Shown here: positions 1 to 64,000 of the stretch, piece after piece | Numbering within the stretch: position 1 is the stretch's first letter | Layout of the letters: each line of letters opens with the position of its first letter | Source: an uncultured Eubacteriales bacterium | GTDB lineage: Bacteria; Bacillota; Clostridia; Christensenellales; Aristaeellaceae | Assembly (NCBI GenBank): GCA_900315675.1 | Contig: OMZY01000002.1 | Span: 124,001 to 188,000, forward strand | DNA length: 64,000 nt | Direction: 5' to 3' | Made by a program: the position numbers and the translations under genes | The notes under the pieces: generated by a model | What the model saw: only the letters and a program-made list of their open reading frames with translations | Told to the model about the DNA's origin: nothing | Database searches by the model: none

Positions 1-1614
1 GTTCAGGTATTTCTTCAATGTGCTGCGTACAGCGCCGGGGCCCTGGATCTCCTCCAGGAAATATCCGGTAATTCTTTCTCCCAGTGCGCAGCGGGTCAGA
101 TCGCTGCCGAAGATCATGGGATTGGACAGGATCGGTTTCAGCTTGTCTCCGCAGGTTTCCGGCTTGCCCAGTTCGATTCCTGTCAGCATCGCGCGCAGTT
201 CCTCCAGCAGCGGATCCCCGGACAGAGGCATGGCATTGCCCGCGTCGTCCACGCCCAGCAGATACCGGAACCATCCGGCAATGGCCAGGGGCAGAGCCAC
301 CAGCTGATCCATGGAGCGATTGTCCGCCAGATAGCTCTTGATGGTTTCACCGAAGCGGATGCCCACCTTCTGGGAGGTATCCGTGGCAATGCGCTGCGGA
401 GCGTCCGGCATGAAAGGATTGGGCAGCCGTTCCTCCACCACTTCGTCAATAAAGGCTTTGGGGCTCAGGATGCCGGGATCCGTCACCACCGGCAGTCCTT
501 CCTGGTAACCCAGTCGGCGAATCAGGCGCACCAGATCCTCATCCTTCATCTCATCGCGGATCAGGGTATAACCCAGCAGGCAGCCGTAAACCGCCAGGGC
601 AGTGTGCAGGGGGTTCAGGCAGGTTGTCACCTTCATCCGCTCCGTCTTGTTCACTGTCTCCCGGTCCGTAAAATACACACCGGCCTTTTCCAGCGGCGGA
701 CGTCCGTTGGGGAACTTGTCCTCCACTACCAGGTACTGGGCTTTTTCAGCGTTTACGAAAGGTGCCACGAAAGTGCCCCGGGGCGTTTCCAGGGGAGCTA
801 CCGCCTCGATGCCCGCTTCCTCCAGCATCCGCTGAACCTCAGGCGCGGGCCGGGGCGTAATCTTGTCGATCATGCTCCAGGGGAAGGAAACCTGGCTTTC
901 ATCAGACAGCCACCGGACAAAATCCTTCGGCACAAAGCCCTCCACCTGCCAGGCGCGGGCAACCTCCAGGATACTGTTCTGCAGTTTTTCTCCGTTATGG
1001 CTGCAGTTGTCCATGCTCACCACGGCCAGCGGTGCCTTTCCGTTCTGGTAGCGGTGATACAGCAGCGCCGTTACAATGGTCATGGCATGACGGGGGTTTT
1101 CCGGTCCGTTCTTCAGGTCTTCTGCCACAACCTTCTGATAATTGCCGTCAATCTGCCGCAGGGCATAGCCCTTTTCGGTAATCGTAAAGCTGATCATCTG
1201 CAGGGAGGGAGCGGCAAAAGCCCGCAGCAGCCGGGCGTAATCCGCCTGTTCCGCAGGCTGCGCGACAACCGCTTCCGAAACAGACGCCACGATCTCCTTG
1301 TCGATGGTTGCGTCCGCATTCAGGGTCACGCTCAGCGTCAGGTTGTCATATCCGCCGTAAATCATCCGGATATTGTCCACGTCAAAGGTATCCGCCGCGA
1401 TGATTCCCCTGTCGGACAGGCCGGCGTCCAGCAGCCGCTGCTGAAGCACGGCGATAAAGGCACGGAAAATGTTTCCCGCGCCGAAGTGCACCCATAGAGG
1501 CGCTTCTTCCGTCTTCTCGCGCATGGCGCGTACGTCAAAAGCCGGCAGGCGGACGCCCGCCTTCTCCCATCCGGCACGATCCTTTAAATTCTCTAAACTC
1601 ACCCTCATATTCAT
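1..1614 (-). CDS. uxuB: Fructuronate reductase / mannitol dehydrogenase family protein (3' end outside window)
   Basis: The reading frame is open from the ATG at 1614 to the left edge (538 codons), so the C-terminal tip and stop are missing. The family reduces fructuronate to mannonate with NADH in hexuronate breakdown. The N-terminal Rossmann part carries VHFGAGNIFRAF near residue 42. The polyol dehydrogenase signature K-x5-N-x2-H is visible as KVTTCLNPLH in the middle of the protein. Length is close to the roughly 540 residues usual for clostridial members. An alternative ATG lies two codons downstream at 1608. It follows uxuA on the same strand with a 45-bp gap, which favours fructuronate over mannitol or altronate as substrate. 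The substrate assignment rests on that context. Confidence 0.88.
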   Translation of the reverse strand, partial: MNMRVSLENLKDRAGWEKAGVRLPAFDVRAMREKTEEAPLWVHFGAGNIFRAFIAVLQQRLLDAGLSDRGIIAADTFDVDNIRMIYGGYDNLTLSVTLNADATIDKEIVASVSEAVVAQPAEQADYARLLRAFAAPSLQMISFTITEKGYALRQIDGNYQKVVAEDLKNGPENPRHAMTIVTALLYHRYQNGKAPLAVVSMDNCSHNGEKLQNSILEVARAWQVEGFVPKDFVRWLSDESQVSFPWSMIDKITPRPAPEVQRMLEEAGIEAVAPLETPRGTFVAPFVNAEKAQYLVVEDKFPNGRPPLEKAGVYFTDRETVNKTERMKVTTCLNPLHTALAVYGCLLGYTLIRDEMKDEDLVRLIRRLGYQEGLPVVTDPGILSPKAFIDEVVEERLPNPFMPDAPQRIATDTSQKVGIRFGETIKSYLADNRSMDQLVALPLAIAGWFRYLLGVDDAGNAMPLSGDPLLEELRAMLTGIELGKPETCGDKLKPILSNPMIFGSDLTRCALGERITGYFLEEIQGPGAVRSTLKKYLN

Positions 1615-1640
1615 TCCCCGTCTTTCCGCTTTCAGTTACA

Positions 1641-1675
1641 ATTCTTCATTCTTCATTTTTCATTTTTCATTCTTC
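1641..1675. repeat. Five tandem heptamers ATTYTTC
   Basis: Five exact 7-bp units alternate between ATTCTTC and ATTTTTC and overlap the 3' end of uxuA. A three-unit copy of the same heptamer lies at 30753-30773, and related 7-bp runs at 51364 and 54893. The function is unknown. Confidence 0.75.
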
Positions 1676-2733
1676 TCAAGCGCTTCCCACAGTCCGTTCA
1701 GGTATGCCACACCCAGCGCGCGGTCATACAGACCGTAACCGGGTCTGCCCTGCTCATCCCAGATCATGCGTCCGTGGTCCGGCCGGATGTAGGTATCCGG
1801 GCAGGTCTCATGAATGGCCTTCATGATCTCGTAAACGTCCAGGTCGCCGGTGGAGGACAGGTGGGATGCCTCCCGGAAATGATGGTAACCCAGGTATTTG
1901 ACGTTCCGGACGTGCATGGCGCCGATCCGGTCCATTTTGCCGAAGTGGCGGATCGCGGCCGGAATATCGTTGTCCGGATTGGAGCCCAGAGAGCCGGTGC
2001 ACAGGCACAGGGTATTGGCGGGGCTGTCATGCAGCTGCACCATCTTGTCAAAATCCTCTATGCTGTGGGTAATCCGGGGCAGGCCGAAAATCGGCCACGC
2101 CGGATCGTCCGGATGGCAGGCCATGCGCACGCCGACTTCCTCGCATACCGGAATTACCGCGTCCAGGAAGTACTTGAAGTTCTTCCGCAGGCCGTCCGGG
2201 GTCATTCCTTCATACTGCTTCAGGGTCGTTTCCAGCAGTGCCAGCCGTTCCGGCTCCCAGCCGGGCAGGGAGAATCCCTTGCTGCCGGCCGCTGTCCGGC
2301 GGACGATTTCCAGGGGACCCATGTCTCCCAGATCCTTTTCGTCAAAATACAGGCTGTTGCTGCCGTCCTCCGGGATCACCCGGGCCAGGTCCGTGCGCAG
2401 CCAGTCGAATACAGGCATGAAGTTATAAATAATCACCTTCACGCCGTGCCTGGCCAGCATGCGGATCGTGGAGATGTAGTTGGCTATGTACTCATCCCGC
2501 CGTCCCAGGCCGGTCTTGATGTCCTCATGAACGTTCACCGACTCGATGACTTCAATTTCAAGTCCGGCTTCGTTGACTTCCTTTTTGAGCGCTGCAAACT
2601 CATCCTCCGGCCAGTCCACGCCGGCAGGCTTTTCCAGCAGGCCCATCAGGCCGGTCATACCGGGAATCTGTTTGATGTACTTCAGCGGAATCGGGTCAGA
2701 CTGGCTTCCATACCAGCGGAATGTCATTTTCAT
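1660..2733 (-). CDS. uxuA: Mannonate dehydratase
   Basis: This 357-residue protein matches mannonate dehydratase, which converts D-mannonate to 2-keto-3-deoxygluconate in the hexuronate pathway. It begins [15 protein letters not shown], typical of the family. The expected metal ligands are visible: histidine in ACHPDDP, cysteine in LCLCTGS, histidine in MHVRN and aspartate in RPDHG. Length is normal for the short clostridial type. A ribosome site with GGAGG precedes the ATG at 2733. It sits between the TRAP transporter genes and uxuB on the same strand, so import and the first two catabolic steps for glucuronate or fructuronate look co-transcribed. Confidence 0.95.
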
Positions 2734-2756
2734 TGTTTCATATCCTCCAATAACAC

Positions 2757-2782
2757 GGGCGCCCGGACTTTTCCGGGCACCC
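2757..2782 (-). promoter_or_regulatory. Intercistronic GC-rich hairpin between dctM and uxuA
   Basis: A 7-bp stem (GCCCGGA/TCCGGGC) is extended by one odd position and a GGG/CCC clamp. On the plus strand that position is a C/A mismatch, but in the minus-strand RNA it is a U-G wobble, so the transcript pairs fully. No U-run follows, so mRNA stabilisation or processing is more likely than termination. Confidence 0.55.
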
Positions 2783-2799
2783 GCGGAATAAATGATTGA

Positions 2800-4101
2800 T
2801 CAGACTGCGTATCCGAACAGTTGCGGCAGCCAGAGGCTGATCTGGGGAATAAATGTGATCAGGATCAGTGCGACAATCATACAGAGGTAGAACGGCATGG
2901 TGGCGCGCACCACCTTTTCCATAGGACGTTTCGCCACGGCGGACCCGATGAACAGCACTGCGCCTACAGGCGGCGTCAGCAGGCCGATGCCGCAGTTCAG
3001 AACCACCATGATACCGAACTGGATCGCGCTGATACCGATGGACGTGGCCACGGGCAGCAGGATCGGCGTTGCGATCAGGATGATCGGCGCCATGTCCATG
3101 ATCATGCCCAGCACCAGCAGGATCACGTTCAGCAGCAGCGCGGTAACAATGGGGCTGCTGGAAATACTGGTAATCAGCGCGGCTGCCTTGGCGGGAACAT
3201 GCAGGTTGGTCAGGCAGTATCCGAACGCGCCGCTCATGGCAATCAGGATCAGCACGATAGCCAGCGTATCGATACAGTTTTCAAAGCTCTTCCATACGCC
3301 CTTCCAGGTCAGTCCCTTGTAGATGAACACGGAAACGAACAGGGAGTAGAGGACCGCGATAGCGGCGGATTCGGTGGCGGTGAACACGCCGCCCACAACG
3401 CCGACAACCACAATCAGCACTGCCAGCAGGGCCCAGATGCTCTTGCCCAGCTGCCTGACAAAATTCTTGATGGAGAATTTTTCTCCCTTGGGATAATTCC
3501 GCTTCACGGAAATGATATAGGATCCCACCATCAGGGCGATTGCCAGCAGAGCGCCGGGCAGATAGCCTGCCATAAACAGTGCGCCGACCGAGATACCGCC
3601 GGCTGTGGTGGCGTAAATAACCATGTTATGACTGGGCGGAACCAGCAGTCCCTCGCAGGAGGAAGTGATGGTCACAGCCGTAGAGAAGTCCACGTCATAT
3701 CCTTCATCCACCATCATGGGAATCAGGATGGAACCCAGGGACGCCGTATCCGCGGCAGCGGAACCGGAAATGCCTCCGAAGAAGTAGGAAGCCACGATGT
3801 TTACCATCGCCAGGCCGCCGCGCATCCAGCCCACCAGGGAATTGGCCAGAGCGATCAGCTTTTCCGATATGCCTCCGGAGCCCATCAACACCCCCATCGT
3901 AATAAAGAACGGTACCGCCATCAGGCTGAAGGACCATACGCCGCGCACCATCTGCATCGGCAGGACGCTCAGTTTCTGGCCCATGGAAATCAGGCACAGT
4001 ACGGTGGAAATACCTACGGAGTAGGCAATCGGGAAACGCAGGAATACCATCAGCAGGAAACTGCCGAGCAGGATGATTGTCGATAAGGTTTCAGCGTCCA
4101 T
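2800..4101 (-). CDS. dctM: TRAP transporter large permease (DctM type)
   Basis: This 433-residue, very hydrophobic protein has about 12 membrane segments and matches the DctM subunit of tripartite ATP-independent periplasmic transporters, which use an ion gradient to import organic acids. The start LSTIILLGSFLLMVFLRFPIAYSVGIS and the GSGGISEKLIALANSLVG stretch near residue 74 are typical. Its ATG shares one base with the stop of the small permease gene (TAATG), so translation is probably coupled. The neighbours uxuA and uxuB suggest that the substrate is a hexuronate such as glucuronate or galacturonate. This is inference from context. Confidence 0.93.
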   Translation of the reverse strand: MDAETLSTIILLGSFLLMVFLRFPIAYSVGISTVLCLISMGQKLSVLPMQMVRGVWSFSLMAVPFFITMGVLMGSGGISEKLIALANSLVGWMRGGLAMVNIVASYFFGGISGSAAADTASLGSILIPMMVDEGYDVDFSTAVTITSSCEGLLVPPSHNMVIYATTAGGISVGALFMAGYLPGALLAIALMVGSYIISVKRNYPKGEKFSIKNFVRQLGKSIWALLAVLIVVVGVVGGVFTATESAAIAVLYSLFVSVFIYKGLTWKGVWKSFENCIDTLAIVLILIAMSGAFGYCLTNLHVPAKAAALITSISSSPIVTALLLNVILLVLGMIMDMAPIILIATPILLPVATSIGISAIQFGIMVVLNCGIGLLTPPVGAVLFIGSAVAKRPMEKVVRATMPFYLCMIVALILITFIPQISLWLPQLFGYAV

Positions 4102-4649
4102 TATGCCTGCGCCTCCTTCTGTTCAGTCTTGGGTTTAAAGAATTCCTCGATACGGAGGAACACCTGCTCAATCTCGAAGATGATCATGCTCGCGCCGGCA
4201 ATGGCAACGGGCAGATACATCCAGATCTGGCTCAGGTTCGGCAGGGACGAATACTTCGCGAATTTGGCAATATTGCCGGTGGGTTTGATCACGTCCAGTC
4301 CTTCAACCAGCAGGATCACGCCCAGGGCCATCACCGCGATATCCGCCAGCAGATCCATAACCAGCAGCACCTTCTTCGGCAGATATTTGTCAAAAGCCGT
4401 CATGCGGATATGGCTGCGCTTACGGATCGCCAGCGTGGCGGAGAGCACCGCCATGTAGACCATCAGGGTCAGGACCATTTCCTCACCCCAGTGCGGAGCC
4501 GTAAAGAAGGGGAAATAGCGGCCTGCTACTGTAACAGAGGTAATGATGATGTCTCCGATCAGAAGCAGTTTGCAGATAAAGAGCATGATCTTGTACGTCC
4601 AGTCATAGACGGGCTTGATCTTCTCCAGCTTCTTAAATATAGTTGGCAT
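4101..4649 (-). CDS. dctQ: TRAP transporter small permease (DctQ type)
   Basis: This 182-residue protein has four predicted membrane segments, including IMLFICKLLLIGDIIITSVTVAGRY near the N-terminus and a conserved HWGEEM segment around residues 57-62, as expected for DctQ, the small membrane partner of DctM. It overlaps dctM by one base. The binding-protein gene lies 125 bp upstream, separated by a large hairpin. The C-terminus is lysine- and glutamate-rich and probably cytoplasmic. Confidence 0.9.
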   Translation of the reverse strand: MPTIFKKLEKIKPVYDWTYKIMLFICKLLLIGDIIITSVTVAGRYFPFFTAPHWGEEMVLTLMVYMAVLSATLAIRKRSHIRMTAFDKYLPKKVLLVMDLLADIAVMALGVILLVEGLDVIKPTGNIAKFAKYSSLPNLSQIWMYLPVAIAGASMIIFEIEQVFLRIEEFFKPKTEQKEAQA

Positions 4650-4701
4650 CCGGAAGCCTCCTTGGTGTCATGTGTGGAAGGAAAAAGGGACTGTCATCAA
4701 A

Positions 4702-4765
4702 AAGACGAATCGGGGGCGCAGGGGTTGGGCCCTGCACCCCCAACGGGTTATTGTCCGGTCGTCTT
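4702..4765 (-). promoter_or_regulatory. Large intercistronic hairpin between dctP and dctQ
   Basis: An inner stem at 4712-4741 pairs GGGGG-N-GCAGGG with CCCTGC-N-CCCCC around a 6-base loop, and an outer 7-bp stem pairs AAGACGA (4702-4708) with TCGTCTT (4759-4765). The single odd inner position is a U-G pair in the minus-strand RNA only. Such hairpins after binding-protein genes often raise that message over the permease part, and partial termination is possible. Confidence 0.6.
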
Positions 4766-4774
4766 ATCAGGTCA

Positions 4775-5788
4775 TTACTGCAGCGCTACGATCGCTTCGT
4801 AGATATCTTCCATGCCGGCGATGTTCGCTTCCAGAACAGCCTTGGTGGCTTCCTGCCAAACGGTCTTGTCTTCGACTTCGTTCACAGTGCAGCCCATTTC
4901 AACCAGCTTGTTATAAGCAGCTTCCTGGCGGGCGATAACGGACTTCTCGCACTCGGCCATCGCGTAATCAGCAGCCTGCTGAACCAACGCTTTCTGGTCA
5001 TCAGACAGCTTGTCGAAGCAGGAGTCGGTGGCGATCAGCTCGATGGTGCCCAGGGTGTGGCCGTCACGGAGCATGTAGGGAGCAACTTCCTGGAAGGAGT
5101 TGGACAGGTAGTTGGTGATGGGCTGTTCAGCGCAGTCCACAACACCGGTCTGCAGCGCGCTGTACAGTTCGGTGAAGGAGACGGGAGTGAAAGCAGCGCC
5201 CAGGCCCTGCAGCAGGCCGGTCATGATCGGGTCATCAGACACGCGGATCTTCAGGCCCTTCAGGTCGTCGATGGTCTTGATGTCCACCTTGGAGAAGAAG
5301 TGACGGAAGCCTTCCTCACCGTAGGCCAGGCCGGTCCAGGGCTGGCCTACTTCCTTGGCTTCAGCCAGCATTTCCTTGGCCAGGTCGCTCTTCGTGAACT
5401 TCCAGTAATGTTCTTCACTGCTGAACACGTAGGGCAGGGTCAGGAACACGCTCTTCTTGGCGCCGTACTGGTTCAGGGCGAAAGCAGAGATCCGGACGAT
5501 ATCCACGGAGGTGTCGCCGCCCAGGATGTTGGCCAGGACGTCTTTTTCCGGTCCCATGACGCCGCCGCCCTGGAGGTCAACCAGGATTTCGCCGTTGGAC
5601 AGTTCTTCCAGTTTGGTTTTGAAAGCCCAGGCCACGTCGCTGACGACGGAGCCGCTTTCGTTGTTCTCTTCCAGGGTAGCGGGAACGGGGTTCACTTCAG
5701 CATAGGTCAGGGTAATCGGGTCGGCAAAAGCGACAGTGCAGCCCAGCAGCAGAGCCAGGGCCAGCAGGATACCAAGCAGTTTCTTCAT
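4775..5788 (-). CDS. dctP: TRAP transporter substrate-binding protein (DctP type)
   Basis: This 337-residue secreted protein is the solute receptor of the TRAP system. The N-terminal signal ends LLLGCTVAFA; cleavage after AFA by signal peptidase I or lipidation at the cysteine in LLGC are both possible. Family features are visible: the LKGLKIRV segment near residue 175, PVSFTELYSALQTGVVDCAEQPITN near residue 200 and the TYAEVNP start of the mature part. The conserved arginine of LKIRVSD should bind the substrate carboxylate. An AAGGAGG site precedes the ATG. It is first in the dctPQM-uxuA-uxuB operon and diverges from an AraC regulator. Confidence 0.93.
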   Translation of the reverse strand: MKKLLGILLALALLLGCTVAFADPITLTYAEVNPVPATLEENNESGSVVSDVAWAFKTKLEELSNGEILVDLQGGGVMGPEKDVLANILGGDTSVDIVRISAFALNQYGAKKSVFLTLPYVFSSEEHYWKFTKSDLAKEMLAEAKEVGQPWTGLAYGEEGFRHFFSKVDIKTIDDLKGLKIRVSDDPIMTGLLQGLGAAFTPVSFTELYSALQTGVVDCAEQPITNYLSNSFQEVAPYMLRDGHTLGTIELIATDSCFDKLSDDQKALVQQAADYAMAECEKSVIARQEAAYNKLVEMGCTVNEVEDKTVWQEATKAVLEANIAGMEDIYEAIVALQ

Positions 5789-5994
5789 GGAAAATGCCTC
5801 CTTATTTAATTGAGGATGATCTCATCCTTCTGATGGCAATATTTAATCATATCCATTCCATTTTGTACATGGTTGAAAATACATATAATATTGCAAAAAA
5901 CATCATTTTATGTATAATGCAGGTAGAAATATTGTTGAAAGAAGTGGCTGCTGTGGATGGTGCCTATATCTCTGCCTTCAATATATTGCAAGAG
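5789..5994. promoter_or_regulatory. Divergent promoter region between dctP and the AraC gene
   Basis: This AT-rich stretch holds a good plus-strand promoter: TTGCAA at 5891-5896, a 16-bp spacer and TATAAT at 5913-5918. On the dctP side a perfect dyad, AGGATGA-TC-TCATCCT (5813-5828), lies just upstream of the dctP ribosome site. A second short dyad, CCAT-N7-ATGG, lies further upstream. These are candidate operators for the AraC protein. No clear minus-strand -35/-10 pair was found. Confidence 0.6.
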
Positions 5995-6849
5995 ATGAGC
6001 AGAAACGACATCGAAGTTTACCACTACTGCGATGCCGCGACTTTCGGTGTGCCGCCCCACCGGCATGATTTTTATGAGCTTTACTGCCTGCTGTCCGATG
6101 GCTATACTTACCATGTGGAAGGCAGTCAGTATGATCTTCATCCCGGCAACCTGATCCTGGTTCCTCCGGGGGAAACGCACTGGCCGGAACTGCAGGGGCC
6201 GCCCCGGGACATCGAGCGGATCGTGCTCTGGCTCAATCCCCAGTTTGTCTCCTCCCTGTCCATTTTCCTGCCGAAAACCCTGGGCACCATGGGAACCAAC
6301 CTGCAGGATCAGCACTTGATTGTTCCGGAGGAAAAGACTTATCATATCATCCTGAACCTGCTCTACTCCCTGCTGTATGAAAAGAACCGGGCGGACGCGG
6401 ACAGCCAGTACCTCTGCCATCTGATTCTTTCCCAGCTCCTGATCCATATCAGCCGGGTCCTGAACCAGCGGACAAAGCCGCAGGAGGATCCCGGAACACG
6501 GTACGGGGAAATCATGAAAGTTCATGAATACATCAACGCCCATTACCGGGAGCCCATAAGCGTCAGCAGTCTGGCCCAGCGTTTCTTCCTGGACAAAAAC
6601 ACCATGACCCGGCAGTTCAAGCGGATCATTGGGATGACGCCCGGGGATTACATCCGCAGGAAGCGTCTGGAAACTGCTCATGAACTGATCCGCCAGGGCT
6701 ACAGCGTCCAGCAGGCGGGGTATTCCAGCGGATTTACGGATTACAGCGCTTTCTTCCGCGCCTTCCGGCAGTATTTTGAGATGTCCCCCAGTGAGCTGGC
6801 CGGCCGTTCAAAGGCAGGCAGCCGCAAAATCACCCCCACGGGAAAGTGA
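5995..6849 (+). CDS. AraC family transcriptional regulator with cupin sensor domain
   Basis: This protein of about 284 residues has an N-terminal cupin-like sensor (PPHRHDFYELYCLL, then LVPPGETHWPEL) and a C-terminal double helix-turn-helix of AraC type (ISVSSLAQRFFLDKNTMTRQFKRI, then VQQAGYSSGFTDYSAFFRAFRQYF). The frame is open upstream to 5794, but the promoter at 5891-5918 would place earlier ATGs before the transcript start. I therefore prefer the ATG at 5995, while GTG codons at 5944 and 5953 remain possible. It is divergent from dctPQM-uxuAB and is the obvious candidate for their uronate-responsive activator. Co-transcription with the two genes downstream is likely. Confidence 0.87.
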   Translation: MSRNDIEVYHYCDAATFGVPPHRHDFYELYCLLSDGYTYHVEGSQYDLHPGNLILVPPGETHWPELQGPPRDIERIVLWLNPQFVSSLSIFLPKTLGTMGTNLQDQHLIVPEEKTYHIILNLLYSLLYEKNRADADSQYLCHLILSQLLIHISRVLNQRTKPQEDPGTRYGEIMKVHEYINAHYREPISVSSLAQRFFLDKNTMTRQFKRIIGMTPGDYIRRKRLETAHELIRQGYSVQQAGYSSGFTDYSAFFRAFRQYFEMSPSELAGRSKAGSRKITPTGK

Positions 6850-7391
6850 GGAACAGAACCTTGGAAGCAGCCAAAACCATTTCCATTCCTGTGAAGCTGG
6901 ATGAGAAGACCTTCCGGCGTTTCGCGCGTTTCGACATGCTGATCCTGCGGAAAAAGTGGGTTCGTCCCGCGGTGTTTTCTGCCATTCTCATCGCCTTTGC
7001 CATCATCGCGCTCCTCACCCGGAAGGAGCAGTCCGGCATGATTGCCGCCGTACTGCTGGCCGTGGGTATCGGCCTGCCCCTGGTGTATATCGGCACTTTT
7101 CTCAGCCAGGTGAATATGCATGCGGTCCGCGCCGGGCTGAAGCCCGCCCGCACCGTCTATACCCTGACCCTCGGTGAGGCTGGAATCCACATCGAAAACA
7201 ATCAGAAAAAGGAAGCCTCTCAGGACCTGTCCTGGTCTTCAGCCTGCCAGGCCTTCCGAAAAAAGAACTGCATTTACCTTTACGTCACCCCTCAGAAAGC
7301 CTTCCTGCTTCCCGGCGGCCAGGCGAGCGTTCCGGATGAGGAGCTTTGGGATTTTATGAAAAAACATCTCGGCGCTGAAAAGTGCCGTTAA
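6846..7391 (+). CDS. YcxB-like two-helix membrane protein
   Basis: This 181-residue protein starts at a GTG that overlaps the AraC stop (GTGA), which implies coupled translation. Two hydrophobic helices lie at about residues 40-57 and 64-86. A soluble C-terminal half (TVYTLTLGEAGIHIENN, then DLSWSSACQAFRKKNCIYLYVTPQKAFLLP) resembles the YcxB domain. The function of the family is unknown. A role in uronate metabolism is not evident despite the operon position. Confidence 0.7.
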   Translation: MRNRTLEAAKTISIPVKLDEKTFRRFARFDMLILRKKWVRPAVFSAILIAFAIIALLTRKEQSGMIAAVLLAVGIGLPLVYIGTFLSQVNMHAVRAGLKPARTVYTLTLGEAGIHIENNQKKEASQDLSWSSACQAFRKKNCIYLYVTPQKAFLLPGGQASVPDEELWDFMKKHLGAEKCR

Positions 7392-7406
7392 AATCAGGAG
7401 GATCAT

Positions 7407-7742
7407 ATGAAAGGCATTGTACAGCATCACCAGGATACCAAAGTAATCCCGCTCGGAGGCGGAACGGACCGGCGGATTCTCTCCTATGACGATTCCCTCA
7501 TGGCTGTGGAAGTCAGCTTCGAAACTGGTTCGGAAGGCGCGCCTCATACGCATCCCCACACCCAGCTGAGCTATGTTCTGTCCGGTTCCTTCCGCTACAG
7601 TGTGGAAGATGAATCCGTCATCCTGAATCCCGGCGACTCCATTGTGGTTCCTTCCGGACTGGTTCACGGAACCGTTTGCCTGGAAAAGGGCATCCTGCTA
7701 GATGTCTTCACGCCGAAACGGGATGATTTCCTCAAGGCCTGA
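7407..7742 (+). CDS. Small cupin-domain protein
   Basis: This 111-residue single-domain cupin shows the metal-site pattern HTHPHTQLSYVLSGSF and then the second motif PGDSIVVPSGLVHG. The likely ligands are the histidines of the first motif and the final histidine. AGGAGG lies 7 bp before the ATG. It may be a sugar-acid or pectin-related cupin (KdgF-like proteins act on uronate breakdown intermediates and have this size), which would fit the neighbourhood. The sequence itself shows only a generic cupin. Confidence 0.8.
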   Translation: MKGIVQHHQDTKVIPLGGGTDRRILSYDDSLMAVEVSFETGSEGAPHTHPHTQLSYVLSGSFRYSVEDESVILNPGDSIVVPSGLVHGTVCLEKGILLDVFTPKRDDFLKA

Positions 7743-7876
7743 AATTCCCTGCGGATCGTTTCCCGCAGCGCACCGGAAATATTCCGGACGGCCTGCTGAA
7801 GCGTTTCAGAAAAGCATTGAAGTCCGGGCTGCCGTCCTGAAAGGCAGCGGAGCTGTCTGACCGGCCTGCGTCCCTG
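7743..7876. other. Short non-coding stretch before the terminator
   Basis: There is no convincing ORF, promoter or repeat here. The interval separates the cupin stop from the terminator at 7877. Confidence 0.5.
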
Positions 7877-7914
7877 AAAAAGCCTCCGGAAGTATTCGTT
7901 CCCGGAGGCTTTTT
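7877..7914 (+). terminator. Rho-independent terminator of the araC-ycxB-cupin operon
   Basis: A perfect 13-bp stem, AAAAAGCCTCCGG paired with CCGGAGGCTTTTT, encloses a 12-base loop and ends in a T-run. Confidence 0.9.
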
Positions 7915-8048
7915 CTTGTCCCGTTTTTCCGGATATTCATCCAAAAATCTGTTTGTTCGCTTTTCTTCTTTTCCGCCTCATAGTAAAATAACTTTGGTCG
8001 TTATTCGCGAATATGTTCCGTAAAAACCGAAAGGAAATATTGGTTACC

Positions 8049-8414
8049 ATGAGTGAAATCATCCGAAAAGATATCAGTGAAGGCTGGGCTCATTCCGGCA
8101 TCATCAAAGCTGGAGATTATTGTTTTTTAAGCTATTGTGTCGGGAATGTCGGCGGCACGGTGGAGGAGCAGGTCAACGGCGCCTTCGACCAGATGGAAAG
8201 CCGTCTTGCCCTCTTCGGGCTCACCCTGGAAAACGTGGTCCAGATGGACTGTCTCTTCCGGGATATATTCAACATCCCCGTCATGGAAAAAGTCATCAAA
8301 GAACGTTTCAAGGGCAAATATCCCGTCCGTAAATCCATCCAGACTGAGTTTGCCCACTTCGGCGGGCCGGACGGCCTGCACTTCCAGGCGGACGCCGTCG
8401 CGTACTGCGGCTGA
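8049..8414 (+). CDS. RidA/YjgF/UK114 family protein
   Basis: This 121-residue protein matches the Rid family, whose best-known members hydrolyse reactive enamine/imine intermediates of PLP enzymes. It contains the SYCVGNVGGTVEEQVNGAFDQME region and the LENVVQMDCLFRDI core typical of the fold. The C-terminal segment departs from canonical RidA, lacking the usual GAPARAVV-like loop with its catalytic arginine and having YPVRKSIQTEF instead, so it may be a Rid subfamily or a non-deaminase. The ATG at 8049 is chosen over an upstream ATG at 8013 because of domain length. It heads an operon with the next two genes. Confidence 0.82.
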   Translation: MSEIIRKDISEGWAHSGIIKAGDYCFLSYCVGNVGGTVEEQVNGAFDQMESRLALFGLTLENVVQMDCLFRDIFNIPVMEKVIKERFKGKYPVRKSIQTEFAHFGGPDGLHFQADAVAYCG

Positions 8415-8416
8415 TC

Positions 8417-9640
8417 ATGCCTATGCTGACTGTTACCAAAAACCAGGCCAGGCAGTTCATCCTGTTGAAGCAGGGTCTGCTGGGAGACTACCGTTTCATC
8501 CGGAAGGACGGGGCGTATCAGTTTGTCCGCCAGGCCGGCTGTATTCAGTTTGATCCCGTGGATGTCTGCGGCCGGAACGCGGAACTGACCCTTCAGTCCC
8601 GCGTCAAAGGCTTCCGCAGAAAGATGCTGAACGACCTGTTGTACCGGGATCGTCTGCTGGTGGATTATTCCGACAAGGAACTGTCTATCTGGCCCCGGGA
8701 GGACTGGCCTTTCTTCTCCGGCTACCGGGAAAGGAGCGTCGCCCACGGGCGGCAGTTCCCCGGCATTCCCGAGCTGGAGGAGCAGGCAATCGCCTATATC
8801 CGGAAGCACGGCCCCGTCAGCAGCGACACCCTGCCGATTGAAGGAACCGTCTTCTGGCATTCCTCCATGCACTGGAGCGGTCACTGGGAAAAGGAATCCC
8901 TGGCCGCCCGTTCCGTGCTGGAACAGCTGTATACGGACGGAGTCCTGCTGATTCACCATAAAACCGGTTCCCGGAAGTATTATGATCTGGCGGATAAATA
9001 CTTTCCCTCCGATCTGCTCCGTGCCCCGAATCCCTGCCGGGATGAGGAAGCCTTCACGGACTGGCGTATCTGCCGCAGGATCGGGGCCGTCGGTCTGCTC
9101 TGGAACCGCAATTCCACTGCATGGCTCGGCATCAGCATGACCACGGAGCAGCGGAACGCCTCCTTTGACCGTCTTGAAAAAAACGGCAGTATTTCCGCCG
9201 TTCAGGTGGAAGGCATCCGTTTCCCGCTGTATATGCTCCGGGAGGATCTTCCCCTGCTGGAGTCCGTTACGGCCGGGCAGGCCGATACCAGATCCAGGCT
9301 GGAATTTCTGGCTCCGCTTGATCCCATGCTCTGGGATCGCAAACTGATCGAAGCCGTCTGGGGCTTTCAGTATTCCTGGGAAATCTATACGCCCGCGGTC
9401 AAACGCAAATACGGTTACTATGTGCTTCCCATGATCTGCGGAGACCGTTTCGTCGGCAGGATTGAACCGAAGGCCGACCGGAAAAACAACACTTTCACCG
9501 TTCAGAACATCTGGCTGGAGCCCGGCGTCCGCCGGACCAAAAAGCTGTCCGGGCAGATTGACAAAGCGGTACAGCGCCTGGCAAAAGTGAACGACTGCAC
9601 GCTGCCGGTAAAGCCGGACGATACGATACAGGAGAACTGA
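8417..9640 (+). CDS. YcaQ-like winged-helix (HTH_42) DNA glycosylase family protein
   Basis: This 407-residue protein belongs to the HTH_42 family, which includes E. coli YcaQ and Streptomyces AlkZ, glycosylases that unhook alkylated bases and interstrand crosslinks. The LTVTKNQARQFIL start and a Q-x-D element (Q44-F-D46 in GCIQFDPVDV), the position used for catalysis in this family, are present. The fold is a series of winged helices ending in a beta-barrel-like part (YYVLPMICGDRFVGRIEPKAD). It starts 2 bp after the RidA stop with no clear ribosome site, so translation is probably coupled. An AlkD homologue lies about 6 kb away. Confidence 0.83.
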   Translation: MPMLTVTKNQARQFILLKQGLLGDYRFIRKDGAYQFVRQAGCIQFDPVDVCGRNAELTLQSRVKGFRRKMLNDLLYRDRLLVDYSDKELSIWPREDWPFFSGYRERSVAHGRQFPGIPELEEQAIAYIRKHGPVSSDTLPIEGTVFWHSSMHWSGHWEKESLAARSVLEQLYTDGVLLIHHKTGSRKYYDLADKYFPSDLLRAPNPCRDEEAFTDWRICRRIGAVGLLWNRNSTAWLGISMTTEQRNASFDRLEKNGSISAVQVEGIRFPLYMLREDLPLLESVTAGQADTRSRLEFLAPLDPMLWDRKLIEAVWGFQYSWEIYTPAVKRKYGYYVLPMICGDRFVGRIEPKADRKNNTFTVQNIWLEPGVRRTKKLSGQIDKAVQRLAKVNDCTLPVKPDDTIQEN

Positions 9641-9642
9641 TG

Positions 9643-9933
9643 ATGACTGATTTTACCCTGATCACTGCCTGCGGTGAATGTTGTACCGGCTGTGCGAAAA
9701 AGGCCGACGGCCGCTGCCCGGGCTGCATCGAATCCGACGGCCGGGTGCCCGAATGGGCTGCCTCCGGCCGGTGCAAGGTTCACGCCTGCGTCCGGGACCA
9801 TGGCGTGCAGTTCTGCGGTTTATGCGGTGAATTCCCTTGCGAAAAGCTTCCTGTACTGATTCACTGGAATCCGGATATCATCAGGCACCTGTCCCTGCTG
9901 CGTGATGAATACCTGAAGGAGCATCATGGATAA
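9643..9933 (+). CDS. DUF3795 cysteine-rich small protein
   Basis: This 96-residue protein contains repeated cysteine pairs (CGECCTGC, CPGC, CGLCGEFPC) characteristic of DUF3795, probably a metal- or Fe-S-binding domain of unknown function. Two overlapping ATGs occur at 9640 and 9643; the second has the better distance to AGGAG at 9630-9634. The first ATG overlaps the stop of the glycosylase gene. A second DUF3795 domain is encoded at 11152, fused to a YjbR domain. Confidence 0.8.
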   Translation: MTDFTLITACGECCTGCAKKADGRCPGCIESDGRVPEWAASGRCKVHACVRDHGVQFCGLCGEFPCEKLPVLIHWNPDIIRHLSLLRDEYLKEHHG

Positions 9934-10086
9934 AACCCTTTACGTGAAACCCTGCTGAACTGGCAGGACCGCGTTAGTCCGTTCAGTATCAGCACAATCA
10001 ACAACCTGGTGGAAGGCAGGGTCGCCAGGTGGTTTCTCCACAGGCTTTCTCCTGCAGGCTCCGGCAAATATATTCCTTACTGGCTC
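9934..10086. other. Possible gene relic
   Basis: After the DUF3795 stop the same frame stays open for about 62 more codons (LLNWQDRVSPFSISTINNLV onward) until it runs through the terminator stem. It has no start codon with a ribosome site. It may be a decayed coding segment; no family was recognised. Confidence 0.25.
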
Positions 10087-10120
10087 AAAGAACATGACAC
10101 AGCATTGTCATGTTCTTTTT
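10087..10120 (+). terminator. Terminator after the ridA-ycaQ-DUF3795 operon
   Basis: The perfect stem AAAGAACATGACA paired with TGTCATGTTCTTT encloses a 6-base loop and is followed by a T-run. Its ATGACA/TGTCAT core resembles the WYL operator candidates nearby. Confidence 0.88.
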
Positions 10121-10173
10121 GTTAAGCTGCTGACGGTATGATACAATAAACATGTCATTATTATGTCCTGTTT
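10119..10173 (+). promoter_or_regulatory. Promoter and operator of the WYL regulator gene
   Basis: TTGTTA at 10119-10124, a 17-bp spacer and TACAAT at 10142-10147 form a promoter. A 25-bp block at 10149-10173 containing CATGTCAT and ATGTCCTGTTT covers the expected start point. It matches 19 of 25 positions with 11085-11109 upstream of the next gene. Confidence 0.7.
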
Positions 10174-10185
10174 GAGGTGTCTCAC

Positions 10186-11091
10186 ATGAAACTTAACCGT
10201 CTGATCGCAATCCTCTCTGTTCTCCTGAACCAGGAGCAGGTCACCGCGCCGGAACTGGCAAAACGTTTTGAAGTATCCCGCCGTACAATCAACCGGGATA
10301 TTGAAGCGCTGAACCAGGCCGGTATTCCCATCGTCACACAGCAGGGTGTGGGCGGTGGCATCCGGATCATGGACGGATTCAGGATGGATCGTACTGCCCT
10401 GACCTCCCGTGAAATGCATGTGATTCTGTCCGGCTTGAGAAGTCTGGACAGTGTAAGCGGAAATAACCTGTACCGGCAGCTGATGGAAAAGATCAGTCCC
10501 GGTTCATCCGGAATCCTTCCGGGAGACCAGCATATCCTGATCGATCTCGCTTCCTGGCATAAAGCATCCCTGTCTGAGAAGATTGAGTTGCTGCATGGAG
10601 CAATCGAACAGCATCGACTGATCTCATTCCACTATTTGTCACGAAACGGCGAAAGCAATCGGATTGTGGAACCGTCACTGCTGGTGTTTCAGTGGTCAAG
10701 CTGGTATTTATGGTGTTGGTGCAGGGAAAAGGCTGCTCCTCGTCTGTTTAAACTGGACCGCATGGATTCCCTGCAGATCGGTGAGCCGTTCATACCGCGG
10801 CAGATGGAACTGCCGGATCTTCTCGGCGAGCAGGCATTCCCCGACAAGTATCACGTTACTGTCCGAATCAGTTCCGCATATAAATGGCGGCTGGTTGAAG
10901 AATACGGGCCTGACTGCTATAAGCTTACTCCGGAAGGAGACTGTCTGTTTTCTGCAGGCTTTACCGACAAGAATCACCTGATCAGCTGGATTCTGTCTTT
11001 TCAGGGAGAGGCAGAACTGCTGGAACCATTGGAATTACGGGAAGAGCTGCGGTCAATCGGTAAAAATATTTATGATATGCATAATACATGA
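10186..11091 (+). CDS. WYL-domain transcriptional regulator (DeoR-like HTH)
   Basis: This 301-residue protein has an N-terminal HTH_11 domain (LNQEQVTAPELAKRFEVSRRTINRDIEAL) and a WYL domain around residue 150 onward, with WYLWCWCREKAAPRLFKLDRM as the signature. It ends in a WCX-like segment. WYL proteins bind nucleic acid, nucleotide or small ligands and mostly act as repressors or activators. GAGGTG lies 6 bp before the ATG at 10186, which is preferred over an in-frame GTG at 10177. The candidate operator at its own start site and the matching copy in its 3' end, in front of the next gene, point to autoregulation plus control of the neighbour. Confidence 0.88.
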   Translation: MKLNRLIAILSVLLNQEQVTAPELAKRFEVSRRTINRDIEALNQAGIPIVTQQGVGGGIRIMDGFRMDRTALTSREMHVILSGLRSLDSVSGNNLYRQLMEKISPGSSGILPGDQHILIDLASWHKASLSEKIELLHGAIEQHRLISFHYLSRNGESNRIVEPSLLVFQWSSWYLWCWCREKAAPRLFKLDRMDSLQIGEPFIPRQMELPDLLGEQAFPDKYHVTVRISSAYKWRLVEEYGPDCYKLTPEGDCLFSAGFTDKNHLISWILSFQGEAELLEPLELREELRSIGKNIYDMHNT

Positions 11092-11123
11092 CATATTGAT
11101 GTCGTGTTTAATGTGATACTATG
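11085..11123 (+). promoter_or_regulatory. Second WYL operator candidate and promoter of the YjbR-DUF3795 gene
   Basis: The 25-bp block at 11085-11109 (CATGACAT and GATGTCGTGTTT) matches the block at 10149-10173. It overlaps the stop of the regulator gene and a possible -35 (TTGATG). An extended -10 of the TGTGATACTAT type follows. Confidence 0.6.
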
Positions 11124-11151
11124 CCTTTGAAAAGCAAAGGAGGTATGCTCA

Positions 11152-11781
11152 GTGAAATATCCCTGGATTGACGAATACCTGATGGCCAGGCGCGGCGTCA
11201 CAAAAGATCTGCAGCCGGAATGGAACTGGATCCGGTATCACATCGGAGGAAAGATGTTCGCCGCCATCCTGCTGGATGATAACGACAAGCCTTACTATAT
11301 CAACTTCAAGCTGGAGCCGCTGGAAGGCGAACTGATGCGGAAGCAGTATGAGGATATCATTCCCGGGTACTACAGCAACAAACAGCACTGGAACTCCGTC
11401 AAAGCCGACGGGAATATTCCGGACGACCTGCTGATGCGCTGGCTGGACCGCTCTTATCAGCTGGTGCTGAAGGATTTCAGTAAGGCAAAGCAGCGCGAAA
11501 TCCTCGGGCTTTCTGTCTGTGGAATGGACTGCTCCGCGTGCCCCCTGCACGGCAATCTCTGCACCGGATGCAACGAAGCCTGCGGAAAAGTGTTTCACGC
11601 TCCGGAAGGAAAACCCTGCCCTATCTACGGCTGCTGTGTCAACAAGTATCATTACGCAACCTGCGCCTCCTGCGGTCAGATTCCCTGCAGCATATGGCAG
11701 GCAACCCGTGATCCGTCCATGACGGATGAACAGTTTCAGCAAAGCATTAACGACCGTGTTTTCACCCTCAAAAAGATCTGA
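11152..11781 (+). CDS. YjbR/MmcQ-like domain fused to DUF3795
   Basis: This 209-residue protein starts at GTG with AAAGGAGG 8 bp upstream. Residues 1-115 match the MmcQ/YjbR fold (GGKMFAAILLDDNDKPYYINFK, NKQHWNSVKADGNIPDDLL). Residues 120-200 form a cysteine-rich DUF3795 domain (VCGMDCSACPLHGNLCTGC, CCVNKYHYATCASCGQIPC). Neither domain has an established activity; YjbR proteins are called DNA-binding by fold only, and the DUF3795 cysteines may hold a metal or Fe-S cluster. The gene lies directly downstream of a WYL regulator gene and shares its operator-like sequence. Confidence 0.83.
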   Translation: MKYPWIDEYLMARRGVTKDLQPEWNWIRYHIGGKMFAAILLDDNDKPYYINFKLEPLEGELMRKQYEDIIPGYYSNKQHWNSVKADGNIPDDLLMRWLDRSYQLVLKDFSKAKQREILGLSVCGMDCSACPLHGNLCTGCNEACGKVFHAPEGKPCPIYGCCVNKYHYATCASCGQIPCSIWQATRDPSMTDEQFQQSINDRVFTLKKI

Positions 11782-11933
11782 TCCTGTTTATGTCTGAAGA
11801 TGGCGCTGGAAAAGTTCCGCAATCAAATACCCGCCGGAAATCACCGGCAGGTGTGACCATCGGCAAATCGAAGGTTGTCGGGATAATTGAAGTTAATTCT
11901 TTTGTAGGCTTTAGTGCGAAAGGAAAGAAAAAG

Positions 11934-12593
11934 ATGAAATACGAATACAAAGAAATGCCTGAATCTATGAAGGGGACATACGGGGAATTTGCTAAAAACT
12001 TCGGGTTTGATTGGAAAGAATTTATTATGGGAATACCGACTCCGATGTTTCTTGTCACAACCTATAAATCTAATGGAAAGCCAAATGCTACGATGCAGTC
12101 ATGGGCAGGGTTTACGAGTGCGAATCATGGAGGCGGGTACTACGTGATTCTATGCAGCGTGAATAAGTGTGGACATCTTTACCAAAGCCTGAACGAAAAG
12201 AAGGCAGCAGTACTGAATTTCATGTCTTCTGATTTATACAAAGCCTGCATGCAGACGATACAGAACAATCAGTTCGAAACGGATGAGATAACTTCATCAG
12301 GGCTTACCGTGGAGAAAGCTTCATGGATAGAAGCGCCGATGGTCGCTGAATGCTTCATGAACCTTGAGTGCCAGTATTTGTGGGAGAAAGAAATTGTACC
12401 GGGTGATGATCATGTTATGATTTGCCTTGAAGTCGTAGGCGGGCATATAGAAAAGGATTATATGGAGGATATATTCGGAGGAAAAGGGGTTCTTTACAAT
12501 GTACATTATCCGATAAATCCGGAAAATGTGAAAGAAAAAGGCTGCGATTATGTAGCTGCGCTCAGGAAAGTAAATCAATCCTACGAATATTGA
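11934..12593 (+). CDS. Flavin-reductase-like FMN-binding split-barrel protein
   Basis: This 219-residue protein resembles the flavin reductase-like family, which binds FMN: GIPTPMFLVTTYKSNGKPNATMQSWAGF near residue 36, YYVILCSVNKCGHLYQSL, and AECFMNLECQYLWEKEIVPGDDHVMICLEV near residue 140. The ATG at 11934 has AAAGGAAAG upstream; an open frame reaches back to 11790 but looks non-coding. Codon and base use are clearly more AT-rich than in all neighbours, and the flanking DNA is also AT-rich. This suggests acquisition from a different genome. Confidence 0.8.
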   Translation: MKYEYKEMPESMKGTYGEFAKNFGFDWKEFIMGIPTPMFLVTTYKSNGKPNATMQSWAGFTSANHGGGYYVILCSVNKCGHLYQSLNEKKAAVLNFMSSDLYKACMQTIQNNQFETDEITSSGLTVEKASWIEAPMVAECFMNLECQYLWEKEIVPGDDHVMICLEVVGGHIEKDYMEDIFGGKGVLYNVHYPINPENVKEKGCDYVAALRKVNQSYEY

Positions 12594-12859
12594 TCATATA
12601 AAGGGCAGTGCAATGTTAAAGCAGTGACGGATTCCAGTTTGCAGGGTGACAGTCTCGCAACCACTATGCTTGTTGCTCGTATTCCTCGCTCTGAAGAGCT
12701 CGGTCAATTCCTGTTTGTCGGATACCTTGGCATGCAAAATCGGAAGATAATCTTCCTATGATTTCATCAAATTCAGATACGATTCACTCCTTGTGCTGTA
12801 ATTACACCATGAATCACACTCTGCACATTGATTCTATTAGGTTTTAGGCGCTTTTACAT
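12594..12859. other. AT-rich intergenic stretch with possible gene relic
   Basis: The plus strand is open without a start from about 12620 to 12762 (KAVTDSSLQGDSLATTMLVA onward). The codons give no recognisable family. It may be debris from the event that brought in the flavin-reductase-like gene. Confidence 0.3.
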
Positions 12860-12893
12860 GACAAAATCCGAGGTGAATACCTCGGATTTTGTC
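12860..12893. terminator. Perfect 15-bp inverted repeat, probable terminator
   Basis: GACAAAATCCGAGGT pairs perfectly with its complement around a 4-base loop. The A-rich and T-rich stem ends would allow function for either of the two convergent transcripts. Confidence 0.75.
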
Positions 12894-12902
12894 TGTAGTC
12901 TG

Positions 12903-12925
12903 ACCCGCCGGAATCTCCGGCGGGT
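12903..12925 (-). terminator. GC-rich hairpin downstream of the APH-like gene
   Basis: ACCCGCCGGA pairs with TCCGGCGGGT around a 3-base loop, 14 bp past the stop of the minus-strand kinase gene. It lacks a U-run and may work together with the hairpin at 12860. Confidence 0.5.
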
Positions 12926-12939
12926 TGCATTTTCCCCTG

Positions 12940-13746
12940 TCAGTTCAGTTCATCCAGCAGAATATAGTACCTCAGCTTCTCTTCGTTCTTTTCGATGCCG
13001 GCCGCCCGGAACAGGTCGTCCGGGTTGATTTTGGGATACACCTTCCCGTAATGACCGTCGCTGTTATGCTTCAGGCTTCGCCAGCCCAGTGCCAGGTCTG
13101 TCCAGCGGTCACCGGCTCCCGCTTTTCCCACGTCAATAAAACCGGTAAAGCGTTTCCCGTCCGTAAACAGATTCGGCAGGCAGAAGTCTCCGTGCGTGAC
13201 CACCCGATCCTGCGGCGGCAGGTTCTCCTTCAGCCAGTCCAGCAGCGCTTTCGGGTCTTTAAACCCGCCCGGCCCGAAAGTTTCCGGCTCACAGTCCGAA
13301 GCGTCAAACTTCCCGGCCAGGATCGTTGCCTCCGCATGCGCCAGAGTATCCGCCACAGTCCGCTCAAAAGGGCATTCCGCCGCCGGAATCGCCCACAGGG
13401 TATGCAGTGCCTCCGCCATGCAGTCCAGCAGCAGCGTCGGCCGGTTCATAATTTCAGGTTTGCACAGTTCCCAGCCCCGAACCCGGGTCATCAGCAGCCA
13501 GTCCTGTCCGTCCTGTACCGCATGGGCCGCTACCCGCGGAGCCGGTACTTTTCCCTCCAGCCACCGCAGGATTTTTGTATCCTCTGTATCCCAGTCATTT
13601 TCCGGCCGGATTTTCAGCACATAATCCTCAAAAAGCACCACCTGCGCACCGGATTTTCCCAGCCCGTCCAGCTTCCCCCTGCGGTTACCGATCACCGCCG
13701 CAACAGCGGCCGGAATGCGTTCATATTGTTCTGCTCCTTCCGCCAT
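12940..13746 (-). CDS. APH(3')-like aminoglycoside phosphotransferase family protein
   Basis: This 268-residue protein has the aminoglycoside 3'-phosphotransferase layout. A nucleotide-binding N-lobe shows GKSGAQVVLFEDYVLKIRP, with the catalytic lysine in VLKI. The Brenner motif is HGDFCLPN and the metal-binding motif is GFIDVGKAGAGDRWTDLALG. The family transfers phosphate from ATP to a hydroxyl of kanamycin/neomycin-type drugs. The C-terminus YYILLDELN corresponds to the end of typical APH(3') enzymes. A GAGGAGG site precedes the ATG. It is last in a four-gene operon with AlkD and two acetyltransferase-type genes. Composition matches the neighbours, so it looks resident rather than recently acquired. 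Drug resistance cannot be inferred from sequence alone. Confidence 0.87.
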   Translation of the reverse strand: MAEGAEQYERIPAAVAAVIGNRRGKLDGLGKSGAQVVLFEDYVLKIRPENDWDTEDTKILRWLEGKVPAPRVAAHAVQDGQDWLLMTRVRGWELCKPEIMNRPTLLLDCMAEALHTLWAIPAAECPFERTVADTLAHAEATILAGKFDASDCEPETFGPGGFKDPKALLDWLKENLPPQDRVVTHGDFCLPNLFTDGKRFTGFIDVGKAGAGDRWTDLALGWRSLKHNSDGHYGKVYPKINPDDLFRAAGIEKNEEKLRYYILLDELN

Positions 13747-13760
13747 TCCGGTTCACCTCC

Positions 13761-14312
13761 TCAGTTTTCTTTCCCGGAGCATTCTTCCTGCAGTTTCTTG
13801 TACAGGAACAGAACCAGATCATCGTCCACAGTGCAGACCGTTTCGTACTGCACACACTGTCTGTCCTGGTACCATACGCCGGAGCCGTCCGGAATATACC
13901 CGCGCTTCACATACATCCGCTGGGCGCTTCCGTAGGCTTCACACAGGCCGACGCCCAGGCAGACCGTATCCGCGTATTGACCGGCAATCTGTTCCGCCGC
14001 GTCCATCAGCCGTCCGCCGATTCCCTTTCGCTGGTACTTTTTCAGCACATTGAAATCAACAATGATCGGCCAGCCCTTTCCCGCAAACGGCCCCTCCTCC
14101 GTAACCAGGAACAGGTATACATAGCCGGCCTGCTTTCCCTGGTATTCCGCTGTCAGGGCTGCACATTTTCCCTCCGCCCGTTCCTGCATCCTCTTCTGGT
14201 AATAATCAAGGCTCGGATGCCATCCCTGGGCAGTAAATTCCTCCACAAAAACCGTTCCGTCCGCTTCTTCCATGTCGCGGATCACAAGCTCTTTATCCTG
14301 ATAATAGATCAT
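13761..14312 (-). CDS. GNAT family N-acetyltransferase
   Basis: This 183-residue single-domain GNAT shows the acetyl-CoA motif as VLKKYQRKGIGGRLMDAAE near residue 95, followed by SAQRMYVKRGYIPDGSGVWY. The ATG at 14312 has AAGGAG 6 bp upstream and is preferred over an in-frame TTG two codons earlier. The substrate is unknown. It lies 11 bp after the GNAT-nucleotidyltransferase gene and 14 bp before the APH-like kinase, within one operon. Confidence 0.88.
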   Translation of the reverse strand: MIYYQDKELVIRDMEEADGTVFVEEFTAQGWHPSLDYYQKRMQERAEGKCAALTAEYQGKQAGYVYLFLVTEEGPFAGKGWPIIVDFNVLKKYQRKGIGGRLMDAAEQIAGQYADTVCLGVGLCEAYGSAQRMYVKRGYIPDGSGVWYQDRQCVQYETVCTVDDDLVLFLYKKLQEECSGKEN

Positions 14313-14323
14313 GAGCAAACTCC

Positions 14324-15577
14324 TTAAAGTCGTTCTCTTTCCGCCCGGATCTGGTCCAGCATGTAAACCGCGTAGCGTTTTGCCGTCTCCGGGTCATACT
14401 GTTCGTTGATCCCCTCCGCGTATTCCTTCAGTGCGGACCGGAGCAGTACGTGGTATTCCTCCGGCAGAGCTGCAAGGCCCCATTCCCCGCCTTCCTTCTT
14501 GGATAGGACCTTTTTCCCCTTCAGGTAGGCCAGCACCCGCGCCAGATTCAGAATCAGGTACATCGGATTCTCCGTGATCTCTTCCTCCGCGCCGCTGATA
14601 TCCTCCCACAGGGCGTCCAGGTAATCTTCCTCCGGTACTTCACCGAACACTTCCGGGACCGGCAGGCCGTACAGACACTGTCCCCTGTCCCGGATCACGG
14701 TGAAGTGAGCCGCCAGATCCCGGTCCGTCCCGTTCATTTTCCGGATATAATCTTCCGGATCCCTCCGGTACCATGCCGTATGCATTCTGGAATAATGCAG
14801 GATAAACGGCGTCGGATACACAAACGGATCGCATACGTCCCGGGTCACAATGCTCATCTCAATACCCTTGGCAGGCCCTGCCGCGTCCAGCATGATAACG
14901 CTGTCCAGGAAGACCCGCTTATCCGTGTCCGTCATGTTTTCCCTGACAACCACAAGGAAGTCCAGGTCGCTCTTCTGCGGCTGATAGCAGCCCATCACGG
15001 CGGAGCCGTGAAGATAAACGCCCAGCAGGTTCTCCTTCAGGATCTCCCGCGCACATTTCACAAACAGATCTGTCAGGGCGTTCCTGTCCTTCTGTTCCAG
15101 TTTCAGCACGGCAATGGCTTCATCGCCGTCGAATTCCCCGGTTTCCCGGAAACCGAAAGATTCGTACAGGGCTTTTGCCTTCGTGTTCTCCGGTTCATAG
15201 GAAAGCCAGCAGTATCCTGCGGGACCGCAGGGTTCCGTTGCGATAAATTCCATAATCCTTTTCATCGCTTCCCGGCCGTATCCCCTGCCCTGGTAACGTT
15301 TGTCGATCATAAAGCGCCACAGATTGTAGTTTCCTTCCGCTATGGCCGGTGCGTCCTCCCAGTCGTCGTCCGCGCCGAACCCGATCATGCAGAAGCCGAC
15401 AGGCGTTTCCCCGTCATAGATGCCGAAGGGAAATGCCTGTCCGTTCCGGGTGATCGCGACATATGCCTCGATAATGCTCCTATCATTCGGTGCCACGAAG
15501 TTTTTCTGGTCCTCACCGACCTCAAGCTTCAGGATGTCCCATATATTTTTTCCGGTGATTTGTTCAAGCCTGATCAT
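14324..15577 (-). CDS. GNAT acetyltransferase fused to AadA-type aminoglycoside nucleotidyltransferase domain
   Basis: This 417-residue protein combines two enzyme types. Residues 1-160 are a GNAT related to BltD/SpeG diamine acetyltransferases (LEVGEDQKNFVAPNDRSIIEAYV; CoA motif DKRYQGRGYGREAMKRIM near 92-108; AKALYESFGFRETGE). Residues 165-417 match the ANT(9)/AadA plus DUF4111 layout: the nucleotidyltransferase signature is LHGSAVMGCYQPQKSDLDFL, with G191-S192 and D204-x-D206. The second part would transfer AMP to a hydroxyl of a spectinomycin-like compound. Both active-site signatures are intact. It overlaps the AlkD gene by 4 bp and is followed by a GNAT and an APH-like kinase. Its true substrates are unknown. 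Confidence 0.86.
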   Translation of the reverse strand: MIRLEQITGKNIWDILKLEVGEDQKNFVAPNDRSIIEAYVAITRNGQAFPFGIYDGETPVGFCMIGFGADDDWEDAPAIAEGNYNLWRFMIDKRYQGRGYGREAMKRIMEFIATEPCGPAGYCWLSYEPENTKAKALYESFGFRETGEFDGDEAIAVLKLEQKDRNALTDLFVKCAREILKENLLGVYLHGSAVMGCYQPQKSDLDFLVVVRENMTDTDKRVFLDSVIMLDAAGPAKGIEMSIVTRDVCDPFVYPTPFILHYSRMHTAWYRRDPEDYIRKMNGTDRDLAAHFTVIRDRGQCLYGLPVPEVFGEVPEEDYLDALWEDISGAEEEITENPMYLILNLARVLAYLKGKKVLSKKEGGEWGLAALPEEYHVLLRSALKEYAEGINEQYDPETAKRYAVYMLDQIRAERERL

Positions 15578-16272
15578 TTTGATTTCCTCGTTGTTTTCAG
15601 CGTCTTCAGATAAGCTTTCTGCTCCGGTGTGATCCGGTAGCTCTCAATGGCTTTCTGGATAGCCTTGTTGTGCGTCCAGTCATCCAGCCGGCGGTTTTCA
15701 ATATAAGGCAGAACCGCGTCATATTGCTTTGCCAGCGCCGTGGCAAAATACCAGGCGGTCATCATGTTTACATAGTATTCCCCGGATCGGACGGCCGCCG
15801 CCATTTCAGGATATACCGGATCATAATCCTCATCCAGGTAATGCTCCATCAGCATGCCGATTCCGAAGCGGATGGTATAGGTTTCCCCTGATCCGATCCA
15901 TTCCCGGATACTGTCCGGAAGTTCCTTCCGGTGTTTCCGGAACACCTTCGGCGACATCTGGTCACAGGTAGCCCAATTGTCCACACAGGGCAGAAACCGG
16001 TTCAGTTCCCGAAGGCACTGCGCATAATCCTTCATTCCGGAGAGGATAAACGCGTGCAGCTGGTTTTCCTCAAAATACCGGTGCGGCAGGTCATTCAGGA
16101 ACACATCAATGTCTGCGTCCTGCGCATACTGTTTCGCCATCTGCCGCAGTTCGGGGGTCCGCACGCCGATGATGCTTTCCGGTTTGACAGTCGGAATGAT
16201 CCGGACCTGCATCTCCCTGTATTTCGTATCCTGCAGGCGGCTCAGCTCCGCCCTGATTTCCTCAATAATCAT
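15574..16272 (-). CDS. AlkD-like DNA alkylation repair protein
   Basis: This 232-residue all-helical protein matches the AlkD family of HEAT-repeat DNA glycosylases that remove positively charged alkyl purines. Landmarks are GVRTPELRQMAKQ, YFEENQLHAFIL and CVDNWATCDQMSPKVF, whose W and D belong to the DNA-interacting groove, then ETYTIRFGIGMLMEHYLD. It is first in a four-gene operon and overlaps the next gene by 4 bp (ATGA). A promoter with TATAAT lies upstream at 16302-16330. Confidence 0.92.
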   Translation of the reverse strand: MIIEEIRAELSRLQDTKYREMQVRIIPTVKPESIIGVRTPELRQMAKQYAQDADIDVFLNDLPHRYFEENQLHAFILSGMKDYAQCLRELNRFLPCVDNWATCDQMSPKVFRKHRKELPDSIREWIGSGETYTIRFGIGMLMEHYLDEDYDPVYPEMAAAVRSGEYYVNMMTAWYFATALAKQYDAVLPYIENRRLDDWTHNKAIQKAIESYRITPEQKAYLKTLKTTRKSK

Positions 16273-16301
16273 TTTGGGGACACTCCTTCCCGGATTGTTT
16301 T

Positions 16302-16330
16302 ATTATACCGGTAACCGGCAGGATTGAAAA
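16302..16330 (-). promoter_or_regulatory. Promoter of the alkD operon
   Basis: In minus-strand reading, TTTTCA, a 17-bp spacer and TATAAT. The spacer holds the palindrome CCGGTTACCGG, a possible operator. A weaker TATGAT at 16375-16380 may serve the divergent operon. Confidence 0.6.
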
Positions 16331-16469
16331 GAAATCTTTCCGTCTGCTGCCTGTTCTTTCCCCGCAGTTTATGGTATGATACGCTCTAATAACCCGCATG
16401 GAGCTGAGCACATGACCGGCCCGGCAAATCCCGGCCTCCCGGCCATTCTGAAAGCAAAGGAGCAAGCCT

Positions 16470-17570
16470 GTGATATACCTGAAAAAAGCCTGCCTGGAAG
16501 ACCTGGAGAAGGAATGGTTGTTTGTCCGGGATATGCCTGAGGATGAAAACGGCCTGACAAACGCCTGGCATAACGTTTCCCGGGAGGATTTTGCGGAAAA
16601 GGCCCTGCCTGAAATGATCGCCTTTTCTGAAGGAAAAGGACTTCCGGAAGGATATGTGCCGGAAACTTTCTTCTTCCTCTGGGATGATGATACCATCGTC
16701 GGCCAGTTCCGGATCCGCCATTACCTGTGCGAGTCCCTTCGTACCGGTGCCGGCCATATCGGCCAGTTCATCGGCAAACCTTACCGGGAGAAGGGATACG
16801 GAACCGAAGGCCTGCACATGACCCTGGAAGAGGCGCACCGCATTGTGCCGGAGGAGGAAATTTATCTGCGGGTGCTCATCAGCAACCCGGCCTCCCTGCG
16901 GATCATGCTCAAAAACGGCGGCCGGATTGTCGGACAGGATGAGGAACATTACTACGTCCGGATCGCCAATCCCGGAAAAGGCCGGTATCCTGACCGTGCG
17001 GAAGCAGAGAAGCTTCTGGCTGAAGCGGAACAATGCAATCCCGGTCCCTGGGGAAACCACAGCAGGACCGCCGCCCATTGTGCGGAAAAGATCGCCCTGT
17101 ATGCCGGTCTCTGCCCGGAAAAAGCCTATGTACTCGGTTTGCTGCACGATATCGGCCGGAAGTTCGGTGTCAGGCATCTGGGTCATGTCTCCGACGGGTA
17201 TACCTATATGATGAGCCTGGATTATCCGGACGCTGCCCGGATCTGCCTGACCCATTCCTTCAACGGGATGAAAATCGATGATTATGTTGGGAACCGGGAT
17301 ACATCAGAAGAAGAAACTGACCTGATCTGTACAAAGCTGGCGGAAACTGTCCCGGATGATTACGATTCCCTGATCCAGCTGTGCGACGCCATTTCCGGTG
17401 CGGAAGGCGTCATGGATATTGTAGACCGGATGTCGGATGTAAAGCGGCGTTACGGAATGTATGATCAGGAAAAATGGAACCGGAACCTGGAGCTGAAAGC
17501 TTACTTTGAAGGCAGAATGCAGCGTGATCTGTATGATGCCGTGGAAAAAGACAGCTTCCGGCCGGTCTGA
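16470..17570 (+). CDS. GNAT acetyltransferase fused to HD-domain hydrolase
   Basis: This 366-residue protein starts at GTG with AAAGGAG upstream. Residues 1-168 are a GNAT (GQFIGKPYREKGYGTEGLHM as CoA motif near 98-117, NPASLRIMLKNGGRIVGQ). Residues 190-345 are an HD domain: H203, the H226-D227 pair in LLHDIGRKFG, and LTHSFNGMKIDDY further on. HD domains of this size hydrolyse phosphate esters of nucleotides or similar molecules. Ligand residues are intact. The combination suggests successive or alternative modification of one class of metabolites. It heads a five-gene operon ending at the terminator at 20299. Confidence 0.86.
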   Translation: MIYLKKACLEDLEKEWLFVRDMPEDENGLTNAWHNVSREDFAEKALPEMIAFSEGKGLPEGYVPETFFFLWDDDTIVGQFRIRHYLCESLRTGAGHIGQFIGKPYREKGYGTEGLHMTLEEAHRIVPEEEIYLRVLISNPASLRIMLKNGGRIVGQDEEHYYVRIANPGKGRYPDRAEAEKLLAEAEQCNPGPWGNHSRTAAHCAEKIALYAGLCPEKAYVLGLLHDIGRKFGVRHLGHVSDGYTYMMSLDYPDAARICLTHSFNGMKIDDYVGNRDTSEEETDLICTKLAETVPDDYDSLIQLCDAISGAEGVMDIVDRMSDVKRRYGMYDQEKWNRNLELKAYFEGRMQRDLYDAVEKDSFRPV

Positions 17571-17588
17571 AAAAGGAGTATAAACCTC

Positions 17589-18098
17589 ATGCTGGAACTC
17601 AGAAAGCTTTCCGTCGGTGACGGAAAGGATGTCTATCAGATGCTGCAGGATATTCCCCTGGAGGAGAACGGCCTGCAGAACAATGTCAACGGCCTGACCT
17701 ATGAAGCGTATCAGGACTGGCTGGTGAAAAAGCAGCAGGAGTCCGAACTGGACGGCATCGTTGACGGCTGGAAGGTCCCCGCTACGACCTACTGGCTGTA
17801 CGCGGACGGAGTGCCTGTCGGCTTTGGCAAGCTGAGGCATTTCCTGACCGACGCCCTTCGGAAGGCGGGCGGACATATCGGTTACGGCATTGCGCCGCAG
17901 TACCGCGGCAAAGGCTATGGCAAAGAGCTCCTGAAGCTGCTGCTCCGCAAAGCGGATGAAATGGGAATCGACAAAGTGCTGGTCACCATTCATCTGGACA
18001 ACCGGGCCTCCCTGGCTGTCGCGCTGGCCAACGGCGGCGCGATTGCGGAACAGACTGACGAACGTTTCCTGGTCTGGATCAATACCAGACAGGCATGA
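17589..18098 (+). CDS. GNAT family N-acetyltransferase
   Basis: This 169-residue GNAT resembles the acetyltransferase half of the preceding gene: both have the opening with ENGL (DIPLEENGLQNNVNGLTYEA) and a GHIGYGIAPQYRGKGYGKEL CoA motif. This suggests tandem duplication. The end NRASLAVALANGGAIAEQT is also shared in pattern. It lies 18 bp after the fusion gene. Substrate unknown. Confidence 0.88.
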   Translation: MLELRKLSVGDGKDVYQMLQDIPLEENGLQNNVNGLTYEAYQDWLVKKQQESELDGIVDGWKVPATTYWLYADGVPVGFGKLRHFLTDALRKAGGHIGYGIAPQYRGKGYGKELLKLLLRKADEMGIDKVLVTIHLDNRASLAVALANGGAIAEQTDERFLVWINTRQA

Positions 18099-18112
18099 GT
18101 AAAGGGCACATC

Positions 18113-18487
18113 ATGGATTACAAAACTTTCTGGCAGGACGTTCTTTCCCAGAACCGGGAACGTCTGCCTTCCTGGTTCCGGGAGGATGCCGTCATCCGCT
18201 GGCATTGCTCCAACGAGCAGTTCACGGTTGCGGAATACGTCCGGGTGAACTGCGATTATCCCAATGACTGGACCGGTGAAATCGAACGCTTCATGGAAAG
18301 CGGCGATACGTTCATTCTGGCCGGTCGTGTGTTTCCGCCGGATCACAGCGTTTCCTTCCACGTCGTCTCTTTTCTCAGAATATCAGACGGAAAAATCATC
18401 GAAATGGATGAATACTGGGGAGACGACGGAGAAGTGCCGGCCTGGCGCCGTGAGATGCATGTCGGCAGGCCGATCCGGAAGACCTGA
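18113..18487 (+). CDS. SnoaL/NTF2-like protein
   Basis: This protein of 124 residues has the cone-shaped SnoaL-like layout: FWQDVLSQNRERLPSWFRED, then VSFHVVSFLRISDGKIIEMD EYWG near the C-terminus. Such proteins are small-molecule isomerases, cyclases or binding proteins, and no specific activity can be assigned. AAAGGG lies 6 bp before the ATG at 18113. An earlier ATG at 18095 overlaps the previous stop but lacks a ribosome site. Confidence 0.8.
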   Translation: MDYKTFWQDVLSQNRERLPSWFREDAVIRWHCSNEQFTVAEYVRVNCDYPNDWTGEIERFMESGDTFILAGRVFPPDHSVSFHVVSFLRISDGKIIEMDEYWGDDGEVPAWRREMHVGRPIRKT

Positions 18488-18501
18488 TACAGGAGTTCGC
18501 A

Positions 18502-19560
18502 ATGGATATCAATTTTGATCTGATCATTTCCGGCTGCAATACACGCTGCAGGCACTGCTATGTCAACGGCGGTCCCGGGCGGAGCATTCCGCTTCCAGAC
18601 GCTCTGCGGTGTATCGCCCGGCTGGATGAACTGGGTGCTGCTCTGCCGGTCCCTGCCAGCTTTACCATGGATAATGAGCCCTTCAATCATCCGGATATTG
18701 CTGCCATTATCCGCGCTGCAGCCTCTGTGAAACACATTGCTCACTTTCACCACGGCATGACCACCGGCATCGCCCTTCTGCGCCGTCCGGATAAGGAAGC
18801 CGCCGTCCGGGCTTACCTGGATTGTGGTTATAAGGATTTCGGCATTACCCTTCACGGCAGTCCGGAACATCATGATGAAATCGTCCGCCGGGAGGGCGCC
18901 TGTGAGGCCTCTGTCAAAGCCGCGGAATTCCTGAAATCCTGCGGTGCGGAGCTCAGCGTTTCCCTGATGATGAACCGCTTCTTTCCGGAGGACGCCGGCT
19001 GGATCAGCAGGACGCTGGACCAACTCCGGCCGGATTTCATTTTCTTTGCCGTTCCCAACTATACCCCGCATGCCAGCATGACGGAATATGAACCGTACCG
19101 TGCCTCCCTGGCAGACCTGCAGGCTCTTTCCGGCCGGCTGGAGCTGTGGGGACAGAAGACCTCTGAATGCCTGTGCAACGCGGAAAAATCCACTCCTGCC
19201 GCCATGGCGGAACAGCTGGAGCAGGGGCTTTCCCTGCAGGATCTCTTTGCCCAAAAGCAGGAGGAACTGTATCTGTCTGTTCATCAGGACCGGCTGCTTT
19301 ACATGGGTAATACCGGAGCCGAAACAGCCTGTCTGGGAGACCTGGATACCATCGACATCGCTGCCGCAGCCGGAAAGATTTCCCGTGCTCCCGGCAACCG
19401 CGATTACGGTGCTTTCTACGCTCCGGATCTTCTGCCCGGTCAGGAGGAACTGATCTGCGCCCTGAAGCGTCTTCCTCCCGACACGCTTTACGGGGATCCG
19501 GCCAGCGTGATCTGCCGCGGCCTTGCGGAGCTGCGGATTCCAACCAGAATTCTGGCATAA
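18502..19560 (+). CDS. Radical SAM protein of unknown substrate
   Basis: This 352-residue protein begins almost directly with the radical SAM cluster motif, C12-x3-C16-x2-C19 (ISGCNTRCRHCYVNGGPG). It follows with barrel-like segments (FTMDNEPFNHPDIAAIIRAA, FGITLHGSPEHHDEIVRREG). Later cysteines occur in SECLCNAEK and TACLGDL, but I do not see a full SPASM or other auxiliary-cluster pattern. The AAGTFS-like LHGSPEHHDEIV stretch resembles the core of peptide-modifying or PqqE-like enzymes, yet no precursor peptide gene is visible in the operon. It lies between the SnoaL-like gene and a racemase gene. Confidence 0.85.
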   Translation: MDINFDLIISGCNTRCRHCYVNGGPGRSIPLPDALRCIARLDELGAALPVPASFTMDNEPFNHPDIAAIIRAAASVKHIAHFHHGMTTGIALLRRPDKEAAVRAYLDCGYKDFGITLHGSPEHHDEIVRREGACEASVKAAEFLKSCGAELSVSLMMNRFFPEDAGWISRTLDQLRPDFIFFAVPNYTPHASMTEYEPYRASLADLQALSGRLELWGQKTSECLCNAEKSTPAAMAEQLEQGLSLQDLFAQKQEELYLSVHQDRLLYMGNTGAETACLGDLDTIDIAAAAGKISRAPGNRDYGAFYAPDLLPGQEELICALKRLPPDTLYGDPASVICRGLAELRIPTRILA

Positions 19561-19589
19561 CCCAACATCACAAATCGGAGAAATCAATC

Positions 19590-20282
19590 ATGAAAACAAT
19601 CGGATTAATCGGCGGAATGAGCTGGGAAAGCACCATTCCCTACTACAGGATCATCAACGAAAAGATCAGTGAAAGTCTTGGCGGCCTGCACTCTGCCCGG
19701 ATCATCCTCTACAGCGTCGAATTTGCTGAAATCGAAGCCTGCCAGGCAAACGGCGAGTGGGACAGAAGCGCTGAAATTCTCGGAAACGCGGCTGTAAAGC
19801 TGGAATCCGCCGGCGCGGACTTCATCGTCATCTGCACCAACACCATGCACAAGGTAGCTCCGCAGATTCAGGCAAAGATCTCTGTTCCCGTTGTCCATAT
19901 CGCGGATGCCACAGCCGACCGGCTGGAAACTGCCGGCATCCGGAAGGTCGCCCTGCTTGGAACCAGGTACACTATGACCCAGGATTTCTACAAATCCCGC
20001 CTCATTGACCGCGGTTTTGAAGTCCTCATTCCGGACGCGGCAGGTGTGGAAACCGTTAACAGCGTCATCTACAAGGAGCTGTGTCTGGGTATTATCAAAG
20101 AAGAATCCCGTATCCGTTTCAGTCAGATCATTGCCGGACTGAAGGAGCAGGGGGCTGAAGCCGTCATCCTCGGCTGCACGGAGATCGGCCTGCTGGTTCA
20201 GCAGGAAAATTCAGTCCTGCCGGTTTTCGATACAACGGAGATCCATGCTGTCCGGGCTGCCGAGCTCGCCCTGCAGGATTGA
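19590..20282 (+). CDS. Aspartate/glutamate racemase family protein (RacX/YgeA type)
   Basis: This 230-residue protein matches cofactor-independent amino-acid racemases. It begins KTIGLIGGMSWESTIPYYRIIN and has the two catalytic cysteines in VICTNTMHK (about residue 79) and LGCTEIGLL (about residue 193). RacX/YgeA enzymes racemise a range of non-canonical D-amino acids, whereas aspartate racemase would be an alternative; sequence alone does not decide. It is the last gene of the five-gene operon. Confidence 0.9.
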   Translation: MKTIGLIGGMSWESTIPYYRIINEKISESLGGLHSARIILYSVEFAEIEACQANGEWDRSAEILGNAAVKLESAGADFIVICTNTMHKVAPQIQAKISVPVVHIADATADRLETAGIRKVALLGTRYTMTQDFYKSRLIDRGFEVLIPDAAGVETVNSVIYKELCLGIIKEESRIRFSQIIAGLKEQGAEAVILGCTEIGLLVQQENSVLPVFDTTEIHAVRAAELALQD

Positions 20283-20298
20283 TCTTCACCGGACACAG

Positions 20299-20327
20299 GA
20301 GTATCCCGCCCGCGGGGTACTCTTTTT
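20299..20327 (+). terminator. Terminator after the racemase gene
   Basis: GAGTATCCCGC pairs with GCGGGGTACTC (one T-G pair) and is followed by TTTTTG. It lies between the convergent racemase and rsgA genes. Confidence 0.85.
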
Positions 20328-20330
20328 GTT

Positions 20331-21317
20331 TCATCGTCCTTTTCGCTGCTCCTTCATTTTGCGGCGGTTCATGGCAATGTTCATCATCATTTCGTTTTTG
20401 GTGATTTTGTTCCTTCTGTTCTCCCGCTCAAGCCGGAGATACGTTTCCCATCTTTCGGAAGTCAGGGAGCCGTTCTCCAGTGCCCTGCGGACCATGCAGC
20501 CCGGCTCATTGCCATGGGTGCAGTCAGAAAAAGCGCACTGGCTGATCAGGTCGGCTATATCGGAAAATGTTCCGCTGATCCCTTCCTCCGCGCCGATCAT
20601 GCCCAGTTCCCGCAGCCCGGGTGTATCGATAAAGAATACGCCGTTGATTTCGATCATCTCCCGGTGAGTGGTCGTATGCCGTCCCTTGGAGTCATCCTCC
20701 CGGATCCCGCCGGTTTGCATGATCTCCCGCCCTGCCAGCGTATTGATCAGGGTGGATTTACCCGCGCCGGAAGACCCCAGCAGGGCAATGGTTGTTCCGG
20801 GCGTAAAATATTCCTGCAGGCGTTCCAGCCCGAATCCGGTATAGGCGCTGACTGCCGCCACCCGTAGCTGGCTGCTCAGTTCAGACACTTTTTTCTCCAT
20901 CTCTTCCACATTCGGGCACTGATCTGCTTTAGTCAGTACAGCCACCGGCACGGCACCTCCGGCCGTTGCCATGGAGGCATACCGTGCGATCCGGTTCAGG
21001 CTGAAATCGTGATTCAGAGAGGTAATGATAAAGACATAATCAATGTTCGCCACCAACGGCTGGATCTGCAGGTTCTTGGCAAATCCGTCCGCGTGGCCGC
21101 CCCGGTCCGGACGGAAAAAAGCCGTCCGCCGGGGCAGGATGGACCGGATCAGGCTGTCACCGTAAGGATTGACTGTGATCTCTACAAAGTCGCCTGCTAC
21201 CGGATATTCCTCCCGGTAACGCAGGCTGCCTGTCAGTACGCAGTACAGTTCTTCCGTTCCGTTTTTCACCTGGTACCGGTCCCTGTGGACCTGTGTTACG
21301 CGATAACTTCCTTCCAA
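20331..21317 (-). CDS. rsgA: Ribosome small-subunit-dependent GTPase A
   Basis: This 328-residue circularly permuted GTPase acts in late 30S maturation. An N-terminal OB fold is followed by G4 (LTKADQ), G1 (GSSGAGKSTLINTL), the switch segment GRHTTTHRE and G3 (DTPGLRELG). The zinc motif is C-x4-C-x-H-x5-C in CAFSDCTHGNEPGC. The start is a TTG at 21317 with AAGGAG 8 bp upstream, inside the end of the preceding small ORF, so translation may be coupled to it. A weak initiation codon would keep levels low. Confidence 0.93.
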   Translation of the reverse strand: MEGSYRVTQVHRDRYQVKNGTEELYCVLTGSLRYREEYPVAGDFVEITVNPYGDSLIRSILPRRTAFFRPDRGGHADGFAKNLQIQPLVANIDYVFIITSLNHDFSLNRIARYASMATAGGAVPVAVLTKADQCPNVEEMEKKVSELSSQLRVAAVSAYTGFGLERLQEYFTPGTTIALLGSSGAGKSTLINTLAGREIMQTGGIREDDSKGRHTTTHREMIEINGVFFIDTPGLRELGMIGAEEGISGTFSDIADLISQCAFSDCTHGNEPGCMVRRALENGSLTSERWETYLRLERENRRNKITKNEMMMNIAMNRRKMKEQRKGR

Positions 21318-21553
21318 GCATTTTTCTCCTTATTGTTCCTGTGCCGGAATATCCGGCTGAAAAAGTGCCGTCGAATCTTCCTGTTCACAGGCGGCTTTCC
21401 TTCATTTCCGATGTAAAAAGTTTCACCGCCGTACGTCACATAACAGGGTTCGGTGTTCCGGCGGATCGCACTGTCCGCCATGCCGGGCTGCCTGAAACTG
21501 GCGGTATCCATCCCCCCGGCAACCATCTCATATATCTGCATATTCTTATCCAT
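21296..21553 (-). CDS. Small ORF of unknown function overlapping the rsgA start
   Basis: This 85-residue ORF starts at ATG with AAAAGGAAGG upstream and overlaps rsgA by 22 bp, so its terminal codons contain the rsgA ribosome site. The sequence has a polar N-terminal half (MQIYEMVAGGMDTASFRQPG), a YVTYGGETFYIGNEGKPP segment and a strongly basic C-terminal part rich in R, H and K. No family is recognised. It is the last of a run of very small minus-strand ORFs. Confidence 0.5.
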   Translation of the reverse strand: MDKNMQIYEMVAGGMDTASFRQPGMADSAIRRNTEPCYVTYGGETFYIGNEGKPPVNRKIRRHFFSRIFRHRNNKEKNAWKEVIA

Positions 21554-21723
21554 AATGGTTCCTTCCTTTTACGGCGCGGCTTCCTTCGGGTACTGAGATA
21601 CCTCCTCCCGCGCTGCTCATCTGTTTTTTCATTTGTGTGGACAGTATACCGGTTCATCTGTTCCGGTACCTGATTATTTGTGCATTCTTGTGTCTGTGTA
21701 AAAAAGATATTCCATAAAATCAT
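21436..21723 (-). CDS. Small ORF, possibly coding only in its first half
   Basis: This 95-codon ORF starts with AAAGGAG 10 bp before ATG (MILWNIFFTQTQECTNNQVP). Its last third overlaps the 85-codon ORF in another frame and looks like shadow sequence (many P, W, R). A frameshift joining the two ORFs, or a shorter real product, is possible. It shares the segment PEQMN with the ORF at 21746. Confidence 0.3.
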   Translation of the reverse strand: MILWNIFFTQTQECTNNQVPEQMNRYTVHTNEKTDEQRGRRYLSTRRKPRRKRKEPLWIRICRYMRWLPGGWIPPVSGSPAWRTVRSAGTPNPVM

Positions 21724-21745
21724 TGTTTCTGATCTCCTTTCTTCG

Positions 21746-21913
21746 TTATTTTTTCCCCTGTTGAAGGGTTTGGCAGGCGTTCCTGCCCAGGATTCCGGTA
21801 CGATCCGGCTCTTTCCGTTCATTGGCGGACAGCCGGATCTGAACCTGTCCCATCCTGACTGTACAGTCATGGAACCGGTCGTCCGGGTTCATCTGTTCCG
21901 GAAAAAACATCAT
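21746..21913 (-). CDS. Small ORF of unknown function
   Basis: This 55-codon ORF begins MMFFPEQMNPDDRFHDCTV. GGGAGGG stands just before the two adjacent ATGs. It shares PEQMN with the following ORF, where the DNA (CCGGAACAGATGAACC) is identical over 16 bp. No family is recognised. Confidence 0.4.
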   Translation of the reverse strand: MMFFPEQMNPDDRFHDCTVRMGQVQIRLSANERKEPDRTGILGRNACQTLQQGKK

Positions 21914-21927
21914 TCCCTCCCGGCCGG

Positions 21928-21996
21928 CTATTCGCCGGCTCCCTGTTTTATTTTTTCTTTGGTTGCCGGGGTTTTTCCGTGCGCAGAACTGCTCAT
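21928..21996 (-). CDS. Very small ORF (22 codons)
   Basis: The ORF reads MSSSAHGKTPATKEKIKQGA and two more residues. AAAGGAGG lies 8 bp before the ATG, which is better than chance. The peptide is polar and lysine-rich with no recognisable domain. It follows the terminator-like hairpin at 22030. Confidence 0.4.
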   Translation of the reverse strand: MSSSAHGKTPATKEKIKQGAGE

Positions 21997-22029
21997 CCCT
22001 TTCGCCTCCTTTATTCTTTTTTGCGCAGC

Positions 22030-22060
22030 AAAAAGCCGCTTATCCGTACGGACAAGCGGC
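22030..22060 (-). terminator. Terminator after the 34-codon ORF
   Basis: GCCGCTT-N-TCCG is paired with CGGA-N-AAGCGGC and followed on the minus strand by TTTTT. It would end a short transcript of about 190 nt started at the promoter at 22226-22254. Confidence 0.8.
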
Positions 22061-22087
22061 CGCTCATATCAGAAGTGTGCCGGAGAT

Positions 22088-22192
22088 TTATTTCATCAGG
22101 CTCTTCGTATGATCGGGCATATTGCCGATGCGGATATTTTTAACTGTAGTTCCGGTTGCTGTAAGCCGTCCGGTATTTGCAAAGTTGACCAT
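22088..22192 (-). CDS. Strongly expressed small ORF (34 codons), function unknown
   Basis: The ORF has every sign of strong expression: a near-consensus promoter (TTGACA, 17 bp, TATAGT), AAAGGAGG 8 bp before ATG, and its own terminator. The peptide begins MVNFANTGRLTATGTTVKNI and ends with IGNMPDHTKSLMK. It is rich in T, N and G, lacks cysteine and has no signal or membrane helix. It lies just downstream of a heterodimeric ABC exporter but no peptide-modifying enzyme is adjacent. It could also be the coding part of a small regulatory RNA. Confidence 0.6.
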   Translation of the reverse strand: MVNFANTGRLTATGTTVKNIRIGNMPDHTKSLMK

Positions 22193-22225
22193 ACAAAGAA
22201 CCTCCTTTCTCATTTAATTGTGATC

Positions 22226-22254
22226 ACTATATCTTACTGGAGACGACATGTCAA
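22226..22254 (-). promoter_or_regulatory. Near-consensus promoter of the small-ORF unit
   Basis: In minus-strand reading, TTGACA (22249-22254), a 17-bp spacer and TATAGT (22226-22231). The palindrome GTGATCAC at 22220-22227 overlaps the -10 end and the start region and could be an operator. Confidence 0.8.
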
Positions 22255-22263
22255 GCTCTTTTT

Positions 22264-24033
22264 TTATTCAAACTGAGCCCGGTACAGGCGGTAATAGAAC
22301 CCCCGCGCCCGCATCAGTTCATCGTGCGTCCCTTGTTCCACAACATCTCCCTGATTGACCACCAGGATATTGTCCGCGTTCCGGATCGTGGAAAGTCGAT
22401 GGGCAATCACAAAACAGGTCCGTCCCTTCATCAGTTCCCGCATAGCCCGCTGGATTTCCCGTTCCGTGGAGGTATCCACGTTGGAGGTAGCCTCATCCAG
22501 GATCAGCATGCTGGAATCGTACAGCATCGCCCGGGCAATGGTCAGCAGCTGTTTCTGCCCCTTCGAAATGTTGCCGCCGTCCTCGCTGATCACCGTCTGG
22601 TAGCCTTCCGGCAGCCGCATGATAAACGGATGGATGTGGGCCGCTTTCGCCGCGGCCACCACTTCGTCCATCGTGGCATTCTCCTTGCCGTAGGCAATGT
22701 TGTCAAAAATCGTTCCCCGGAACACCCAGGTGTCCTGCAGCACCATGGCATAGGCGGCCCGCAGGCTTCTGCGCGTCAGCTCCCGCACGTCCTGTCCGTC
22801 CACGGTCACGCTGCCGCTGTCCACGTCATAGAAACGCATCAGCAGGTTGATGATCGTGGTTTTTCCGGCACCCGTGGGACCTACGATCGCCGTCAGTTTT
22901 CCCGCGTCCGCCCGCATGGACAGATCATGGATGATCGTCCGTTCCGGATCATAGCCGAAAAAAACATGGTTCAGTGCCACATTGCCTTCTGTGTCCGTCA
23001 GAGTCCTTGCGTTTTCTGCGTCCTGCAGTTCTTCCGCCTGGTCCAGAAGTCCGAACACCCGTTCCGCTGCCGCCAGGGCAGAGAACAGCTCGTTGATGAT
23101 GTTCGCCACCTCATTGATCGGTCCGGAAAACTTCCGGGAATACAAAACAAATGAGGAGATGCTGCCCAGCCCGATGGCTCCGTTCATATACAGCACCGAT
23201 CCCAGCAGGGTGATCAGGCTCAGGCCGATGTTGTTGATAAAGCCGATCGTAGGGCCGATGGTCGCCGCCAGGGAGTCCGCGTCATAATAGGCTTCGGCCG
23301 CCTGGTGGTTGATGTCCTCATATTTTTCGTCAATCTGGTCTTCATAGGCATAAGCCTGAATCGTCTTTTGTCCGGATAGCTGTTCTTCCACAAAACCGTT
23401 CATTGCCCCGTAGGACCGGGACCGCTTCACAAACCTGGGCTGCGTTCTTTTCCGCATATAGGCGGTGAAAATAACGGAAGCGGGCACCGTCACCAGCGCC
23501 ACCAGGCTCAGCACCGGGGATATCCGGATCATCATGATCAGCGCGCCGATTACCGTCACGATGCTGGTCAGGATCGCCACCACGTCCGTAGCCATACAGG
23601 TGCTGATCACGTCCACGTCATAGGAAACCCTGCTGATGATATCGCCGGCCTGGTTCCGGTCAAAAAAGCCCACCGGCAGCCGCATCAGCTTGTCGAAAAT
23701 GTCCTGCCGCATCTTCCGGCCTACACGTTTGGACACGTTCACCATGATCATATGGATCAGGATGGTGATCAGCGATGAGCAGACGTATACCGCCAGCATC
23801 CGCACCGCAAACCAGGTGACCCGTTCAAAGTTGACCAGGCCTTTTCCTGCCGCGGCCTCGTTGATTGCGGAACCGGCAAGTGTCGGTCCCCACAGGCTCA
23901 GTACATTGCTGATCAGGCACAGCACTGCCACCAGCAGGATCAGTACCTTGAACGTGCCCAGATAGGACAGCAGCCGCCGCAAAGTTCCCCTGGAATCCCT
24001 GGGTTTGGTCATAATGGAGTCTCTTTTTGCCAT
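22264..24033 (-). CDS. ABC exporter half-transporter, catalytic-site subunit
   Basis: This 589-residue protein has six membrane helices followed by an ATPase domain: Walker A GPTGAGKTT, Walker B SMLILDEATSNVD with the catalytic glutamate present, and H-loop AHRLST. The signature is ISKGQ instead of SGGQ. The preceding gene has a normal signature but a degenerate Walker B, so the two fit a heterodimeric exporter such as BmrCD, LmrCD or TM287/288, with one consensus and one degenerate ATP site. Its ATG overlaps the previous stop by one base. The substrate is unknown; drugs, lipids or peptides are possible. Confidence 0.92.
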   Translation of the reverse strand: MAKRDSIMTKPRDSRGTLRRLLSYLGTFKVLILLVAVLCLISNVLSLWGPTLAGSAINEAAAGKGLVNFERVTWFAVRMLAVYVCSSLITILIHMIMVNVSKRVGRKMRQDIFDKLMRLPVGFFDRNQAGDIISRVSYDVDVISTCMATDVVAILTSIVTVIGALIMMIRISPVLSLVALVTVPASVIFTAYMRKRTQPRFVKRSRSYGAMNGFVEEQLSGQKTIQAYAYEDQIDEKYEDINHQAAEAYYDADSLAATIGPTIGFINNIGLSLITLLGSVLYMNGAIGLGSISSFVLYSRKFSGPINEVANIINELFSALAAAERVFGLLDQAEELQDAENARTLTDTEGNVALNHVFFGYDPERTIIHDLSMRADAGKLTAIVGPTGAGKTTIINLLMRFYDVDSGSVTVDGQDVRELTRRSLRAAYAMVLQDTWVFRGTIFDNIAYGKENATMDEVVAAAKAAHIHPFIMRLPEGYQTVISEDGGNISKGQKQLLTIARAMLYDSSMLILDEATSNVDTSTEREIQRAMRELMKGRTCFVIAHRLSTIRNADNILVVNQGDVVEQGTHDELMRARGFYYRLYRAQFE

Positions 24034-25799
24034 TATTCTGCCTCCCCCATCTGGGTTTGCTGGATTTCCCGGTAAACCGGGCAGTTCCGCATCAGTTCCT
24101 CATGCGTACCCTTGCCGATCATTCCGCCCTCATCCAACACGATAATCTCGTCCAGGTTCATGATGGAAGAAATCCTCTGGGCGATTACGATCAGGGTAGT
24201 CCCGGCATACTTGCTGCTGATCGCCTTGCGCAGCTCCGCGTCTGTCCGGTAGTCCAGCGCCGAGGAACTGTCATCCAGGATCAGGATATCCGGTTTCGCT
24301 GCCAGGGCCCGGGCAATCAGCAGCCGCTGTTTCTGTCCGCCGGAAAAATTGCCGCCGTGAATGGCTGCCATATGATCCGCGCCGTCCTCATAATCCTTTA
24401 CAAAATCCGCCGCCAGGGCGTCGGCCAGCGCTTCTTCCAGCCTCTTGCCATCCACCTTCCGGCCGAAAACCACGTTTTCACGAATACTTGCCGCAAACAC
24501 CGTATCGTTCTGAAACACCGTGCCGAAACGCCTGCGCAGTACATCCCTGTCCAGGGTCCGCACGTCCCGGCCGCCGATAAATACATGTCCTTCCCCGGGA
24601 TCGTAGAAGCGCATCAGCAGGTTGATAATGGTAGTCTTCCCGCTGCCTGTGGCGCCGATAATGCCAAGGGAACCGCCTTTGCGGATTTCAAAATCCACAT
24701 CCTTCAGGCATTGCTGCCGTGCGAGCCCGGCGAAAGCCGCCTTATCCTGCGGTGTTTCTCCGTCGTCTTCAGCGTAGCTGAAGGTCACATGATCAAACAC
24801 AATGTAGCCTTCTCTGTCTGTCTTTGCGCCGGCTTCTGCCGGCAGGACGGCCAGATCCTCCTCCACCTCCGCCGCCCCGGCAATCCGTGCCGCTGAAGCG
24901 TTGGCTTTGGAGAGCATGAGAAACACACGGTTCAGGCCCATCACGCCCATCAGGATCATATTGAAATAGGTCAGAAAGGCCAGGATCACGCCTGGCTGCG
25001 TCACGCCCGCGTTCACCCGTTTGGCTCCGATAAAAACAATCAGCGTCAGGCCGATATTCAGGAACAGCGTCACCACCGGACCGGGAAGCGCCATGATAAT
25101 ACTGGCCCTGATATCCCGTTTAGAGGTAATGTCATTCGCTCCGCCGAAGCGCCGCATCTCATACGGTTCCTTGCTCAGCGCCTTCACCACACGGATACCG
25201 GTAATGTTTTCCCGCATGATCCGTACAATATCATCCATCCCCCGCTGTACCATGTCATACAGCGGAATCCCCTTGAAGGAGATGAATACCACCAGGCCGA
25301 TCATGATTGGTGCCATAATGCACAGGATCAGCGCCAGGCCTGTATCCATGGTCAGCGTAATCGCAATCCCACCGATCAGCATAATCGGTGCCCGGATCCC
25401 CAGCGTTTGCGCCGCCCGGATAAAGTTCTGCACATTGTAGGTGTCGGAGGTCATCCGGGAAATCAGAGAAGGCAGGCCGATCTCATCCGTCTGTCTGCCG
25501 GAAAGGTTCAGTGCGGAATGGAACAGATCACGCCGGATCGTGAAGATACTTTCCTTGGCGATCCATACTGCCTTTTTATTGGCCGTCACATTCAGGAACC
25601 GCACCAGGCAGGCCAGGAGGATCATCGCTCCGCCCCACATCAAAACCGGCGCCGTCTGTTTTTGCGGCACCACATGGTCCAGCAGATGCTCCATGACATA
25701 AGGAATCAGCAGCTCCGTCAGCGTTCCGGCCAGTTTCAGGAGCATCCCGAACAGGATCATCCACCGGTATTTTCTGATATGCTTCCAAAGAAACTTCAT
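24033..25799 (-). CDS. ABC exporter half-transporter, degenerate-site subunit
   Basis: This 588-residue half-transporter has a membrane domain with FINNIG-type coupling regions and an ATPase domain: Walker A GATGSGKTT, signature FSGGQKQRL, and Walker B ILILDDSSSALD, where aspartate replaces the catalytic glutamate. The switch histidine position reads AQRIS, with glutamine instead of histidine. Both changes mark the non-catalytic site of heterodimeric exporters. It starts 4 bp inside the end of the MFS gene (ATGA), so the exporter is translated with the sugar-related genes upstream. Confidence 0.92.
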   Translation of the reverse strand: MKFLWKHIRKYRWMILFGMLLKLAGTLTELLIPYVMEHLLDHVVPQKQTAPVLMWGGAMILLACLVRFLNVTANKKAVWIAKESIFTIRRDLFHSALNLSGRQTDEIGLPSLISRMTSDTYNVQNFIRAAQTLGIRAPIMLIGGIAITLTMDTGLALILCIMAPIMIGLVVFISFKGIPLYDMVQRGMDDIVRIMRENITGIRVVKALSKEPYEMRRFGGANDITSKRDIRASIIMALPGPVVTLFLNIGLTLIVFIGAKRVNAGVTQPGVILAFLTYFNMILMGVMGLNRVFLMLSKANASAARIAGAAEVEEDLAVLPAEAGAKTDREGYIVFDHVTFSYAEDDGETPQDKAAFAGLARQQCLKDVDFEIRKGGSLGIIGATGSGKTTIINLLMRFYDPGEGHVFIGGRDVRTLDRDVLRRRFGTVFQNDTVFAASIRENVVFGRKVDGKRLEEALADALAADFVKDYEDGADHMAAIHGGNFSGGQKQRLLIARALAAKPDILILDDSSSALDYRTDAELRKAISSKYAGTTLIVIAQRISSIMNLDEIIVLDEGGMIGKGTHEELMRNCPVYREIQQTQMGEAE

Positions 25800-27127
25800 C
25801 TGTTCCCCCGATTTTCCGCACTTTTTCTTTTACGAAGCAGCCAGGCGGTCAGCACCGCAGTCAGAATTATCAGTACAATCAGCGCCGTCAGAAAAATATC
25901 CGCACTGGGCAGGAACGAGGTGGTACCGTCGCTGTTGGAAACGGTTGGCGCATTCCGGAGCACCCATGCGCCGATCTGCGGGCCGATGATGCCGGGAATC
26001 AGCACCTGGGACAGAATCCGCAGTCCCTGAAATCGGCCTGCCATGTGTTCCGGCGTATAGTTGCGCAGCTGTGTACCGAATGCTGCCATTCCGCTCAGGT
26101 AACCGGACATCATCAGGAACGAACCGATGAATACCGGGATCTTCATCGCTATACCCTCCGCCGGAATCACAGAAGGCACCAGCCAGAACAGCACAAATCC
26201 CAGAGCCAGCAGGAACACGGCCGGAAGGACCGTCTTCCTGAATCCGAAACGGTCAATCAGCTTTCCGAAGAAGAACGTCACTGCAGCGGCCAGGATGATG
26301 GCCGGCGCCATAATCAGCACATAGTCCGCCATGCCCAGCGTCTGCTCATAGTAGATGATCAGGTAGGGCATGTAGATCTGGATGGAAATGTTGAAGAGAA
26401 TAAAGGCTGCCATGGAAAAATACAGCACCGCGTTTTTCCGGATCACATCCGGCCGGAATCCATACAGGATCGTGGCAAAATAGCCCAGGCTGTCCGGATT
26501 TTTCACCGGAGCTTCTTCCACCAGGAAGAACCCCAGGATACCGATCAGCAGGACCAGACCGCCGATAATACAGTAGATGGTCGTCCAGCTGGAAGCCTGG
26601 TCCAGGTCAAATCCCATGAATCCGCCGAACACCACCAGGATGGATATCAGCGGCATCATGGAATTGATGCCTTCGGCAGCCCCGCGGTTGGTGGCGTCTG
26701 TGGAATCGGTCAGCCATGCGTTGTATGCGGCGTCGTTTGCCGTGGAACCGAAGAAAGTCATCACGCAGTCCATGATGATCACCAGCGTGATTCCGATGGT
26801 TGCCGCGCCGGTCACCATGCCGAACAGGGAGGAAATCACGTCCTTCCGGATCAGGGCAAAGGAAATAATGGAAATGCCCCAGGCAATGTATCCGGCACAC
26901 ATGAAGATTTTCCGCTTCCCGATCCGGTCAGACAGGGCCCCCATCAGGATGGTAGTCAGCGTAGCGGCAATGGCGCTGGCAGTGACCATCAGCGCAATAT
27001 CCGATGCAGACGCGCGAAACATTTTGTAAATGAACACGTTGAAATACATATTCTCCACGACCCACGCGATCTGGCCGGTCAGCGAGAATATGATCAGGGC
27101 CGCCTGGAATTTCCTGTTCTTCTTCAT
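25796..27127 (-). CDS. MFS transporter
   Basis: This 443-residue protein has about 12 membrane segments and the loop motif GALSDRIGKRK between helices 2 and 3, with a matching loop FGKLIDRFGFRK in the second half. Both are standard for the major facilitator superfamily. A central NAAYNAWLTDSTDATNRG stretch resembles sugar-related MFS proteins (GPH-like). The gene follows a GH2 glycosidase by 29 bp, so oligosaccharide or glycoside import is a reasonable but unproved role. Confidence 0.88.
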   Translation of the reverse strand: MKKNRKFQAALIIFSLTGQIAWVVENMYFNVFIYKMFRASASDIALMVTASAIAATLTTILMGALSDRIGKRKIFMCAGYIAWGISIISFALIRKDVISSLFGMVTGAATIGITLVIIMDCVMTFFGSTANDAAYNAWLTDSTDATNRGAAEGINSMMPLISILVVFGGFMGFDLDQASSWTTIYCIIGGLVLLIGILGFFLVEEAPVKNPDSLGYFATILYGFRPDVIRKNAVLYFSMAAFILFNISIQIYMPYLIIYYEQTLGMADYVLIMAPAIILAAAVTFFFGKLIDRFGFRKTVLPAVFLLALGFVLFWLVPSVIPAEGIAMKIPVFIGSFLMMSGYLSGMAAFGTQLRNYTPEHMAGRFQGLRILSQVLIPGIIGPQIGAWVLRNAPTVSNSDGTTSFLPSADIFLTALIVLIILTAVLTAWLLRKRKSAENRGNR

Positions 27128-27156
27128 GGGAGCACCTCTTATTCCTCCGGTCTCTT

Positions 27157-28833
27157 TCAGGCCTGCTCGTTCATCGTCCTGTAAAGCCTTTCGGATACAT
27201 CCCTGAACTCGTCCGGGGTCACCTTGGCTTCCTTCCGGTCAAAGGTCAGCAGGCCGTTGGTTTCATCCTCAACATCTGAAACCTGGGTGTATACGGCAGC
27301 GCACAATCCCTTCGAAATCAGGGGGAGCACCTCTTCCAGGTACAGTGCTTTCAGGTCACGGACAAAAGCTTCCCTGTCTTCATACTTTTTGTATCCGTAT
27401 GTCTTTTTCAGGTTATAGCTGTGCTCCGGAATTTTGAGGGACCATCCGCCGAACTCTGACAGGAACTGCGGCCGGTCCTGTTTTCCGGTCCGGAGCTTTT
27501 TGAAATAGATGTGAAGGCTTTCCACGTCGCTCAGTTTCCGGGCAAACCAGCCGGAAGTACTGTCAGCAAACCGGCTGGCATCCAGCGCTTTCAGCCGCCG
27601 GTAGGCGTCGTCCGCACAGAACTGTCCCCAGCCCTCGTTGAAAATGGTCCACAGGCAGATACAGGGATGATTGTCCAGAAGGCGGACGGTTGCGTCCATC
27701 GTCTTCAGAAAATTCTCCCTGGCCGTCCGGTCCCGGTTCAGGCGTGCGTCCTTCATGGGTTTCCATCCGGCTGTCGGCAGGATGGTATCGCGCAGGAAGC
27801 GGTATTCTCCGCAATTCACCATGTCCTGGAAAACGATCATTCCCAGCCGGTCGCAGTCGTAGTAGAACTGTTCCGGCTCGATTTTGATGTGTTTCCGCAG
27901 CATGTTGAAACCGAGCGCTTTCATGGCCAGGATATCCGCTTCATAGCAGGACGGATCTGCCGGCGTATACAGGCCGTCGCTCCAGTATCCCTGATCCAGC
28001 AGGCCGTGGAAGAAATACGGTTTACCGTTCAGGCAAAGCCGCCGGATTCCGTTGACGCGCTCAATGGACAGCGTTCTCAGGGCGAAATAAGCCTCCGCCC
28101 GATCCTCTCCCGCAGCAACTGTGAACCGGTACAGATACGGGTTCTCCGGACTCCAGCAGACCGGATCTTCGATCCCGATCCGGACTGTGCCCCGCACCAG
28201 AGGATAACAGACGCCGTTCATTTCAACCGCGCCTTCTTCAGCGCCGTTTACCGTGATCTCCGCGTAATCCCTGCCCGTATGGATCGTCAGGGAGTGAATA
28301 TACCGTTCCGGAACCGGCTCAAGCCATACCGTCTGCCAGATTCCGGACACCGGGGTATACCACATGCCTCCCCGCTTTTCTTTCTGTTTGCCCCAGGGAT
28401 GCTGATGGGACAGATCGTTCACCGCTGTGACCGACAGTTCATTTTCCCCTTCACAGACCAGATCTGTAATATCCGCCGAAAAGGAAAGATAGCTCTCATC
28501 ATGGGAAACCGCTTCTTTTCCGTTGATCCTGACCGTCGCTTTCCGGCTGACAGCGCCGAAGTGAAGCAGAATCCGTTCCCCCTGCCAGTCCTCCGGCACG
28601 GTGAAGCGCCTGGAATACACCATTTCCCGGCCGTATTCCATTGGCAGGTTTACACCTGAAAGCAGGCTTTCCGGACAGAACGGAACCCGGATTTCCGTTT
28701 TTGTCCCGCCGCTGATAAACTCCCATTGTCCGTTCAGGCACAGCCAGTCCTTCCGGACCAGCTGCGGACGCGGATAGGTATTCCACGGCATACCGGTCAG
28801 CGTTTCCCCGGCGGATGTGAATAAGTTCTGCAT
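27157..28833 (-). CDS. Glycoside hydrolase family 2 (beta-galactosidase/beta-glucuronidase-like)
   Basis: This 558-residue enzyme has the GH2 order: sugar-binding jelly roll (NGQWEFISGG, YSRRFTVPEDWQGERILLHFGAV), an immunoglobulin-like domain, and a TIM barrel starting near LCLNGKPYFFHG. The acid/base is E400 in WTIFNEGWG and the nucleophile E460 in FLSEFGG. It is shorter than LacZ and has no signal peptide, so it should act in the cytoplasm on imported oligosaccharides. The start ATG at 28833 has GGAGG 6 bp upstream; an open frame 11 codons earlier would overlap the gene before it. The sugar specificity is unclear. Confidence 0.92.
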   Translation of the reverse strand: MQNLFTSAGETLTGMPWNTYPRPQLVRKDWLCLNGQWEFISGGTKTEIRVPFCPESLLSGVNLPMEYGREMVYSRRFTVPEDWQGERILLHFGAVSRKATVRINGKEAVSHDESYLSFSADITDLVCEGENELSVTAVNDLSHQHPWGKQKEKRGGMWYTPVSGIWQTVWLEPVPERYIHSLTIHTGRDYAEITVNGAEEGAVEMNGVCYPLVRGTVRIGIEDPVCWSPENPYLYRFTVAAGEDRAEAYFALRTLSIERVNGIRRLCLNGKPYFFHGLLDQGYWSDGLYTPADPSCYEADILAMKALGFNMLRKHIKIEPEQFYYDCDRLGMIVFQDMVNCGEYRFLRDTILPTAGWKPMKDARLNRDRTARENFLKTMDATVRLLDNHPCICLWTIFNEGWGQFCADDAYRRLKALDASRFADSTSGWFARKLSDVESLHIYFKKLRTGKQDRPQFLSEFGGWSLKIPEHSYNLKKTYGYKKYEDREAFVRDLKALYLEEVLPLISKGLCAAVYTQVSDVEDETNGLLTFDRKEAKVTPDEFRDVSERLYRTMNEQA

Positions 28834-28853
28834 TGGAATCCTCCGGCTTTCTT

Positions 28854-29690
28854 TTACACGTTCCACAGCTGATGCTCTTTCAGCCAGGCAACGGATTTTT
28901 TCAGTGCCTCAACGGTCTTTGTTTCCAGGACGCACCGTGCGTTTCGCTGTGCCGCCAGGCCAAGCCTTGCGGCCAGATCCAGCTCTCCGTCGCCGAGCGC
29001 CAGATGATTTTTGGCCGGCGTTTCTGTCGCGTCATGGATGTGAAAATGAATCAGCCTGTCCTGATGTTCGGTGATAAACGGAACGTCCGTCTCATGTACC
29101 GCCTTTGAATGGCCGATATCCCAGGTCAGTCCGAAGACGGGGCTTTCCAGCAGGTATCGGACAGCTTCCTGCTCGTAGCTGCGAAAGCCGTCTGTGTTTT
29201 CTACGGCAATGCGGATATCCTCCGCTCCGATCCACTCCTCGCAGCAGGCCCGGAAGGAAGCGAAGGCTTTCATGTAAGTTTCAAAATCCCGCTCATACAT
29301 CTGCACTTTCCGGTCCGGAAGGGTGATATAAATGCCGGGATTCATGTGCATATTCAGCGTCAGGGGCCGCTTTTCCGGATCCAGGCAGTCTCGGAGTCCC
29401 ATCAGCTTCCGGGTCACTTCAATGGACTGCCGGACGGTTTCCAGGTAGGCTTCCGAAACCAGCCGGTTGAAATCTGCGATGTTCAGGTTTTCATCCAGGT
29501 GGATGGTATAGTAGATTCCGGCCTTTTCTGCGGCCCGGATCAGCTTCTCCGTCTTCTGCAGCTCGTCTGTCTGATATTCAGGGAAATTCATGTTCAGTTC
29601 AATAAAGCGCAGGCCGAGGCTTTCGCACAGGTCAATGTTGTCCTGCAGCGTGTGATTTTCAATCAGGGTCGGCATACCGAAATGAATCAT
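28854..29690 (-). CDS. Sugar phosphate isomerase/epimerase-like TIM barrel
   Basis: This 278-residue protein is of AP endonuclease family 2 type. The barrel strands carry metal-ligand-like residues: ELNMNFPEY, YTIHLDENLN, MHMNPGI, AVENTDGF, LTWDIGHSKAVHE and HFHIHDATE. The E, H, D and H positions are those expected to bind the divalent metal of sugar isomerases/epimerases. It lies 20 bp upstream of the GH2 gene and 27 bp downstream of the YitT gene. Its exact substrate cannot be read from sequence. Confidence 0.85.
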   Translation of the reverse strand: MIHFGMPTLIENHTLQDNIDLCESLGLRFIELNMNFPEYQTDELQKTEKLIRAAEKAGIYYTIHLDENLNIADFNRLVSEAYLETVRQSIEVTRKLMGLRDCLDPEKRPLTLNMHMNPGIYITLPDRKVQMYERDFETYMKAFASFRACCEEWIGAEDIRIAVENTDGFRSYEQEAVRYLLESPVFGLTWDIGHSKAVHETDVPFITEHQDRLIHFHIHDATETPAKNHLALGDGELDLAARLGLAAQRNARCVLETKTVEALKKSVAWLKEHQLWNV

Positions 29691-29717
29691 ATGAATTTCT
29701 CCTCCTGATCTGTGGTT

Positions 29718-30578
29718 TCAGTTCACTCCGCGGAATCCTTTTCCGATGATCTCCGTGCTGGAGGTGATGATCATGAACGCCGCGGGATCCTGCTTGTGGA
29801 TGTAGTTCCGGAGCAGCACCGCTTCATGCCGTGATACCACCGTCAGCAGCACGGTTTTTCCCTCGTGAGTATAGGAGCCCTCCCCGTGCAGGCGGGTCGC
29901 GCCCCGGTGCAGCTCCGCGGTGATAAATTGTTCAATGGGTTCCGGATCGGATGTGATGATCTGGAAGCACTTCTTGGTTTTCAGGTTATCTGTCACAAGA
30001 TCCATGAACAGGGACTTGATAATCAGGCCCAGGATGGAGAAAAGTCCTGTTTCCATGCCGAACGCGAAGCAGGCGGATACGGTGATGATGATATCGCTGC
30101 AAAGCAGCGCGATGCCGATGTTCAGCGCCGTATGCTTTTTCAGGATCATTGCGATAATATCCGTCCCGCCGGAAGAGGCGTCCAGGTTGAACAGGATCGC
30201 GGAACCCACCGCCGGCAGACCGACGGCAAACAGCAGCTCCACCAGCGGCTGGGAGGTCATCGGCGCCTCCAGGGGACAGATCACTTCCAGCAGCTGCAGG
30301 GTGCCGGACAACAGCAGCGAAGCATACACTGTCCGGATCCCGAAGGATTTTCCGAATACTGCGAATCCGAGGGCCAGCAGCGCAATGTTGATAATCGTTA
30401 CCAGGGTTCCGGGAGTAATGGAAGGAATATAATGTCCCAGGATAATGGCTATGCCCGTGACCCCGCCGGTGGAAAAATGGTTGGGAAACTTGAAGAAATA
30501 GATTCCCGCCGACATAATCAGAATTCCGGCCGTAATAAAGAGCCATTCCTTCAGTGTAACCTTCTGCTCCCTGGACAT
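29718..30578 (-). CDS. YitT family membrane protein (DUF161-DUF2179)
   Basis: This 286-residue protein has five or six hydrophobic helices, with NHFSTGGVTGIAIILGHY and LDASSGGTDIIAMILKKHT as YitT signatures. A C-terminal soluble DUF2179 domain follows from about residue 210 (GATRLHGEGSYTHEGKTVLLTVVSRHEA). The family function is not established. GGAGG precedes the ATG and a promoter lies at 30620-30648. It seems to be first in a six-gene operon running to 22264. Confidence 0.9.
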   Translation of the reverse strand: MSREQKVTLKEWLFITAGILIMSAGIYFFKFPNHFSTGGVTGIAIILGHYIPSITPGTLVTIINIALLALGFAVFGKSFGIRTVYASLLLSGTLQLLEVICPLEAPMTSQPLVELLFAVGLPAVGSAILFNLDASSGGTDIIAMILKKHTALNIGIALLCSDIIITVSACFAFGMETGLFSILGLIIKSLFMDLVTDNLKTKKCFQIITSDPEPIEQFITAELHRGATRLHGEGSYTHEGKTVLLTVVSRHEAVLLRNYIHKQDPAAFMIITSSTEIIGKGFRGVN

Positions 30579-30619
30579 ATGCTTTTTCCTCCAACTGCAA
30601 CCATATACAATAATAAGTT

Positions 30620-30648
30620 ATTATACCATCATTCTCTGCAAATCAGAA
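30620..30648 (-). promoter_or_regulatory. Promoter upstream of yitT
   Basis: In minus-strand reading, TTCTGA, a 17-bp spacer and a perfect TATAAT at 30620-30625. Confidence 0.55.
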
Positions 30649-30711
30649 GAATCAAAAACCAGCTTTTCATTTCCCGTACCTGTCCTGTTTCCACACATCA
30701 TTCAATTCAAA

Positions 30712-30745
30712 AAAACAGTTTCCGGATCACTCCGGAAACTGTTTT
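30712..30745 (-). terminator. Terminator of the XRE-ABC operon
   Basis: A perfect 15-bp stem with AAAACAGTTTCCGGA and a 4-base loop is followed on the minus strand by a long T-run. It ends the operon finishing at 30775. Confidence 0.92.
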
Positions 30746-30752
30746 ATCCGCC

Positions 30753-30773
30753 ATTCTTCATTTTTCATTCTTC
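30753..30773. repeat. Three tandem heptamers ATTYTTC
   Basis: The units are ATTCTTC, ATTTTTC and ATTCTTC, the same as the five-unit run at 1641. They lie directly at the 3' end of a minus-strand gene, as at 1641. Confidence 0.7.
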
Positions 30774-30774
30774 A

Positions 30775-31422
30775 TTACAAACTGAGGTCTTCTTCCTCAA
30801 ACCGTTTCGTGCTCATCTGCACACTCTTTGCCGTTCCGCCGGCAAACAGCGCCAGTCCCGCCAGGGTAAACAGGCCCTTGTCGCTCAGGTTCTGCGGATC
30901 CGGCGTATCCAGTGCCTGGAAGAACGGCACTGTGTACGTGGCGGCAATTTCCATAATAATCCACAGGAACATGGCGCCTGCGGCAAATGCAAAAGCCTTT
31001 CCGGGCTTGTTGATGTCCCTGTAGTAAAGCGGGAAGAAAATCATGTTGAAAAGGGCGAAAGCAATCATTCCCTCTCCGATCAGCGCCAGTCCCGCGTCCA
31101 GGCCGGCCGGATTCGGCATATTCCCGATGGCGTTCTTCAGCAGGATCATCAGGCCGATCAGCAGCAGGTCCAGGATTTCCAGCACTGTACAGAACAGGAT
31201 CCTGGCCTTCACCGCGTCCCCGCGGGATACCGGCAGGGTCAGGGTATAGGAAGCGTCATGGTTTTCCCGCGCCGTCAGGCAGATAAAGTAGATTGCCAGT
31301 CCCATATAGAAGCAGCTTACCGTATAGGGATATCCCGGCACCAGTACCAGTGCCGCGCACAGAAGCATGATATATCCCGTGGGATGCATGCACAGTTTCC
31401 ACTCTTTCATCAGCAGCTTCAT
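30775..31422 (-). CDS. ABC-2 type transporter permease
   Basis: This 215-residue protein has about six membrane helices and an ABC-2 permease layout, with an N-terminal amphipathic KLLMKEWKLCMHP segment and LTLPVSRGDAVKARIL between helices 2 and 3. It overlaps the ATPase gene by 4 bp (ATGA). With that ATPase it forms a two-gene exporter under an XRE-AbrB regulator, an arrangement common for membrane-stress or antimicrobial-peptide systems. The substrate is unknown. Confidence 0.86.
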   Translation of the reverse strand: MKLLMKEWKLCMHPTGYIMLLCAALVLVPGYPYTVSCFYMGLAIYFICLTARENHDASYTLTLPVSRGDAVKARILFCTVLEILDLLLIGLMILLKNAIGNMPNPAGLDAGLALIGEGMIAFALFNMIFFPLYYRDINKPGKAFAFAAGAMFLWIIMEIAATYTVPFFQALDTPDPQNLSDKGLFTLAGLALFAGGTAKSVQMSTKRFEEEDLSL

Positions 31423-32273
31423 GCTTCCTCTCCCTCCTTTTCCAGATGAATCATAATCTCCTCCAGGCTTGCCGCCCGGGTCTCAGTGTTTCCGGCTTCT
31501 TCTTTCCGGATCAGCACGGTATAGCCGTCCCGTACCCGGCAGCAGCCTTTTGCCGTCGCTTTCAGTTCCTCCGGTATCTCTTTTCCGCATTCCGCAATCC
31601 GCCAGTTCTCCCGGAACGTTTCCAGTTCCTCATCCGCTTTCAGCTTTCCTTCCTGCAGAAACAGGATCCGGTCGGCGCATTTTTCCAGATCTGAAGTAAT
31701 ATGCGTGGAAAAGAAAACCGTTTTTCCCTCATCCTTCAGTTTCAGGAAGATTTCCACCAGTTCCTCCCGGCTGACCGGATCCAGGCCGCTGGTCGGTTCG
31801 TCCAGGATCAGCAGCTCCGCCCCGTGGCTCAGTGCCAGCGCCAGGGCGTACTTGATTTTCATACCGTTGGAAAGCTCCGCCGGCGTCTTTTCCTCATCCA
31901 GGCTGAAGGCATTCAGCCATTTCCGGTAAGCGCCGTCATCCCATCCGGGATAGAAGGTTTTTGTCACCGCTGTGATCGTCTTCAGTTTCTTCCGGGTATA
32001 GTACGTCATTCCGGCGGATACGAATCCGATCTTTTCCTTGATTTCCCGGTCATGCTCCGGGTATTCCATCCCGAAGAAGGAGATGTCTCCCGCGTCAGGT
32101 TTCACAAACGCCAGGATACTGTTGATGGTTGTGGTCTTGCCCGCGCCGTTCCGTCCGATAAAACCTGTAATACTACCCGGCACCAGTTCAAAGGAGACAT
32201 CCTCCAGCCTGAAGGCCGGATATTGCTTGCAAAGTCCCTTCACTTTCAACGGGCTTGTCATTTCAATAGCCAT
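31419..32273 (-). CDS. ABC transporter ATP-binding protein
   Basis: This 284-residue ATPase shows Walker A GRNGAGKTT, Q-loop region GFVSAGMTYY, a signature region LSNGMKIKYALAL, Walker B LLILDEPTSGLD and the H-loop STHIT. The signature LSNGM rather than LSGGQ is usual in this ABC-2 exporter subgroup. The ATG at 32273 is preceded by GGAGG and overlaps the regulator gene by 11 bp. An upstream in-frame ATG at 32294 lacks a ribosome site. Confidence 0.92.
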   Translation of the reverse strand: MAIEMTSPLKVKGLCKQYPAFRLEDVSFELVPGSITGFIGRNGAGKTTTINSILAFVKPDAGDISFFGMEYPEHDREIKEKIGFVSAGMTYYTRKKLKTITAVTKTFYPGWDDGAYRKWLNAFSLDEEKTPAELSNGMKIKYALALALSHGAELLILDEPTSGLDPVSREELVEIFLKLKDEGKTVFFSTHITSDLEKCADRILFLQEGKLKADEELETFRENWRIAECGKEIPEELKATAKGCCRVRDGYTVLIRKEEAGNTETRAASLEEIMIHLEKEGEEA

Positions 32274-32679
32274 TTCGTATTTCCTCCGCAACACTCATAA
32301 AAAACTCCGCGTTTACCAGTGCGATGCCGCTGTTTTCATCCCCGAGCACCATCAGCTGGTCTCCGGGATTGATATTGAAAACACGCCGTGCACGGACCGG
32401 GATTACAATCTGTCCCTTATCGCCCACTGTCACCACGCCGAACATGTGCTTTCCTCTCATGCCTGGCCGGCCGTCCAGTTCATTTTCCGGCGCGTTCGTA
32501 AGATCATCCAGGGAAACTTTCAGCGCGGAAGCCAGTTTTCCGGCCATTTCCAGGTCCGGCACGCTTTCACCGGTTTCCCACTTGGCAATGGTCTGCCGGG
32601 CAACGCCCACCAGCTCCGCCATCGCTTCCTGGGTCAGCTCGTTCTGTTTCCGCAGTTTCTGAAGATTCTTTCCGATCAT
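32263..32679 (-). CDS. XRE-type HTH regulator fused to an AbrB/SpoVT-like domain
   Basis: This 138-residue protein has an N-terminal XRE helix-turn-helix (LRKQNELTQEAMAELVGVARQTIAKWETGESVPDLEM) and a C-terminal swapped-hairpin AbrB-like domain (FGVVTVGDKGQIVIPVRARRVFNINPGDQLMVLGD). Both domains can bind DNA, which is unusual for so short a protein. It is the first gene of the operon with the ABC-2 exporter and probably represses it. Confidence 0.9.
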   Translation of the reverse strand: MIGKNLQKLRKQNELTQEAMAELVGVARQTIAKWETGESVPDLEMAGKLASALKVSLDDLTNAPENELDGRPGMRGKHMFGVVTVGDKGQIVIPVRARRVFNINPGDQLMVLGDENSGIALVNAEFFMSVAEEIRNGY

Positions 32680-32874
32680 ACATTTCCCACCTTTCGCACT
32701 TTATGATAATATATAATCCTTAGTGCTTCAACCATCTCAAGCTTACATTTCCACCCCGGAATGTTAATCTTCGGTGACATTCATCACCGCAACAATTGTC
32801 TATTGTCTTCCGGGGATGGGAGGCATATAGTTAAATCAGCTGCTGAAACTGTTCTGAGTAAGGAGGTTTTCCTC
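32680..32874. promoter_or_regulatory. Divergent control region with esterase promoter
   Basis: The plus-strand promoter is TTGTCT at 32803-32808, a 17-bp spacer and TATAGT at 32826-32831. On the minus side TTGAAG with TTATCA or TATTAT lies close upstream of the XRE gene but with imperfect spacing. A short dyad GGTGA-N7-TCACC lies at 32774-32789. Confidence 0.55.
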
Positions 32875-33756
32875 ATGAAACTGTTCCTGATTCTTTTCCT
32901 GCTTGTCTGCCTGCTCTGTCTCACCGCCGCCGCCTTTGCGGAGCCCGGTCTTCCGGACCTGCCGGAGAAGCTGCCCATGGAGTACAGAAAGAGCGTTCAG
33001 GATGGCGGTCTGGTTCAAAGGATCGAGTATCCTTCCAAAGATTATTACGGTGACCGGGCGGAAATCACCAAGCCTGCTCTGGTCTATCTGCCCGCCGGTT
33101 ATTCGGAGGAGAATCAGTATGATCTGCTGGTTCTCTGCCACGGCGTCGGCGGTACCGAGCGGGAATGGGGCTTCCTCAGCAATCCCAGCATGGGTAAAAA
33201 CCTCGTGGACAACCTCATTGCAAAGGGCGAGATCAGGCCTCTGATCATCGTCATGCCCAACGGCCGCTCCACAAAGGACTGCGGCAATACAGACTGGAGC
33301 AACATGCAGGCCTTCTACTCCTTCGGTCAGGAAATCCGCAATGATCTTCTGCCCTGGATGGACGAACATTATGCCACTTACGGAGACCGGGATCACCGCT
33401 ACATGGCCGGACTGTCCATGGGCGGCATGCAGACCATCAATATCGGCCTGTGCGAGTGTATGGATCTGTTCTCCGCCTTCGGTGCCTTCTCCGCGGCACC
33501 CACCAGCTATCCCGCTGCCAAAGTTGCCGCGGAAATCAAGAAGTTTGACGCTTATCCCATCCGTTATTTCTATAATCTCTGCGGCACCGGGGATTCCATC
33601 GCCTATGCCTCCGCTTCCGCCGCTGCCAAAGACCTGCTGAAGTATACCGATCAGCTCACGGATGCCAATTTCCACTGGCAGGAATGCCCCGGAGACCACA
33701 ATTTCGACATCTGGAACCTCGGCCTTTTCAACTTTCTCCGCATTCTGGGAAAATAA
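32875..33756 (+). CDS. Secreted CE1-like esterase (alpha/beta hydrolase)
   Basis: This 293-residue protein begins with a signal peptide (MKLFLILFLLVCLLCLTAAAFA). The mature part resembles feruloyl/acetyl-xylan esterases of the XynZ/Fae type: the oxyanion region LVLCHGVGGTEREWG, nucleophile serine in GLSMGGMQT and histidine in PGDHNFDIW near the C-terminus. Such enzymes remove feruloyl or acetyl groups from plant polysaccharides. AAGGAGG lies 8 bp before the ATG. It is a single-gene unit with its own promoter and terminator. The exact acyl specificity is not visible. Confidence 0.88.
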   Translation: MKLFLILFLLVCLLCLTAAAFAEPGLPDLPEKLPMEYRKSVQDGGLVQRIEYPSKDYYGDRAEITKPALVYLPAGYSEENQYDLLVLCHGVGGTEREWGFLSNPSMGKNLVDNLIAKGEIRPLIIVMPNGRSTKDCGNTDWSNMQAFYSFGQEIRNDLLPWMDEHYATYGDRDHRYMAGLSMGGMQTINIGLCECMDLFSAFGAFSAAPTSYPAAKVAAEIKKFDAYPIRYFYNLCGTGDSIAYASASAAAKDLLKYTDQLTDANFHWQECPGDHNFDIWNLGLFNFLRILGK

Positions 33757-33777
33757 AACCGGCTTCATTTTTCAATG

Positions 33778-33808
33778 AAAAAGGAATGTGTCTCACATTC
33801 CTTTTTTT
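33778..33808 (+). terminator. Terminator after the esterase gene
   Basis: AAAAAGGAATGTG pairs with CACATTCCTTTTT around a 3-base loop and a T-run follows. Confidence 0.9.
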
Positions 33809-33900
33809 AGCTCATCAGAAATACAACCCGATGCTTGAAAACCATAGATGTTTGTGATAACGTAATTTCTGATCTTTTTTCCGAAGGAAGGATGTTCATC

Positions 33901-35190
33901 ATGAAGCCTTATGTGGAAATGTCTGTAGAGGAACTGAACCAGGAACTGGAAGAGCTGAAAAAGGAATACAAAAAGGTTCAGGCCATGGATATGCAGCTGA
34001 ACATGAGCCGGGGCATTCCCTGCATCGATCAGCTGGACCTTTCCATGCACATGATGGACGTTCTGGATTCTTCATCTGATCTCACCTGTGAAGACGGCAC
34101 CGACTGCCGGAACTACGGTCAGCTGACCGGTATCCAGGAAGCCCGCGAACTGCTGGGCGATATGATGGAGAACAACCCCAAGGACATCATCATCTACGGG
34201 AACTCCTCCCTCAACGTCATGTTCGATACCATCTCCCGTGTATGGACCCACGGCGTCATGGGCAGCACCCCCTGGTGCAAGCTGCCGGAGGTAAAATTTC
34301 TCTGCCCCGTCCCCGGTTATGACCGCCATTTTGCCATCACGGAATATTTCGGCATCAAGATGATCCCCGTTCCCATGACCCCCACCGGTCCGGATATGGA
34401 CATCGTGGAAAAGCTGGTCAGCGAGGATGATACCATCAAGGGCATCTGGTGTGTGCCGAAATACTCCAATCCTTCCGGCATTTCCTATTCGGACGAGACG
34501 GTCCGCCGCTTCGCCCGGCTCAAGCCTGCCGCGCCGGACTTCCGGATTTTCTGGGACAACGCTTACGGCATGCATCATCTCTATGACGATCATCAGGACT
34601 ACCTGATTGAAATCCTGGCGGAGTGCAAGCGCGCCGGCAATCCGGACCTGGTTTACAAGTTTGCCTCCACCTCCAAGATCACTTTCCCCGGAAGCGGTAT
34701 TGCCGCCGTCGCCACCAGTCCCAACAACATGGTGGATTTTGTTGCCACCCTGAAATATCAGACCATCGGTCATGATAAAGTGAACCAGCTGCGTCACGTC
34801 CGCTTCTTCAGCGACATCCACGGCATGGTGGAACATATGCGCAAGCACGCGGACATCATCCGGCCCAAGTTCGAGATGGTTGAAAACACCCTGGAGGAAA
34901 AACTGGCCGGCCTGGATATCGGTACCTGGACCAAACCCCGCGGCGGTTATTTCATCCTCTTTGATTCCATGCCCGGCTGTGCGAAGGAAATTGTCGCCCT
35001 CATGAAGAAAGCGGGCGTTATTATGACCCCCGCCGGCGCGACCTGGCCCTACGGAAAGGACCCCAACGACTCCAACATCCGGATCGCTCCCACCTATCCG
35101 ACCCTGCCGGAGCTGAAAACCGCCATGGAAACCTTCACCCTCTGCGTCCGTATTGCCAGCGCGAAGAAACTTTTAGCTGCGAAAAGCTGA
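33901..35190 (+). CDS. Class I aminotransferase (AspAT-like subgroup 1c)
   Basis: This 429-residue PLP enzyme fits the bacterial aspartate-aminotransferase-like group (PF12897). The PLP lysine is in KFASTSKITFPGSG, with IFWDNAYGMHHLYDD before it and the substrate arginine region IRIAPTYPTLPEL near the end. The N-terminus (MSVEELNQELEELKKEYKKV) is an extra helix typical of this subgroup. GAAGGAAGG precedes the ATG; an ATG three codons earlier is an alternative. The amino-donor preference is not certain. It is a single-gene unit. Confidence 0.9.
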   Translation: MKPYVEMSVEELNQELEELKKEYKKVQAMDMQLNMSRGIPCIDQLDLSMHMMDVLDSSSDLTCEDGTDCRNYGQLTGIQEARELLGDMMENNPKDIIIYGNSSLNVMFDTISRVWTHGVMGSTPWCKLPEVKFLCPVPGYDRHFAITEYFGIKMIPVPMTPTGPDMDIVEKLVSEDDTIKGIWCVPKYSNPSGISYSDETVRRFARLKPAAPDFRIFWDNAYGMHHLYDDHQDYLIEILAECKRAGNPDLVYKFASTSKITFPGSGIAAVATSPNNMVDFVATLKYQTIGHDKVNQLRHVRFFSDIHGMVEHMRKHADIIRPKFEMVENTLEEKLAGLDIGTWTKPRGGYFILFDSMPGCAKEIVALMKKAGVIMTPAGATWPYGKDPNDSNIRIAPTYPTLPELKTAMETFTLCVRIASAKKLLAAKS

Positions 35191-35243
35191 AAGCTTCTTC
35201 ATCTGACAGCGCTCAACGCTTTACTGGAAACCGATCATTTATG

Positions 35244-35269
35244 CCGCCTGCATCTCGCAGGCGGTTTTT
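35244..35269 (+). terminator. Terminator after the aminotransferase gene
   Basis: CCGCCTGC pairs with GCAGGCGG around a 5-base loop and is followed by TTTTT. Confidence 0.88.
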
Positions 35270-35292
35270 CATTCTTTCCGAAGACAATCTCC

Positions 35293-35320
35293 AAAACAGT
35301 GCTCAAAGCACTGTTTTTTC
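35293..35320. terminator. Second, bidirectional hairpin
   Basis: AAAACAGTGCT pairs with AGCACTGTTTT around a 3-base loop with T-rich ends on both strands. It lies between convergent genes. Confidence 0.7.
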
Positions 35321-35342
35321 GACCATTTTTTCATTTTCAAAT

Positions 35343-35373
35343 AAGCGGATCATCCTTTTCGGATGATCCGCTT
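35343..35373 (-). terminator. Hairpin overlapping the 3' end of the ABC permease gene
   Basis: AAGCGGATCATCC pairs perfectly with GGATGATCCGCTT around a 5-base loop. The stem contains the last codons and stop of the minus-strand permease gene. A moderate TTATTT tail follows. Confidence 0.7.
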
Positions 35374-36102
35374 GATTGTCTCCGGCACCGCGCTGACCAG
35401 CGTTGCCAGCAGTATCATGATCAGTGCGTACGCATAGATTTCCGCATACTCATTAAAGTATGCGCTGCTGTACACCGCTTTTCCAAGCGTATTCCGCGCC
35501 TGTACCAGGTATTCCGTAGTCACGGCCAGCTTGATGCCCATACCCACGGCGTTGATATACGCCTGTTTCAGGTACCCGGCCATCAGCGGCAGATAAACCC
35601 GGAACAGGACCCTGGCATTGAACCCGCTGTTCATCCGGTAAACATCGATCATTTCCGGTTCAATCCGCCGCAGTCCTTCCGCCGTAGCCTCGCTGATCAG
35701 CGGAATCAGCATCAGCGCTGACGCAATCAGCGGCACCCGCTCATACTTGGTCAGCACCATGATGATCACGGTCATGACGATCATCGGAATGGACCGGAGC
35801 AGGATCATCAGCGGCTTCAGCAGATTCCTGATAAACATGCTTTTCCCCTGGGCAAGGCCCAGTGCCGTACCGATTGCCGCGGCGGCCGCCAGTGCCTCCA
35901 CCAGGTGGACCAGCGTCGTACCGATCTGCTGCCAGGTACGTTCTTCTCCAAGCATGCGGACAAACGTCCGCAGGATTTCTCCCACGTCAGGAAAAACCAG
36001 CCGGTCGCCTTTCAGCCATCCGGCCGTCTGGATCAATACCCCTGCCAGCAGGATTCCCAGGCAGAACGCCAGGGTATTCAGTCCTTTTTTATTCTGCTCC
36101 AT
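35350..36102 (-). CDS. ABC transporter permease (SsuC/TauC-like)
   Basis: This 250-residue protein has about six membrane helices and the EAA-like loop EATAEGLRRIEPEMIDVYRMN, which contacts the ATPase. It resembles permeases of nitrate/sulfonate/taurine type uptake systems. It overlaps the binding-protein gene by 14 bp. No ATP-binding gene lies next to the pair, which is unusual, so an ATPase encoded elsewhere must be shared. Confidence 0.87.
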   Translation of the reverse strand: MEQNKKGLNTLAFCLGILLAGVLIQTAGWLKGDRLVFPDVGEILRTFVRMLGEERTWQQIGTTLVHLVEALAAAAAIGTALGLAQGKSMFIRNLLKPLMILLRSIPMIVMTVIIMVLTKYERVPLIASALMLIPLISEATAEGLRRIEPEMIDVYRMNSGFNARVLFRVYLPLMAGYLKQAYINAVGMGIKLAVTTEYLVQARNTLGKAVYSSAYFNEYAEIYAYALIMILLATLVSAVPETIKRIIRKG

Positions 36103-37012
36103 AATAGAAGTCGTCCGCGGGCACTTCCCCGCCGAACTGGCTCAGATCAATCTGTGCGGTCTTCTCCACCTGTTCTTTGGCGTCCTTTGCGCTCACAAAG
36201 CGGATCGCGCAACCGGGAATCGCCTTTTCCGCCACCTTGGCGTTCGGCAGGATTTCCAGCGCCGCGGCAGCTTCCGCCACTGCGGTCACGTCCGTTGTGC
36301 ACTTTCCGCAGGCTTCCTCCGCCTGCTTCAGGAATTCTGCCACGGCTTCCGGATTGTTTTCAGCGGTCTCCGCCTTCACAAACAGGGCAGCCTGGGTGTA
36401 GCCATCCATACCGTTCGCCTGTTTCAGCAGGTCGTTCACGCTGATGCCGGTGATTTTGTCATTCTTCATCCGTGCCGCGGTCAGTGCCGGCTCCGCTGTC
36501 ACCACGATGGCGTTTCCGTCGCTCAGCAGCAGGCTCTGGGTGTCAGCTGCTCCGGCCAGGTAGGTCACTTCCGCCGGCTCAATACCGTTCTCCTTCAGGG
36601 CATACAGCACCACGGAGGCGTTGATCGTGTTTTCCCCGAACAGCGTAATGCTTCCCTTCAGGTCATCCTCTGTAATCTGTTCCTTCTGTGCCGCAAAGAA
36701 CAGGTTGCCCCAGCTCACTACCGCTGCCAGCTTATAGGTGGATTTCCCGGCCTTGTACAGTTTTGCGCCTGCATTCAGCGGAGCGATAATGAAGTCCGCT
36801 TCCTTTCCGGCAAAAGCCGCGGCAATCGTATCTGCGGCAATCGTGGTATACTGCCCCGGATTTTCAACAGCCATCGCCGCCAGCGCCAGCGCCGGAGCGC
36901 CGCCCGGGGTGGTCACCTTCAGTCCGGAAATATCCGCGCCTTCCGCAGCAGCAAACGCGCACAGGCCTAAAGCCAGCACCAGGGCCGTCATCATTGCAAG
37001 GAACTTTTTCAT
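36089..37012 (-). CDS. ABC transporter substrate-binding protein (SsuA/NMT1-like)
   Basis: This 307-residue secreted protein has a signal peptide ending about AAAEG. It has the two-domain NMT1/SsuA-like pattern: LKVTTPGGAPALALAAMA at the start, a FIIAPLNAGAKLYKAGKS hinge and TYLAGAADTQSLLLSDGNAIVV for the second domain. The signal lacks a proper lipobox (LGLC), so the protein may be released or held by the permease. The ligand is unknown; sulfonates, nitrate or pyrimidine precursors are family possibilities. Confidence 0.84.
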   Translation of the reverse strand: MKKFLAMMTALVLALGLCAFAAAEGADISGLKVTTPGGAPALALAAMAVENPGQYTTIAADTIAAAFAGKEADFIIAPLNAGAKLYKAGKSTYKLAAVVSWGNLFFAAQKEQITEDDLKGSITLFGENTINASVVLYALKENGIEPAEVTYLAGAADTQSLLLSDGNAIVVTAEPALTAARMKNDKITGISVNDLLKQANGMDGYTQAALFVKAETAENNPEAVAEFLKQAEEACGKCTTDVTAVAEAAAALEILPNAKVAEKAIPGCAIRFVSAKDAKEQVEKTAQIDLSQFGGEVPADDFYYGAE

Positions 37013-37109
37013 ATCACAATCACCCTTTCCTTTTCAGTGGAATTCTCTTCCGCGTTATTTTACAGAAAACCCGCGGCCCTTGCAATGGTGGAACCGCAGG
37101 AAATCAGTT

Positions 37110-38006
37110 TCAGTCATGTTCTTTTGCCGGATTCACATGCACCATGATGTGCTTTACCTCCGGAAAAGTTTTCTCAATCGCGTCATGCACGCCTTCCGCA
37201 ATTTCATGGGCCGCCGCCAGCGTAAGTTTCGGATCGGCGGAGATTTCCAGGTCCACATACACCCTGTTGCCGAACATTCTTGTCCGCAGCAGCTCCACGC
37301 CCTCCACGCCGGGCTGTTCCAGCGCCGTGGTCCGGAATGCGCTTTCCGCTTCCTCGTTGCAGGAATGATCCACCATCTGGTCAATGGCTTCCCTGAAGAT
37401 CCGCACAGCTACCCGCAGAATAAAGACCGCGATGATCAGGCTGGCGATCGGCTCCATCACCGGTACGCCCAGCCGTGCGCCCGCGATACCGATCAGCGCG
37501 CCGATGGAACTCAGCGCGTCGCTTCGCTGGTGCCAGGCTTCCGCGTGAAGCGCGGTGGAGCGGTACTTTTTCGCGTATCCCCTGGTATACCAGAACAGGC
37601 TTTCCTTGGTTACGATGGAAATCAGTGCTGCTGCCAGTGCCAGTACCCCTGGAATTTCATTCTGCGCTCCGCCCTTCAGGATATCCTTTACCGCGCCGAT
37701 GCCGATCATTCCGCCCACAGCCGCCAGGATCCCGCTCAGCAGCAATGCCGCCACACACTCATATCGTTCATGGCCGTAGGGATGCTGTTCATCCGGTTCC
37801 TTGGACGATATTTTCACACCAATCAGCACAATCAGTCCGCTGAAGATATCCGAGGCGGAATGCACAGCGTCGCTGATCATCGCGCCGGAGTGTGCAATCA
37901 GACCGGCAGCCAGCTTCAGCAGCGTCAGCACCACATTGGTAATCATGCTGACCAGCGAAACCCGCGTTGCCGCGCTCTGGAATTCCTCACCGTTCTTTTC
38001 AGCCAT
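37110..38006 (-). CDS. Cation diffusion facilitator (CDF) family metal exporter
   Basis: This protein of 298 residues has six membrane helices and the transport-site pattern DAVHSASD in helix 2, with a matching HAEAWHQRSDALSS in helix 5. These supply the Asp/His zinc ligands. The HPYGHERYE loop and a C-terminal cytoplasmic metal-binding domain (HMIVHVNPAKEH) complete the fold. I place the start at 38006, the third of three close ATGs with GGGAAG 9 bp upstream. The longer frame to 38111 would begin upstream of the promoter at 38062-38090. Zn, Fe or Mn are possible ions. Confidence 0.9.
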   Translation of the reverse strand: MAEKNGEEFQSAATRVSLVSMITNVVLTLLKLAAGLIAHSGAMISDAVHSASDIFSGLIVLIGVKISSKEPDEQHPYGHERYECVAALLLSGILAAVGGMIGIGAVKDILKGGAQNEIPGVLALAAALISIVTKESLFWYTRGYAKKYRSTALHAEAWHQRSDALSSIGALIGIAGARLGVPVMEPIASLIIAVFILRVAVRIFREAIDQMVDHSCNEEAESAFRTTALEQPGVEGVELLRTRMFGNRVYVDLEISADPKLTLAAAHEIAEGVHDAIEKTFPEVKHIMVHVNPAKEHD

Positions 38007-38061
38007 ACCCATCATCTTCCCGACGTTACATATTATCCGGCATTCTTTTTGATTTCCGTAT

Positions 38062-38090
38062 ATTATACCATCATTCCATAAAAGTGTTAA
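38062..38090 (-). promoter_or_regulatory. Promoter of the CDF gene
   Basis: In minus-strand reading, TTAACA, a 17-bp spacer and a perfect TATAAT. It fixes the CDF start downstream. Confidence 0.75.
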
Positions 38091-38109
38091 TCTTTCTGTC
38101 TGCGTCTGC

Positions 38110-38137
38110 AAAAAAAGTTCGCCGCGCAGCGGCGAAC
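38110..38137 (-). terminator. Terminator after the diguanylate cyclase gene
   Basis: GTTCGCCG pairs with CGGCGAAC around a 5-base loop and seven T follow on the minus strand. Confidence 0.9.
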
Positions 38138-38168
38138 CGGAATCATTTACTTTCCATTCATCATTGGA

Positions 38169-39248
38169 TCATACAACTACCCTGTTTCTTCCTGCCTTCT
38201 TGCCCATATAAAGCTTATCATCCGCGGCCTTCAGCAGTCCGTCCAGCGGGGAAACAAAATCATATTCCTCCACGCCGATGGTCAGCGTAATCGAGAACTC
38301 GTTTCCGTTATATTCCAGCTTCATTGTTTCCACCGCGAAGCACAGGTCGGTCATCACCGCTCCTGCCTGATCCAGGTTCATCCCGGGCAGGAAGAAGCAG
38401 AATTCCTCTCCACCCCACCGGCACACGCTGTAACGGCCCATGGCATGCTCTTCCATCAGCTTTGTCAGCCTCATCAGCGCATAGTCTCCGCACTTGTGCC
38501 CGTAGGTATCGTTCACCTGTTTGAAAAAGTCAAGATCGGCAATGGCCACGCAGAATGTCTGTTCCCTGTTTTCCCGGCAGTACTGTTCAATCTGTTCAAT
38601 CATCATGCGCCGGTTCGGCAGTCCGGTCAGCTGGTCCGTACCTGCTTCCTTGTGCAGGATCTGATTCCGCAGCCGCAGCTGCCGTTCCGTCTCCTGGATA
38701 CTTGAGCTGAACACAATACAGGCGCATGCCAGCATCAGAAAAAACGCAATCGTATTCAGTGTCTGGTAGATCGTGTTGGCATTTGTGTCCATGCTGTAGA
38801 TCGGCGCGAACGTCTGTGAAAGATAAAACAGGCCCACGCGGATCGTCAGGATCGACAGGAACCATAGCAGTTTATTGACCGGCTTGTCATAAACGTTGAA
38901 GAATGCGAATACCAGCATCAGCGTCATCATATGCTGTACGCCGCTGTTCCAGCCGAAATATCTCACGTTCCAGCAAACCCAGCCGATACTGACCACCGCA
39001 TACTTGATCAGGTTGATTCTCACGCCGCCGCGTTTCAGCATCCACAGGCAGCAGCCGGACAGCAGGGCAAACACCAGCGGACTCCATTCCCACCGTCCGT
39101 TGTTGATCAGCGGAAACAGGAAAAAACAGATAATAAAATACACCACCAGCAAAACTTCGCTGGAAGTCAATGCCCTGCGGTAATACCCGGGAATACTCTT
39201 GTCTGCCTGGGGCACCTTCTGGTGCAGATAATTCAGAAAAAACTCCAT
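38169..39248 (-). CDS. Membrane-bound GGDEF diguanylate cyclase
   Basis: This protein of 359 residues has about six membrane helices, then a short coiled linker (SSSIQETERQLRLRNQILHKEA) and a complete GGDEF domain. The DQLTGLPNRR start, IADLDFFKQVNDTYGHKCGD with the metal aspartate, and the active-site loop WGGEEF indicate an active c-di-GMP synthase. The inhibitory RxxD motif five residues before GGEEF is absent, so product feedback is probably missing. Start ATG at 39248; the longer frame to 39341 lacks support. No other c-di-GMP gene occurs in the window. Confidence 0.92.
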   Translation of the reverse strand: MEFFLNYLHQKVPQADKSIPGYYRRALTSSEVLLVVYFIICFFLFPLINNGRWEWSPLVFALLSGCCLWMLKRGGVRINLIKYAVVSIGWVCWNVRYFGWNSGVQHMMTLMLVFAFFNVYDKPVNKLLWFLSILTIRVGLFYLSQTFAPIYSMDTNANTIYQTLNTIAFFLMLACACIVFSSSIQETERQLRLRNQILHKEAGTDQLTGLPNRRMMIEQIEQYCRENREQTFCVAIADLDFFKQVNDTYGHKCGDYALMRLTKLMEEHAMGRYSVCRWGGEEFCFFLPGMNLDQAGAVMTDLCFAVETMKLEYNGNEFSITLTIGVEEYDFVSPLDGLLKAADDKLYMGKKAGRNRVVV

Positions 39249-39547
39249 ACCTGTCCGCCTTATGTTCAATTGCCTTCTCTGAATAAGTATTATGCACCCT
39301 TTCCCGGTTTTATGCAACTCTATGTTGCAAAGCCAATGCAAATCGCAAAGTCTTTGCTTTTTTGTACAACAAATTCGTTTCTGCGCAGGGAACGGTTCCT
39401 GACTCTGATTGCGGGAACGGCGGGAAATCCTTCCGCGCCGCGGAACGGAAAACTGCCGGGGTGCCGGGAATTCATCCCGGCACCCCGGCAGATCCTGTTT
39501 TCAGCAGGAAATCATATTCTTTTCGTCCCGGAGTCCGGGAAAGGAAG
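39249..39547. other. Intergenic region between diguanylate cyclase and pyrG
   Basis: The half near the cyclase is AT-rich with several TTGCA/TGCAA dyads (39315-39360) and presumably carries its promoter. The pyrG-side half is GC-rich and holds the pyrG terminator. No ORF is supported. Confidence 0.5.
39453..39491 (-). terminator. Strong hairpin after pyrG
   Basis: A perfect 17-bp stem (CTGCCGGGGTGCCGGGA and its complement) encloses 5 bases, with a TTTTCC tail on the minus strand. Confidence 0.82.
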
Positions 39548-41152
39548 TCATTCCGCTCTGCGGCCTGCCGCCCCCACAAATCCCATGAACAGCGGATGCG
39601 GTTTGTTCGGCCGGCTCTTGAATTCCGGATGGAACTGTACGCCCACAAAAAAGTCTTCGTCCGGGATCTCCACGGTCTCCACCAGCCGTCCGTCCGGAGA
39701 CAGACCGGACAGGCACAGTCCCGCCTTTTCCAGCGCCTCCCGGTATTCATTGGCAAACTCGTACCGGTGACGGTGCCGCTCGCCGATCCGGGTTTCCCCG
39801 TAGCACTTTGCGATTACGGTATCTTCCTTCAGGATGCAGGGATACCGGCCCAGCCGCAGGGTGCCGCCCTTGTCGATCTCGTCGTTTTGTCCCGGCATGA
39901 AGTCGATCACCCGGTAAGGGGCGTTCTCGTCAAACTCGCGGGAATTGGCGCCTTCCATTCCTGCCGCGTTCCGGGCAAATTCAATCACGGAAATTTGCAT
40001 GCCCAGGCAGATGCCGAAGTAGGGCACGTGATGTTCCCTTGCCCACTTTGCCGCCAGAATCATTCCCTCGATGCCCCGGCCTCCGAAACCGCCGGGCACG
40101 ATAATGCCATGAAGGGGGCTCAGGAGTTCTTCCACTGTCTCTGCAGTCAGTTTTTCGGAATCAATCCATTCAATTTCAACTTTCACATCCTGGGCATAGC
40201 CGGCATGGCGCAGGGCTTCCGCCACGGACAGGTAGGCGTCATGCAGCTGTACATATTTACCCACCAGGCCGATCTTTACCTTCCGGGTCTGATGTCCGAT
40301 CCGCTCCACCAGTTCCTCCCAGTCCTTCAGTTCCGGCGCCGGGGATTTCAATCCCAGTTCGCGGCAGACCACCGCTGCCAGGCCGGCCTTCTCCAGCATC
40401 AGGGGCGCCGCGTACAGGGTCGGCAGCGTAGTGTTTTCAATCACGCAGTCATCTTTGACGTTGCAGAAATGGGCGATCTTGGTGAAAATCGTCTCATCGG
40501 TAATCTTTTCGTCTGCCCGCAGGACAATCACATTCGGGCTGATGCCCATGCCCTGCAGTTCCTTCACGCTGTGCTGGGTGGGCTTGGATTTATGCTCTCC
40601 GCTGGCCTTCAGGTAGGGCACCAGCGTCACATGGATATAGCAGGCATTCTCCCGGCCCACTTCCAGGCCTACCTGCCGGATTGCTTCAATAAAGGGCTGG
40701 CTTTCAATATCGCCGATTGTACCGCCTATTTCTGTGATCACCACATCTGCGTCGGTCTTTTCGCCGACCCGGTAGATAAACCGTTTGATTTCATCCGTAA
40801 TATGCGGAATCGTCTGTACGGTGGATCCCAGATAGCCGCCCTGCCGTTCCTTCTGCAGAACGTTCGCGTATACCTTGCCGGTGGTCAGGTTGGAGTACTT
40901 GTTCAGGTCTTCGTCAATGAACCGCTCATAATGTCCCAGGTCCAGGTCGGTTTCCGCGCCGTCTTCGGTCACATAGACTTCTCCGTGCTGATAGGGACTC
41001 ATGGTTCCCGGATCCGTATTGATATAGGGATCCAGCTTCTGTGCCGCCACTTTCAGTCCCCGGGCCTTCAAAAGCCGCCCCAGGCTCGCTGCCGTGATTC
41101 CCTTTCCCAGACCTGAAACCACACCGCCGGTCACAAAAATATACTTTGTCAT
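39548..41152 (-). CDS. pyrG: CTP synthase
   Basis: This 534-residue enzyme makes CTP from UTP, ATP and glutamine. The N-terminal synthetase begins [20 protein letters not shown], with the P-loop in [10 protein letters not shown], and includes [11 protein letters not shown] and [15 protein letters not shown]. The C-terminal glutaminase has [11 protein letters not shown], the nucleophile cysteine in FGICLGMQ and the HPEFKSRP histidine-glutamate pair. GGAGG lies 8 bp before the ATG at 41152. It lies 170 bp downstream of glmS, separated by a hairpin array. Confidence 0.97.
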
Positions 41153-41204
41153 CCTCTTTTCCTCCACCGTTGCTCCGTTTCATTTGGAAATAACAAATTC
41201 CCAC

Positions 41205-41329
41205 ATCCGGCTTCAGCCGGATATTTCACATCGGCCAAAGGCCGATAATTCACATTTTCCGAAGGAAAATAATTCATATCTGACGCAGTCAGATATTGCA
41301 TTCGAATAATCCTTTTTCAGGATTATTCG
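41205..41329. repeat. Tandem array of five stem-loops with 24-bp period
   Basis: Units at 41205-41222, 41230-41246, 41254-41270 and 41278-41294 each have a 7-bp perfect stem, with AT at its base, and a 3- or 4-base loop. The stem sequences differ (ATCCGGC, ATCGGCC, ATTTTCC, ATCTGAC). Spacers of 7 bp are alike (ATTTCAC, AATTCAC, AATTCAT). Units 2 to 4 start exactly 24 bp apart. A fifth, longer hairpin (10-bp stem) at 41303-41329 includes the glmS stop codon. Structure and spacing are conserved while stem sequence is not. Confidence 0.85.
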
Positions 41330-43191
41330 ACCGTAACGCTCTTCGCCAGGTTCCTCGGTTTATCCACATCCAGGCCCCGGTTCACGCTGGTGTAATAGCC
41401 CAGCAGCTGCAGGGGAACAATCGCCAGGGACGCGATAAAGTGTTCGTCGGTTTTCGGCACATAAACGGTGAAGTTTACCGAATCCTCCACCGAGAAATTC
41501 CCGTTTGTAGTCAGCCCCATCAGGTAGGCGCCGCGGCTCTTGCATTCCAGCATATTGCTCAGCGTCTTTTCAAACAGGCTTCCCTGCGTCAGCACGCCGA
41601 TCACCAGGGTGTTCTGTTCAATCAGGCTGATCGTTCCGTGCTTCAGTTCGCCTGCCGCGTAGGCCTCGGAATGGATATAGCTGATCTCCTTCATCTTCAG
41701 GCTGCCTTCCAGGCTGATCGCGTAATCCAGTCCCCGGCCGATAAAGAAGATATCGTGGGTATTGGCGATCTTGGAGGAGAACCACTGCAGCCGCTGTTTT
41801 TCCTCCAGCACCCGGCCGATCTGGTCCGGAATGGCGGCCAGTGCCTCCAGGAAGCCGGTCACCTGTTCTTCCGTAATCTGCTCTTTGACCGCGGCCATCC
41901 GGACCGCCAGCACATCCATGGCAATCAGCTGGGCGCTGTAGGCCTTCGTAGTCGCCACGGCAATTTCCGGTCCGGCCAGGGTATACAGCGTATGATCCGC
42001 TTCCCGGGCAATCGTGGATCCGATCACGTTCACTACGGCCAGCGTCATCGCCCCGCGTTCCTTGGCCACCCGCAGGGCCGCCAGGCTGTCCGCGGTTTCT
42101 CCGCTCTGGGAAATGATAATCACCAGCGTATCCGGCGCCACGGGAATGCTGCGGTACCGGTATTCGCTCGCCAGCTCCACACGCACCGGAATTTTCGCCA
42201 GATCCTCGATCACATACTGGGAAGCCATGCCCACATGCCAGGCGGAACCGCAGGCCACAATATCAACCCGGCTGATCTTCCGGAGTTCCTCATCGGTCAG
42301 CCCCGTCTCCGCCAGCGTAATCTTTCCGTCCTTCACCAGGCTGTTCAGCGTATCCCGAACCGCCTTGGGCTGCTCGTGGATTTCCTTGAGCATGAAGTGC
42401 TCATATCCGTCTTTTTCCGCCGCGGCGGCATCCCAGGTGATTTCGGTCAGCGGCAGCTGCACCTCATCCCCGTTCAGGTCATAGAACTTCACCTCTCCGG
42501 CGGTGATCCGGCCGACCTGCAGGTTGTCGATATAGTACACATTCCGCGTGTATTTCAGGATAGCCGGCACGTCCGACGCCAGATAGGAAGCGCCATCCGC
42601 CGTACCGATGACCAGCGGGGAATCCTTCCGGGCTACAAAGATTTCGTCCGGATAATCCTTGAACATCAGCGCCAGCGCATAGCTTCCCCTGATCCGGACC
42701 ATCGCCCGGGTAATAGCGTCCACCGGGCCGATCTTATACTTCTTGTAATAATAGTCCACCAGTTTCACCGCCACCTCGGTGTCGGTTTCACTGTAAAAAG
42801 CGTAATCATGACGCAGCAGCTTTTCCTTCAGCTCCGTGAAGTTTTCGATGATGCCGTTGTGCACGCCCACCACGTCGCTCTCCACCGGGCCGCAGCCGGA
42901 TCCGGAGCAGTTGCCGCTCACATGCGGATGCGCGTTCACCATGCTGGGATCGCCGTGTGTGGCCCACCGGGTATGGCCAATGCCGCAGCAGCCGGGCAGG
43001 GCGCGGCCCTGGTCCGTCTTGTCCGCCAGATGGTACAGCTTGCCGGTGGCCTTCACGACCTCCGCCGGAGCTGTGCCGTCACGTACCGCCAGTCCGGCGG
43101 AGTCATACCCGCGGTATTCCAGCCGTGCCAGTCCGTCCAGTAAGATCGGTGCCGCCTGTACATGTCCCGTATACCCAACTATTCCGCACAT
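41323..43191 (-). CDS. glmS: Glutamine-fructose-6-phosphate aminotransferase (isomerizing)
   Basis: This 622-residue enzyme makes glucosamine-6-phosphate for wall and amino-sugar synthesis. The start MCGIVGYTG exposes the catalytic cysteine after Met removal. GHTRWATHG and the NGIIENF loop belong to the glutaminase. Two SIS domains follow, with SQSGETADSLAALR and the end KPRNLAKSVTVE. The ATG at 43191 has AAAGGAG upstream; a longer frame would place residues before the catalytic cysteine. No glmS ribozyme core was recognised upstream. A GH20 hexosaminidase gene lies directly upstream on the same strand. Confidence 0.97.
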   Translation of the reverse strand: MCGIVGYTGHVQAAPILLDGLARLEYRGYDSAGLAVRDGTAPAEVVKATGKLYHLADKTDQGRALPGCCGIGHTRWATHGDPSMVNAHPHVSGNCSGSGCGPVESDVVGVHNGIIENFTELKEKLLRHDYAFYSETDTEVAVKLVDYYYKKYKIGPVDAITRAMVRIRGSYALALMFKDYPDEIFVARKDSPLVIGTADGASYLASDVPAILKYTRNVYYIDNLQVGRITAGEVKFYDLNGDEVQLPLTEITWDAAAAEKDGYEHFMLKEIHEQPKAVRDTLNSLVKDGKITLAETGLTDEELRKISRVDIVACGSAWHVGMASQYVIEDLAKIPVRVELASEYRYRSIPVAPDTLVIIISQSGETADSLAALRVAKERGAMTLAVVNVIGSTIAREADHTLYTLAGPEIAVATTKAYSAQLIAMDVLAVRMAAVKEQITEEQVTGFLEALAAIPDQIGRVLEEKQRLQWFSSKIANTHDIFFIGRGLDYAISLEGSLKMKEISYIHSEAYAAGELKHGTISLIEQNTLVIGVLTQGSLFEKTLSNMLECKSRGAYLMGLTTNGNFSVEDSVNFTVYVPKTDEHFIASLAIVPLQLLGYYTSVNRGLDVDKPRNLAKSVTVE

Positions 43192-43254
43192 GCTGATTAA
43201 CTCCTTTGTCAACATTCGGCAGTCCTGCGTTCTTCACAAAACCTGTTTTCAAAC

Positions 43255-43302
43255 AAAAAAAGAGCGCAGGGCAGACCGTCTTGCCTGACGCCCTTGCCCT
43301 GC
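43255..43302 (-). terminator. Terminator or attenuator between the hexosaminidase gene and glmS
   Basis: GCAGGGCA (43266-43273) pairs with TGCCCTGC (43295-43302), with an inner CGTC/GACG stem, and seven T follow on the minus strand. It can end the hexosaminidase transcript. It also lies directly after the start point expected from the promoter at 43310-43338. Confidence 0.78.
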
Positions 43303-43309
43303 TGCCCGT

Positions 43310-43338
43310 ATGCTACCACCATCGTTTCTTCCTGTCAA
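43310..43338 (-). promoter_or_regulatory. Promoter candidate for glmS
   Basis: In minus-strand reading, TTGACA, a 17-bp spacer and TAGCAT. The hairpin and T-run follow immediately, which would allow control by premature termination. Confidence 0.55.
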
Positions 43339-43379
43339 GATAAAACACAATCAGGAAACATTCTTCATGGATGATGAAT

Positions 43380-45374
43380 TCAGAATGCTGACCGGATCAT
43401 CTTTCCTTTCGCCGCCCCGGGTTTCCTTCCTTCCATCAGCAACGCCTTCATCTTGCACTGCAGCGACGTTTTCTCCGGCAGCCTGCTGATATCCAGCCCT
43501 TCCCGCTGCCCCTGGGCTACATAAAACACCCATTCCAGCGCCGCCTCATCTTCCGGGTATACTTCCAGAATCTCAAACGCTTCCTGGAACTGCAGGATCC
43601 TCGATCCTGCCGGCAGTAATTCCTTCAGCACCGGAGAAAGCAGCCAGCTTTCACAGGTTTTCGGCGTATCTGCCCATTCCGGAAACCGTTCCCGGAGGAA
43701 CCGTTCCGCCGCCTCCAGCGAAGCGTTCATCAGCGCAGGTTCCAGCCGCGCGTCCGACGGAATATGCAGGCCGGTTTCCCGTCCGCCCTCCTCGTTTTCC
43801 GCCAGCTCATATTCCAGTTCCCCGATCCGGAACAGCCTGGCTCCGATCTGCCGGACAGTCCACCCGTACCGGTCGAATCCGTCCCGTCCGTAGGATCTTC
43901 TGTGTTCCGAGATAAACCGGGGGAAGCACTTCATTGTATCCACCCAGATTTCTTCCGGAATATCCTTCCAGGCGCCGTACTTCCGGCTTTCTGCGGCGGT
44001 CATCAGCTGGCGGATCAGAATCCCCGCGCCGTCATCCTGCTTTGGAATGGCCTGTCCGTTGATTTCCGCCCAGACGCTGTCTCCGCCCTTCAGCACAAAC
44101 TCCCGGGCAATCCCCAGGCTTTCTGCCAGCCGTTCCGCGTCCTCCAGCAGCACCATTTTCCGTTCCTTCAGTTCAAAGGCCTCCGCCTCGCCGGATAAGA
44201 TCGTCTGCTGTTCTTTTTTCCGGTCCGCCGCCGCGTCTTCCGGGCTCATATTCCACAGTTCCTCCGGCGCACCTTTCAGGCCGGTCTTCTTTTCCACTTC
44301 GGCCTCCAGTTCCTTCACTTTCTCCCTGAATACTTCCCAGGGAACCTGATCCTCCCCGGACATTTTCAGGCTCGCCGCCGTCAGCCGCGGAAACAGCTGC
44401 CATGCAGCCCGTTCCAGATCCGCCACCCGTTCTGTCCACAGCGGGCACTCGATACCCAGCAGCCGTTCTTCCATTCCCGCGGCATAGTCCGGCACCTGCT
44501 CCGTTTCCCAGATATGCCGGACGTCGATCGCGCCGTAGCAGTAGTCCAGGTAGAAATCATCCGTATCGGAGCGGATAACCGATCCGCCGGCTTTCATGAA
44601 TGCCCGGGTATTCTCCCGGCCGCCCATCCATTGCTGCACAATAAAGTGATCCGGAAGCATGCCGCCCGCCAGCACGTCATTCCACACAACGGTCTTCCGT
44701 CCCTTCCCTGCCAGGTATTCACCGATCTGCATCAGCAGCCGGCGCTGCAGGTCATCCTCTGATTTCAGGCCCAGTTCCCGGATCCGCCGCTGGCAGTCCG
44801 GACACCGCCGCCAGCGGAATTTCAGCGCTTCATCCCCGCCGATATGCACAGCCGGGAAGGGAAACAGTTCCATCACCTCGTCCAGGACGTCTTTCAGAAA
44901 ATTGAAGACTTCCTCCCGGCCTGCGCACACCAGGGCTGGAAAAATCCCGCCGGATATTTCCACTTTCTCTTCCCAGTGTTTCCCGTCCCCGCGCCTGCAG
45001 CCCAGTTCCGGATAAGCCGCCAGCAGGGCCGCCGCGTGTCCGGGCATCTCAATTTCCGGAATAATATCTATTCCGAGTTCCCGTGCGTACGCCACAACCT
45101 CCCGGATCTCCGCCTGTGTGTAGAACCCGCTGTTCCGTTCCTTTGCCGGTGTTCCGCCGAAATAAGAATCTCCCCGCCGGGATCCCTTTTCCGTCAGCAG
45201 CGGATACTTCCTGATTTCAATCCGCCAGCCCTGATCGTCCGTCAGGTGCCAGTGCATCCGGTTCAGTTTCAGCTCAGCCGCAGCCAGCAGCAGCGTTTTG
45301 ATTTCGTTCACAGGCATAAAGTGCCGGCAGACGTCCAGCATAAAGCCCCGGTATTCATATATCTTCCGATCCAT
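43380..45374 (-). CDS. Glycoside hydrolase family 20 (beta-N-acetylhexosaminidase-like)
   Basis: This protein of 664 residues begins directly with the GH20 barrel (YEYRGFMLDVCRHFMPVNEI, MHWHLTDDQGWRIEI) and lacks the usual N-terminal GH20b domain. The catalytic pair is D181-E182 in VHIGGDEALKF. From about residue 330 there is a long C-terminal region, partly helical, that I do not recognise. It lacks a signal peptide, so it should cleave N-acetylglucosamine from imported material. The start at 45374 has AAGGAG 6 bp upstream. It lies upstream of glmS and fits amino-sugar recycling. Confidence 0.88.
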   Translation of the reverse strand: MDRKIYEYRGFMLDVCRHFMPVNEIKTLLLAAAELKLNRMHWHLTDDQGWRIEIRKYPLLTEKGSRRGDSYFGGTPAKERNSGFYTQAEIREVVAYARELGIDIIPEIEMPGHAAALLAAYPELGCRRGDGKHWEEKVEISGGIFPALVCAGREEVFNFLKDVLDEVMELFPFPAVHIGGDEALKFRWRRCPDCQRRIRELGLKSEDDLQRRLLMQIGEYLAGKGRKTVVWNDVLAGGMLPDHFIVQQWMGGRENTRAFMKAGGSVIRSDTDDFYLDYCYGAIDVRHIWETEQVPDYAAGMEERLLGIECPLWTERVADLERAAWQLFPRLTAASLKMSGEDQVPWEVFREKVKELEAEVEKKTGLKGAPEELWNMSPEDAAADRKKEQQTILSGEAEAFELKERKMVLLEDAERLAESLGIAREFVLKGGDSVWAEINGQAIPKQDDGAGILIRQLMTAAESRKYGAWKDIPEEIWVDTMKCFPRFISEHRRSYGRDGFDRYGWTVRQIGARLFRIGELEYELAENEEGGRETGLHIPSDARLEPALMNASLEAAERFLRERFPEWADTPKTCESWLLSPVLKELLPAGSRILQFQEAFEILEVYPEDEAALEWVFYVAQGQREGLDISRLPEKTSLQCKMKALLMEGRKPGAAKGKMIRSAF

Positions 45375-45454
45375 TTTTATCTCCTTCCGGATCTCATTCT
45401 GAAATAGCATATCATATCCGTTTTGCAGATACAAAGAAGGAACGATCCGTCCTC

Positions 45455-45482
45455 TTGACAATCTCCTTCCGTGCAGTATAAT
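45455..45482 (+). promoter_or_regulatory. Promoter of purC
   Basis: TTGACA at 45455-45460, a 16-bp spacer and a perfect TATAAT at 45477-45482. The leader is too short for a purine riboswitch. Confidence 0.8.
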
Positions 45483-45517
45483 TCCCCCCGTAAAAAATCA
45501 CTCAGGAGGATACAGCC

Positions 45518-46228
45518 ATGGTTAAGGGTGCGCAGCTTTATGAAGGAAAAGCCAAAAAGGTGTTCAGCACGGATGATCCCGAACTGCTGATTGTCGATTA
45601 TAAGGACGATGCCACCGCTTTCAACGGCCTGAAAAAGGGAACCATTCAGGGCAAGGGCGTCATCAACAACCACATGAGCAATATGCTGATGCAGCGGCTT
45701 GAAAAGAAAGGCATCCCCACCCATTTCGTGCAGGAGCTCAGCGAACGGGAAACCCTCGTAAAAAAAGTTTCCATTGTCCCGCTGGAAGTGATTATCCGCA
45801 ACATTTCCGCCGGTTCCTTCGCCAAGCACTACGGTGTGGTGGAAGGCATTGTCTTCGACGCGCCGACCATCGAGTTCTCCTATAAGAACGACGATCTGGG
45901 CGATCCCCTGATCAACGAATATCAGGCCCTGGCGCTGAAGCTCGCCACCAAAGAGGAAATCGAGACCATCAAAAAGTACGCCTTTGCGGTGAATGAAGAA
46001 CTGAAAGCCATCTGGAAGGGCGTCGGCGTTACCCTGGTGGACTTCAAGCTGGAGTTCGGCCGCCTGTCCGATGGCACCATCGTCCTCGCGGATGAAATCA
46101 GCCCCGATACCTGCCGTCTCTGGGACAGCAAAACCAACGAAAAGCTGGATAAAGACCGTTTCCGCCGTGATATGGGCGGCGTCGAGGAAGCTTACCAGGA
46201 GATCATGCGCAGACTTACGGAGGCTTGA
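45518..46228 (+). CDS. purC: Phosphoribosylaminoimidazole-succinocarboxamide synthase
   Basis: This 236-residue SAICAR synthetase joins CAIR and aspartate in purine synthesis. It starts with [31 protein letters not shown] and has the family motifs [12 protein letters not shown]-like [28 protein letters not shown] and [14 protein letters not shown]. Length is standard. CAGGAGG precedes the ATG. It stands alone with its own promoter and terminator rather than within a pur operon. Confidence 0.96.
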
Positions 46229-46284
46229 ACCGCAGTAAGGCTGACGGATAACGCTTCACTGGTATCTCACCGTTGATAACACTA

Positions 46285-46317
46285 ACACCCTTTGCCGTCC
46301 CGGCAAAGGGTGTTTTC
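46285..46317 (+). terminator. Terminator after purC
   Basis: ACACCCTTTGCCG pairs with CGGCAAAGGGTGT around 3 bases, followed by TTTTC. It lies between the convergent purC and Rrf2 genes. Confidence 0.9.
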
Positions 46318-46340
46318 TTGTCATTGCTTGTCTCTGCGTG

Positions 46341-46742
46341 TCATTTGTGAATCAGTTCGCTCAGCTTTTTGGAGAACAGGAAGTCATGCACCAGCTGATC
46401 CAGCTCCTGCCACAGCGGGAACGTCACGCAGCTGGCCACCCGCGGACATTCCTCCGCGTCCTTCTGCAGGCAGGCCACCGGAGCAAGGGTTCCCTCCATC
46501 CGTTCCACAATTTCCCCGATGGAATACTCCTCCGGCTTGCGCAGCAGCACATAGCCGCCGCCCTTGCCGCTGGCGCCCTTCACAAGCTTTCCATCCACCA
46601 GCTCTTTCACAATGATCTCCAGGTACTTCTTGGAGATACCCTGCCGCTCCGCAATATCCTTCAGCGGCACAGGCTGCCCTTTCTCGTTCTCCGCCAGGTC
46701 AATCATCACCCGGAGCGCATAGCGGCCTTTTGTGGAAATCAT
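46341..46742 (-). CDS. Rrf2 family regulator with candidate Fe-S cysteines (IscR/CymR-like)
   Basis: This 133-residue protein has the Rrf2 winged helix (MISTKGRYALRVMIDLAENE, IAERQGISKKYLEIIVKELVDGKLVKGASGKGGGYVL). Three cysteines lie in VACLQKDAEECPRVASC, the spacing expected for Fe-S cluster ligands in IscR-type members. CymR-type members lack the cluster, so IscR-like is preferred. GGAGGG precedes the ATG. It is divergent from nifS-nifU, whose promoter shares a sequence block with this gene's own promoter and with the cyst(e)ine-type ABC operon at 51.7 kb. Regulation of sulfur and Fe-S genes is therefore likely. Confidence 0.92.
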   Translation of the reverse strand: MISTKGRYALRVMIDLAENEKGQPVPLKDIAERQGISKKYLEIIVKELVDGKLVKGASGKGGGYVLLRKPEEYSIGEIVERMEGTLAPVACLQKDAEECPRVASCVTFPLWQELDQLVHDFLFSKKLSELIHK

Positions 46743-46770
46743 ACAGGATCCCTCCGAAAAATGTTTATTG

Positions 46771-46803
46771 CCTATTTTACCGTAGGGTAGGTAGGCAAGT
46801 CAA
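46771..46803 (-). promoter_or_regulatory. Promoter of the Rrf2 gene with operator-like block
   Basis: In minus-strand reading, TTGACT, an 18-bp spacer and TAAAAT. The plus strand at 46771-46791 holds CCTATT, CG and GGGTA in the same spacing as the nifS block at 46919, which suggests autoregulation. Confidence 0.65.
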
Positions 46804-46918
46804 GTATATATCCTCCGCTCTGTTCCGTTTTTCCGTTCAGGCCGGGGCTGCTCCTTTCTCTTCCTGCCGCTGTGCCGGGAGAGACATCAGTGCCGGAAAC
46901 TCGTCCGGTTTTTATTTG

Positions 46919-46951
46919 CCTATTGACACGGTGGGTAAAAGGAAATATAAT
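46919..46951 (+). promoter_or_regulatory. Consensus promoter of nifS-nifU with Rrf2-type operator
   Basis: TTGACA (46923-46928), 17 bp and TATAAT (46946-46951) form a perfect consensus promoter. The block 46919-46939, from CCTATTGACAC to GTGGGTAAA, equals 51646-51666 at 20 of 21 positions. Confidence 0.8.
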
Positions 46952-46993
46952 GCTCATGCTGCTGAAGCAATTGTAAGCAAAGGAGTTGCCTGA

Positions 46994-48181
46994 ATGAGCA
47001 TTTACGCGGATCACGCCGCGACCACCGCCATGAGTGAGGCGGCCATTGAAGCCATGACCCGCTGTATGCGGGATTGTTACGGAAACCCCTCCAGCCTGTA
47101 CCGCATCGGTCAGCAGGCCAAAGAAGTCCTGGAACAGGCCCGTGAAGAGGTTGCTTCCGTGATTAACGCGCAGCCGCGCGAGATTTATTTCACTTCCGGC
47201 GGATCCGAAGCCGATAACCAGGCCATCCGTTCCGCTGCCCTTGCCGGAAAGAAGAAAGGCAAAACCCATATCATATCCTCTGCCTTTGAGCATCATGCCG
47301 TGCTTCATACCCTGAACACCCTGAAGCTGGAAGGCTTTGACGTGACGCTCCTGCCGGTGCACGAAAACGGCATTGTCATCCCCGCTGAGGTGGAGGCCGC
47401 TATCCGTCCGGACACCTGCCTTGTCACCATCATGTATGCCAACAATGAAATCGGCACCATCCAGCCCATCCGTGAAATCGGCGCCGTCTGCCGTGCGCAT
47501 AATGTGCTCTTCCATACGGACGCGGTACAGGCTGTCGGTCCCCTGGCGATCGATGTACAGGCGGAAAGCATTGATTACCTTTCCGCCTCCTCCCATAAAT
47601 TCCACGGTCCCAAAGGCGTCGGCTTCCTGTATGCCCGCAAGGGAGTTCCGCTTACGTCGCTGATCGACGGCGGCGCTCAGGAACGCGGACGCCGTGCCGG
47701 CACCGAAAACGTCCCCGGTATTGTGGGGATGGCCGCCGCCCTGAAGGAAACCGTTGCGGAAAGGGAAAGTGAAAACGCCCGTCTGACCGTCCTCCGGGAC
47801 CGTCTGATCGCCGGTCTTTCGGAAATCCCCCATTCTGCCCTGAACGGAGACGCGGAAAAGCGTCTTCCCGGCAACGTCAACTTCTGCTTTGAGGGCATTG
47901 AGGGGGAATCCCTGCTGCTCCTGCTGGATGAAAAGGGCATCAGCGCCTCCTCTGGCAGCGCCTGCACCTCCGGTTCCCTGGATCCCAGCCATGTGCTGCT
48001 GGCCATCGGCCGGATTCATGATGTGGCTCACGGTTCCCTGCGCCTTTCGCTGGGCCGGGAGAACACCCCTGAAGATGTGGAATACATCATTCCCGCTGTG
48101 AAAGACGTCGTCACCTACCTCCGCGGTTTCTCCCCCGTCTGGCGGGATCTGCAGAGCGGTAAAAAATCCTTTATTCTGTAA
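46994..48181 (+). CDS. nifS: Cysteine desulfurase
   Basis: This 395-residue PLP enzyme takes sulfur from cysteine for Fe-S assembly. It begins IYADHAATTAMSEAAIEAM; the PLP lysine is in SASSHKFHGPKGVGFLY and the persulfide cysteine in SSGSACTSGS near residue 330. It belongs to the NifS/IscS group by the long cysteine loop. AAAGGAG precedes the ATG. It lies 17 bp upstream of the scaffold gene nifU and is divergent from the Rrf2 gene. Confidence 0.96.
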   Translation: MSIYADHAATTAMSEAAIEAMTRCMRDCYGNPSSLYRIGQQAKEVLEQAREEVASVINAQPREIYFTSGGSEADNQAIRSAALAGKKKGKTHIISSAFEHHAVLHTLNTLKLEGFDVTLLPVHENGIVIPAEVEAAIRPDTCLVTIMYANNEIGTIQPIREIGAVCRAHNVLFHTDAVQAVGPLAIDVQAESIDYLSASSHKFHGPKGVGFLYARKGVPLTSLIDGGAQERGRRAGTENVPGIVGMAAALKETVAERESENARLTVLRDRLIAGLSEIPHSALNGDAEKRLPGNVNFCFEGIEGESLLLLLDEKGISASSGSACTSGSLDPSHVLLAIGRIHDVAHGSLRLSLGRENTPEDVEYIIPAVKDVVTYLRGFSPVWRDLQSGKKSFIL

Positions 48182-48198
48182 TTCGGGAGGATACGCAT

Positions 48199-48588
48199 AT
48201 GGCACTGTACAGTGAAAAAGTAATGGATCATTTCCTTCATCCCCGCAACGTCGGCGTCATTGAGGATGCCGATGCCGTCGGCGAGGTCGGCAACGCAAAG
48301 TGCGGGGACATCATGAAGATGTACCTGAAAATCAAGGATGACATCGTTGAGGATGTCAAATTCGAAACCTTCGGCTGCGGCAGCGCCATTGCCTCCAGCT
48401 CCATGGCTACGGAGATGATCAAGGGCAAGCCTCTCTCCGAGGTGGCCAAGCTGACCAACCAGGCCGTTACCGAGGCCCTGGACGGACTCCCCGCCCATAA
48501 GATCCACTGCTCCGTTCTGGCGGAAGAAGCGATCAAGTCCGCCCTGGAGGATTACGAAGCCCGGAAGGCTTCGAAAGCCAACTCTTAA
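48199..48588 (+). CDS. nifU: Fe-S cluster scaffold protein (NifU N-terminal/IscU type)
   Basis: This 129-residue protein is of IscU size. The three cluster cysteines are present in NAKCGD (C35, with the adjacent aspartate), FGCGSAIASSS (C60) and KIHCSVL (C104). The C-terminal LPPVK-like chaperone motif reads LPAHK. It accepts sulfur from NifS and forms the second gene of the unit, with GGGAGG upstream. Confidence 0.95.
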   Translation: MALYSEKVMDHFLHPRNVGVIEDADAVGEVGNAKCGDIMKMYLKIKDDIVEDVKFETFGCGSAIASSSMATEMIKGKPLSEVAKLTNQAVTEALDGLPAHKIHCSVLAEEAIKSALEDYEARKASKANS

Positions 48589-48619
48589 CGCTTCACTATT
48601 CACTTATAACTGTCAGCTC

Positions 48620-48652
48620 AAAACGGCAGCGCATTCCTGCGCCGCCGTTTTT
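48620..48652 (+). terminator. Terminator after nifU
   Basis: AAAACGGC-N-GCGC pairs with GCGC-N-GCCGTTTT around 6 bases, with a T-run after it. It lies between convergent genes. Confidence 0.88.
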
Positions 48653-48670
48653 TGATCCGTCAAATTCTTC

Positions 48671-49891
48671 TCACTGATGCAGTCTGCATGTTCTTTTCAT
48701 GGCCACCGCGCTGGCGATATCCCCCAGCACATTGCAGCAGGTGGCGCCCGCATCCACCAGGATATTCACGCTCACATACATGCCCATAATCCCGGCCGGC
48801 AGTCCGGCAATCGCCGCCAGCGCCGCAAAGGACGCGATGGCGCTGTTCGGCACTCCCGGCGCGCCGATGCTCAGCAGCGTATTGCTCAGCAGCACCACTG
48901 CCAGCAGTCCGTACGGCAGATCCGTTCCGGTTGCGTTGGCGAAGAATACAATCATGAAGGACATCACGATGGACACAGCGTCCATATTGATTGTCGCCCC
49001 CAGCGGCAAAGCCAGGGAGGATATTTCGTTCGGCACTTCCATCTCATCTGTGCAACGTTTGCTGATCGGCAGCGTCGCGGAGGAGGATGCCGTGCCGAAG
49101 GCGTTCAGTGCTGCCGGAAGAGCTGTCACAAAGAAGCGCTTCAGGCTGAATTTCCCGATTCCCTTAACCAGGACAAGACCGTATACAATCACAATATACA
49201 GCAGCATCACCAGATACAGTGTGCCCAGCACCGCAGCCAGCGAAAGAATGGTCTGCAGCCCGTTCACATGCACCGTGCCGGCCAGGGAGCAGAACACGCC
49301 GACAGGCGTGGTATACATCACGGCGGAAATGATTTTCACGGAGATATGATCCACCGCTTCGCACAGTTTCACAAAGGGCTCCGCTTTGGGACCGAGCACC
49401 AGGCAGGTGATGCCGATGATGATCGCGAATGCCAGCACCTGCAGCATATTCCCGTTGGCAAAGGATGCGAATGGATTGGCCGGAATCAGATTTTTCAGCG
49501 TATCGAGCACGCTGGTGAATTCTGCGGCCTGAACCTCCGCCTCCGCCATTTCCACCGCGACGCCTGCACCGATATTCAGCGCCTTGGGCAGGAACAGGCC
49601 CAGCAGGCTGGCAAACAGGGTGGTACCGATAAAGTACAGGAGGGCTTGTCCGCCCACCCTGCCGGTAGCTGAAACGCTGCCGATTCCCTTGATGCCCACG
49701 ATCAGGGAGCAGAAAACCAGCGGATAGATCATCATGGTCAGTCCGTGGAGATATACGGTACTGATAAAGCTTGTGACCGGTTCCGCCCAGGCGGGCATCA
49801 CCAGTCCGAACAGCGCGCCGAGAATCAGTCCGGCCAGAATCGCAAGGCTGAGCCGGATCGCCTTTTTATTGGTCTGATACGTTTTTGACAT
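48671..49891 (-). CDS. Dicarboxylate/amino acid:cation symporter (DAACS family)
   Basis: This 406-residue protein has about eight membrane helices and two re-entrant loops. Its transport signature is ALNAFGTASSSATLPISKRC, followed by PLGATINMDAVSIVM with the NMD motif. The family includes glutamate/aspartate, serine/threonine and cystine (TcyP) symporters. Position after metY in a sulfur-amino-acid region favours an amino acid such as cystine, but this is context only. The ATG at 49891 has AGGAG 9 bp upstream; the longer frame to 49954 lacks a ribosome site. Confidence 0.88.
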   Translation of the reverse strand: MSKTYQTNKKAIRLSLAILAGLILGALFGLVMPAWAEPVTSFISTVYLHGLTMMIYPLVFCSLIVGIKGIGSVSATGRVGGQALLYFIGTTLFASLLGLFLPKALNIGAGVAVEMAEAEVQAAEFTSVLDTLKNLIPANPFASFANGNMLQVLAFAIIIGITCLVLGPKAEPFVKLCEAVDHISVKIISAVMYTTPVGVFCSLAGTVHVNGLQTILSLAAVLGTLYLVMLLYIVIVYGLVLVKGIGKFSLKRFFVTALPAALNAFGTASSSATLPISKRCTDEMEVPNEISSLALPLGATINMDAVSIVMSFMIVFFANATGTDLPYGLLAVVLLSNTLLSIGAPGVPNSAIASFAALAAIAGLPAGIMGMYVSVNILVDAGATCCNVLGDIASAVAMKRTCRLHQ

Positions 49892-49927
49892 CGTTTCAGT
49901 CTCCTGTCTGCATTGACTCACAGATAT

Positions 49928-49963
49928 GACGAAGGGATGCGGGAGTATCCGCACCCCTTTGTC
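49928..49963 (-). promoter_or_regulatory. Intercistronic hairpin between metY and the symporter gene
   Basis: GACGAAGGG-N-TGCGG and CCGCA-N-CCCTTTGTC pair around a short loop. The odd position is a G-U pair in the minus-strand RNA. No U-run follows, so stabilisation or partial termination is possible. Confidence 0.5.
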
Positions 49964-49978
49964 GTATTCTCTTTTCGC

Positions 49979-51283
49979 TTATTTGACTGCCTCGAACGCC
50001 GCATCCAGCGCCGCGATCAGGTCTTTTATGTTTTCTGTACCGATGGACAGACGGATCGTGTTGGGCTTGATGCCCTGATCCAGCAGTTCCTCCTCGGTCA
50101 GCTGGCTGTGGGTGGTTGTAAAGGGATGGATCACCAGGCTCTTCACGTCTGCCACGTTGGCCAGCAGGGAGAAGATGGCCAGGTTGTCAATGAATTTCTG
50201 TGCGGTTGCGCTGTCGCCCTTCACTTCGAATGTAAAGATGCTGCCGCCGCCGTTCGGGAAATACTTCTGATACAGCGCATGGCTGGGTTCTCCCGGCAGG
50301 GAGGGATGATGCACCGCTTCAACCTGGGGATGCTTGCTGAGGTAGTCCACGATCTTCAGGGCGTTCTCCACATGGCGTTCCACACGCAGGGACAGGGTTT
50401 CCAGGCCCTGCAGGAACAGGAAGGCATGAAAGGGGCTCAGGGTGGAGCCGGTATCCCGCAGCAGGATTGCACGGATATAGGTGGCAAAGGCAGCCGGGCC
50501 TACCGCGTCATAGAAGCTGATGCCGTGATAGCTGGGGTTGGGTTCAGCGATCCACGGATATTTTCCGCCGGCTTTCCAGTCGAACTTGCCGCCCTCAACA
50601 ATCACGCCGCCGATGGCTGTGCCGTGGCCGCCGATGAACTTCGTCGCGCTGTGCACCACGATGTCCGCGCCCCATTCCAGAGGCCTCACCAGGTAAGGCG
50701 TGGCAAAGGTGGAGTCCACCACCAGCGGAATGCCGTGAGCGTGAGCAATCTTGGCCAGCGCTTCAATGTCCACGATATTGCTGTTGGGGTTGCCCAGGGT
50801 TTCCACATACAGCGCCTTGGTGTTCGGCTGGATTGCCGCTTCAAAAGCGCCTTCCTCGTCGGGATCCACAAAGGTGGTGGAGATTCCGGAGGTCAGGGGC
50901 AGGGTATGCTCCAGCAGGTTGAAGGTGCCGCCGTAGATGGTCTTGGAGGCCACAATGTGCTCTCCCGCCTTGGCCAGCGCCTGAATGGTGTAGGTGATTG
51001 CCGCGGCGCCGGAGGCTACCGCCAGGGCAGCGCTGCCGCCTTCCAGGGCCGCGATGCGCTCTTCAAACACGCTCTGGGTGGGATTGGTTAGCCGGCCGTA
51101 GATGTTGCCGGCGTCCCGCAGGCCGAAACGGTCTGCCGCATGCTGGGCGTTATGGAAAACATAGGAAGCGGTGGCGTAAATCGGAACCGCGCGGGAATCG
51201 GTGGCGGGATCAGCCTGCTCCTGGCCGATGTGCAGCTGTTTGGTTTCAAAGGACCAGTTGGCAGAATTCTTGATATCAGACAT
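49979..51283 (-). CDS. metY: O-acetylhomoserine sulfhydrylase (Cys/Met metabolism PLP enzyme)
   Basis: This 434-residue enzyme of the Cys/Met PLP family makes homocysteine from O-acetylhomoserine and sulfide. Family marks: FETKQLHIGQEQADPATDSRAVPIYATASYVF, a YGRLTNPTQSVFEERIAALEGG segment and the PLP lysine in VVHSATKFIGGHG. Length and the QEQADP stretch are typical of MetY rather than of cystathionine enzymes (about 380 residues). AAGGAG precedes the ATG at 51283. It is divergent from an amino-acid ABC operon, with a 440-bp region rich in regulatory features between. Confidence 0.93.
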   Translation of the reverse strand: MSDIKNSANWSFETKQLHIGQEQADPATDSRAVPIYATASYVFHNAQHAADRFGLRDAGNIYGRLTNPTQSVFEERIAALEGGSAALAVASGAAAITYTIQALAKAGEHIVASKTIYGGTFNLLEHTLPLTSGISTTFVDPDEEGAFEAAIQPNTKALYVETLGNPNSNIVDIEALAKIAHAHGIPLVVDSTFATPYLVRPLEWGADIVVHSATKFIGGHGTAIGGVIVEGGKFDWKAGGKYPWIAEPNPSYHGISFYDAVGPAAFATYIRAILLRDTGSTLSPFHAFLFLQGLETLSLRVERHVENALKIVDYLSKHPQVEAVHHPSLPGEPSHALYQKYFPNGGGSIFTFEVKGDSATAQKFIDNLAIFSLLANVADVKSLVIHPFTTTHSQLTEEELLDQGIKPNTIRLSIGTENIKDLIAALDAAFEAVK

Positions 51284-51363
51284 TGTTCTTATCTCCTTAC
51301 ATATCATGATTATTGATGGAAACCCCTGTGTTGCCGAAGTTTCTCCTTCGCTGAAAACGAATC

Positions 51364-51395
51364 ATTCTGAATTCTGAATTCTGAATTCTGAATTC
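51364..51395. repeat. Four tandem heptamers ATTCTGA
   Basis: The unit ATTCTGA is repeated exactly four times (51364-51391), with a partial fifth. It lies in the metY leader, and the period equals that of the runs at 1641, 30753 and 54893. Confidence 0.85.
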
Positions 51396-51399
51396 ATTT

Positions 51400-51453
51400 T
51401 CACATTCGGTTCCGGCTCATTTGCACAGCCGTCAGATTACGTCTACATCGCAT
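51400..51453 (-). CDS. Possible leader peptide ORF upstream of metY
   Basis: The 17-codon ORF MRCRRNLTAVQMSRNRM has AAAGGGGG 8 bp before its ATG. It is arginine-rich with one cysteine and lies in the metY leader. The ribosome site supports translation; a role in attenuation is speculative. Confidence 0.35.
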   Translation of the reverse strand: MRCRRNLTAVQMSRNRM

Positions 51454-51509
51454 GGCCGGGACCCCCTTTCGTTTGCGTTGGCATTAATCTACTGTATGAA
51501 TGGGTTTTT

Positions 51510-51554
51510 GTCCAATACCGGACATTAATACAATGCTATAGGTTGAATCTATAG
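51510..51554. promoter_or_regulatory. Two dyads between metY and the ABC operon
   Basis: GTCC-N6-GGAC lies at 51510-51523 and CTATAG-N7-CTATAG at 51536-51554. The second contains ATAG-N7-CTAT, the size of a LysR-type box. A minus-strand metY promoter with TTGGAC and GTAGAT overlaps the first dyad. Confidence 0.5.
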
Positions 51555-51645
51555 CTCCCGTATTTTCTGAAATATATAGATAAGGTAGAAATTCCGGTTA
51601 CCCTGGCAGTATTCCGGATTACGGCTCTGAATTATCTTTGTATCT

Positions 51646-51678
51646 CCTATTGACACAGTGGGTAAATGGTGCTAATAT
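51646..51678 (+). promoter_or_regulatory. Promoter of the amino-acid ABC operon with Rrf2-type operator
   Basis: TTGACA (51650-51655), 17 bp and TAATAT (51673-51678). The block 51646-51666 differs from the nifS block at 46919-46939 by one base. Confidence 0.8.
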
Positions 51679-51730
51679 GCCCACAAGCTTCCAACAGAAG
51701 CCGGTAAATCAAGAGAAAGGAGGCGCGGAC

Positions 51731-51829
51731 ATGTATACGTTCGGAAAGGAAAAGATGTGTCGAATGCTGATCTCCCGGGCATGCTCTATGGCTGGGGTGT
51801 TGGCATGTATGTGTCTGCGCTCTGAATAA
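51731..51829 (+). CDS. Cysteine-rich leader peptide
   Basis: This 32-codon ORF has AAAGGAGG 7 bp before its ATG. It reads MYTFGKEKMCRMLISRACSM and ends VLACMCLRSE. Cysteines lie at 10, 18, 26 and 28, four in 32 residues, far above average. It stands between a strong promoter and a terminator hairpin, directly ahead of an amino-acid uptake operon. This is the layout of a translational attenuator that senses cysteinyl-tRNA supply. That function is inferred. Confidence 0.7.
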   Translation: MYTFGKEKMCRMLISRACSMAGVLACMCLRSE

Positions 51830-51892
51830 TCCGCTTAAGGATCATGCGGAAGTCATAACTGCCCGGGAGCTTGAGACGGCTGCCGGGCTTTT
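51772..51892 (+). promoter_or_regulatory. Terminator/antiterminator attenuator of the ABC operon
   Basis: The terminator pairs GCCCGG (51861-51866) with CCGGGC (51883-51888), with an inner AGC/GCT stem, followed by TTTT. The upstream strand GCCCGGGAG (51861-51869) is also perfectly complementary to CTCCCGGGC at 51772-51780 inside the leader ORF. The two pairings exclude each other, so the second can act as antiterminator. Confidence 0.68.
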
Positions 51893-51939
51893 GATTGAAG
51901 CCGGCAGAAGCCGGTAAATCCAGAAAGGAAGAAAGCACA

Positions 51940-52599
51940 GTGGATTGGGCGTACATCGGAAAGGTCCTGCCGCTCTATGGGAAAGCTGCCTGGCTGACCC
52001 TGCGGACAGGCACGGCGGGCATCCTGCTTGCCTCCCTGGTCGGACTGCTTTGCGCCGCCGCCCTTCACTGGCGGGTACCGGTCCTTCGCCGGCTCACCGC
52101 GGCTTATGTGGAACTGAGCCGGAACACACCCCTGCTCGTCCAGCTGTTCTTCATCTATTACGGTCTGCCGAAGATCGGCATCAAAACGAATCCGGAAGCC
52201 TGCGGCATCGTCGGTCTCGCCTTCCTCGGCGGCGGCTACATGACAGAAGCCTTCCGCAGCGGCATTGAAGCCGTGGACCGTATTCAGGAAGAGAGCGCCC
52301 TGAGCCTCGGCCTTACCCGGAGGCAGACCTTCCTGCACGTGATCCTTCCCCAGGCGATGGCGATCAGCGTACCGGCCTTCATGGCCAACGTGGTATTCCT
52401 GATGAAGGAAACCAGCGTCTTCTCCGCCGTCAGCCTGATGGATCTGATGTTCACAGCCAAGGATCAGATCGGCCTGTATTATCAGACCACGGAGAGTCTT
52501 TTCCTGCTGGTAGGTGCCTACCTGCTGATCCTTCTCCCGCTTTCGCTGCTGGGAACCTTCTGGGAAAGGAGGCTGCGGCATGCCGGATTTGGGACTTGA
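51940..52599 (+). CDS. Polar amino acid ABC transporter permease 1
   Basis: This protein of 219 residues has about five membrane helices and matches HisM/GlnP-type permeases: YVELSRNTPLLVQLFFIYYGLP and the ATPase-contact loop EESALSLGLTRRQTFLHVILPQA. The start is GTG at 51940 with AAAGGAAG upstream. It overlaps the next permease gene by 20 bp. The leader cysteines and Rrf2-type promoter suggest cystine or cysteine as substrate. Confidence 0.9.
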   Translation: MDWAYIGKVLPLYGKAAWLTLRTGTAGILLASLVGLLCAAALHWRVPVLRRLTAAYVELSRNTPLLVQLFFIYYGLPKIGIKTNPEACGIVGLAFLGGGYMTEAFRSGIEAVDRIQEESALSLGLTRRQTFLHVILPQAMAISVPAFMANVVFLMKETSVFSAVSLMDLMFTAKDQIGLYYQTTESLFLLVGAYLLILLPLSLLGTFWERRLRHAGFGT

Positions 52600-53254
52600 G
52601 GTTCTCTGGAAGGGAAAAAACTTTGTCCGGCTCCTGGGCGGTCTCTGGGTGGCGCTCCGCATCAGCCTGATTGCCGCCGGGATCAGTCTGGTTGCCGGGA
52701 TTCTGCTGGGAATCCTCGCAAGCCGGAAACGCTCCGTTTCCTCCGTAATCCTGCGGATCTGGCTGGGCATCATCCACATCATGCCCCAGATGGTTCTGCT
52801 GTTCCTGATGTATTTCGGAACCACCCGGGCATTCGGCTGGAATCTTTCCGGTGAAACAGCCGCCATCATCGTTTTCTCCCTCTGGGGAACCGCGGAGATG
52901 GGCGACCTGGTTCGCGGTGCGGTCAGCAGTATTCCCGCCATCCAGCGGGAAAGTGCGGAAGCGCTGGGGCTGAAAACGCCGCAGGTCTATCGCTGGATCA
53001 TCCTGCCCCAGGCCATCCGGCGCCTGATTCCCCTGTCCATCAACCTGATCACCCGGATGATCAAGACCACCAGCCTGGTGACCCTCATCGGCGTGGTGGA
53101 AATCCTGAAGGTCGCCCAGCAGATTATTGAGGCGAACCGGAAGGCAAGCCCGAACGCGGCGTTCGGCGTGTACCTGACCATCTTTGTGATGTATTACCTG
53201 GCCTGCCGGCCTCTGAGCCTGGCAGCAAAGAAACTGGAAAAACACTGGAGGTGA
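52580..53254 (+). CDS. Polar amino acid ABC transporter permease 2
   Basis: This 224-residue HisQ/GlnP-type permease is the partner of the preceding one. It has about five helices and the loop RESAEALGLKTPQVYRWIILPQAIRR for ATPase contact. A heterodimeric permease is common in polar amino-acid uptake systems. GGAAAGGAGG within the end of the first permease gene provides its ribosome site. Confidence 0.9.
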   Translation: MPDLGLEVLWKGKNFVRLLGGLWVALRISLIAAGISLVAGILLGILASRKRSVSSVILRIWLGIIHIMPQMVLLFLMYFGTTRAFGWNLSGETAAIIVFSLWGTAEMGDLVRGAVSSIPAIQRESAEALGLKTPQVYRWIILPQAIRRLIPLSINLITRMIKTTSLVTLIGVVEILKVAQQIIEANRKASPNAAFGVYLTIFVMYYLACRPLSLAAKKLEKHWR

Positions 53255-53258
53255 GCGC

Positions 53259-54020
53259 GTGGCGGAAACAGTCCTGAGCATCTCGCATCTGACGAAGCGG
53301 TTTGATGACCAGACCATCCTGGAGGATCTTTCACTGGATGTCCGGGAAGGGGAAGTTGTCGTCATCGTCGGCTCCAGCGGATGCGGCAAGAGCACGCTCC
53401 TGCGATGTATTAACGCCCTGGAGGATATCCAGGGCGGAGAAATCCGGCTCCGGGGTGAGCTGATTCGTCAGGGAAGCAAAAACCTGCCGGAAATGCGCCG
53501 GAAAGTCGGTATGGTATTCCAGAACTACGAGCTGTTCCCTCATCTGACCGTGCTGGATAACATCCTGCTGGCGCCGGTAAAGGCACAGAAACGGTCCCGG
53601 GAGGAAACCCGGGAGGAGGCGCTGGCGCTGCTGGACCGGGTTGGCCTGAAGGAAAAGGCCGGCAGTTTCCCCCGGCAGCTCTCCGGCGGACAGAAACAGC
53701 GCGTAGCCATCGTCCGTGCCCTGATCATGCATCCCGAAATACTGCTTTTCGATGAGGTCACCGCCGCCCTGGACCCGGAAATGGTCCGGGAAGTGCTGGA
53801 TGTCATCGTCAGCCTGGCGGATCAGGGAAAAACGATGCTTATTGTGACCCATGAAATGTCCTTCGCCCGGGCCGTGGCAGACCGGATCATCCTGCTGGAA
53901 GACCGGCAGATCCTGGAAGAAAGCGTCCCGGAACAGTTCTTTACGTCTCCCAAAACGGAGCAGGCCAAGAAATTCCTGCAATCCTTTGAATTTAACAGAA
54001 AAAATAAAACAGAGGCTTAA
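53259..54020 (+). CDS. Polar amino acid ABC transporter ATP-binding protein
   Basis: This 253-residue ATPase of the GlnQ/HisP type shows Walker A GSSGCGKSTLL, Q-loop MVFQNYELFPHLTV, signature LSGGQKQRVAI, Walker B EILLFDEVTAALDPEM and the H-loop THEMSFAR. The catalytic glutamate is present. The start is GTG at 53259 with GGAGGTGA upstream, 4 bp after the permease stop. Confidence 0.94.
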   Translation: MAETVLSISHLTKRFDDQTILEDLSLDVREGEVVVIVGSSGCGKSTLLRCINALEDIQGGEIRLRGELIRQGSKNLPEMRRKVGMVFQNYELFPHLTVLDNILLAPVKAQKRSREETREEALALLDRVGLKEKAGSFPRQLSGGQKQRVAIVRALIMHPEILLFDEVTAALDPEMVREVLDVIVSLADQGKTMLIVTHEMSFARAVADRIILLEDRQILEESVPEQFFTSPKTEQAKKFLQSFEFNRKNKTEA

Positions 54021-54040
54021 AGCCCGAAAGGAGTATCCCC

Positions 54041-54877
54041 ATGAAAACGATCCGTAATATCGCAGCCCTGGTCCTCGTCCTCGTTCTCTCCCTTTCCCTT
54101 GTTGCCGCCACGTCCGCGGATGTGGTCTACCGCACTCTGGACGAAATCAAAGCGTCCGGCACCATCAATATCGGCGTCTTCTCCGACAAGAACCCCTTTG
54201 GTTATGTGGATGAAAACGGCGAATATCAGGGCTATGACGTCTACTTTGCCCGCCGCATCGGTGAAGATCTCGGCGTAACCGTCAACTACGTTTCCACCGA
54301 AGCTGCCAACCGCGTTGAATACCTGGAGACCGGCAAGGTGGATATCATCCTGGCCAACTTCACCGTCACCCCCGAGCGTGCTGAAAAAGTGGATTTCGCC
54401 CTGCCCTATATGAACGTGGCCCTGGGTGTTGTCTCCCCCGACAGCCGGATCATCAAAGATCTGTCCGAGCTGACCGCGGATGACCAGGTGATCGTCATCT
54501 CCGGCACCACCGCCGAAGACTACCTGATCAAGAACAATCCCGAAATCACCCTGCAGAAGTACGACACCTATGCCAATGCCAAGAACGCTCTGGAAAACGG
54601 CAATGCTGTCGCCTGGGCCAATGACAACACTGAAGTAATCGCCTACGCGCTGCAGAACGAAGGCTACACCGTCGGTATTCCTTCCCTGGGCAGCCAGGAC
54701 ACCATCGCTCCTGCGGTCACCAAGGGCAATGAATCCCTGCTGAACTGGATCAATGATGAAATCAAGGCCCTGGCCGCCGAGAATTTCTTCCACAAGGACT
54801 ATGAAGAAACCCTGGTGGACACCTACGGTCTGGACTATGAAGACAGCCTGGTGCTGGAGGGGGGCGGTGCCGTCTAA
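54041..54877 (+). CDS. Amino acid ABC transporter substrate-binding protein
   Basis: This 278-residue protein of SBP family 3 has a signal peptide (MKTIRNIAALVLVLVLSLSL onward, ending ATSA) without a lipobox cysteine. The mature part shows the ligand-binding pattern INIGVFSDKNPFGYVDENGEYQGYDVYFARRIGEDLG and VDIILANFTVTPERAEKVDFALPY, like PEB1/GlnH-type proteins. A free signal-cleaved receptor is unusual in a monoderm; membrane anchoring by an uncleaved signal is possible. Last gene of the ABC operon. Confidence 0.92.
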   Translation: MKTIRNIAALVLVLVLSLSLVAATSADVVYRTLDEIKASGTINIGVFSDKNPFGYVDENGEYQGYDVYFARRIGEDLGVTVNYVSTEAANRVEYLETGKVDIILANFTVTPERAEKVDFALPYMNVALGVVSPDSRIIKDLSELTADDQVIVISGTTAEDYLIKNNPEITLQKYDTYANAKNALENGNAVAWANDNTEVIAYALQNEGYTVGIPSLGSQDTIAPAVTKGNESLLNWINDEIKALAAENFFHKDYEETLVDTYGLDYEDSLVLEGGGAV

Positions 54878-54892
54878 ACGGCAACTCTGAAC

Positions 54893-54920
54893 TGTAAACT
54901 CTAAACTCAAAAAAACGAAG
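54893..54920. repeat. Four tandem heptamers AACTCTR-like
   Basis: AACTCTG, AACTGTA, AACTCTA and AACTCAA follow each other exactly, 15 bp after the binding-protein stop. Same period and position type as the run at 1641. Confidence 0.7.
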
Positions 54921-54962
54921 ACAGAACTGCTTATGTCCCTGTCTTCCGATGAATGGAGCTTT

Positions 54963-55589
54963 ATGAAACAGATACTCGCCTTTGGCGACTCAAATACCTG
55001 GGGGCTGATTCCCGGAACCTGGGACAGATACCCGGAGTATGTCCGCTGGACGGGTATCCTGCGAAAGGCTGTCGTCTCCAAGGGCCGCCGGATCCTGGAG
55101 GACGGGCTGGTCGGAAGGACCACCGTCTTCGATGATCCGGTGCGTCCCCTGCGCAGGGGAATCGATTCCATCCCCAGATACCGGGAGGAGAAGGATCTTG
55201 ACGCGGTCATTCTGATGCTTGGCACCAATGACTGCAAAAATGTTTTCCGCCCCACCCCGGAGAAAATCGGAGAAGGCCTGGAGCAGTGTCTGGACTGTTT
55301 TGAAAACTTTGTCCCTCCCGAAAAAATACTCGTTCTCTCCCCGGTTCTGCTGGGAGAAAACGTTTGGCGTCCGGAAAAAGATCCTGCGTTCAGTCCGGAA
55401 TCCGTTCAGGTCAGCCGTGGTCTGAAGGCGGTTTACCGGGCCATTGCGGAAAGAAGAGGTCATGCCTTTCTCGCGGCTTCCGATGTGACTGTCCCCAGTC
55501 TCATCGACGATGAACACCTGAACGCGGAAGGCCATGAACAGCTCGCCGCCGCCATTGTCAGCAAACTGAACGAATCCGGAATTCTGTAA
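54963..55589 (+). CDS. SGNH/GDSL-family hydrolase
   Basis: This protein of 208 residues has the SGNH blocks: nucleophile in ILAFGDSNTWG (block I), LGTND (block III) and DDEHLNAEGH with the catalytic Asp-x2-His (block V). It resembles arylesterase/acylhydrolase type members that act on acetylated sugars or esters. No signal peptide. The start is the ATG at 54963 with GGAG upstream; an earlier frame to 54933 is less likely. Confidence 0.88.
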   Translation: MKQILAFGDSNTWGLIPGTWDRYPEYVRWTGILRKAVVSKGRRILEDGLVGRTTVFDDPVRPLRRGIDSIPRYREEKDLDAVILMLGTNDCKNVFRPTPEKIGEGLEQCLDCFENFVPPEKILVLSPVLLGENVWRPEKDPAFSPESVQVSRGLKAVYRAIAERRGHAFLAASDVTVPSLIDDEHLNAEGHEQLAAAIVSKLNESGIL

Positions 55590-55631
55590 AGATTCCCTGT
55601 CAGAACCGCCGGGATCCTTCTCCCGTGCGTC

Positions 55632-55667
55632 AAAAGATCCCGGCAATCAGAAGCCGGGATCTTTTTT
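55632..55667 (+). terminator. Terminator after the SGNH hydrolase gene
   Basis: AAAAGATCCCGGC pairs with GCCGGGATCTTTT around 8 bases and a T-run follows. Confidence 0.9.
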
Positions 55668-55721
55668 ATCGGTAAAACTGATGATATACTGTTTTCTGAC
55701 ATTATCCCGGAGGAAAAGTAA

Positions 55722-56690
55722 ATGATACAGAACCTGCAGATCGTGGAAACAGAACTGACGGAAGCCGTCCTGGAGGAGCTCATCCGTTTATCCGTGGACT
55801 GGGAAAAAGAAAACAGCTGCCATGGTTACCGGAAAAATGAAAAATCCGACATTGAAGGAAACCGGATTTTTCTGGCTCTTTTGGGCGATACCGTAACCGG
55901 TTATCTTTTCGGTCACGCGGAAAAATCGGCAAAAGCCACTTCCATTATGCCGGACGGCACACCCTGTTTTGAGATTGAAGAAATATATATCCGTCCGGAA
56001 TACCGGAACCGGGGGATCGGCCGGCAGCTTTTCAGCTTTGTGGAACGCACGATGTCCGGTGAAGTGGATTATCTGACCCTCAGCACTGCCACCAGGAACT
56101 GGAAAGCCATTCTCCATTTCTATCTGGATGAGCTGGGTATGGATTTCTGGAACGCCAGGCTGTTCCGGAAAATCGCAAAAGAAGCTGAACAAATGACGGA
56201 GAGCAAAAAACCTTTATTCAGGGAAATGAGACGGTTTAAACAGCAGATCAGCGAGGCGGAGTGTCTCCGGATCCTGCAGGAGGAAAAACGGGGCGTCCTT
56301 TCCATGCACGGCGAGAATGGTTATCCCTACGGTATTCCCATGAATCACTGGTATAATCCCGCGGATGGAAAACTGTATTTCCACGGTGCCGGGACCGGTC
56401 ATAAGATCGACGCCCTGACCGCCTGTGACAAGGTAAGCTACTGCGTCTTTGATGCCGGTTTCCGCCGGGAAGGCGAATGGGCGCTGAACGTAAACAGTGT
56501 CGTGGTTTTCGGCCGGATCAGCCTGGTCACCGACAGGGAGAAGGCCCGGATGATCTGCGAAAACCTGTGCCGGAAATTCACCGATGACGAGGAATATATC
56601 CGGAAAGAGCTTGAATCCGCCCTCCCCCGGGTCCAGTGCCTGGAACTGGTGATTGATCATATGACCGGCAAGTTGGTCAACGAATCATAA
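55722..56690 (+). CDS. GNAT acetyltransferase fused to a PNPOx-like FMN-binding domain
   Basis: This 322-residue protein has a GNAT domain in residues 1-155 (IEEIYIRPEYRNRGIGRQLFSFVE CoA motif). Residues 165-322 form a pyridoxamine-phosphate-oxidase-like split barrel: LQEEKRGVLSMHGENGYPYGIPMNHWY, LYFHGAGTGHKIDAL and VVVFGRISLVTDREKA. The second part resembles the NimA-type nitroreductase group, which binds flavin. Coupling of the two is unusual. GGAGG precedes the ATG. Monocistronic with a terminator at 56708. Confidence 0.86.
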   Translation: MIQNLQIVETELTEAVLEELIRLSVDWEKENSCHGYRKNEKSDIEGNRIFLALLGDTVTGYLFGHAEKSAKATSIMPDGTPCFEIEEIYIRPEYRNRGIGRQLFSFVERTMSGEVDYLTLSTATRNWKAILHFYLDELGMDFWNARLFRKIAKEAEQMTESKKPLFREMRRFKQQISEAECLRILQEEKRGVLSMHGENGYPYGIPMNHWYNPADGKLYFHGAGTGHKIDALTACDKVSYCVFDAGFRREGEWALNVNSVVVFGRISLVTDREKARMICENLCRKFTDDEEYIRKELESALPRVQCLELVIDHMTGKLVNES

Positions 56691-56707
56691 TCAGGGCATC
56701 CGGTTCA

Positions 56708-56747
56708 AGAAAAAACGCCCCTGCTGAAACAGCGGAGCGTTTTTTCT
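56708..56747 (+). terminator. Terminator after the GNAT-PNPOx gene
   Basis: GAAAAAACGC with CTGCT pairs with AGCGG and GCGTTTTTTC, forming an interrupted stem with a T-run. Convergent with the next gene, so it may serve both. Confidence 0.85.
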
Positions 56748-56771
56748 TTCATCCTCTTCCCGGAAGCTTTT

Positions 56772-57356
56772 TCATGTCAGCTGCTTCTTCATCCGGATGG
56801 GATATCCGGCACCCAGAAAACGCATCAGGGATCCTTTCTCCCGTCGGTCAACTGTAAATCCGTGTTTTTCATACAGGCTGATAGCCGGCTGGTTGGTGGA
56901 AAATACATGAAGATAGCAGACGGAATACCGTTTCTGTCTGAACACATCGTTCAGCAGGGTGGAAGCCACGCCCTTTCGTCTTGCCCCGCTCCCCGTAACC
57001 AGCACGTCAATATACAGTTCATCCTGAAAACTGACCACCGGTTTCTGAAAAACAGCGTTCATCTGCCGGCTGATCATACCGCCCTTCAGCTTTCCGAACA
57101 GACGGATACAGGTATCCTGACGGAAATCTATAGGGCGGATCTCGTTTGTGGCGATCCCCAGCAGACCCAGTACTTTTCCGTTCTCCACATAGCATCTGAA
57201 CAAGGTGGGATGAAAGATTTCCAGCATCAGTTCTTTTTTCAGTTTCTCATCTCTGGAAAATGTCATCATATGGCCGAAGCCTTCCATGAACAGATCAACT
57301 GCCTGACTTTTCTGCGAAATCGTCAGGCGGGCATATTCCATAATCTCATAGCTCAT
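56772..57356 (-). CDS. GNAT family N-acetyltransferase
   Basis: This protein of 194 residues has the GNAT core LYIDVLVTGSGARRKGVASTLLNDVF followed by HVFSTNQPAISLYEKHGF, the typical C-terminal helix and strand. The start at 57356 has GGAGGG 10 bp upstream; 17 extra codons to 57407 are possible but without a ribosome site. Substrate unknown. Confidence 0.85.
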   Translation of the reverse strand: MSYEIMEYARLTISQKSQAVDLFMEGFGHMMTFSRDEKLKKELMLEIFHPTLFRCYVENGKVLGLLGIATNEIRPIDFRQDTCIRLFGKLKGGMISRQMNAVFQKPVVSFQDELYIDVLVTGSGARRKGVASTLLNDVFRQKRYSVCYLHVFSTNQPAISLYEKHGFTVDRREKGSLMRFLGAGYPIRMKKQLT

Positions 57357-57486
57357 TCCGGCAAATCCCTCCTCTGCTTTATGAGTACCCTCATGGTACT
57401 TCCGCACAGGAAAAGGTAAAAGGAGTTCTGATTAAAAGAAAATGATAATTTACTTTGAATAATGCCGTTCCGTTTTGACGTAAAAA

Positions 57487-57516
57487 CAGAACCGGTTCGT
57501 TGCCGAACCGGTTCTG
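57487..57516 (-). terminator. Terminator after the secreted hypothetical gene
   Basis: A 13-bp perfect stem (CAGAACCGGTTCG and complement) with a 4-base loop is followed on the minus strand by TTTTT. Confidence 0.9.
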
Positions 57517-57538
57517 AATGGATTCATAGGCTTTTGCA

Positions 57539-58177
57539 TTACAGCAGGAAAAACTTCGAGAACACTTCGTCTGTTGTGTCTTCTAGATAAGCTGTTGCGG
57601 TTACAGTGACCAGATAATTATCCTGAATCTCCCACAGTTGTTTGAAGTACACCTGTATATCCCTGATCTTGTATTCTCCCTTCACACAGGTGAAGTTTTG
57701 TTCCCCGACAGTAACCTCGTCCACACATACCTGAATGTCTGTGAAGCCGGCTGCGCCCAGCGTGACCTTGAATCCGTCAAGAGAATTTGTTGCCACGTAT
57801 TCCAGTCCCATCATTTTGTAGATGGCTGTATAATTCTTCACGTTCTGGAGCTGGATATTTACATTCTGCTTGCCGTCCGGTCCTTCAGCCATCATGATAC
57901 CGATATTCCGGTCAACCAGATCGTCCAGTGCATTGGACAGGGCTTCCTTCGTCCTCTGGTTGACTTTCTCCAGTTCCTCATCAGTATAATAATGCCATCC
58001 TTCCAGTGTGCATCCCAGGCCAAGAAAAGCATTCTCGTATGTTTCATTCTTCACTTCGCCGAAAAGCGTATCCACAGCCGCTGTCTCGGCCTGAACCGGC
58101 ATCACCATGCATACTGACATAATCGCCAGTATGATGGCAGTCAGTCTCCTGATCCTTGCACCGTTGTTGCTGAACAT
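57539..58177 (-). CDS. Secreted protein of unknown function
   Basis: This 212-residue protein has a signal peptide (LTAIILAIMSVCMVMPVQA) and a mature part beginning ETAAVDTLFGEVKNETYENA, then FLGLGCTLEGWHYYTDEELEKVNQ. The latter resembles the PsbP-like or stress-related extracytoplasmic domains of Firmicutes (N-terminal FLGL-x-GW pattern). There are three cysteines in the mature part. No catalytic motif is seen. It stands alone between terminators. Confidence 0.75.
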   Translation of the reverse strand: MFSNNGARIRRLTAIILAIMSVCMVMPVQAETAAVDTLFGEVKNETYENAFLGLGCTLEGWHYYTDEELEKVNQRTKEALSNALDDLVDRNIGIMMAEGPDGKQNVNIQLQNVKNYTAIYKMMGLEYVATNSLDGFKVTLGAAGFTDIQVCVDEVTVGEQNFTCVKGEYKIRDIQVYFKQLWEIQDNYLVTVTATAYLEDTTDEVFSKFFLL

Positions 58178-58260
58178 ATGCGGTGTCCCCCTTGCGTATT
58201 TACTTTGCCATGTCAGCTATAATGTATACTGTCTTCCTGATTCTGTTAATTCGCGCAAAA

Positions 58261-58299
58261 AAAACAGATCCGGTTCACACCGGAACCGGATCCGTTTTT
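58261..58299 (-). terminator. Terminator of the ABC-2 operon
   Basis: GATCCGGTTC pairs with GAACCGGATC around 6 bases, extended by AAAAC/GTTTT, with a long T-run on the minus strand. Confidence 0.9.
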
Positions 58300-58310
58300 C
58301 CATATTGATC

Positions 58311-59081
58311 TCACAATTGTTTTCTGTTGAATGTTGAAACGCTGACCGCAAGGCATACCGGTATCATCACTGCCGCGATGCCCAGCGGCACCGTGTAAGT
58401 CTTTGGCTCCACCATGCCGTATATCAGGGATGTCCCGTCCATCAGCACCGTCGGCATAAGCTTTTTCAGTCCTGAAAAGAAGCTGAGCAGGTAGGAAACA
58501 AGCACCACGCACCCTGTCCCCGCCAGTACGCCTGTATTGGACCTCGCCATCGTGGAGAACAGGACCATCAGCACGACAGCAAGAAGCCCGAATACCCACC
58601 AGCAGGTCATGGAGAACAGCAGGTGCTGCACAATGGCATTGTCCCAGAAAAATGCGGTATATCCATAGGTGATTCCGGCGCACAGCCAGTAGCTGACTGT
58701 CCACAGGAAAGCCAGTACTGCCGTCTTGGCAGCAACAACCTTATGGCGTTCCAGTCCTTTTGTCAGGGACAGCAGCAGGGTCCCCGTCTGGTATTCCCGG
58801 GTAAAGATGCTGCTTTCAATCAGGACAAAAGCAATCAGTCCCATCGGCATATTTTTGAAAAACTGCACCCAGGAATCCATGGCGCTTACGGACACAGAGG
58901 TGAAAACCAGGCCGTTTCCGGCCAGGGAACCCGCCATCATTTCCATCAGCCACGGCGTAAGCTTTGCGATTGCCGGGCTCATAATGCCCAGTACTGTGAA
59001 CAGGATGCCAAGGATAATCAGTTTCCCGGATCGCCGCTGCTCCAGCATTTCTTTGCGGATGAAGGCAAGTAAAGATTTCAT
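58311..59081 (-). CDS. ABC-2 type permease
   Basis: This 256-residue protein has six membrane helices and the ABC-2 layout (LLAFIRKEMLEQRRSGKLIIL start, IESSIFTREYQTGTLLLSLTKGLERHKVVAAK in the middle loop). It overlaps the ATPase gene by 4 bp and is the third gene of a small operon with a PLDc_N protein. The exported substrate is unknown. Confidence 0.88.
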   Translation of the reverse strand: MKSLLAFIRKEMLEQRRSGKLIILGILFTVLGIMSPAIAKLTPWLMEMMAGSLAGNGLVFTSVSVSAMDSWVQFFKNMPMGLIAFVLIESSIFTREYQTGTLLLSLTKGLERHKVVAAKTAVLAFLWTVSYWLCAGITYGYTAFFWDNAIVQHLLFSMTCWWVFGLLAVVLMVLFSTMARSNTGVLAGTGCVVLVSYLLSFFSGLKKLMPTVLMDGTSLIYGMVEPKTYTVPLGIAAVMIPVCLAVSVSTFNRKQL

Positions 59082-59977
59082 TTCTCCACCACCTCCACAA
59101 ACAGGGATTCCAGCGTCGGTTCCTCCCGTTCAATTTTCACAACAGGGACTGCATGATCCGCCACAAAACGGAGCACCTCGCCCGGAGCATAATCCTTTTC
59201 GCTGAAAGCCAGCTGGTTCCTTCCGGTTTGCCGCATTTCGGGAAATGCTGTCTGCAGGGCATGCATTCCCTCATTCTTGTCTGTTTCCACCAGATATTCG
59301 TCACGCCGGTATTGTGTCCGGATCTCCGACAGTTTTCCCTGGATATCCACCCTACCCTCATGAAGCAGGGCGATATCAGTACAGATCCGCTCCACATCCG
59401 AAAGGATATGCGTGGAAAACAGCACCGTCGTCTGTTCCCTGACCGCCAGGAGCAGGTCCAGAATTTCTTTTCTGCCTACCGGGTCAAGAGCGGATGTCGG
59501 TTCATCGCAGATCAGCAGCCTGGGCCGGTTCAGGAGTGCCTGGGCAATGCCCAGTCGCTGTTTCATGCCCCTGGAATAGCCTTTGATGCGGTGCTTTTCA
59601 CCGCTCAGGCCCACCAGCTCCAGCAGTTCTTCACTGCGTACCCTGTATACTGTTTTCTCCATCCCGGTCACTTCACCGCAGAACTCCAGGTATTCCCGTG
59701 CGGTCATAAAGGTATAGAATTCCGGCACGTCCGGCAGATAGCCGATATACCGGTTCGTGGCTGTCTGACCGTAGACCACCTTTTCCCCGTTCACCAGGAT
59801 TTCTCCCGCGTCCGCTTTCAGCAGTCCCAGGATCGTTTTCATTGTCGTTGTTTTACCGGCGCCGTTCCTGCCGATAAAACCGAATATACTGTGCTCCGGC
59901 ACTGTCAGGTTCAGGCCTTTCAGGACTTCCCGATCACCGAATCGTTTCTGCAGGCCAGTAATGCACAGCATTTCCAT
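59078..59977 (-). CDS. ABC transporter ATP-binding protein
   Basis: This protein of 299 residues shows Walker A GRNGAGKTT, signature YSRGMKQRLGIAQALL, Walker B RLLICDEPTSALDPVG and H-loop STHILSD. A C-terminal extension of about 80 residues is typical of ABC-2 exporters. The ATG at 59977 overlaps the stop of the PLDc_N gene by one base and has GGGAGG upstream. The longer frame to 60055 is shadow sequence. Confidence 0.93.
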   Translation of the reverse strand: MEMLCITGLQKRFGDREVLKGLNLTVPEHSIFGFIGRNGAGKTTTMKTILGLLKADAGEILVNGEKVVYGQTATNRYIGYLPDVPEFYTFMTAREYLEFCGEVTGMEKTVYRVRSEELLELVGLSGEKHRIKGYSRGMKQRLGIAQALLNRPRLLICDEPTSALDPVGRKEILDLLLAVREQTTVLFSTHILSDVERICTDIALLHEGRVDIQGKLSEIRTQYRRDEYLVETDKNEGMHALQTAFPEMRQTGRNQLAFSEKDYAPGEVLRFVADHAVPVVKIEREEPTLESLFVEVVEK

Positions 59978-60180
59978 TATGATTCCTCCCGGCCGAAGGC
60001 AAAATAGAGGATCGGCCCGATGAAGCCCATCAGCCCGATGCAAATGATCAGCCACAGGGTGCGGTTTCCGCGCTTGTAATACTGATGCGTCAGGATATGA
60101 TGCAGCGCAAAGCCCAGCAGGGCAAGCTGCAAAATAACTAACGGAATCAGGAACGGCAGGTATTCAGTCAGATTTACCAT
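59977..60180 (-). CDS. Small PLDc_N-domain membrane protein
   Basis: This 67-residue protein has two membrane helices (LPFLIPLVILQLALLGFALH and TLWLIICIGLMGFIGPILYF) ending in FGREES, the pattern of the PLDc_N domain found alone in front of ABC-2 exporters. AAGGAGGG precedes the ATG. It is first in the operon and may assist assembly or act in sensing. No enzymatic part is present. Confidence 0.87.
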   Translation of the reverse strand: MVNLTEYLPFLIPLVILQLALLGFALHHILTHQYYKRGNRTLWLIICIGLMGFIGPILYFAFGREES

Positions 60181-60221
60181 AAGGTTATCCCTCCTTTTCG
60201 GGGGCAGATTAGCATATGACG

Positions 60222-60236
60222 TTGCGTAATGAGCAA
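60222..60236. promoter_or_regulatory. Dyad in the promoter of the PLDc_N-ABC operon
   Basis: TTGC-N7-GCAA lies in the region where the operon promoter is expected (TTGCTC and GCTAAT on the minus strand with 17-bp spacing). It resembles the dyad at the MerR promoter (61293-61308), which suggests the MerR protein controls both. Confidence 0.5.
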
Positions 60237-60302
60237 TACCTGACGTAAGGGGATTTTTTGTTTTCTGCCGGAAAACTCTGCTTTCGCTGATACCTGCCAA
60301 AG

Positions 60303-60339
60303 CAGCCCGGACTGTCTTTTCAGATCAGTCCGGGCTGCC
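60303..60339 (-). terminator. Hairpin after the merR gene
   Basis: A 13-bp perfect stem (GCAGCCCGGACTG and complement) encloses 11 bases. The T-run on the minus strand is short. Confidence 0.7.
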
Positions 60340-60378
60340 CCGTGTCTTTTTCTTTTTTTCTGTCAGGAGTATGCCTTT

Positions 60379-61263
60379 TTATCTTTCTCTCAGTTCAAAG
60401 TGATTCTGTCCGTCGTCGCTCAGCAGGATTTTGCAGGCCATGCCGCCGTCCATGGCATTGAACCGGGCTGCCATCACTGCCAGCACAAGGGTCGGAAATC
60501 CGTGATCACTCACCGGACTGTCCGGACGAACCCGGAACAGGAAATATTTTTCCTTTCCGTTGCCCAGATCGGGGATCCCGTCAATCCATTCATGGATGTG
60601 ATCCCAGCCCTCCCGGACAAAAACGGTCTTCGCGTCCGCCGGAATATCCTTTTCGATCTCGTCACTTTTTCGGCTGAGCCGGAAGTTTTCCGCTTCATCC
60701 AGGCTGCCGTTCATCAGCTGGTCTATGATGTTCTCCATGCCGTCAATCTGCTGTCCGTCAGCACTGACCGAGATCTCCTCATTCTCATTCCGGCAGGCGG
60801 TCAGCCAGTCTGCCAGCAGTTCAGTCGCTCTGGCCGTAACTTCCGTGGACCCCTCCCGGTCCAGGCCGAATTCCTTCCACAGCACCGGATTGTCCAGCCG
60901 GCCTCTCACATACCCGGTCATAGCCTTCAGCATCTTTTCAACCATCATCGTTTCTTCGAGGTATGATCTGCGTATATTTCTGATTTTCTCCAGTTCCTGT
61001 TCCTTCTCCCGGATTTTCCGGTCAAACGCTTCTGCCAGGCCTGCTTCATCATCCTTCAGCAGCGGCCGGATCTCCTCTATGGAGAAATCTGCCTGCTGGA
61101 GATTCTTGATCTTCACAAACTGCATAGCCTGTTCTTCCTCATAGTACCGGTATCCGGTCCACTGGTCCACCTTAGCCGGGACCAGCAGTCCGATACGGTC
61201 ATAATAGCGCAGCGTCTGGGTGTTGCATCCGCAAAGCTTCGCGAATCCCTGGATCGTGATCAT
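60379..61263 (-). CDS. MerR family transcriptional regulator
   Basis: This 294-residue protein has a MerR winged helix (FAKLCGCNTQTLRYYDRIGLLVPAKVDQWTGYRYYEEEQAMQFVKIK), a coiled linker (EKEQELEKIRNIRRSYLEE) and a large C-terminal ligand domain that I do not recognise in detail; its last 100 residues could be GyrI-like (ADAKTVFVREGWDHIHEWIDG). It controls, by position and operator similarity, the ABC-2 operon downstream on the same strand. GGAGGAAG precedes the ATG. Confidence 0.9.
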   Translation of the reverse strand: MITIQGFAKLCGCNTQTLRYYDRIGLLVPAKVDQWTGYRYYEEEQAMQFVKIKNLQQADFSIEEIRPLLKDDEAGLAEAFDRKIREKEQELEKIRNIRRSYLEETMMVEKMLKAMTGYVRGRLDNPVLWKEFGLDREGSTEVTARATELLADWLTACRNENEEISVSADGQQIDGMENIIDQLMNGSLDEAENFRLSRKSDEIEKDIPADAKTVFVREGWDHIHEWIDGIPDLGNGKEKYFLFRVRPDSPVSDHGFPTLVLAVMAARFNAMDGGMACKILLSDDGQNHFELRER

Positions 61264-61286
61264 ATCTCTTCCTCCTCACCCGCAGG

Positions 61287-61314
61287 CTATCATTGCAGTT
61301 CAGTGCAAGGTCAA
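61287..61314 (-). promoter_or_regulatory. MerR-type promoter and operator
   Basis: In minus-strand reading, TTGACC, then the dyad TTGCA-N6-TGCAA (61293-61308), then TGATAG. An operator filling the spacer is the hallmark of MerR promoters and implies autoregulation. Confidence 0.65.
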
Positions 61315-61344
61315 GCACCTTTTTATATATTTTATCAAAATCTG

Positions 61345-61857
61345 TCAGATCCCGATTTCCCGGTAGATACTCTCTATAAAGGGTGACTTATGTTCGATGT
61401 ACCTGTCAATATCATGCGGATACAGTTTCGCGGCTTCTTCCTTCACCCGGCTGTAGGCTCGCACTGCCTCCGGATGGGAGCGCAGGTAATCCCTGAAGGT
61501 GATATGCCTTTTCAGCTCAGGGGAATCCTGCGGGCAGACATACAGGTGATGATCCCGAAGATGCTCCTTTCCCTCGTATCCGAAAGCTTCACGCCCGGCA
61601 ATGCCGTAATTGCCCTCGTGCCGGTAGCCGATCCTGCCCAGGGCCGCTATGGCTGCTTCCAGCATGGATTCATCCCGGATCACGACATCAATGTCGATAA
61701 TCGGCTTGGCGGACAAACCCGGCACGGATGTACTGCCCACATGTTCAATCCGCAGCGCCAGCTCGTCCAGAGCTTCCTGAAGCTCAGCCTTGATTGTTAT
61801 AAAGTCTTGTTTCCACTGCCCGTCATACGGCAGGACAATAATATTCCTTGTCCCCAT
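61345..61857 (-). CDS. GrpB family nucleotidyltransferase-like protein
   Basis: This 170-residue protein matches the GrpB/UPF0157 family of the nucleotidyltransferase superfamily: RIEHVGSTSVPGLSAKPIIDIDVVI carries the GS and two aspartates of the fold, and HLYVCPQDSPELKRHITFRDYLRSHPE is the family signature. Biological role unknown. It lies 28 bp downstream of the S66 gene on the same strand and may be cotranscribed. Confidence 0.92.
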   Translation of the reverse strand: MGTRNIIVLPYDGQWKQDFITIKAELQEALDELALRIEHVGSTSVPGLSAKPIIDIDVVIRDESMLEAAIAALGRIGYRHEGNYGIAGREAFGYEGKEHLRDHHLYVCPQDSPELKRHITFRDYLRSHPEAVRAYSRVKEEAAKLYPHDIDRYIEHKSPFIESIYREIGI

Positions 61858-61885
61858 TCAATGTCGCCTTCCGTGTTCTTCCTGT

Positions 61886-62914
61886 TTATTCAGCAAACCG
61901 GATAACCTGCTTCCCGGTATCCACCGTTGCCTCCACGCCGAAGGGCATAATGCACCTTGGCATGGCATGACCGATGTTGATATTGAAAACAATCGGCAGT
62001 TCCGGCTTTGCAATAACTTCCTTCAGCAGTTCCTTATATTCCTCCGCATAAGTTTCATCCATGGGTTTTCCTGCCAGCACACCGTTCACCGCGTCAAACA
62101 CGCCTCTTGCCTTCAGATACTCCAGGGACTCGCGGTACTTCTCCGGTGCCGGCTTCTCCTCGCTGGTTTCCAGCAGGATAATCCGTCCCTTCCAATCCTC
62201 TTTTTCCGGAAACAAGCGGTATTTTTCACACAGCACAGGCATGTCCTCATACCGTTCGCCGTTGAAAAAATCATACAGGGAATCAATGCAGCCGCCCAGG
62301 ATTTTTCCTGAAAACACCGGGGAACCCTGAAGCAGTTCAAATCCCTGGTTAGGATGCACCGGGGTCGTTGTCCCCACCTGGTCCGGCGTAAACGCCAGGC
62401 GTTCCTCATACCATACATCGCTGGGTGTAATTTCCCGGATTGTTCCGGTCCTGATCAGTTCCTCAAAGTATTTCCGGGTATAGGGATGCATTTCAGGACC
62501 GATCTCACAGATATCCGGAAGGAAAGCCTGTCCGTAAAATGTACGCAGCCCCGCTTTGTGCAGCATCAGGTGATTGATCGTGGTGTCGGAAAAGCCGAGA
62601 AACACCTTGTCCGTTACTGCTTCTGCCAGTTCATTGTGCTCAAACAGATACGGCAGCAGCCGGTAGGTGTCATCACCGCCGATCGCGCACAGAATCATAT
62701 CAGTTTCCGGATCCCGGAAAGCCGCCAGCAGGTCCTCCGCCCGCTTTTCCGGATGGGCTTTGATATAGTCGAGTCCCATTTTCGCATGGGGCATATACTT
62801 TACATTCAGGCCGTACTCTTTCAGACGTTTCAGACCGATCTCCGTCTCAAACTGTACAAACGGCTCACCGATGATCCCGCTGGACAGACTGACAATCGTC
62901 ACATTCTTGATCAC
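61886..62914 (-). CDS. S66 family peptidase (LD-carboxypeptidase / MccF-like)
   Basis: This 342-residue protein has the S66 Ser-Glu-His triad: serine in FLGFSDTTINH, glutamate in the LLETSEE region and histidine in NINIGHAMPRCIMPFG. Members are L,D-carboxypeptidases of murein recycling or MccF-like enzymes that inactivate microcin C-type nucleotide peptides. The long loop with TPDQVGTTTPVHPNQGFELLQG matches the MccF-like side better than LdcA. No signal peptide. Confidence 0.88.
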   Translation of the reverse strand: MIKNVTIVSLSSGIIGEPFVQFETEIGLKRLKEYGLNVKYMPHAKMGLDYIKAHPEKRAEDLLAAFRDPETDMILCAIGGDDTYRLLPYLFEHNELAEAVTDKVFLGFSDTTINHLMLHKAGLRTFYGQAFLPDICEIGPEMHPYTRKYFEELIRTGTIREITPSDVWYEERLAFTPDQVGTTTPVHPNQGFELLQGSPVFSGKILGGCIDSLYDFFNGERYEDMPVLCEKYRLFPEKEDWKGRIILLETSEEKPAPEKYRESLEYLKARGVFDAVNGVLAGKPMDETYAEEYKELLKEVIAKPELPIVFNINIGHAMPRCIMPFGVEATVDTGKQVIRFAE

Positions 62915-63040
62915 TGTTTACGCTCCTTCTGCAAACCGGGCTGTATCTTTGCTATCCTGTCCGGTTGCCCGGATTATTGTAACATGAAGCCCGGGCGACA
63001 GGAAAGTGACCCTCCGGGATAAAAACGCGGCAGTCTCTGC

Positions 63041-63069
63041 TGTCTTTTCCCTGCAAAGAATGGTATAAT
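63041..63069 (+). promoter_or_regulatory. Promoter of the ArsC/Spx-like gene
   Basis: TGTCTT, a 17-bp spacer and a perfect TATAAT at 63064-63069. Confidence 0.6.
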
Positions 63070-63097
63070 ATCAAAAAACGGACAGAGGGATCATAAC

Positions 63098-63451
63098 ATG
63101 CTGAAAGTTTATTGCTACAGCCGGTGCACCACTTGTAAAAAAGCCCTGAAATGGCTGGATGACCACGGGATTGCCTATACCGCGGCGGATATCAAAAGTG
63201 AGCATCCCGATGAGGAAACCCTGCGCAGATACTATGCTGTGAGCGGTCTGCCGCTGAAGCGTTTTTTCAACACCAGCGGTATTCCGTACCGCGAACTGGA
63301 GCTGTCAAAGAAGCTTCCCTCCATGTCAGAGGATGAGCAGCTGGCCCTTCTGGCCACCGACGGCATGCTGGTCAAGCGTCCGCTCCTGGTCGGTAATCAG
63401 TTTGTCCTCACCGGTTTCCGGGAAGAGGAGTGGGCTGCCCGCCTGCTGTAA
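63098..63451 (+). CDS. ArsC/Spx family protein
   Basis: This 117-residue thioredoxin-fold protein has the CxxC-like motif SRCTTCKKALKWL at residues 8-20 and the RPLLVG segment near residue 92 typical of the ArsC-like family. It resembles the YusI/MgsR type, intermediate between arsenate reductase and the regulator Spx. No ars genes are near, so arsenate reduction is doubtful. It ends at a bidirectional terminator. Confidence 0.88.
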   Translation: MLKVYCYSRCTTCKKALKWLDDHGIAYTAADIKSEHPDEETLRRYYAVSGLPLKRFFNTSGIPYRELELSKKLPSMSEDEQLALLATDGMLVKRPLLVGNQFVLTGFREEEWAARLL

Positions 63452-63470
63452 AAACATGCCGGCAGATACA

Positions 63471-63510
63471 TAAAAGCAGGGACAACGTAATGTCGTTGTC
63501 CCTGCTTTTA
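63471..63510. terminator. Bidirectional terminator between arsC-like and pspC-like genes
   Basis: A perfect 17-bp stem (TAAAAGCAGGGACAACG and complement) encloses 6 bases and has T-rich ends on both strands. Confidence 0.92.
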
Positions 63511-63522
63511 TACTGTTCCGGA

Positions 63523-63882
63523 TCAGAATGTGTTGCGATTTTCGTTCTGAGGATAGTATTCTTCCGTCTCCGCGGTTTCCTCTTCTTCCTCTTCTTCCTC
63601 TGTGTCGTCCCCCGCAGGAAGGATGAACGCGCAGGCCAGGTAAGCCAGAAGTCCGCTTCCCCAGCCGAAGAACATCAGGGCAAACACCAGCCGGACAATC
63701 GTAGGATCCACTTTCAGATATTCAGCAATACCGCCGCAGACGCCGGCGATTTTCCTGTCTTTCACGCTCTTGTGAAGGCGTCCGGTTATTTTCCCGCGGT
63801 TTCCGCCTTTATTGCTGACGATCGTCTGATACACAAAATATCCGATCGCAAGTCCCGCTGCCAGTGACATAACTGTACCCAT
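63523..63882 (-). CDS. PspC-domain membrane protein
   Basis: This 119-residue protein has an N-terminal hydrophobic helix, then a PspC domain (KDRKIAGVCGGIAEYLKVDPTIVRLVFALMFF) with its membrane helix, and an acidic tail with a run of eight glutamates. PspC domains act in envelope-stress responses and may act as anti-sigma or toxin-like membrane regulators. The start has AAGGAGG upstream. The 118 bp to the window end hold no further gene. Confidence 0.9.
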   Translation of the reverse strand: MGTVMSLAAGLAIGYFVYQTIVSNKGGNRGKITGRLHKSVKDRKIAGVCGGIAEYLKVDPTIVRLVFALMFFGWGSGLLAYLACAFILPAGDDTEEEEEEEETAETEEYYPQNENRNTF

Positions 63883-64000
63883 TTGCTTTTTTCCTCCTTC
63901 AAAAAACCGTCCCGGTTTTCCGGTACCGACACAGGATAGCAGAAAATGTCCCGGATGAAAACACCCGGATCGGATAATTACAGGACATATTTTTCTTTTT

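Follow-up and report, generated by a model that had tools for sequence, protein, structure and literature searches.

The window, a stretch of 64,000 nucleotides from an uncultured Eubacteriales bacterium, carries an amino-acid ABC transporter operon preceded by a short leader. The features of this locus are the following:

51650..51678, + strand: sigma-70-type promoter match, TTGACA-17-TAATAT with TG before the -10 box (10/12, a consensus match only)
51716..51723, + strand: Shine-Dalgarno (SD) sequence of the leader, AAAGGAGG, read from the sequence
51731..51829, + strand: leader ORF of 32 codons, MYTFGKEKMCRMLISRACSMAGVLACMCLRSE, with ATG at 51731 and stop codon at 51827-51829
51758..51767, + strand: TGTCGAATGC, Cys codon 10 followed by Arg-Met, putative control codon and also 5' strand of hairpin H1
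51772..51792, + strand: predicted antiterminator 5' strand, CTCCCGGGCA (51772-51781) and ATGGC (51788-51792), with compensatory changes in the family
51852..51869, + strand: predicted antiterminator 3' strand, GTCAT (51852-51856) and TGCCCGGGAG (51860-51869)
51861..51892, + strand: intrinsic terminator, GCCCGG (51861-51866) with CCGGGC (51883-51888), then TTTT (51889-51892)
51940..52599, + strand: amino-acid ABC transporter permease 1, GTG start
52580..53254, + strand: amino-acid ABC transporter permease 2
53259..54020, + strand: amino-acid ABC transporter ATPase
54041..54877, + strand: substrate-binding protein, closest solved structures 2yjp and 1xt8

The 32-codon ORF with its strong ribosome site, its Cys codons 10, 18, 26 and 28, and the terminator at 51861-51892, all described in a first-pass annotation of this DNA, are read directly in the sequence; the Cys codons form no run. 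A 63-aa ORF with a TTG start in the same frame (51638-51829) is rejected as the leader, its start being upstream of the -35 box. The same annotation had proposed a 9-bp pairing within the leader: CTCCCGGGC (51772-51780) is indeed a perfect complement of GCCCGGGAG (51861-51869), but the antiterminator is longer, with 10 + 5 bp, and pairs CUCCCGGGCA + AUGGC with GUCAU + UGCCCGGGAG. By eye, its inner five pairs (51788-51792 with 51852-51856) are A-U, U-A, G-C, G-U and C-G. As TGCCCGGGAG doubles as the terminator 5' arm, antiterminator and terminator share the strand 51861-51869 and are mutually exclusive. The leader RNA is more stable than all 200 dinucleotide shuffles, with a z of -3.5 for 51684-51940 and of -3.7 for 51684-51897.

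Several repeats surround these elements. A 20-base direct repeat, 95% identical, precedes both the leader SD (51695-51714) and the permease SD (51905-51924); by eye, it is absent from three other leader loci (L005, L008 and L009). Two 14-base tandem copies, ATTCTGAATTCTGA (51364-51391), lie between a divergent sulfhydrylase gene and the leader promoter, and a terminator-like inverted repeat with CTATAG arms (51535-51555, - strand), which could also be an operator, is located upstream of this promoter. The upstream part of the window also contains nifS/nifU.

By sequence comparison, the elements of the window leader are beyond chance: they recur in at least 174 distinct leaders, mostly from rumen and gut Clostridia, and their pairing is kept by compensatory changes. 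These leaders belong to a set of 180 entries (150 non-redundant at 85%), composed of the collected sites minus six dropped loci, plus nine sites from later searches. The six loci (L050, L066, L073, L090, L120 and L207), judged to match by chance or to lack a leader ORF or a terminator, were dropped before the counts, while L135, in which no candidate for the terminator arm scored, was left out of the structure set. A 23-base core is found with at most 3 mismatches in 52 of 308 family genomes, two of which (G018 and G142) are reached only by judged chance matches; the reversed core has no match in the same 308 genomes. The exact 18-base pattern occurs in at least 119 stretches of genome contigs, and among the matches listed 116 of 120 such sites have GCCCGGGAG, or a version of it with a single mismatch, no more than 237 bases downstream. 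Titles among the matches listed name Lachnospiraceae, Ruminococcaceae, Oscillospiraceae, Saccharofermentans, Blautia, Christensenella, Anaerovibrio and others; isolates with such a leader include Anaerovibrio lipolyticus DSM 3074 (L104) and Clostridium porci (L201). Single leaders in assemblies named Eggerthellaceae and Sutterella (L178, L217) may reflect transfer or mis-binning.

A search fixing only CTCCCGGGC and GCCCGGGAG has hits in 58 of the 308 genomes of the family and in 8 of the 391 of the class, counts that include chance hits. Among its 38 matches listed, mostly from the genus of the window, CGAATG is in place in 37, and TGT precedes it in 34 of these 37; the remaining match, L229, has neither. 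In each of the three TGT exceptions (L245, which is the L010 site, L228 and L254), Cys is still encoded, one or two codons further upstream. A covariance model, R1, built from 121 leaders, identifies 14 of 391 class genomes at E ≤0.01, own genome included, although its strict filters may have lost weak ones; around one of these matches (L271, in G382) there is no leader. The genome of the window has one R1 match, and a second leader copy is not detected there by this model up to an E of 1, with 150 of the 751 first-look candidates scored; its O-acetylhomoserine sulfhydrylase gene (49979-51307, - strand) is the one divergent from the ABC operon. In genus g141, five genomes (G404, G430, G480, G584 and G653) possess, on the contig of the standard leader and 4-12 kb away from it, a second and more diverged one (L274-L278); that of L277 has CCCCM as its core and has lost CGA.

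The first-pass annotation had made its case depend on a leader conserved at homologous operons, and this holds for a part of them. Permease 1 has a match in 90 of 100 genomes, own genome and paralogues included, and 30 of these loci were fetched. All 15 loci that reach 73% identity, that of the own genome among them, possess a leader: it is directly upstream in 13, whereas in two (L013 and L014) it precedes a sulfhydrylase gene followed by the same ABC genes. Conversely, no core with at most 3 mismatches is found at the 15 fetched loci of 53-57% identity (one of them, L030, being a short locus). The leader therefore goes with one transporter subfamily.

The genes downstream of the leaders point to sulfur metabolism. 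The first gene was chosen mechanically, as the first ORF within 750 bases that encodes at least 100 aa, which yields a gene for 144 of the 150 leaders, that of L009 being in the wrong frame. In Pfam, these 144 proteins match Cys_Met_Meta_PP (86), NlpA lipoprotein (24), SBP_bac_3 (18), BPD_transp_1 (11), M20 peptidase (4), PALP (2), ABC_tran (2) and rhodanese (1), some proteins being counted twice. A phmmer comparison with eight representatives assigns 86 to PLP-dependent sulfhydrylases of the O-acetylhomoserine/serine type, all of which match TIGR01326 (E up to 1e-10), 49 to ABC uptake systems, 2 to cysteine synthase and 4 to PepT-like proteins, with three left without assignment (L009, L071 and L149). 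The ABC uptake genes are split into 35 binding proteins (17 NlpA, 11 family 3, 7 both), 12 permeases and 2 ATPases. Representatives of the downstream genes comprise O-acetylhomoserine/serine sulfhydrylase, cysteine synthase A (a cluster of 53, two of which are first genes), a MetQ-like lipoprotein, a PepT-like peptidase, MnmA, MoeB/ThiF, an iron alcohol dehydrogenase (a cluster of 9) and proteins without family. In two genomes (G033 and G038), a single leader stands ahead of sulfhydrylase and ABC genes together.

In the window itself, the best matches of the binding protein are 2yjp (1.2e-67) and 1xt8 (1.6e-63), both of which we take to be cysteine receptors, the latter being presumably CjaA. 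CjaA binds cysteine, while its role in cysteine import is unproven according to the accessible part of PMC4178425. NCBIfam scores of the window transporter are below every equivalog cut-off shown. The earlier proposal of a cyst(e)ine uptake system agrees with these data, as family leaders precede genes for cysteine/homocysteine synthesis and uptake and the binding protein is closest to 2yjp and 1xt8.

RNAalifold predicts for the 150 leaders an antiterminator formed by CUCCCGGGCA + AUGGC with GCCAU + UGCCCGGGAG, and a helix H2 nested in it. Together, these are paired in 89.1% of the cells as compared to 31-56% when the strands are slid. In 121 sequences, 14 of the 21 pairs display two-sided change, with 91 such cells versus 32.5 after shuffling (0/500); these changes are spread across many loci, as counted per cell and not as events on a tree. 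The first ten antiterminator pairs are largely fixed by the searches, while the AUGGC helix and H2 are free, and there all 11 pairs vary on both sides. Compensatory changes are also found in the outer helix: CTCCCGGAC/GTCCGGGAG in L067, L069 and L083 (one position, two genera) and CTCCCAGGC/GCCTGGGAG in L270, which belongs to another family. Imperfections of this helix are one mismatch and two wobbles in L097 and one mismatch in L071. The terminator stem of the family is paired in 76.8% of the cells, versus 27-59% when slid; its two-sided cells number 44 versus 19.9 (0/500), yet they fall on 5 pairs versus 3.6 (44/500), which is unexceptional. The check advised at first, to align the leader in related genomes, returns a nearly invariant core Cys and a covarying antiterminator, the terminator following in cells and not in pairs.

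We read the window leader as a cysteine-responsive, ribosome-mediated transcription attenuator of a cyst(e)ine ABC uptake operon, with a probability of about 0.87. This is the interpretation of the first-pass annotation, now backed by comparison: the Cys codon, antiterminator and terminator recur across many genera, and sequence comparison also brings out the ORF, the coevolution of a helix P1 described below and the sulfur gene context. The leaders would probably allow gut and rumen Clostridia to switch on cysteine synthesis and uptake genes when cysteine is short.

In the mechanism that we infer, with cysteine as the signal, transcription would start near 51685, as deduced from the promoter match, and a ribosome would load at the leader SD. 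When Cys-tRNA is scarce, this ribosome would stall while codon 10, which encodes the Cys of the CRM core, occupies its A site. It would then cover the Cys-Arg-Met codons, and hence the H1 5' strand, and leave free the CUCCCGGGCA...AUGGC strand just downstream, which could pair with GUCAU..UGCCCGGGAG; no terminator would form and the operon would be transcribed. When cysteine is ample, the ribosome would continue to the stop codon and release the UGUCGAAUGC strand. The latter may form H1, the putative off-state switch, with the region encoding AGAFG in many members, CUCCCGG would be held and the terminator at 51861-51892 would form.

A ribosome with a codon in its A site covers about 12-13 nt beyond it, and the near-invariant Cys codon of the family begins 14 nt before the antiterminator strand. 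The scattering of the Cys codons had raised a caution: the four codons of the window indeed form no run, but it is codon 10, at this fixed distance, that matters. A second caution was that a ribosome at the stop codon might free the antiterminator strand as a stalled one does. Folding of 121 leaders addresses it in part: H1, which uses the Cys-Arg-Met codons, can hide this strand behind a ribosome that has moved on. As long as the terminator arm is still missing, H1 has a mean probability of 0.00 and H2 of 0.55 (shuffled 0.17) with the ribosome stalled, whereas H1 rises to 0.35 (shuffled 0.14) with the ribosome at the stop; a local CUCCCG pairing is at 0.49 (shuffled 0.32) at the stop versus 0.27 when stalled. 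In the window leader, the values for stalled and stop states are 0.00 and 0.51 for H1, and 0.66 and 0.81 for CUCCCG.

The other part of this caution stands. With the terminator 5' arm present, the mean probability of the antiterminator is 0.98 stalled, 0.81 at the stop and 0.87 without ribosome, so that equilibrium favours it in most of the 121 members even without a stalled ribosome. A purely thermodynamic switch is rejected on this ground, and the off state must therefore rest on folding order and ribosome position or masking. With the complete terminator, family means in the stalled, stop and ribosome-free states are 0.84, 0.48 and 0.56 for the antiterminator, and 0.10, 0.35 and 0.31 for the terminator. 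In the window leader, the complete terminator is favoured in all three states (0.67-0.78), least when stalled (0.67 versus 0.14 for the antiterminator). The shifts between states nonetheless go the way that the mechanism would require.

The leader peptide has the core (M)CCRMxxSRA. An in-frame start is present in all 150 non-redundant leaders and a good SD in 139 of them, the best start being picked by SD. Among these 139, the core Cys (99%) and the Arg and Met at +1/+2 (139/139) are largely fixed by the searches, whereas the Cys at -1 (65%) occupies a position that they leave unfixed; the alternative frames have a stop in 217 of 278 cases. Overall Cys frequency is 10.1% in the leader frame, hardly above the 9.6% of frame 1 (2.6% in frame 2), and the signal is therefore position, not abundance. 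To note, 44 of the 139 peptides have a terminal Cys directly before the stop codon. Three leader peptides submitted to NCBIfam have no match.

Of the 139 leaders, 65% have Met at codon -2 and 28% have it at -3; some leaders read MCMCMCCCRM. This raises the alternative, rather unlikely in our view, of a leader sensing sulfur amino acids generally: Met and Cys codons alternate upstream of CRM, and a stall at either would expose the antiterminator strand. The NlpA/MetQ-type domain of 24 of the 144 first genes is in keeping with it, and the sulfhydrylases may also make homocysteine. However, only the core Cys is nearly invariant in the search that leaves the core unfixed, and a stall at the invariant Met, two codons past this Cys, would partly cover the antiterminator strand, given the footprint mentioned above. 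The frequent cysteine synthase as second gene and the closeness to 2yjp and 1xt8 also fit cysteine better.

A nascent-peptide arrest, in which the CRM..SRA peptide would stall the ribosome on a ligand, instead of codon 10 awaiting Cys-tRNA, appears improbable. It would account for Arg-Met following Cys in every good-SD leader (largely search-fixed, but CGAATG is kept in 37 of 38 matches where unfixed), a conservation that exceeds the need of H1. On the other hand, Cys residues upstream of the core form varied patterns (CC, CCC, CMC), as expected of control codons, and the SRA codons coincide with the antiterminator strand.

Turning to H1 in the attenuator reading, RNAalifold identifies it locally in the 150 leaders as CG.AUGC/CCCGG with CCGGG/GCGU.CG; in the window, 51758-51767 would pair with about 51797-51805, by eye and with wobbles and a bulge. 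It is paired in 81.3% of the cells, versus 26-40% when slid, but it exhibits no covariation (its score is reached by 229 of 500 shuffles), since the collected leaders are almost uniform in its 5' strand. The H1 3' strand motif GC[AG]TTCG is present in 38 of 150 leaders (1.1 expected), and in 8 of the 38 it is out of the usual Ala-Phe-Gly frame, which points to a constraint on RNA rather than on peptide. CGAATG, the Arg-Met codons, varies less than its partner strand does (79.6% paired), which H1 alone fails to explain. Such nucleotides conserved beyond the need of the peptide, namely the 37 of 38 CGAATG and the 8 of 38 out-of-frame motifs, might also suggest a metabolite-binding riboswitch or a protein-binding RNA with an incidental ORF. 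We hold this to be very improbable in view of the starts, SD sequences, alternative-frame stops and unforced -1 Cys described above. Moreover, the window and 18 loci have no match to a T-box, SAM or other cis-regulator at Rfam gathering scores, which rules out a known RNA family at this threshold. Finally, a constitutive premature terminator with chance pairing and no amino-acid control, to which the weak U-tract of the window (four T only; a generic terminator scan missed 51861-51892) might lend itself, is hardly credible given the covariation and the gene context in many genera.

The cysteine attenuator may have a further layer. The end of the ORF, once made, could pair with the SD/start region of the leader (helix P1; in the window, about 51722-51738 with about 51807-51822) and each transcript would then admit only about one ribosome to the leader. 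In a swap test, P1 strands have -16.1 kcal/mol with their own partners versus -13.2 when swapped (p 2e-12, both controls flat); the corresponding values for H2 are -12.1 versus -10.7 (p 7e-7), both p values being inflated by related sequences. Tentatively, the family might represent a widespread, hitherto undescribed and self-locking attenuator class, which would combine a Cys codon at the footprint edge, an SD shut by P1 after a single pioneer ribosome, and a CGA AUG step acting beyond base pairing, for instance as a slow codon or through the nascent peptide, to sharpen the stall.

In Clostridia, amino-acid control is usually attributed to T-boxes, riboswitches and repressors; T-boxes and SAM riboswitches are the common RNA controls of sulfur genes in Firmicutes and involve no leader peptide. 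The enterobacterial his, trp, thr and leu attenuators possess control codons, an antiterminator, a terminator and a possible pairing to the leader SD; the clostridial leader shares these elements, and differs in amino acids, sequences and phylum. Like T-boxes and SAM riboswitches, it is an RNA control of cysteine/methionine genes located ahead of the first gene (for context, see the accessible part of PMC3766115); unlike them, it harbors a leader peptide, and it has no Rfam match. The leader family is not mentioned in the accessible parts of PMC6429828 and PMC3766115. Among the matches listed from Rfam, NCBIfam and the literature, no description of it was found, which is weak evidence of absence. 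Leader-peptide attenuation is already known, proposed cysteine versions included, while a clostridial cysteine family may, on this weak evidence, be without description.

Polycysteine leaderless short ORFs of mycobacteria are said to confer cysteine-responsive attenuation in a 2020 work by Canestrari. The accessible text of PMC13236596 terms this control translation attenuation. Such ORFs are leaderless by title, whereas the clostridial leader is led by an SD and apparently transcriptional, and that of the window has no Cys run. The actinobacterial leaders of PMC1262725 (cys operons of Mycobacterium and P. acnes, cbs of B. longum) are also short ORFs with Cys codons; as far as the available part of this source goes, they have Cys runs near the stop and no conserved terminator hairpin, whereas antiterminator and terminator recur in the clostridial family.

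Cysteine leaders had been held by the first-pass annotation to be mainly actinobacterial, which does not stand: the present family is mainly clostridial, and uORFC-8-2 has been proposed for cysS in Rhodobacterales (PMC8632094, accessible part). Like our family, uORFC-8-2 is a uORF with a proposed ribosome-mediated attenuation of a cysteine gene. It is described there with tandem Cys codons, usually 14 and 15, two stems and a terminal U-run. This description sets it apart as alpha-proteobacterial, found only before cysS and dominated by UGC, instead of UGU in the clostridial family. No aminoacyl-tRNA synthetase is present among the 17 + 17 Pfam families matched by the 144 first genes, unlike the cysS position of uORFC-8-2. 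In the part of PMC2965389 at hand, histidine leader peptides of bacilli were presented in 2010 as a novelty outside Proteobacteria and Actinobacteria. Here, a putative cysteine leader-peptide attenuator recurs before synthesis and uptake operons of many rumen and gut genera. It may serve as a marker for cysteine genes and suggests substrates of unnamed ABC transporters, and its natural compensatory variants offer a set for testing attenuation beyond these two phyla.
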